Source of the DNA: Bacteroidota bacterium
Lineage (GTDB): Bacteria > Bacteroidota > Bacteroidia > JACCXN01
DNA: 15,590 nt
Direction: 5' to 3'
NCBI GenBank assembly: GCA_013696965.1
Contig: JACCXN010000104.1
Coordinates: forward strand, 1 to 15,590
A program made the translations under genes and the position numbers. The notes under the pieces are model-generated. The model worked only from the letters and a program-made list of their open reading frames with translations, was not told the DNA's origin and did not search any database. Shown here in pieces: positions 1 through 15,590 of the stretch (its first letter is position 1; the number at the start of each line of letters is the position of its first letter).

Positions 1-26
1 AAATTCCAAGATCCCTTCTGGCAAAA

Positions 27-188
27 TCAAGTTTGCCAAGCTGTGGTTTTCATCTCTTTGCACGTAGAATATTTTTTGCAAAGAAATGATTTTTGTTCAT
101 TCCCCCCAACTTTTCCGCTTGATCCGTAAGCGTTAACATTTCTTCTTTCTTCGGTGTAGTAAAATTTTACAAGGATTGGTATTTCTAT
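27..188 (-). pseudogene. In-frame remnant downstream of the stop of the barrel gene
   Basis: Reading straight on through the TAA at 189-191 in the same frame gives 53 more codons before a TGA at 27-29. They begin IEIPILVKFYYTEERRNVNAYG, which matches the usual pattern of this kind of barrel (E-I-P-x-L-x-K-Y strand, a basic turn, then a Y-rich strand entering a glycine-rich stretch). Joined to the upstream end (YWYSKRT), a tyrosine codon in place of the TAA would restore a natural strand, which suggests a TAT or TAC to TAA substitution. The last 25 or so codons look less barrel-like, so a second lesion may follow. A sequencing or assembly error cannot be excluded. Confidence 0.5.
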
Positions 189-506
189 TTACGTTCTTTT
201 TGAATACCAATAACAATCTTCCATTGGTGAAGCACAAGGAGCACCGTGCCATCTTCCATTGAAAAGGTCTGTTTTGAAATAGGATAAACCTGATATAATA
301 TTCAGTCGTTTTGAAATTGTTCCTTCAACTCGTAGCCCTATAACATTTGTATAGTCAATTCTTTTGGAAGTTCCATGATTATAAGCAATGGTTGGCATAA
401 TGGAAAATCCTGTTTGCCACCCTACATTTCTTTTTTCTGTTTCTTGTCCCAATCCTGCCACCGTAAAGAAAAGAATTGAAAAAATTGTCGCAATTGTCTT
501 TTTCAT
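189..506 (-). CDS. Truncated outer-membrane beta-barrel protein (N-terminal part, 105 aa)
   Basis: The ORF starts with a clear Sec signal peptide (MKKTIATIFSILFFTVAG, cleavage probably after GLGQ near residue 21). It is followed by alternating polar/hydrophobic strands such as GFSIMPTIAYN and NVIGLRVEGTISKRLNIISGLSYF, which resemble the first strands of the small PorT/OmpW-like barrels common in Bacteroidota. At 105 residues it is far too short for such a barrel (usually about 180-250). The frame ends at a TAA at 189-191, yet the same frame continues on the far side with barrel-like sequence, so this is probably the front half of a broken gene. A good -7 box lies 42 nt upstream of the ATG. 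The exact family is not recognised. Seen: the signal peptide and the stop. Inferred: the barrel fold and the loss of function. Confidence 0.6.
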   Translation of the reverse strand: MKKTIATIFSILFFTVAGLGQETEKRNVGWQTGFSIMPTIAYNHGTSKRIDYTNVIGLRVEGTISKRLNIISGLSYFKTDLFNGRWHGAPCASPMEDCYWYSKRT

Positions 507-548
507 AGTCCTTTATTAAAATGTGGCATAACTCTTATATAATAAGAA

Positions 549-556
549 CAAATATA
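549..556 (-). promoter_or_regulatory. Bacteroidota -7 box upstream of the broken barrel gene
   Basis: On the minus strand these bases read TATATTTG, a full match to the TAnnTTTG -7 consensus, followed by T. The start codon at 506 is 42 nt further on. A TTG at the usual 19-21 nt upstream is not evident, so the -33 element is weak. The box sits inside a 6-bp inverted repeat (AAGAAC/GTTCTT, 544-549 and 557-562), which could be an operator or chance. Confidence 0.45.
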
Positions 557-714
557 GTTCTTGCTTTCTCAAATTTAACCACATCTGGAAAAAAAAAGAA
601 TAGGTGTATTATCCAGAAAAAAGAAATAATTGCCATAATAGCGAAGGTGAAAACTCCTCCACCTACATCAAATAAAGGAAAATAAAGAAAAGAGTTCTAT
701 CAGTGTAAATAATA

Positions 715-740
715 AAATGTGGTGCAAATGTGGTGCAAAT
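715..740. repeat. 11-bp tandem repeat beside the tRNA
   Basis: The unit AAATGTGGTGC occurs twice in a row (715-725, 726-736) and a third partial copy (AAAT) follows. It lies just beyond the terminator hairpin downstream of the tRNA-Ser gene. No integrase, transposase or second copy is seen in the window, so a role as an attachment core or integrase binding site is speculative. Confidence 0.5.
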
Positions 741-745
741 AGGCA

Positions 746-794
746 AAATAAAAATCCCAATAGATTGATAATTAATATATTGGGATTTTTATTT
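746..794 (-). terminator. Rho-independent terminator of the tRNA-Ser gene
   Basis: The arms at 746-762 and 778-794 are perfectly complementary over 17 bp around a 15-nt loop, with a CCCAATA core flanked by A/T tracts on both sides. On the minus strand the hairpin begins only 1 nt after the tRNA 3' end and finishes in a T-rich run, as expected for an intrinsic terminator of the tRNA transcript. The symmetric A/T flanks would let it work in both directions. Confidence 0.8.
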
Positions 795-880
<86 letters not shown>

Positions 881-894
881 TTTTAATCAGGTTG

Positions 895-902
895 CGAAAT
901 TA
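895..902 (-). promoter_or_regulatory. Possible -7 region of the tRNA-Ser gene
   Basis: The minus strand reads TAATTTCG 14 nt before the mature tRNA 5' end. This is a near match to the TAnnTTTG box (one mismatch) at a distance that fits a short 5' leader. No TTG is found at the expected -33 distance, so the call rests on position and partial similarity only. Confidence 0.3.
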
Positions 903-983
903 ATAAAATAATTCATCCTGCTATTACTAATTTTTAATAAACGGTTTTTATCTTTTTAATTTGAATGCTAAAAAGAGATGCAA

Positions 984-2021
984 TTAAGCTGTTTCTGTAA
1001 TTTCCCCACGGATACTTGTGCGCAAAAGCGTTTTTATTTCATCTAAGGGTAAATTTTTTCCAAAAAGATACATTAATTTTGTAACAGCGGCTTCGGTTGT
1101 AATATCCGCACCTCCTATTATACCAATTCGATTAAAAACCGAACTGGTTTGGTATTTTCCCTGAACCACACTTCCACTGTTGCATTGGGTTATGTTTAGT
1201 ATAACAACACCTTTGTTTAATGCACTTTCAAGATAAGAAAACAATTCCAAATCTATTGGCCCATTTCCTGCTCCAAAGGTTTCAAGAACAATAGCTTTTA
1301 ATCCATCAATACTTGTAATTGCTTTTACCACTTTTGCACTTATTCCCGGGAAAAGTTTAAGAATTACAATGTTGGTATCCATTTGAGTGCTAACCTTTAA
1401 TTTTTTTCCAGGAACATAATGTTGAATCGCATTCACATCATATTTTATGGTAACGCCTGCCTGGGCAAGAACCGGATAATTGGAGGATTGAAAAGCCTGG
1501 AAATGATCGGCATTGAATTTATGGGTTCTGTTCCCCCGGTAAAGCTGGTATTCAAAATAAATGGCAACTTCAGGAACAATAGGTTTTCCATCAATTTTTG
1601 CCGCTGCAATTTCAATTGATGTAATTAAATTTTCCTTTCCATCGGTACGGATTGTTCCAATAGGCAGTTGAGAGCCAGTGAAAATAACCGGTTTTGATAA
1701 ATCCTCCAGCATAAAGCTTAATGCCGAGGCAGAAAAGGCCATTGTATCTGATCCATGTAAAATTACAAATCCATCATATAAAGTGTAATTTTCCTGTATT
1801 AGTCTGGCGAATTCAGCCCAGTTCCCGGGTCGCATATCTGATGAATCAATGGGTTTTTCAAGTGATATGGTTGTTATGGATACTTCAAATTTTTTCAACT
1901 CCGGAACCTGATCCGCTAAATGTTTGAAATCAAAAGCATGCAGCTCTCCTGTTTTGGGATCCTCAACCATTCCGATTGTTCCCCCTGTATATATTATTAA
2001 AACTGATGGAGTTACTGGCAT
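984..2021 (-). CDS. ansA: Type I L-asparaginase (AnsA)
   Basis: This 345-residue protein has the usual length and both signatures of cytoplasmic type I asparaginases, which hydrolyse L-asparagine to aspartate and ammonia. The first is TGGTIG at residues 12-17, carrying the nucleophilic threonine. The second is HGSDT at 89-93, carrying the Thr-Asp of the second catalytic set. The expected catalytic lysine is probably K168 in GNRTHKFNADHF. There is no signal peptide, which fits a cytoplasmic enzyme and argues against the periplasmic type II form. The ATG at 2021 lies 9 nt after the stop of the TatD-family gene, so the two are almost certainly co-transcribed from the promoter upstream of that gene. 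The protein appears intact. An archaeal GatD-type role is unlikely because there is no GatE neighbour. Confidence 0.93.
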   Translation of the reverse strand: MPVTPSVLIIYTGGTIGMVEDPKTGELHAFDFKHLADQVPELKKFEVSITTISLEKPIDSSDMRPGNWAEFARLIQENYTLYDGFVILHGSDTMAFSASALSFMLEDLSKPVIFTGSQLPIGTIRTDGKENLITSIEIAAAKIDGKPIVPEVAIYFEYQLYRGNRTHKFNADHFQAFQSSNYPVLAQAGVTIKYDVNAIQHYVPGKKLKVSTQMDTNIVILKLFPGISAKVVKAITSIDGLKAIVLETFGAGNGPIDLELFSYLESALNKGVVILNITQCNSGSVVQGKYQTSSVFNRIGIIGGADITTEAAVTKLMYLFGKNLPLDEIKTLLRTSIRGEITETA

Positions 2022-2030
2022 AATGGTTTT

Positions 2031-2801
2031 TTAAACAGCAAAAACCTCCTTGGCATTTGCTGTGGTAATTTTTGCAATTTCATCTATTGGTAAGTTGTAA
2101 AGTTCAGCTAATTTATTTGCCACAAGGAGTAAATAAGCACTTTCGTTTCGTTTCCCCCTGAATGGAGCGGGAGCAAGATAGGGTGAATCTGTTTCCAGCA
2201 CAAGGTGTTGAGGATTTATATCAATTATTGCCTTATCCAGGCCCGAATTTTTAAATGTTACAACCCCACCAATGCCAAGTTTGAAGCCTCCCAGCTTAAT
2301 AATTTTTTCTGCTTGATCCTTTGTTCCACTAAAACAATGGAAAATCCCTTTCAATTCAGCATCATTCATTCGTTCCACTATTTCAAATGTTTTATCAAAA
2401 GCATCTCTTAAATGAATAATTATTGGAAGCTTATGCTTTTTGGCCAATTCTATTTGATGAATAAAAACACTCTTTTGTTCTTTTTCAAGCGTTTTATCCC
2501 AATATAAATCAATGCCTATTTCTCCTATTGCAAAAAACTTGTGTTTATTAAGCCAGTGTTCTACCTCCAAAAGCTGCCCCTGATAATTTTGCTTAACAGA
2601 ACAGGGATGCAGGCCCATCATTGGAAAACATCGGGAAGGAAAATCTTTTTCCATTTGGAGCATTCCTTCTATTGATGTACTGTCAATGTTCGGTAAAAAA
2701 AACTTTTCGATTCCTTTTTCCACAGCACTTTGGATTACCTGCTCACGATCTAAGGCAAATTCTTGTAAATATAAATGTGTGTGGGTATCGTAAAAAACCA
2801 T
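2031..2801 (-). CDS. TatD-family metal-dependent hydrolase
   Basis: This 256-residue protein spans the full TatD (amidohydrolase superfamily, TIM-barrel) fold. Visible metal ligands are H7 and H9 in DTHTHL, E94 in AIGEIGIDLYW, H130 in IIIHLRDA, H155 in FHCFSGT and D205 in ETDSPYL. These are the family's signature positions for a two-metal nuclease/hydrolase site. Family members studied act as 3'-5' DNA exonucleases or deoxyribonucleases in the cytoplasm; the substrate here is unknown, and TatD, YcfH and YjjV subtypes cannot be told apart. The start is fixed by the DTHTH motif at residue 5. It is the first gene of an operon with asparaginase, with 9 nt between them; this pairing has no obvious metabolic logic. 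Confidence 0.93.
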   Translation of the reverse strand: MVFYDTHTHLYLQEFALDREQVIQSAVEKGIEKFFLPNIDSTSIEGMLQMEKDFPSRCFPMMGLHPCSVKQNYQGQLLEVEHWLNKHKFFAIGEIGIDLYWDKTLEKEQKSVFIHQIELAKKHKLPIIIHLRDAFDKTFEIVERMNDAELKGIFHCFSGTKDQAEKIIKLGGFKLGIGGVVTFKNSGLDKAIIDINPQHLVLETDSPYLAPAPFRGKRNESAYLLLVANKLAELYNLPIDEIAKITTANAKEVFAV

Positions 2802-2805
2802 TTAA

Positions 2806-2835
2806 CAAAATTAGGTATTTGAAAGTTTCCTACAA
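2806..2835 (-). promoter_or_regulatory. Promoter of the tatD-family/ansA operon
   Basis: On the minus strand TTG (2833-2835), a 19-nt spacer and TAATTTTG (2806-2813) match the Bacteroidota housekeeping promoter (-33 TTG, 19-21 nt, -7 TAnnTTTG) fully. Only 4 nt separate the box from the ATG at 2801, so transcription should begin at or very near the start codon. The DTHTH motif at residue 5 makes a later start codon impossible. Confidence 0.6.
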
Positions 2836-2946
2836 GTTGAATTTTCTTCAATTAAATATATTTATTCATTGGCAATTTAAAAATCAAGATCAGGTTATAC
2901 TAAATCTTAATCAAAAACAGGAAATTACAAGACCTGAATAAATACT

Positions 2947-2955
2947 TATCTTTGC
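2947..2955 (+). promoter_or_regulatory. -7 box of the GT9 glycosyltransferase gene
   Basis: TATCTTTGC is a full match to the Bacteroidota -7 box TAnnTTTG(C/T). It lies 15 nt before the TTG start codon, leaving a leader of about 10 nt. The -33 element is poor: TTA at 2925-2927, 19 nt upstream, is the nearest match to TTG. There is no Shine-Dalgarno sequence before the start. Confidence 0.55.
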
Positions 2956-2970
2956 ATTAAAACCAACAGT

Positions 2971-3948
2971 TTGCCTAAAATACTTATTATACGATTCAGT
3001 TCAATTGGTGATATAGTGCTAACCAGTCCGGTAATGCGCTGCATAAAGCAGCAAATTAGCGGGAGTGAAATCCATTATTTAACCAAAAAAATGTATCATC
3101 CTGTTTTAAAGGCAAATCCTTACATCGATAAAATCCATCTTTTTGAAAATAACCTGGATGAGTTAATTGCCCTGCTCAAGGCAGAAAATTTTGATCATGT
3201 TATTGATTTGCATAAAAACTTGCGCAGCCTTAGGGTAAAACTAATGCTTGGAAAGCCCTCCAATTCTTTCAATAAACTAAATTTTGAAAAATGGCTGTTA
3301 GTTAATTTAAACATCAATTACCTTCCCAATGTTCATATTGTTGATCGTTATCTTGAAACAGCAAAATCGCTTGGGGTAGTAAATGATTTACAAGGTTTAG
3401 ATTATTTTATCCCGCAGGAAGAGGAGGTGAATTTAAATTCTTTACCGGAACAATATGGCAAGGGGTTTACCGGATTTGTAATTGGTGGACAATATGCCAC
3501 CAAGCAATTAGAGGCAGAGAAAATTACCGCTATTTGCACTAGAATTAACAATCCAATTATCCTGTTGGGTGGAAAAGAAGATTTTGAGACAGGAGAAAAA
3601 ATTTCTTCTCATTCGGGGAGAAAAAAAGTACTGAATGGCTGCGGAAAGTACTCCCTTAATCAAAGTGCCTCCCTTGTTAGACAGGCCAAAAATATTATTA
3701 GCCACGATACGGGTTTAATGCATATAGCTGCGGCTTTTAAAAAAGATATTGTTTCTGTTTGGGGAAATACTGTTCCTGAATTTGGCATGTATCCTTATAT
3801 GCCCGGAAAAAATTCCTTTATTTCTGAAGTAAAGGTCCTTCCATGCCGGCCATGCTCAAAAATAGGGTATGGAATATGTCCGAAAACACATTTCGCTTGC
3901 ATGAAATTACAGGATGAGCTAGAGATTATTATTCGTATGAATGCCTGA
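2971..3948 (+). CDS. Glycosyltransferase family 9 (heptosyltransferase-like)
   Basis: This 325-residue protein is built like the GT9/WaaC-WaaF family, which adds heptose (or related sugars) from ADP-activated donors to the lipopolysaccharide core on the inner face of the cytoplasmic membrane. The N-terminus KILIIRFSSIGDIVLTSPV is the typical first beta-strand and glycine loop. IGGQYATKQL (171-180) begins the second Rossmann domain, and HDTGLMHIAAA (245-255) is the nucleotide-sugar signature. The tail carries four cysteines (C292, C295, C303, C310), also frequent in Bacteroidota members. The start must be the TTG, because the conserved first strand begins at residue 3 and no earlier ATG exists. 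Donor and acceptor sugars cannot be deduced. It stands alone, divergent from the TatD-family operon. Confidence 0.88.
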   Translation: MPKILIIRFSSIGDIVLTSPVMRCIKQQISGSEIHYLTKKMYHPVLKANPYIDKIHLFENNLDELIALLKAENFDHVIDLHKNLRSLRVKLMLGKPSNSFNKLNFEKWLLVNLNINYLPNVHIVDRYLETAKSLGVVNDLQGLDYFIPQEEEVNLNSLPEQYGKGFTGFVIGGQYATKQLEAEKITAICTRINNPIILLGGKEDFETGEKISSHSGRKKVLNGCGKYSLNQSASLVRQAKNIISHDTGLMHIAAAFKKDIVSVWGNTVPEFGMYPYMPGKNSFISEVKVLPCRPCSKIGYGICPKTHFACMKLQDELEIIIRMNA

Positions 3949-4036
3949 TTATTTGAGTACTTTTCACTTGCTCCAATCGGGTTAAATGTGTTTTTCCAAC
4001 ACCGTGTTTTTTAAAAAGTAAAAAAACTTCTGGCCC

Positions 4037-4063
4037 TGTAACTTTTTCATAACCTCATCCGTC
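4037..4063 (+). promoter_or_regulatory. Putative ECF-sigma promoter of the sigma/anti-sigma operon
   Basis: TGTAACTTTTT (4037-4047), 7 nt, then TCATCCGTC (4055-4063). A GTAAC -35 and CGTC -10 separated by 17 nt is the kind of spacing ECF sigma factors use, and it does not resemble the TAnnTTTG housekeeping box. The same motif with identical spacing precedes the gene at 5836. Being upstream of the sigma gene itself, it suggests autoregulation. About 31 nt separate its end from the ATG at 4095. Confidence 0.7.
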
Positions 4064-4094
4064 TCACCAAAAAAGATATTACTTTTATAGTGCA

Positions 4095-4580
4095 ATGAGC
4101 CCTTCGGAATACAATACATGTGTGGATGCTTATTCGGACAATCTTTACCGCTTTATCCTGAAAAACATTAAAGATAAAGATAAGGCAAAGGATATTGTAC
4201 AGGACACCTATGAAAAATTATGGATAAATTGTTCTGAACTGGAATTTTCAAAAGCAAAATCATGGATGTTTACAACTGGTTATCGTACCATGATTGATCT
4301 TTTAAGAAGAGAAAAAAAACAAGGAAAGTTTGATGAAACGGATCTTTCGGTGTTTTCACATGAAAAAAATTATTCTGATTTACAGGAAATTTTACATCAT
4401 GCAATAAACAAACTTCCAGCTGATCAAAAAGCAGTGGTTATGCTAAGAGATTATGAAGGATATTCCTATGAGGAAATTAGCGGAATTACAGGGTTGTCCG
4501 AGGCCCAGGTAAAGGTTTATATTTTCAGAGCAAGAACTTTTTTAAAAAAATATTTAGGAAGCATAGAAACATTGGTATGA
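4095..4580 (+). CDS. ECF-family RNA polymerase sigma factor
   Basis: The 161-residue protein has the two-domain layout of extracytoplasmic-function sigma-70 factors. Region 2 spans about residues 10-77, with the helix KAKDIVQDTYEKLWIN and the -10 recognition/melting part SWMFTTGYRTMIDLLRREKK. Region 4 spans about 97-153, with LPADQKAVVMLRDYEGYSYEEIS and the helix-turn-helix ending in SEAQVKVYIFRARTFLKK. Regions 1 and 3 are absent, as usual. It would direct RNA polymerase to the GTAAC/CGTC promoters seen at 4037 and 5722. Its stop codon overlaps the next start (ATGA at 4577-4580), implying translational coupling with the probable anti-sigma factor. The ECF subgroup cannot be named without a search. 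Confidence 0.92.
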   Translation: MSPSEYNTCVDAYSDNLYRFILKNIKDKDKAKDIVQDTYEKLWINCSELEFSKAKSWMFTTGYRTMIDLLRREKKQGKFDETDLSVFSHEKNYSDLQEILHHAINKLPADQKAVVMLRDYEGYSYEEISGITGLSEAQVKVYIFRARTFLKKYLGSIETLV

Positions 4581-5713
4581 GCATTACTTTTAACAATTAC
4601 GAAAGCTGGTTTTTAGATTATCATGAGGGCAAACTGAATGAGGATCAGAAAGAAATGGTTTTACTTTTTTTGGAACAAAATGCAAAGCTCCTCGAGGAAT
4701 TTAATGCTTTTGATAACACCTTTGTACTCACCGAAAATTTCGTTTTATTTGAAGGCAAAGAAAATTTAAAAGCTCCCGAGGCCAGTGATTTTGACACTCT
4801 TTTTGTTGCCTATATTGAAAACGAACTTAACCCTGAGCAGAAGAAAAAAACAAATGAATTGATTCGTGGCAACAAAAAATTGAGTGAAGAATTCTCCCTG
4901 TTTAAAAAAACAGTGTTAAAGCCTGATATGTCAATTCGTTTTACAGGAAAGAAAAAATTAAAAAAAGGCAATAAAGGAGTTATCCGGTTCATGTATTATA
5001 CAGGCGCAGTGGCAGCAGCAGCTTGCGTTCTTTTCTTTTCGTTAAATTTTTCCGATTGGTTTAAGCCAAATAACCCCGGAAATACAATTACACATCAATC
5101 TTCTGATACGATAAAATCAAAAAATAATAATCATAACCTATTAAACTTGGAGCCCATTCAAATTGTTGAAGAAATAAAGAAGGAAAACAAATTTGAAAAG
5201 GAAAACAAAAATTCATTTTCAATTGCAAATTTGATCCAGGAGAACAACAACAAAAGAAATCCAGATACAAAACATCCGATGGAAGTTAAAGAACTAATCA
5301 AGACTCCAATGCTGAGTGAGGAAAAGGCTAGTCTTGCTGTAAATAATATCCATGAGGGGAATGCTTTGAAAGACACAGTGATTGAAGAACAAAACGATAT
5401 TTTATTTGCCAGCAACAGCAATGCTGCTGTTTTTGAAAAAGATCCTGAAAAAACTGAACCCGCAAATGAATTCTTAACACCAAAGGAAATGGTGATACAA
5501 CGTATAAGAAGCATAACATCAATAGAACAACCAGGGGAAGGGAATTCAGGGAAAATAAGCTTCTGGGAAATAGCTGATGTTGGTTCATATGGCATTTCAA
5601 AATTAACAGGAAAAAAATTCAAGGTTTCAGGCGGCACAAACAATAAGGGGGAAGTAGCATCCTTTGCAATTGTTTCTGATCGGTTTGGATTTTCACATTC
5701 TACTTCAAAATAA
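4577..5713 (+). CDS. Membrane-anchored protein, probable anti-sigma factor with duplicated N-terminal unit
   Basis: No family is recognised with certainty, but context and architecture suggest the cognate anti-sigma factor. Residues 1-135 are soluble and highly charged, residues 138-157 form one hydrophobic segment (YYTGAVAAAACVLFF), and about 220 residues follow that would lie in the periplasm: a low-complexity N/E/K-rich linker (about 165-330), then a more ordered end (SFWEIADVGSYGISKLTG, residues about 328-378). The cytoplasmic part contains two similar units, around 12-46 (FLDYHEGKLNEDQKE...EEFNAF) and 74-110 (LFVAYIENELNPEQKK...EEFSLFK), each like the short N-terminal helix pair of Bacteroidota anti-sigma proteins. 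No HxxxCxxC zinc motif is present. The start overlaps the sigma-factor stop by 4 nt. Confidence 0.65.
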   Translation: MSITFNNYESWFLDYHEGKLNEDQKEMVLLFLEQNAKLLEEFNAFDNTFVLTENFVLFEGKENLKAPEASDFDTLFVAYIENELNPEQKKKTNELIRGNKKLSEEFSLFKKTVLKPDMSIRFTGKKKLKKGNKGVIRFMYYTGAVAAAACVLFFSLNFSDWFKPNNPGNTITHQSSDTIKSKNNNHNLLNLEPIQIVEEIKKENKFEKENKNSFSIANLIQENNNKRNPDTKHPMEVKELIKTPMLSEEKASLAVNNIHEGNALKDTVIEEQNDILFASNSNAAVFEKDPEKTEPANEFLTPKEMVIQRIRSITSIEQPGEGNSGKISFWEIADVGSYGISKLTGKKFKVSGGTNNKGEVASFAIVSDRFGFSHSTSK

Positions 5714-5721
5714 ATAGTGGT

Positions 5722-5748
5722 TGTAACTTTTTGGAAGGTTCATCCGTC
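5722..5748 (+). promoter_or_regulatory. Second putative ECF-sigma promoter, before the GIN/beta-barrel gene
   Basis: TGTAACTTTTT (5722-5732), 7 nt, then TCATCCGTC (5740-5748): identical in both boxes and in spacing to the element before the sigma gene at 4037. The 7-nt middle differs (CATAACC versus GGAAGGT), so this is a shared motif and not a duplicated block. It lies 87 nt before the ATG at 5836, leaving a leader of roughly 80 nt. Confidence 0.7.
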
Positions 5749-5835
5749 ACATTTAAAAACAAGGGCATATTACCGGAATAGCGCTGTTCAAAAAAATGCA
5801 CTTGTTTTTATTTCAATAATTTAAAACAAACACAT

Positions 5836-7248
5836 ATGAAAAAGATATTTACAGTACTGGCAGCAATGATACTTTCAATCGCCTTATATGCACAGGATGA
5901 AAAACAAGTACGGGAAATTCCATCCTTTAACAAGATTGATGTAAGTGGAAACATTACAGTTATTATAGCACAGGGTGAACCACAGCAAGTTAGCGTCACT
6001 ACCCGGGCCGACATGCATGAAAAAATTATTACCGAGGTAGTAAACGGCACCTTAAAGATATCCACGAAAGGAAAAACAGAGGGGAGTAAAAAAGTAGAAA
6101 TTACTGTTTCGAATCTTGTGCGGATAAAACAATCGGGGGCTACTGTTGTAAAGAGTGAAGGTTTGATAAAAACCCAGGCTTTAGAAATTGAATCATCAGG
6201 AGCCTCAATAACCAGTTTGAACATTGAAGCCGATGTTTTTACAAGCAATGTTTCGGGTGTGGGCGAATTAAAATTAAAGGGAACCGCTACAAACCTAAAT
6301 GCTACGGTTAGCGGTGCGGCAAATATCAAAGCATTTGATTTAGTTACACAAAAAGCAGATATAAATATAAGTGGAGCCGGAGTTGTTCGAATTGATGTAA
6401 TTGAAGAATTAAATGTGAAAGTTACAGGTGCAGGAAAAGTACTGTATAAAAATGAACCGGAGAAAAAGGATGTTGAAATCTCCGGTGCAGGAGAAATAAG
6501 AAAGGCAAAAACCGAAGGTGAGGATGCAAAAACGGATACAACTAAAATTCGTCTGGGAAGTAAAAATTACATTATTTTTTCTGAGGATGACACCGTGGCT
6601 TGCCGTACAAAAAAAACCAGGCATAATAATCATTGGGCCGGAATAGACTTGGGGGTAGCAGGCTATTTATCTCCGCAACAATCTTTTGGGATGGAACATG
6701 AAAACCAATTGTTTGAACTGGATTATTCGCGTTCAAGAACCTGGAATATTAATTTCCTTGAAAAAAACCTGAAACTATATAAAAACCATGTGGGAATTGT
6801 AACAGGCATGGGTCTTTCTTTTACCCGTTATCACTTTAATAACAGGCAGACTGCATTAATTCCATATACTGATTCAACCTTTATGTTTGAAACGAATTCA
6901 GTTACCCGAAAAAACCTTTTAAGTGCATCCTACCTTACTGTTCCCTTGTTAATAGAATTCAATACGCATCAAAATTCTCAAAAATCCTTTCATTTTGCAA
7001 CAGGTCTTATAGGAGGATACCGTATTAATTCAAAGACAGTGCAGATTACCGAATTTGAGGGAGTAAAGTCCAGGCTGGTAATTAAGGATGATTACAACCT
7101 TTCGCCATTCAATTTGAATGCGACCGTTCGATTTGGATATGGCAATTTTAATCTTTTTGCCACTTATTCGTTAACCGAAATGTTTGATAAAGGAAAAGGG
7201 CCGGAATTGTTTCCTGTTACTGCAGGAATTACATTAATCGGATTTTAA
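5836..7248 (+). CDS. Exported GIN-domain (DUF2807) protein fused to an outer-membrane beta-barrel
   Basis: The 470-residue protein begins with a Sec signal peptide ending near LYAQ (residue 20). Residues about 30-222 match the GIN/DUF2807 putative adhesin domain: VREIPSFNKIDVSGNITVII at the front, then turns of the form (S/T)-G-(A/V) about every 20 residues (near 100, 121, 140, 159, 179, 197 and 216), as in a stacked beta-solenoid. After a charged linker (about 222-262), residues 265-470 resemble an outer-membrane barrel (AGIDLGVAGYLSP, LTVPLLIEFN, FHFATGLIGGYRI) and end in phenylalanine, the usual BAM recognition residue. Domain assignments are by eye; the molecular function is unknown. A matching ECF promoter upstream suggests it is a target of the sigma factor two genes before it. 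Confidence 0.8.
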   Translation: MKKIFTVLAAMILSIALYAQDEKQVREIPSFNKIDVSGNITVIIAQGEPQQVSVTTRADMHEKIITEVVNGTLKISTKGKTEGSKKVEITVSNLVRIKQSGATVVKSEGLIKTQALEIESSGASITSLNIEADVFTSNVSGVGELKLKGTATNLNATVSGAANIKAFDLVTQKADINISGAGVVRIDVIEELNVKVTGAGKVLYKNEPEKKDVEISGAGEIRKAKTEGEDAKTDTTKIRLGSKNYIIFSEDDTVACRTKKTRHNNHWAGIDLGVAGYLSPQQSFGMEHENQLFELDYSRSRTWNINFLEKNLKLYKNHVGIVTGMGLSFTRYHFNNRQTALIPYTDSTFMFETNSVTRKNLLSASYLTVPLLIEFNTHQNSQKSFHFATGLIGGYRINSKTVQITEFEGVKSRLVIKDDYNLSPFNLNATVRFGYGNFNLFATYSLTEMFDKGKGPELFPVTAGITLIGF

Positions 7249-7250
7249 CT

Positions 7251-7303
7251 TTAAAAAAGTGCTCATTGTATTCTATGTAAAAAAACAGTGAGCACTTTTT
7301 TAA
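7251..7303. terminator. Strong bidirectional terminator hairpin
   Basis: Arms 7251-7269 and 7285-7303 pair over 19 bp with a single G-U wobble (7266/7288) around a 15-nt loop. The core GTGCTCA is flanked by A6 on the left and T6 on the right, so the hairpin carries a U-run in both orientations. It begins 3 nt after the stop of the GIN/barrel gene and lies 131 nt beyond the stop of the convergent response-regulator gene, so it can end both transcripts. A second, all-A/T 10-bp hairpin at 7364-7387 might assist on the minus strand. Confidence 0.88.
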
Positions 7304-7434
7304 TTATTTCTGTTCAATTGTAAGAAAACACCAAAACTGCGATGAATAAGCGCATTCCTTACTATTTTAATTTCTCAAAATTAAAATTTTAAATTAAATC
7401 AACCTTGTTTTTATGTTTTTCTTAGCACTTTATT

Positions 7435-8130
7435 TTATAAAACTTCAAACTTAAATCCAACCCCATGCACATTTGTGATTTTAATAGAAGGGTCTTCTTT
7501 AAGGTATTTCCTAAGCTTGGCAATAAACACATCCATACTTCTTCCAAGAAAATAATCATCGGAACCCCAAATTGTTTTGAGGGCAGTTTCTCTTTTGAGT
7601 ACTTCATTTTTATTCAGGCAAAGCAATCTTAAAATCCCTGCTTCTTTTGTTGTTAAACTTTGGGTTGATGTTGCTGTTGTTAAGGTTAGTTTTGCATGGT
7701 TAAAAATAAATTTGCCAATTTGAAATTCAATTTCTTCCTGCTTTTTAGAAATAATTTTGCAGCGTTTCAGCACTGCTTCTAATCTAAGCACAAATTCTTC
7801 CATATTAAAAGGCTTGGTAATATAATCATCTGCCCCAACCTTGAACCCTTTTATACGATCCTCCTCCATGGCTTTTGCAGTAAGGAATATAATTGGAATA
7901 TCATTTCCTTCATTTCGTATTTCAGTAGCCAGAGTAAATCCATCTTTTTTTGGAAGCATTATGTCCAAAAGGCAAATGTCGAAAGTATCACTTAAAACAG
8001 CCTGCATTGCAGATTGCCCATTGGTATGTAAACTAACTTTATAACCCTTGTGTTCCAGGCTATCTTTAATTACGAAACCAAGATTCAGATCATCTTCAAC
8101 TAGTAATATTTTTACAGCATTTGGTTTCAT
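7435..8130 (-). CDS. OmpR/PhoB-family response regulator
   Basis: This 231-residue protein has a receiver domain (about 6-120) and a winged-helix DNA-binding domain (about 135-230). The acidic pocket is ED at 12-13, the phosphoacceptor is D56 in LLDIMLPKKDG, the switch threonine is T84 in FLTAKA, and the conserved lysine is K106 in ITKPF. The effector domain shows LTTKEAGILRLL, RETALKTIWGSDDYF, RSMDVFIAKLRKYL and the terminal hairpin INVHGVGF-type end, all usual for OmpR members. It would act as a phosphorylation-dependent transcription factor. It follows the sensor kinase gene by 58 nt on the same strand, without an obvious promoter between, so the two form an operon. Target genes are not evident from this window. 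Confidence 0.93.
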   Translation of the reverse strand: MKPNAVKILLVEDDLNLGFVIKDSLEHKGYKVSLHTNGQSAMQAVLSDTFDICLLDIMLPKKDGFTLATEIRNEGNDIPIIFLTAKAMEEDRIKGFKVGADDYITKPFNMEEFVLRLEAVLKRCKIISKKQEEIEFQIGKFIFNHAKLTLTTATSTQSLTTKEAGILRLLCLNKNEVLKRETALKTIWGSDDYFLGRSMDVFIAKLRKYLKEDPSIKITNVHGVGFKFEVL

Positions 8131-8188
8131 AAATAAAATTTCTATTTTTTTATAACTCTTTTAAAAACAATATAATTAGGTTTCAGTG

Positions 8189-9457
8189 TTATTTTTTTGG
8201 CAAATAAATTTCAAACTTGCTTCCATTATTTACTTCGCTTTCCACACTTATTTTTCCTTTGTGAGCTTCTGTCATAATTTTCACATAATTTAAGCCAAGA
8301 CCAAATCCTTTTATATCATGTAAATCTCCAGTGGAAACTCTGTAAAATTTTTCGAATACATGTTTTTGAACTTCCTTACGCATTCCTATTCCATTGTCCT
8401 GAACTGTAATTTTTATTCCTTTTCGGTGGTTTTCGGTAACAATAGTGATTTCTGGGTTTTCAAGAGAATATTTTAATGCATTATCAATTAAATTGGAAAG
8501 GATGTTGTTAAAATGATCCTTATCTACTTCAATAATTTGATCCGAAGCATTTAATTTAAAAATAAAACGACCCTGTTTTTCATTTAAAGCTAGAGAAAAA
8601 CGATTGGCTATTTCATATACAACAGCGTGTACATTTACCGGTGTTTTTATCAATTCATAATCTGCTTTATCAAGAGTAGCAATCTGCAAAAGGCGCTCTA
8701 CCATGCTTTTTAACCTATTGTTCTCTTCAGAAATTATTGTTGAATATCTTTGCAATCTTTCAGGATAATTCACTATGTCGGGTTTGTTAAGCACTTCAGA
8801 AGAAATGGCAATAGTGGAAATTGGAGTTTTAAATTCATGAGTCATGTTATTGATAAAATCGGTAGTTATTTCAGATAGCTTTTTTTGTTTAAGAATTACA
8901 AACATGGTATAGGCAAAAAACACTAATACAACCAGAAGGATAATAGAAGAAAACAACCAAATCCCCATCTGATTTACTAAGTAACTGCCTTTTTCAGGAA
9001 AATACACCCCGAAATAATGACCGTCTTTATCTGATTTTACTGGTAAATAAGTTTGTGTTATTTCCCTTTTTCCCGGAGTTAATGCCACATAATTTCCATA
9101 TATCATGGAATCGGTAAAACAATCGTAAATCCCATATTCAAAATCAAGGCCCAGGTTGCGCGTGGTAAATTCTGCTTTAAGCAAAGATTCCAAAAGATAG
9201 GGGTGAAGAGTATCGTAAATACTAACTACAAAATAATTGGCAGAAATATGTTTTATTGGTTCAATATAAGCTGCAGAATCTCCCCTTAATCTCAAAATAT
9301 CTGTGGCTACATTTCTAAGGGCAACATTTACACTATGGCTAAATTGCTTTTCCTTAATGTCCCAGGCTTTGTTAATCCAGTAAAATTGGGTTACTCCTAT
9401 GCCAAGGATAGAAATAGTAGCAAGTACAATAATGTTGCGTATTATTCTACGGTTCAT
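8189..9457 (-). CDS. Membrane sensor histidine kinase
   Basis: The 422-residue protein has two membrane segments (about 8-27 and 166-189) enclosing a periplasmic sensor region of about 140 residues that I cannot assign to a known fold. HisKA follows with H207 in NNMTHEFKTPIST as the phosphorylated histidine. The catalytic domain has an N box (NNILSNLIDNALKYS, N326), a G1 box (DNGIGM, 354-359), an F box (FEKFYR, 368-373) and a G2 box (GFGLGL, 384-389), so it looks active. No HAMP or PAS domain is evident between the second membrane segment and HisKA. It is the first gene of the kinase/regulator operon and would phosphorylate the OmpR-type protein encoded next. A poor -7 box (CATCTTTG, 9490-9497, minus strand) lies 32 nt before the ATG. 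Confidence 0.93.
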   Translation of the reverse strand: MNRRIIRNIIVLATISILGIGVTQFYWINKAWDIKEKQFSHSVNVALRNVATDILRLRGDSAAYIEPIKHISANYFVVSIYDTLHPYLLESLLKAEFTTRNLGLDFEYGIYDCFTDSMIYGNYVALTPGKREITQTYLPVKSDKDGHYFGVYFPEKGSYLVNQMGIWLFSSIILLVVLVFFAYTMFVILKQKKLSEITTDFINNMTHEFKTPISTIAISSEVLNKPDIVNYPERLQRYSTIISEENNRLKSMVERLLQIATLDKADYELIKTPVNVHAVVYEIANRFSLALNEKQGRFIFKLNASDQIIEVDKDHFNNILSNLIDNALKYSLENPEITIVTENHRKGIKITVQDNGIGMRKEVQKHVFEKFYRVSTGDLHDIKGFGLGLNYVKIMTEAHKGKISVESEVNNGSKFEIYLPKK

Positions 9458-9538
9458 TTTTTAAAGGTAAGATATGAGAGTTAATAGAACAAAGATGTGC
9501 AAAAAATATTTTATTCAGTCCTACACTTTCCTTAATAA

Positions 9539-9658
9539 ATGGCCAGGACGATCTTAGAAGAGGGAAAGGTAAAATCAAGAAGTAAAATTATTGTTTGGGA
9601 AAACCTGTACAAAACACAAGCGGATGAGTTAAAAATTGCACCTTTTCTCTTACAATAA
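9539..9658 (+). CDS. Possible small ORF, 39 aa, unknown
   Basis: An ATG at 9539-9541, directly after an in-frame TAA, opens 39 codons ending at TAA 9656-9658 in the gap between the divergent kinase gene and uvrC. The peptide starts MARTILEEGKVKSRSK and ends IAPFLLQ. It has no signal peptide or membrane segment and I do not recognise it. Its mixed composition looks more protein-like than most chance ORFs in this AT-rich DNA, but there is no ribosome binding site and no promoter of quality. It may be chance, or a remnant of a longer gene. Confidence 0.22.
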   Translation: MARTILEEGKVKSRSKIIVWENLYKTQADELKIAPFLLQ

Positions 9659-9663
9659 ATTCA

Positions 9664-9693
9664 TTGAAGATACACTGAGAGGAATAAATTTCG
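9664..9693 (+). promoter_or_regulatory. Possible promoter of uvrC
   Basis: TTG (9664-9666), an 18-nt spacer and TAAATTTCG (9685-9693) approximate the Bacteroidota promoter; the -7 box has one extra base (TTTCG instead of TTTG). The ATG at 9709 lies 15 nt further on, a leader length like that of the GT9 gene in this window. Confidence 0.35.
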
Positions 9694-9708
9694 TTATTTT
9701 ACATAGTG

Positions 9709-11514
9709 ATGGAAAACAAGCATGAAAACAGTATAAAATCTTTACCAGGCAAGCCAGGCATTTATCAATTTTTTGATTGTGATGGTATTATTATTTATGT
9801 GGGAAAGGCAAAGGACTTAAAGAAAAGAGTTGCTTCCTATTTCAGAAAGGATAATCAAGTAGGGAAAACGGCTGTTCTGGTAAAAAAAATTGCCGATATA
9901 AAATTCATGCTTGTTGAAACCGAATTAGATGCACTATTGCTTGAAAACAATCTGATTAAAAAATACCAGCCCAAGTATAACATCCAGTTGAAAGATGATA
10001 AAACTTATCCCTGGATTTGTGTTAAAAACGAGCGTTTTCCAAGAGTGTTTCCTACACGAAATCTGATAAGAGATGGTTCAGTGTATTTTGGCCCCTATGC
10101 TTCAGTAAGAATGATGCACACCTTGCTTGATTTAATAAACCAACTGTATAAATTACGCAACTGCGGATATAATCTTAGCACCGAAAACATAAGCAAAAAC
10201 AAATTTAAGGTTTGTCTGGAATACCATTTAGGTAATTGTAAAGCTCCATGTGAAGGTTTTCAAAAAGAGGATGATTACAATGCTACAATTTCAGAAATTA
10301 AGGAAATATTAAATGGGAATATTACCTCCGTTGTAAAGCACCTCAAAGAGAAAATGAGGGAATTTTCAGCGCTTTATGATTATGAAAATGCACAACAATT
10401 TAAAGAGAAAATAGATTTGCTGGAGCGTTACCAAAGTAAATCAACGGTTGTAAGTCCTACAATAGAAAATGTAGATGTTTTTTCAATCTGCCAGGATGAG
10501 AGTACGGCCTATGTTAATTATTTGAGAGTTGTAAACGGTGCAATTATACAGGGCCACACCATTGAGCTTAAAAAGAAACTTGAGGAGAGCCCGGAGGAGC
10601 TTTTGGAGTTTGCAATCGCAGAGTTTAGACAACGCTTTTTAAGTGATGCAAAGGAAGTTATTGTACCATTTAAGCCTTGTATTGAATTACCGGGAATAAC
10701 ATTCACTGTTCCTCAAAGGGGTGATAAAAAGAATCTTCTTGAACTCTCAGAAAAAAATGTTAAATATTATAAATTAGATAAACAAAAGCAGGAGAGTCTG
10801 GTGGATCCGGAAAGACATACGAAAAGGATTTTGGAACAGATGAAAAAGGACCTTCGTTTAACTGAACTTCCCTATCATATTGAATGCTTTGACAATTCCA
10901 ACATTCAAGGGGCTTATCCTGTTGCTGCATGCGTAGTTTTTAAGGATTGCCGGCCAAGTAAAAAAGACTACCGTCATTATAATATCAAAACTGTAGAAGG
11001 CCCTGATGATTTTGCTTCAATGGCAGAAGTGGTTCTGCGTAGATATTCCCGATTACTTGCTGAAAAGGAACTTTTGCCACAATTAATTATAGTTGACGGA
11101 GGGAAAGGACAACTGAGTGCGGCTTTAAAGAGCCTTGATACTTTAGGCTTGAGGGGAAAAATCGCAATTATTGGAATCGCCAAAAGGCTTGAAGAAATTT
11201 ATTATCCGGGAGATCCCCTCCCCATGTACCTTGATAAACGCTCGGAGACACTCAAAATAGTTCAACAACTACGCAATGAAGCGCATCGTTTTGGAATTAC
11301 CCACCATAGGGAAAAAAGAAAAAAAGGAACCATTAAAACAGAGCTTACAGAAATTAAAGGAATAAGTGATAAAACAGCAGAAAAGCTCCTATCTCATTTC
11401 AAATCTGTAAAACGAATAAAGGAAGCAGAAGAATTTGAAATTCAATCAATTATTGGCCTGGCAAAAGCACGGATGGTAATTGATTTCTTTCGTGCTTTAA
11501 ACAAAAGCAATTAA
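9709..11514 (+). CDS. uvrC: UvrC, excinuclease ABC subunit C
   Basis: This 601-residue protein matches full-length UvrC, which makes the 3' and 5' incisions around DNA lesions bound by UvrA/UvrB in nucleotide excision repair. In order: the GIY-YIG nuclease (PGIYQF at about 16-21, IYVGKAKDLKKR about 29-40); a four-cysteine cluster site (C152, C169, C177, C181) as in iron-sulfur-containing UvrC; a UVR domain (about 205-240) that contacts UvrB; the RNase H-like endonuclease domain with D395 (FDNSN), D463 (VDGGKGQ) and H526 (EAHRFG); and C-terminal helix-hairpin-helix motifs (about 547-594). A GTG directly precedes the ATG (9706), adding one codon; I chose the ATG. All key residues are present, so it should be active. 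It stands alone, with no repair genes nearby. Confidence 0.96.
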   Translation: MENKHENSIKSLPGKPGIYQFFDCDGIIIYVGKAKDLKKRVASYFRKDNQVGKTAVLVKKIADIKFMLVETELDALLLENNLIKKYQPKYNIQLKDDKTYPWICVKNERFPRVFPTRNLIRDGSVYFGPYASVRMMHTLLDLINQLYKLRNCGYNLSTENISKNKFKVCLEYHLGNCKAPCEGFQKEDDYNATISEIKEILNGNITSVVKHLKEKMREFSALYDYENAQQFKEKIDLLERYQSKSTVVSPTIENVDVFSICQDESTAYVNYLRVVNGAIIQGHTIELKKKLEESPEELLEFAIAEFRQRFLSDAKEVIVPFKPCIELPGITFTVPQRGDKKNLLELSEKNVKYYKLDKQKQESLVDPERHTKRILEQMKKDLRLTELPYHIECFDNSNIQGAYPVAACVVFKDCRPSKKDYRHYNIKTVEGPDDFASMAEVVLRRYSRLLAEKELLPQLIIVDGGKGQLSAALKSLDTLGLRGKIAIIGIAKRLEEIYYPGDPLPMYLDKRSETLKIVQQLRNEAHRFGITHHREKRKKGTIKTELTEIKGISDKTAEKLLSHFKSVKRIKEAEEFEIQSIIGLAKARMVIDFFRALNKSN

Positions 11515-11577
11515 TTCTTTTTAGGCATAATTATTTCAATAAAATTTGTGAAGAAATCACAAATAAAGGGAATAACA

Positions 11578-13833
11578 ATGACAAAAAATGTAATGCTTCA
11601 GTTTCTAATCATATGCTTTGTTTTCACACAAAATACTAAGGCTCAATGCATGTTACAAGAGCTTTCTTTGAAAGAAAAAACACAACAATCGGCACTAATC
11701 GTTGAAGCAAGGGTAATTTCGGAAAATTCATTTTGGAACAGGGAACATACACGAATTTACACCTCCTACATTCTTGAAGTTTATAAACTATTTAAAGGTG
11801 TTTTGGATGCTTCACCGGTAAATTTAATCACCGAAGGTGGAACTGTTGAATACAATAAACATAGCGTGCAGCATCAATTGGAACTTAAAGTGGGTGATAT
11901 GGGAATATTTTTCATGGAGCAGAGCCACAATAGTAAATTAAAAAATTTATCTTCCAATGAAGCCGTACTCGTTGCTTATGGGGGAGTTCAAGGATGTATT
12001 AAAATTGATCAACAGTCAAAAACAGCTTCTGATCCTTTCAATTATTATTATGACCTTGATGCGCAATTATATCCTCAAATAATGGCACTTACGGGAGCCT
12101 ATTCAGAAAAGGGCAATTTAGGATTTCCGGAATTTCAAACTGCTTTAAAAGCAGATATTTATATCAGTGATTTTAGTCCTAGTGAAGTAGCAGCTGGAAT
12201 TGAAAGTGAAATTACTATTCGTGGAAGCGGATTTGGAAATGAAAAGGGGTTAAATTCTTATGTGGAATTCAAGGATGCCAATACAGGCGGAATAATGCTC
12301 ATCCAGCCTCTTGCCTCACAATACACATTATGGGAAGATGATAAAATTATCGTGAAAGTGCCTTCAAGGGCAGGAACTGGAAGTTTAAGAGTAAGGAATG
12401 AAACTGTTTTTGCAAACAGTGATGAAGAGTTAAGCGTTACTTATAGTCGTTTAAACGCAATATACAATGGAAATGCCTTTCAAACTAATATTATAAATAA
12501 AAATTCAAATGGTGGATATATCTGGCAAATGAATAGCGATTTTAATTCAAATACCAAAGCAAGCGAGGCTTTTGAAAGAGCTCTTATTTCTTGGAGATGC
12601 AAGACTTATGTTCCTTGGGAAATGGGTAAAACTACTTCTACAAATGTTACAGCAAGCGATGGTATAAATATAATACGATTTGATAACAATTCAGAACTAC
12701 CCGCAGGCGTTCTTGCAGCCTGCTATACTTATTGGAATGGATGCAATGATGAATCTGGTTTTAAATGGTTTGTAAATGAACTGGACATTGTATTTGATGA
12801 TTCTACCAACTGGAGTTATTCCCAGGCTGCTCCTGAATTAGATCAATTTGATCTGGAATCCATCGCCTTGCACGAACTAGGGCATGGCCATCAACTGGGT
12901 CATGTAATTAATCCCAATGGTGTAATGCATTATTCTGTGGCACCGGGAGAATATAAAAAAATATTAAAATCAAATGATATTCAAGGCGGAAGCCTGGTAA
13001 TAGAAAGTAGCAAGAGTAGCAGCTATTGTGGGAAAACGCCCATTATTCCATTAAAGGAATCCGATTGCTCAGGAACCTCAGCAGTAGCAAGTGTACACAT
13101 TGACATTGTTGGAGGAAAAAATTCTGTTTGTGAAAAAGCATGGGTATCATTTGTAGCTATGGCTGAAAATGGAGGAGCTTCTCCTTTATTTGAATGGAAA
13201 ATAAATGGAATTAATACAGGTTCAATTTATTCAACATTCACCACTTCCACTTTGCAAAATAAGGATACTATAACTTGTGTAATGACTTCGAGCTTACCAG
13301 GACTAAGCAGCTTCCCTGTTAGCTCAAATGATTTATATATCACTGTTTCTCCAAAACAACTTCCAGAAGTAATACCCACCGCTGATAGTTTAACTTCCTC
13401 ACTAAATGGAATTTCTTATGCTTGGTTTTGTAATTCTATTCAAATAACAGAAACAAAGAAAACAATAAAGCCAGTACTTTTAGGGAATTACGCAGTCAAA
13501 ATTTGGAATGACGAAGGATGTGAATCTGATAAATCTTTGGTCTATTTATACGATCCATTGGGTATGGAAAATGCAACAAATCTATCTTTTAGCATTCATC
13601 CTAATCCTAGCTCTGGAGTATTTACTATTCAATTAAATGAAGGAAATTTTGCTTTCACCGAAATAACCGTAAGTAATATATTGGGGCAAAAAATATATAA
13701 AAGTCATTTCAGCAACAACAATAAAAAAGAAATTAATTTAATGGGAAATGCAGAAGGAATATATTTTCTAAATATTCGATCAGGAGAAAAAGCATTTGCT
13801 GCAAAAATTATTTTGCAACAGGAAACAAAGTAA
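11578..13833 (+). CDS. Secreted matrixin-like zinc metalloprotease with IPT/TIG domain and T9SS sorting tail
   Basis: The protein (751 residues from this ATG) has a signal peptide (MLQFLIICFVFTQNTKAQ, cleavage near 23). An N-terminal beta domain of unknown role follows (about 35-180). An IPT/TIG domain (about 194-288) contains ISDFSPSEVAAGIES and IRGSGFGN. The protease part (about 310-480) has the zinc site HELGHGHQLGH (432-442) and a probable Met-turn VMHYS (M450). After an Ig-like region, the last 85 or so residues form a type A T9SS sorting domain (FSIHPNPSSGVFTI, then VSNILGQKIY and GIYFLNI), so it should cross the outer membrane by T9SS. An in-frame GTG at 11548 would add 10 residues; the ATG gives a cleaner signal peptide. 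The metzincin glycine before the third histidine is glutamine here. Substrate unknown. Confidence 0.85.
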   Translation: MTKNVMLQFLIICFVFTQNTKAQCMLQELSLKEKTQQSALIVEARVISENSFWNREHTRIYTSYILEVYKLFKGVLDASPVNLITEGGTVEYNKHSVQHQLELKVGDMGIFFMEQSHNSKLKNLSSNEAVLVAYGGVQGCIKIDQQSKTASDPFNYYYDLDAQLYPQIMALTGAYSEKGNLGFPEFQTALKADIYISDFSPSEVAAGIESEITIRGSGFGNEKGLNSYVEFKDANTGGIMLIQPLASQYTLWEDDKIIVKVPSRAGTGSLRVRNETVFANSDEELSVTYSRLNAIYNGNAFQTNIINKNSNGGYIWQMNSDFNSNTKASEAFERALISWRCKTYVPWEMGKTTSTNVTASDGINIIRFDNNSELPAGVLAACYTYWNGCNDESGFKWFVNELDIVFDDSTNWSYSQAAPELDQFDLESIALHELGHGHQLGHVINPNGVMHYSVAPGEYKKILKSNDIQGGSLVIESSKSSSYCGKTPIIPLKESDCSGTSAVASVHIDIVGGKNSVCEKAWVSFVAMAENGGASPLFEWKINGINTGSIYSTFTTSTLQNKDTITCVMTSSLPGLSSFPVSSNDLYITVSPKQLPEVIPTADSLTSSLNGISYAWFCNSIQITETKKTIKPVLLGNYAVKIWNDEGCESDKSLVYLYDPLGMENATNLSFSIHPNPSSGVFTIQLNEGNFAFTEITVSNILGQKIYKSHFSNNNKKEINLMGNAEGIYFLNIRSGEKAFAAKIILQQETK

Positions 13834-14340
13834 ATTCAAGGGAATTTTTCCTTTCAAAGAATCTTTATCTAACCACTTTAAATTTTTCTTGTTTCTAAAA
13901 GCACTGCATTAAATTCTATCAGGAATTCTTCTGGTTTTATTACCCGTAAAATCAGGATTTTATTTGTATGTGGCAAATAAAATAAAGCAAGGTTTTGGAT
14001 GAATAAATTCAATCTGCTTGCATTTTTTGTCCTCCTTTTATAGAATTGGAAATCCTATAATGAATTACTTTTTGTCTTCTTTTATTTCTCATAAAAAGTA
14101 TTTTTGTTAGCTTAATGTTTTAATTAGAAATAAAAAGACGTACCTTATTATGCTAAACCCATTTCTAATTTCCTGCTTTTTTCAAACTGTTTTTTTCTAA
14201 GAATAATGAAATAGCCTTGCACTAATCAAAACTGAATATAACATTGCGTCTCGATAAATCGGGATGACTTTTAAAATCAAATGCTTTAGCAATCATGAGT
14301 TCTTTACAGGAACAATTAAAAAACGAATAAATTAATACCT
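13834..14340. other. 507-bp intergenic region without a recognisable gene
   Basis: No ORF beyond short fragments, no tRNA and no convincing terminator are seen between the two metalloprotease genes. It is rich in T tracts and holds weak inverted repeats: TACTTTTT/AAAAAGTA around 14066-14100, and an 8-bp hairpin with loop TAAA at 14247-14266. No clear TAnnTTTG box lies before the ATG at 14341, so the promoter of the second protease remains unplaced. Confidence 0.5.
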
Positions 14341-15590
14341 ATGAAAAAAAATTACATCCTACTTCATTTTATATTAAATTTCTTGCTTTTCCCTGTAATG
14401 GCCCAGTCAAATCAAGCTATTACTGCAATAGGACAAAATAAAACAAAATCCATTAAAGAGCCCTGTGCAACCCATTTGATTCATAACAAATTAATGCAAA
14501 CTGATTCTGAGTACAAAAATCGAATATTGGCAAATGAAGAAACAATTCAAACAATAATACAACAGCAACAAAATAACCGTGCAGCTGCGCCAATATATAC
14601 CATTCCTGTAGTTGTTCATGTTATTCATACTGGTCAGGCAATTGGAACAGGAGTAAATATTTCTGATGCCCAAATATTCAGTGCAATTACTGCATTAAAT
14701 CAGGATTATAGGAAAATGGCAGGAACAAACGGATTTGGAACTGGTGTTGACTCTGAAATAGAATTTTGCCTGGCAGTAAGGGATCCAAACGGACAAGCCT
14801 CCACTGGAATTTTAAGGGTGAATGGATCTTCCGTAACTAATTATTCTACTCAGGGTATTACTGCAGGACAAGGCAGTGGTGCCAATGAAACCACTGTTAA
14901 AGCCTTAAGCAAATGGCCGAATACAAGTTATTATAATATTTGGATTGTTAATGAGATAGAAAACAACAATGGAGGTTCAGGAATCCAGGGATATGCATAT
15001 TATCCGGGAGCAGGATCCGCTGTTGACGGAGCTGTGATAATGTTCAATGCTTTTGGCACTACAGGCAACTTAAAATCCTATACAAACAGGAATAGGGTTG
15101 CTACCCATGAAATGGGTCACGGATTTAATCTAATGCATACATTTGAAGGGGCAAGTTGCACACAGACTAATTGCAGCACTCAAGGTGACCTGTGTTGTGA
15201 TACTCCTCCTCACTTGGGCAACAATACAAGCTGTACAACACGAGAATGTACCAATACACAGCAGGTAGAAAATTACATGGATTATACAAGTGAGACTTGC
15301 CAGAACATGTTTACATCAGATCAGAAAAACAGGATGCGTGCTGCCATAAGTGGAACCAGGGCAAGTTTGCTTACATCTCTTGGCTGCACACCTGTTTATA
15401 CCCTTGATGCAGGAATTTCTGATGTCATAAGTCCCACCCCTTCTACGTGTGCAACAACTTTGAACCCGGTTGTTACCTTAAGGAATTTTGGATCCACCAC
15501 GCTTACCTCAGCTGCTATCAATTTTAACATTGATGGTGGAACAAATCAAGTTTATAACTGGACAGGATCCTTGGCAACAAACCTAACTGT
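14341..15590 (+). CDS. Pappalysin-like M43 zinc metalloprotease, secreted (3' end outside window)
   Basis: An open frame runs from the ATG to the window edge (416 complete codons). It begins with a signal peptide (MKKNYILLHFILNFLLFPVMAQ, 1-22). A pro-region follows, then the catalytic domain typical of the M43B pappalysin/cytophagalysin family: IPVVVHVIH (about 87-95), the zinc site HEMGHGFNLMH (256-266) with E257 as general base, the disulfide-rich GDLCCDTPP segment (about 283-291), and the Met-turn NYMDYTS (M313). From about residue 350 a CARDB-like beta-sandwich begins (LDAGISDVISP, VVTLRNFGSTTLTS). Family members are extracellular proteases, often exported by T9SS; whether a sorting tail is present lies beyond the window. 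It is in the same direction as the upstream metalloprotease but 507 nt away, so probably transcribed separately. Confidence 0.88.
   Translation, partial: MKKNYILLHFILNFLLFPVMAQSNQAITAIGQNKTKSIKEPCATHLIHNKLMQTDSEYKNRILANEETIQTIIQQQQNNRAAAPIYTIPVVVHVIHTGQAIGTGVNISDAQIFSAITALNQDYRKMAGTNGFGTGVDSEIEFCLAVRDPNGQASTGILRVNGSSVTNYSTQGITAGQGSGANETTVKALSKWPNTSYYNIWIVNEIENNNGGSGIQGYAYYPGAGSAVDGAVIMFNAFGTTGNLKSYTNRNRVATHEMGHGFNLMHTFEGASCTQTNCSTQGDLCCDTPPHLGNNTSCTTRECTNTQQVENYMDYTSETCQNMFTSDQKNRMRAAISGTRASLLTSLGCTPVYTLDAGISDVISPTPSTCATTLNPVVTLRNFGSTTLTSAAINFNIDGGTNQVYNWTGSLATNLT

Follow-up and report, generated by a model that had tools for sequence, protein, structure and literature searches.

The locus described here raises the question of whether a two-part sequence, found once before an ECF sigma factor gene and once before a gene for an outer-membrane beta-barrel protein, is the promoter through which that sigma factor acts. 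The window, by which we mean the whole stretch of DNA analysed, comprises 15,590 nucleotides of a Bacteroidota bacterium with a 3.86 Mb draft genome in 106 contigs. On its forward strand, exact copies of TGTAACTTTTT-N7-TCATCCGTC lie at 4037-4063 and 5722-5748. Both boxes are identical between the copies and the 7-nt spacers (CATAACC and GGAAGGT) are unrelated to each other, exactly as the first-pass annotation of this sequence had described. We conclude that the two motifs are very probably -35/-10 promoter elements read by the product of the ECF sigma gene at 4095-4580, which would autoregulate its own operon, control the GIN/barrel gene, and be restrained by the protein encoded at 4577-5713; this reading is drawn from sequence comparison. 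Elsewhere in the window are a tRNA-Ser gene (795-880, minus strand, anticodon GGA), a gene for a metalloprotease of the matrixin type carrying a type IX secretion sorting tail (11548-13833, plus strand), and a gene, cut by the contig end, for another secreted protein with a zinc-binding sequence of the HEMGHGFNLMH type (14341-15588, plus strand).

Each copy can be divided into the parts of an ECF-type promoter. The first predicted ECF-dependent promoter, P1 (4037-4067, plus strand), consists of the -35 element TGTAACTTT, a spacer of 17 nt and the -10 box CGTC, extended to CGTCTCAC. The second, P2 (5722-5752, plus strand), combines TGTAACTTT, 17 nt and CGTCACAT. TGTAAC-N17-CGTC is present at both and fits the pattern expected of ECF-type promoters, namely AAC at -35 and CGT at -10 about 16-17 nt apart. 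From the end of the P1 -10 box to the ECF start codon the distance is 31 nt, and P2 starts 9 nt past the stop codon of the putative anti-sigma gene. Transcription would be expected to start at approximately 4069-4072 from P1 and 5754-5757 from P2. No convincing sigma-A type pair (TTTG / TAnnTTTG) was detected upstream of the ECF gene or the GIN/barrel gene. The hallmarks reported for ECF systems are AAC at -35, CGT at -10, a two-domain sigma factor, cotranscription with an anti-sigma factor, and autoregulation (PMC8103513); all are present here or compatible with this locus, and the promoter architecture is that of a textbook ECF.

The gene that follows P1 (4095-4580, plus strand) encodes a protein of 161 aa with sigma regions 2 and 4 only, the layout of an ECF sigma factor. 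This assignment is supported by Pfam (Sigma70_r2, 8.5e-9; Sigma70_r4_2, 1.7e-18) and by the NCBIfam model sigma70-ECF TIGR02937, which it matches with 76 bits, above the cut-off of 42.9. The nearest equivalog, NCBIfam NF058625 (sigma_PG0214), is matched with 116 bits, 14 bits short of its 130-bit cut-off.

A class-wide search of 395 genomes recovered many orthologs of this ECF gene, as well as GIN-barrel genes. With loci oriented and up to two mismatches allowed over TGTAAC/CCGTC, the motif lies within 400 nt upstream of all 29 class-level ECF orthologs. A named collection, including Marinilabilia, Alkaliflexus, Carboxylicivirga, Labilibacter, Cryomorpha, Natronoflexus, Prolixibacteraceae and many MAGs, provided 78 orthologs with enough upstream DNA. 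TGTAAC-N16/17-CGTC precedes 75 of these at the place of P1, usually 20-41 nt from the start codon; three orthologs deviate by one mismatch (CGTT or CATC), which brings the count to 78/78 at a tolerance of one. When the 78 upstream regions were searched de novo for dyads, the motif was the top dyad (44 + 31, compared with 4-5 in random windows).

In 719 kb of the relatives' loci, 76 matches fall upstream of the ECF gene and 39 at the second position, that is, before the next gene at the place of P2; the forward strand has no matches elsewhere, and the reverse strand has a single one. The motif occurs within 150 nt upstream of 108 of the 544 open reading frames of at least 150 aa, and those listed among the 108 are ECF genes or the second gene, the latter mostly with a signal peptide. 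The random scatter without any link to start codons that the first-pass annotation had named as evidence against a promoter was looked for and did not appear. The fixed distance between motif and ECF gene in distant relatives also bears out its proposal that the sigma factor autoregulates its operon, which at the level of sequence is probable. Its delimitation of the motif held in part: the core shared across relatives is (C)TGTAAC(T/A)(T/A)T ... CGTC-N-(T/C)-A, with 16 or 17 nt between TGTAAC and CGTC and an unconserved middle, and the 'TCATC' ahead of CGTC that P1 and P2 have in common is not conserved in relatives.

Within the window's own genome the motif is confined to this locus. Exact matches to TGTAAC-N12-TCATCCGTC across the 3.86 Mb are P1 and P2 only, with none at one mismatch and three at two mismatches. 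The comparative consensus TGTAACWW-N15-CGTCHYAH, allowing one mismatch, finds P1, P2 and two sites with one mismatch; these two, like the three above, all lie inside open frames of at least 100 aa. The looser pattern GTAAC-N15..19-CGTC has seven other matches, six of which are within long open frames; the exception, outside open frames of at least 100 aa, is a single AGTAAC-N18 match (L003). The motif is absent upstream of the five other ECF genes found by similarity in this genome, and its two other DUF2807 genes (contigs C60 and C83) have no motif site. The expectation that the motif would lead to the rest of the regulon was therefore disappointed in this organism: genome-wide scans of the 106-contig draft found no larger regulon, and there are two sites only, compared with 5-10 per genome in some relatives. 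The organism seems to have a minimal version of the regulon, with two promoters at one locus, insofar as the draft covers it.

Across the 395 genomes, the number of motif sites tracks the ECF ortholog. Sites were counted with TGTAACWW-N14/15-CGTCHYAH, using the reversed pattern as a control. Genomes whose ortholog reaches E<=1e-60 number 55, of which 54 are positive, and contain a mean of 3.8 sites. This falls to 1.33 sites per genome where the ortholog scores 1e-53 to 1e-59, to 1.27 and 0.73 in the next bins, and to 0.39 in the 205 genomes without an ortholog, where the reversed pattern gives 0.38. The association has a Mann-Whitney p of 3e-29, a value overstated because related genomes are not independent. 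Together with the absence of the motif before the other five ECF genes, this co-occurrence supports the earlier proposal that the motif is the recognition site of the 4095-4580 sigma factor.

These counts also bear on the strongest of the alternatives, that several ECFs of the cell share the motif as a general ECF-type promoter, the neighbouring ECF being one user among them. Its core does resemble the general AAC/CGT consensus of ECF promoters (PMC8103513), and overlapping ECF regulons have been suggested for motif SM6 of F. psychrophilum (PMC9723704). In addition, the motif precedes more distant ECF genes in genomes that lack the window's ortholog (L273 in G335, L277 in G169), which suggests, as far as sequence can indicate, a promoter specificity common to related ECF groups; in genomes without the ortholog it is also found ahead of ABC transporters. 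A promoter shared in this way is nevertheless improbable, given that the motif occurs at this locus only in the window's genome, is missing before its five other ECF genes, and drops to control level across genomes without the ortholog.

The gene downstream of P2 (5836-7248, plus strand) encodes a 470-aa protein with a signal peptide, in which a GIN (DUF2807) domain is fused to an outer-membrane beta-barrel domain (Pfam DUF2807, 1.4e-40; OMP_b-brl_2, 2.7e-7). In the class-wide set, the motif lies within 400 nt upstream of 24 of 29 GIN-barrel genes when TGTAAC/CCGTC may differ at up to two positions. In 17 genomes the GIN-barrel gene is unlinked to the ECF gene, being on another contig or, in one case (G192), 328 kb away, and the motif precedes it in 16 of them. 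The second motif is likewise associated with the type of gene that follows. Among the 73 relatives with a readable second gene, it is present in 37 of the 46 in which a barrel/GIN gene is next compared with 2 of the 27 in which it is not (Fisher p 6e-10, again overstated by the relatedness of the genomes); nine relatives have a barrel gene without a second site. The constant element of the target gene across relatives is the beta-barrel, and the GIN fusion occurs in only some, including the window. Genomes of the same family (G001 and G002) have no close ECF ortholog, and G001 retains the motif before its GIN-barrel gene. The sites before unlinked GIN-barrel genes are consistent with the earlier suggestion that the motif drives this gene, as it probably does. 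Convergent to the GIN/barrel gene, on the minus strand at 7435-9457, is a two-component system; its response regulator (7435-8130) is nearest to RprY, at a score below the NCBIfam cut-off.

A less probable alternative, to which we give very little credence, is that another regulator, such as the RprY-like protein (7435-8130), uses the repeat as its operator, or that the repeat arose by a recent local duplication and has no promoter function. The proximity of the two-component system and the presence of two nearly identical copies in one locus would be in keeping with it. The motif is, however, neither palindromic nor directly repeated within itself, and its 16/17-nt spacing variation is typical of -35/-10 pairs. 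Duplication of the region was rejected, as neither the spacers nor the flanks of one copy resemble those of the other and each site is conserved separately. Also against this alternative, the motif stands about 20-41 nt before ECF ortholog starts in distant genomes and is carried by unlinked targets. A chance coincidence of two AT-rich words outside coding sequence, which the restriction to two copies at one locus might suggest, has a negligible probability and is already refuted because the motif is conserved, recurring at the same places in dozens of genomes; the doubt about chance raised in the first-pass annotation was well placed, with no matches in 200 dinucleotide shuffles of the window.

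Promoters read by this sigma factor would reach further genes in relatives. A regulon survey covered forty further motif regions from genomes of several families. The genes after the motif encode DUF2807/GIN proteins (about nine, GIN lipoproteins among them), ABC transporter ATPases, DUF5686/CarboxypepD_reg proteins, one OMP_b-brl_3 barrel, TonB, and proteins with type IX sorting tails. Nine DUF2807 genes among about forty sites represent a strong enrichment because there are only approximately 2-5 such genes per genome. The theme of the motif-preceded genes in relatives is the envelope. In six genomes (L230, L233, L235, L238, L244, L276) the motif lies directly ahead of an orthologous gene for an ABC-transporter ATPase, which is likely a conserved regulon member.

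Between the two promoters lies the gene for a putative anti-sigma factor of 378 aa (4577-5713, plus strand), the start of which overlaps the ECF stop by 4 nt. The 378-aa protein has no match in Pfam or NCBIfam, and its assignment draws on repeat homology, an AF2 model and PDB matches. It consists of two tandem three-helix domains of about 65 aa (aa 2-66 and 67-131), a TM helix at approximately 138-156, a variable tether, and a C-terminus (aa ~328-378) formed by a conserved helix plus three strands. The conserved C-terminal periplasmic domain that follows the tether is encoded at 5471-5710 (aa 299-378), and a PDB structure search with it gave no convincing match. The two N-terminal units are homologous (hhalign E 8e-19) and are modelled by AF2 as two three-helix bundles with a mean pLDDT of 89.5.

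A blind PDB search placed RsiW first, with MucA, RslA and ChrR within the top 15; unit 1 aligns with RsiW and MucA, and unit 2 with RslA and ChrR. These matches are individually weak (Z of 6.5 for RsiW, 5.5 for MucA, 4.8 for RslA and 2.6 for ChrR, all below 8; Foldseek E above 1). As a set they are unlikely to be accidental because four separate anti-sigma factors appear in so short a list. Compared with the ASDI fold, for which a four-helix N-terminal domain is expected, the units are three-helix bundles with only a short turn in place of the fourth helix, and Pfam zf-HC2 is touched weakly by 3 of 37 members of the family. A protein of the same layout is encoded directly 3' of the ECF gene in 73 relatives. 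The protein has two tandem units in the window, as in most relatives; about 14 relatives have three and one has four (L208, among relatives L142-L221), and the position of the TM helix shifts with unit number in the three- and four-unit relatives. On the basis of these models, the tandem three-helix membrane protein may represent a new anti-sigma layout.

On the basis of motif identity, conservation and position, ECF linkage, target gene types and domain layout, all taken from sequence, we infer actual transcription, sigma binding, anti-sigma function and the signal as follows. In the resting cell, the membrane protein (4577-5713) would keep the sigma factor bound to its cytoplasmic three-helix domains. 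Sigma release would follow once an envelope signal reaches the periplasmic tail of the membrane protein, and RNA polymerase with the freed ECF sigma factor (4095-4580) would recognise P1 and P2. From P1 it would amplify its own sigma/anti-sigma operon by positive autoregulation, and from P2 it would induce the downstream GIN/beta-barrel outer-membrane protein.

The module is best compared with characterised ECF systems. It shares with typical ECF/anti-sigma modules (PMC8103513) the two-domain sigma factor, the AAC/CGT boxes, an adjacent membrane anti-sigma candidate and a promoter of its own operon; it differs in that the candidate anti-sigma factor has 2-4 tandem domains with no library match and in its dedicated GIN/barrel target. 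Motif SM6 of F. psychrophilum is also from the Bacteroidota, has a CGT box at -10 and includes an ECF/anti-sigma operon (THC0290_1774/1773), whereas its targets include type IX secretion genes rather than the GIN, barrel, DUF5686, ABC and TonB genes seen here, a comparison made by description (PMC9723704). In P. gingivalis, PG0214-PG0215 (NF058625, sigma_PG0214/GFO_1088 family) likewise consists of an ECF followed by a putative anti-sigma gene, and the neighbouring PG0216 is a DUF4252 protein, not a GIN-barrel (PMC10101095). SigP of P. gingivalis, also a Bacteroidota ECF, targets type IX secretion genes, and its proposed motif C(T)AAA(G/C/T)A(T)A(C)T(A/G)A is unlike TGTAAC-N16/17-CGTC (PMC4800418).

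The Das/Dma system of Bacteroides thetaiotaomicron (ECF21) resembles the present one in its Bacteroidota-specific ECF, membrane-spanning anti-sigma factor, long periplasmic tether and link to an outer-membrane barrel (PMC13088901). The anti-sigma factor Dma itself contains the barrel as its C-terminal domain, whereas the barrel of the present locus is encoded separately, behind a predicted promoter of its own, and the C-terminal ~50 aa of the putative anti-sigma factor are a helix plus three strands instead of a barrel. It is possible, though we regard it as rather unlikely, that the module is a two-piece relative of Dma systems in which anti-sigma factors of a new family, with 2-4 tandem units that bind sigma, sense a separate GIN/barrel protein. 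The long tether and conserved end domain would then span the periplasm toward the GIN/barrel protein, and induction of the sensed barrel by the sigma factor would close a feedback loop between outer and inner membranes.

Searches of the open-access literature found nothing specific on a TGTAAC/CGTC Bacteroidota ECF motif, a GIN-ECF link or tandem anti-sigma domains, and the ECF group, its promoter, regulon and tandem-domain anti-sigma factor appear undescribed. Known ECF promoters of Bacteroidota are few, and the motif pair probably read by this sigma factor provides a precise motif for a widespread ECF group. It also yields a first list of envelope genes predicted to be under this ECF, including GIN/DUF2807 proteins, beta-barrels, DUF5686, ABC transporters and TonB. 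Recognisable class I anti-sigma domains have been reported near only 6% of Bacteroidota ECFs (PMC7406223), and the candidate tandem-domain family may help account for the missing anti-sigma factors. Finally, the uncharacterised GIN domain would be tied to a regulon of the envelope-stress type.
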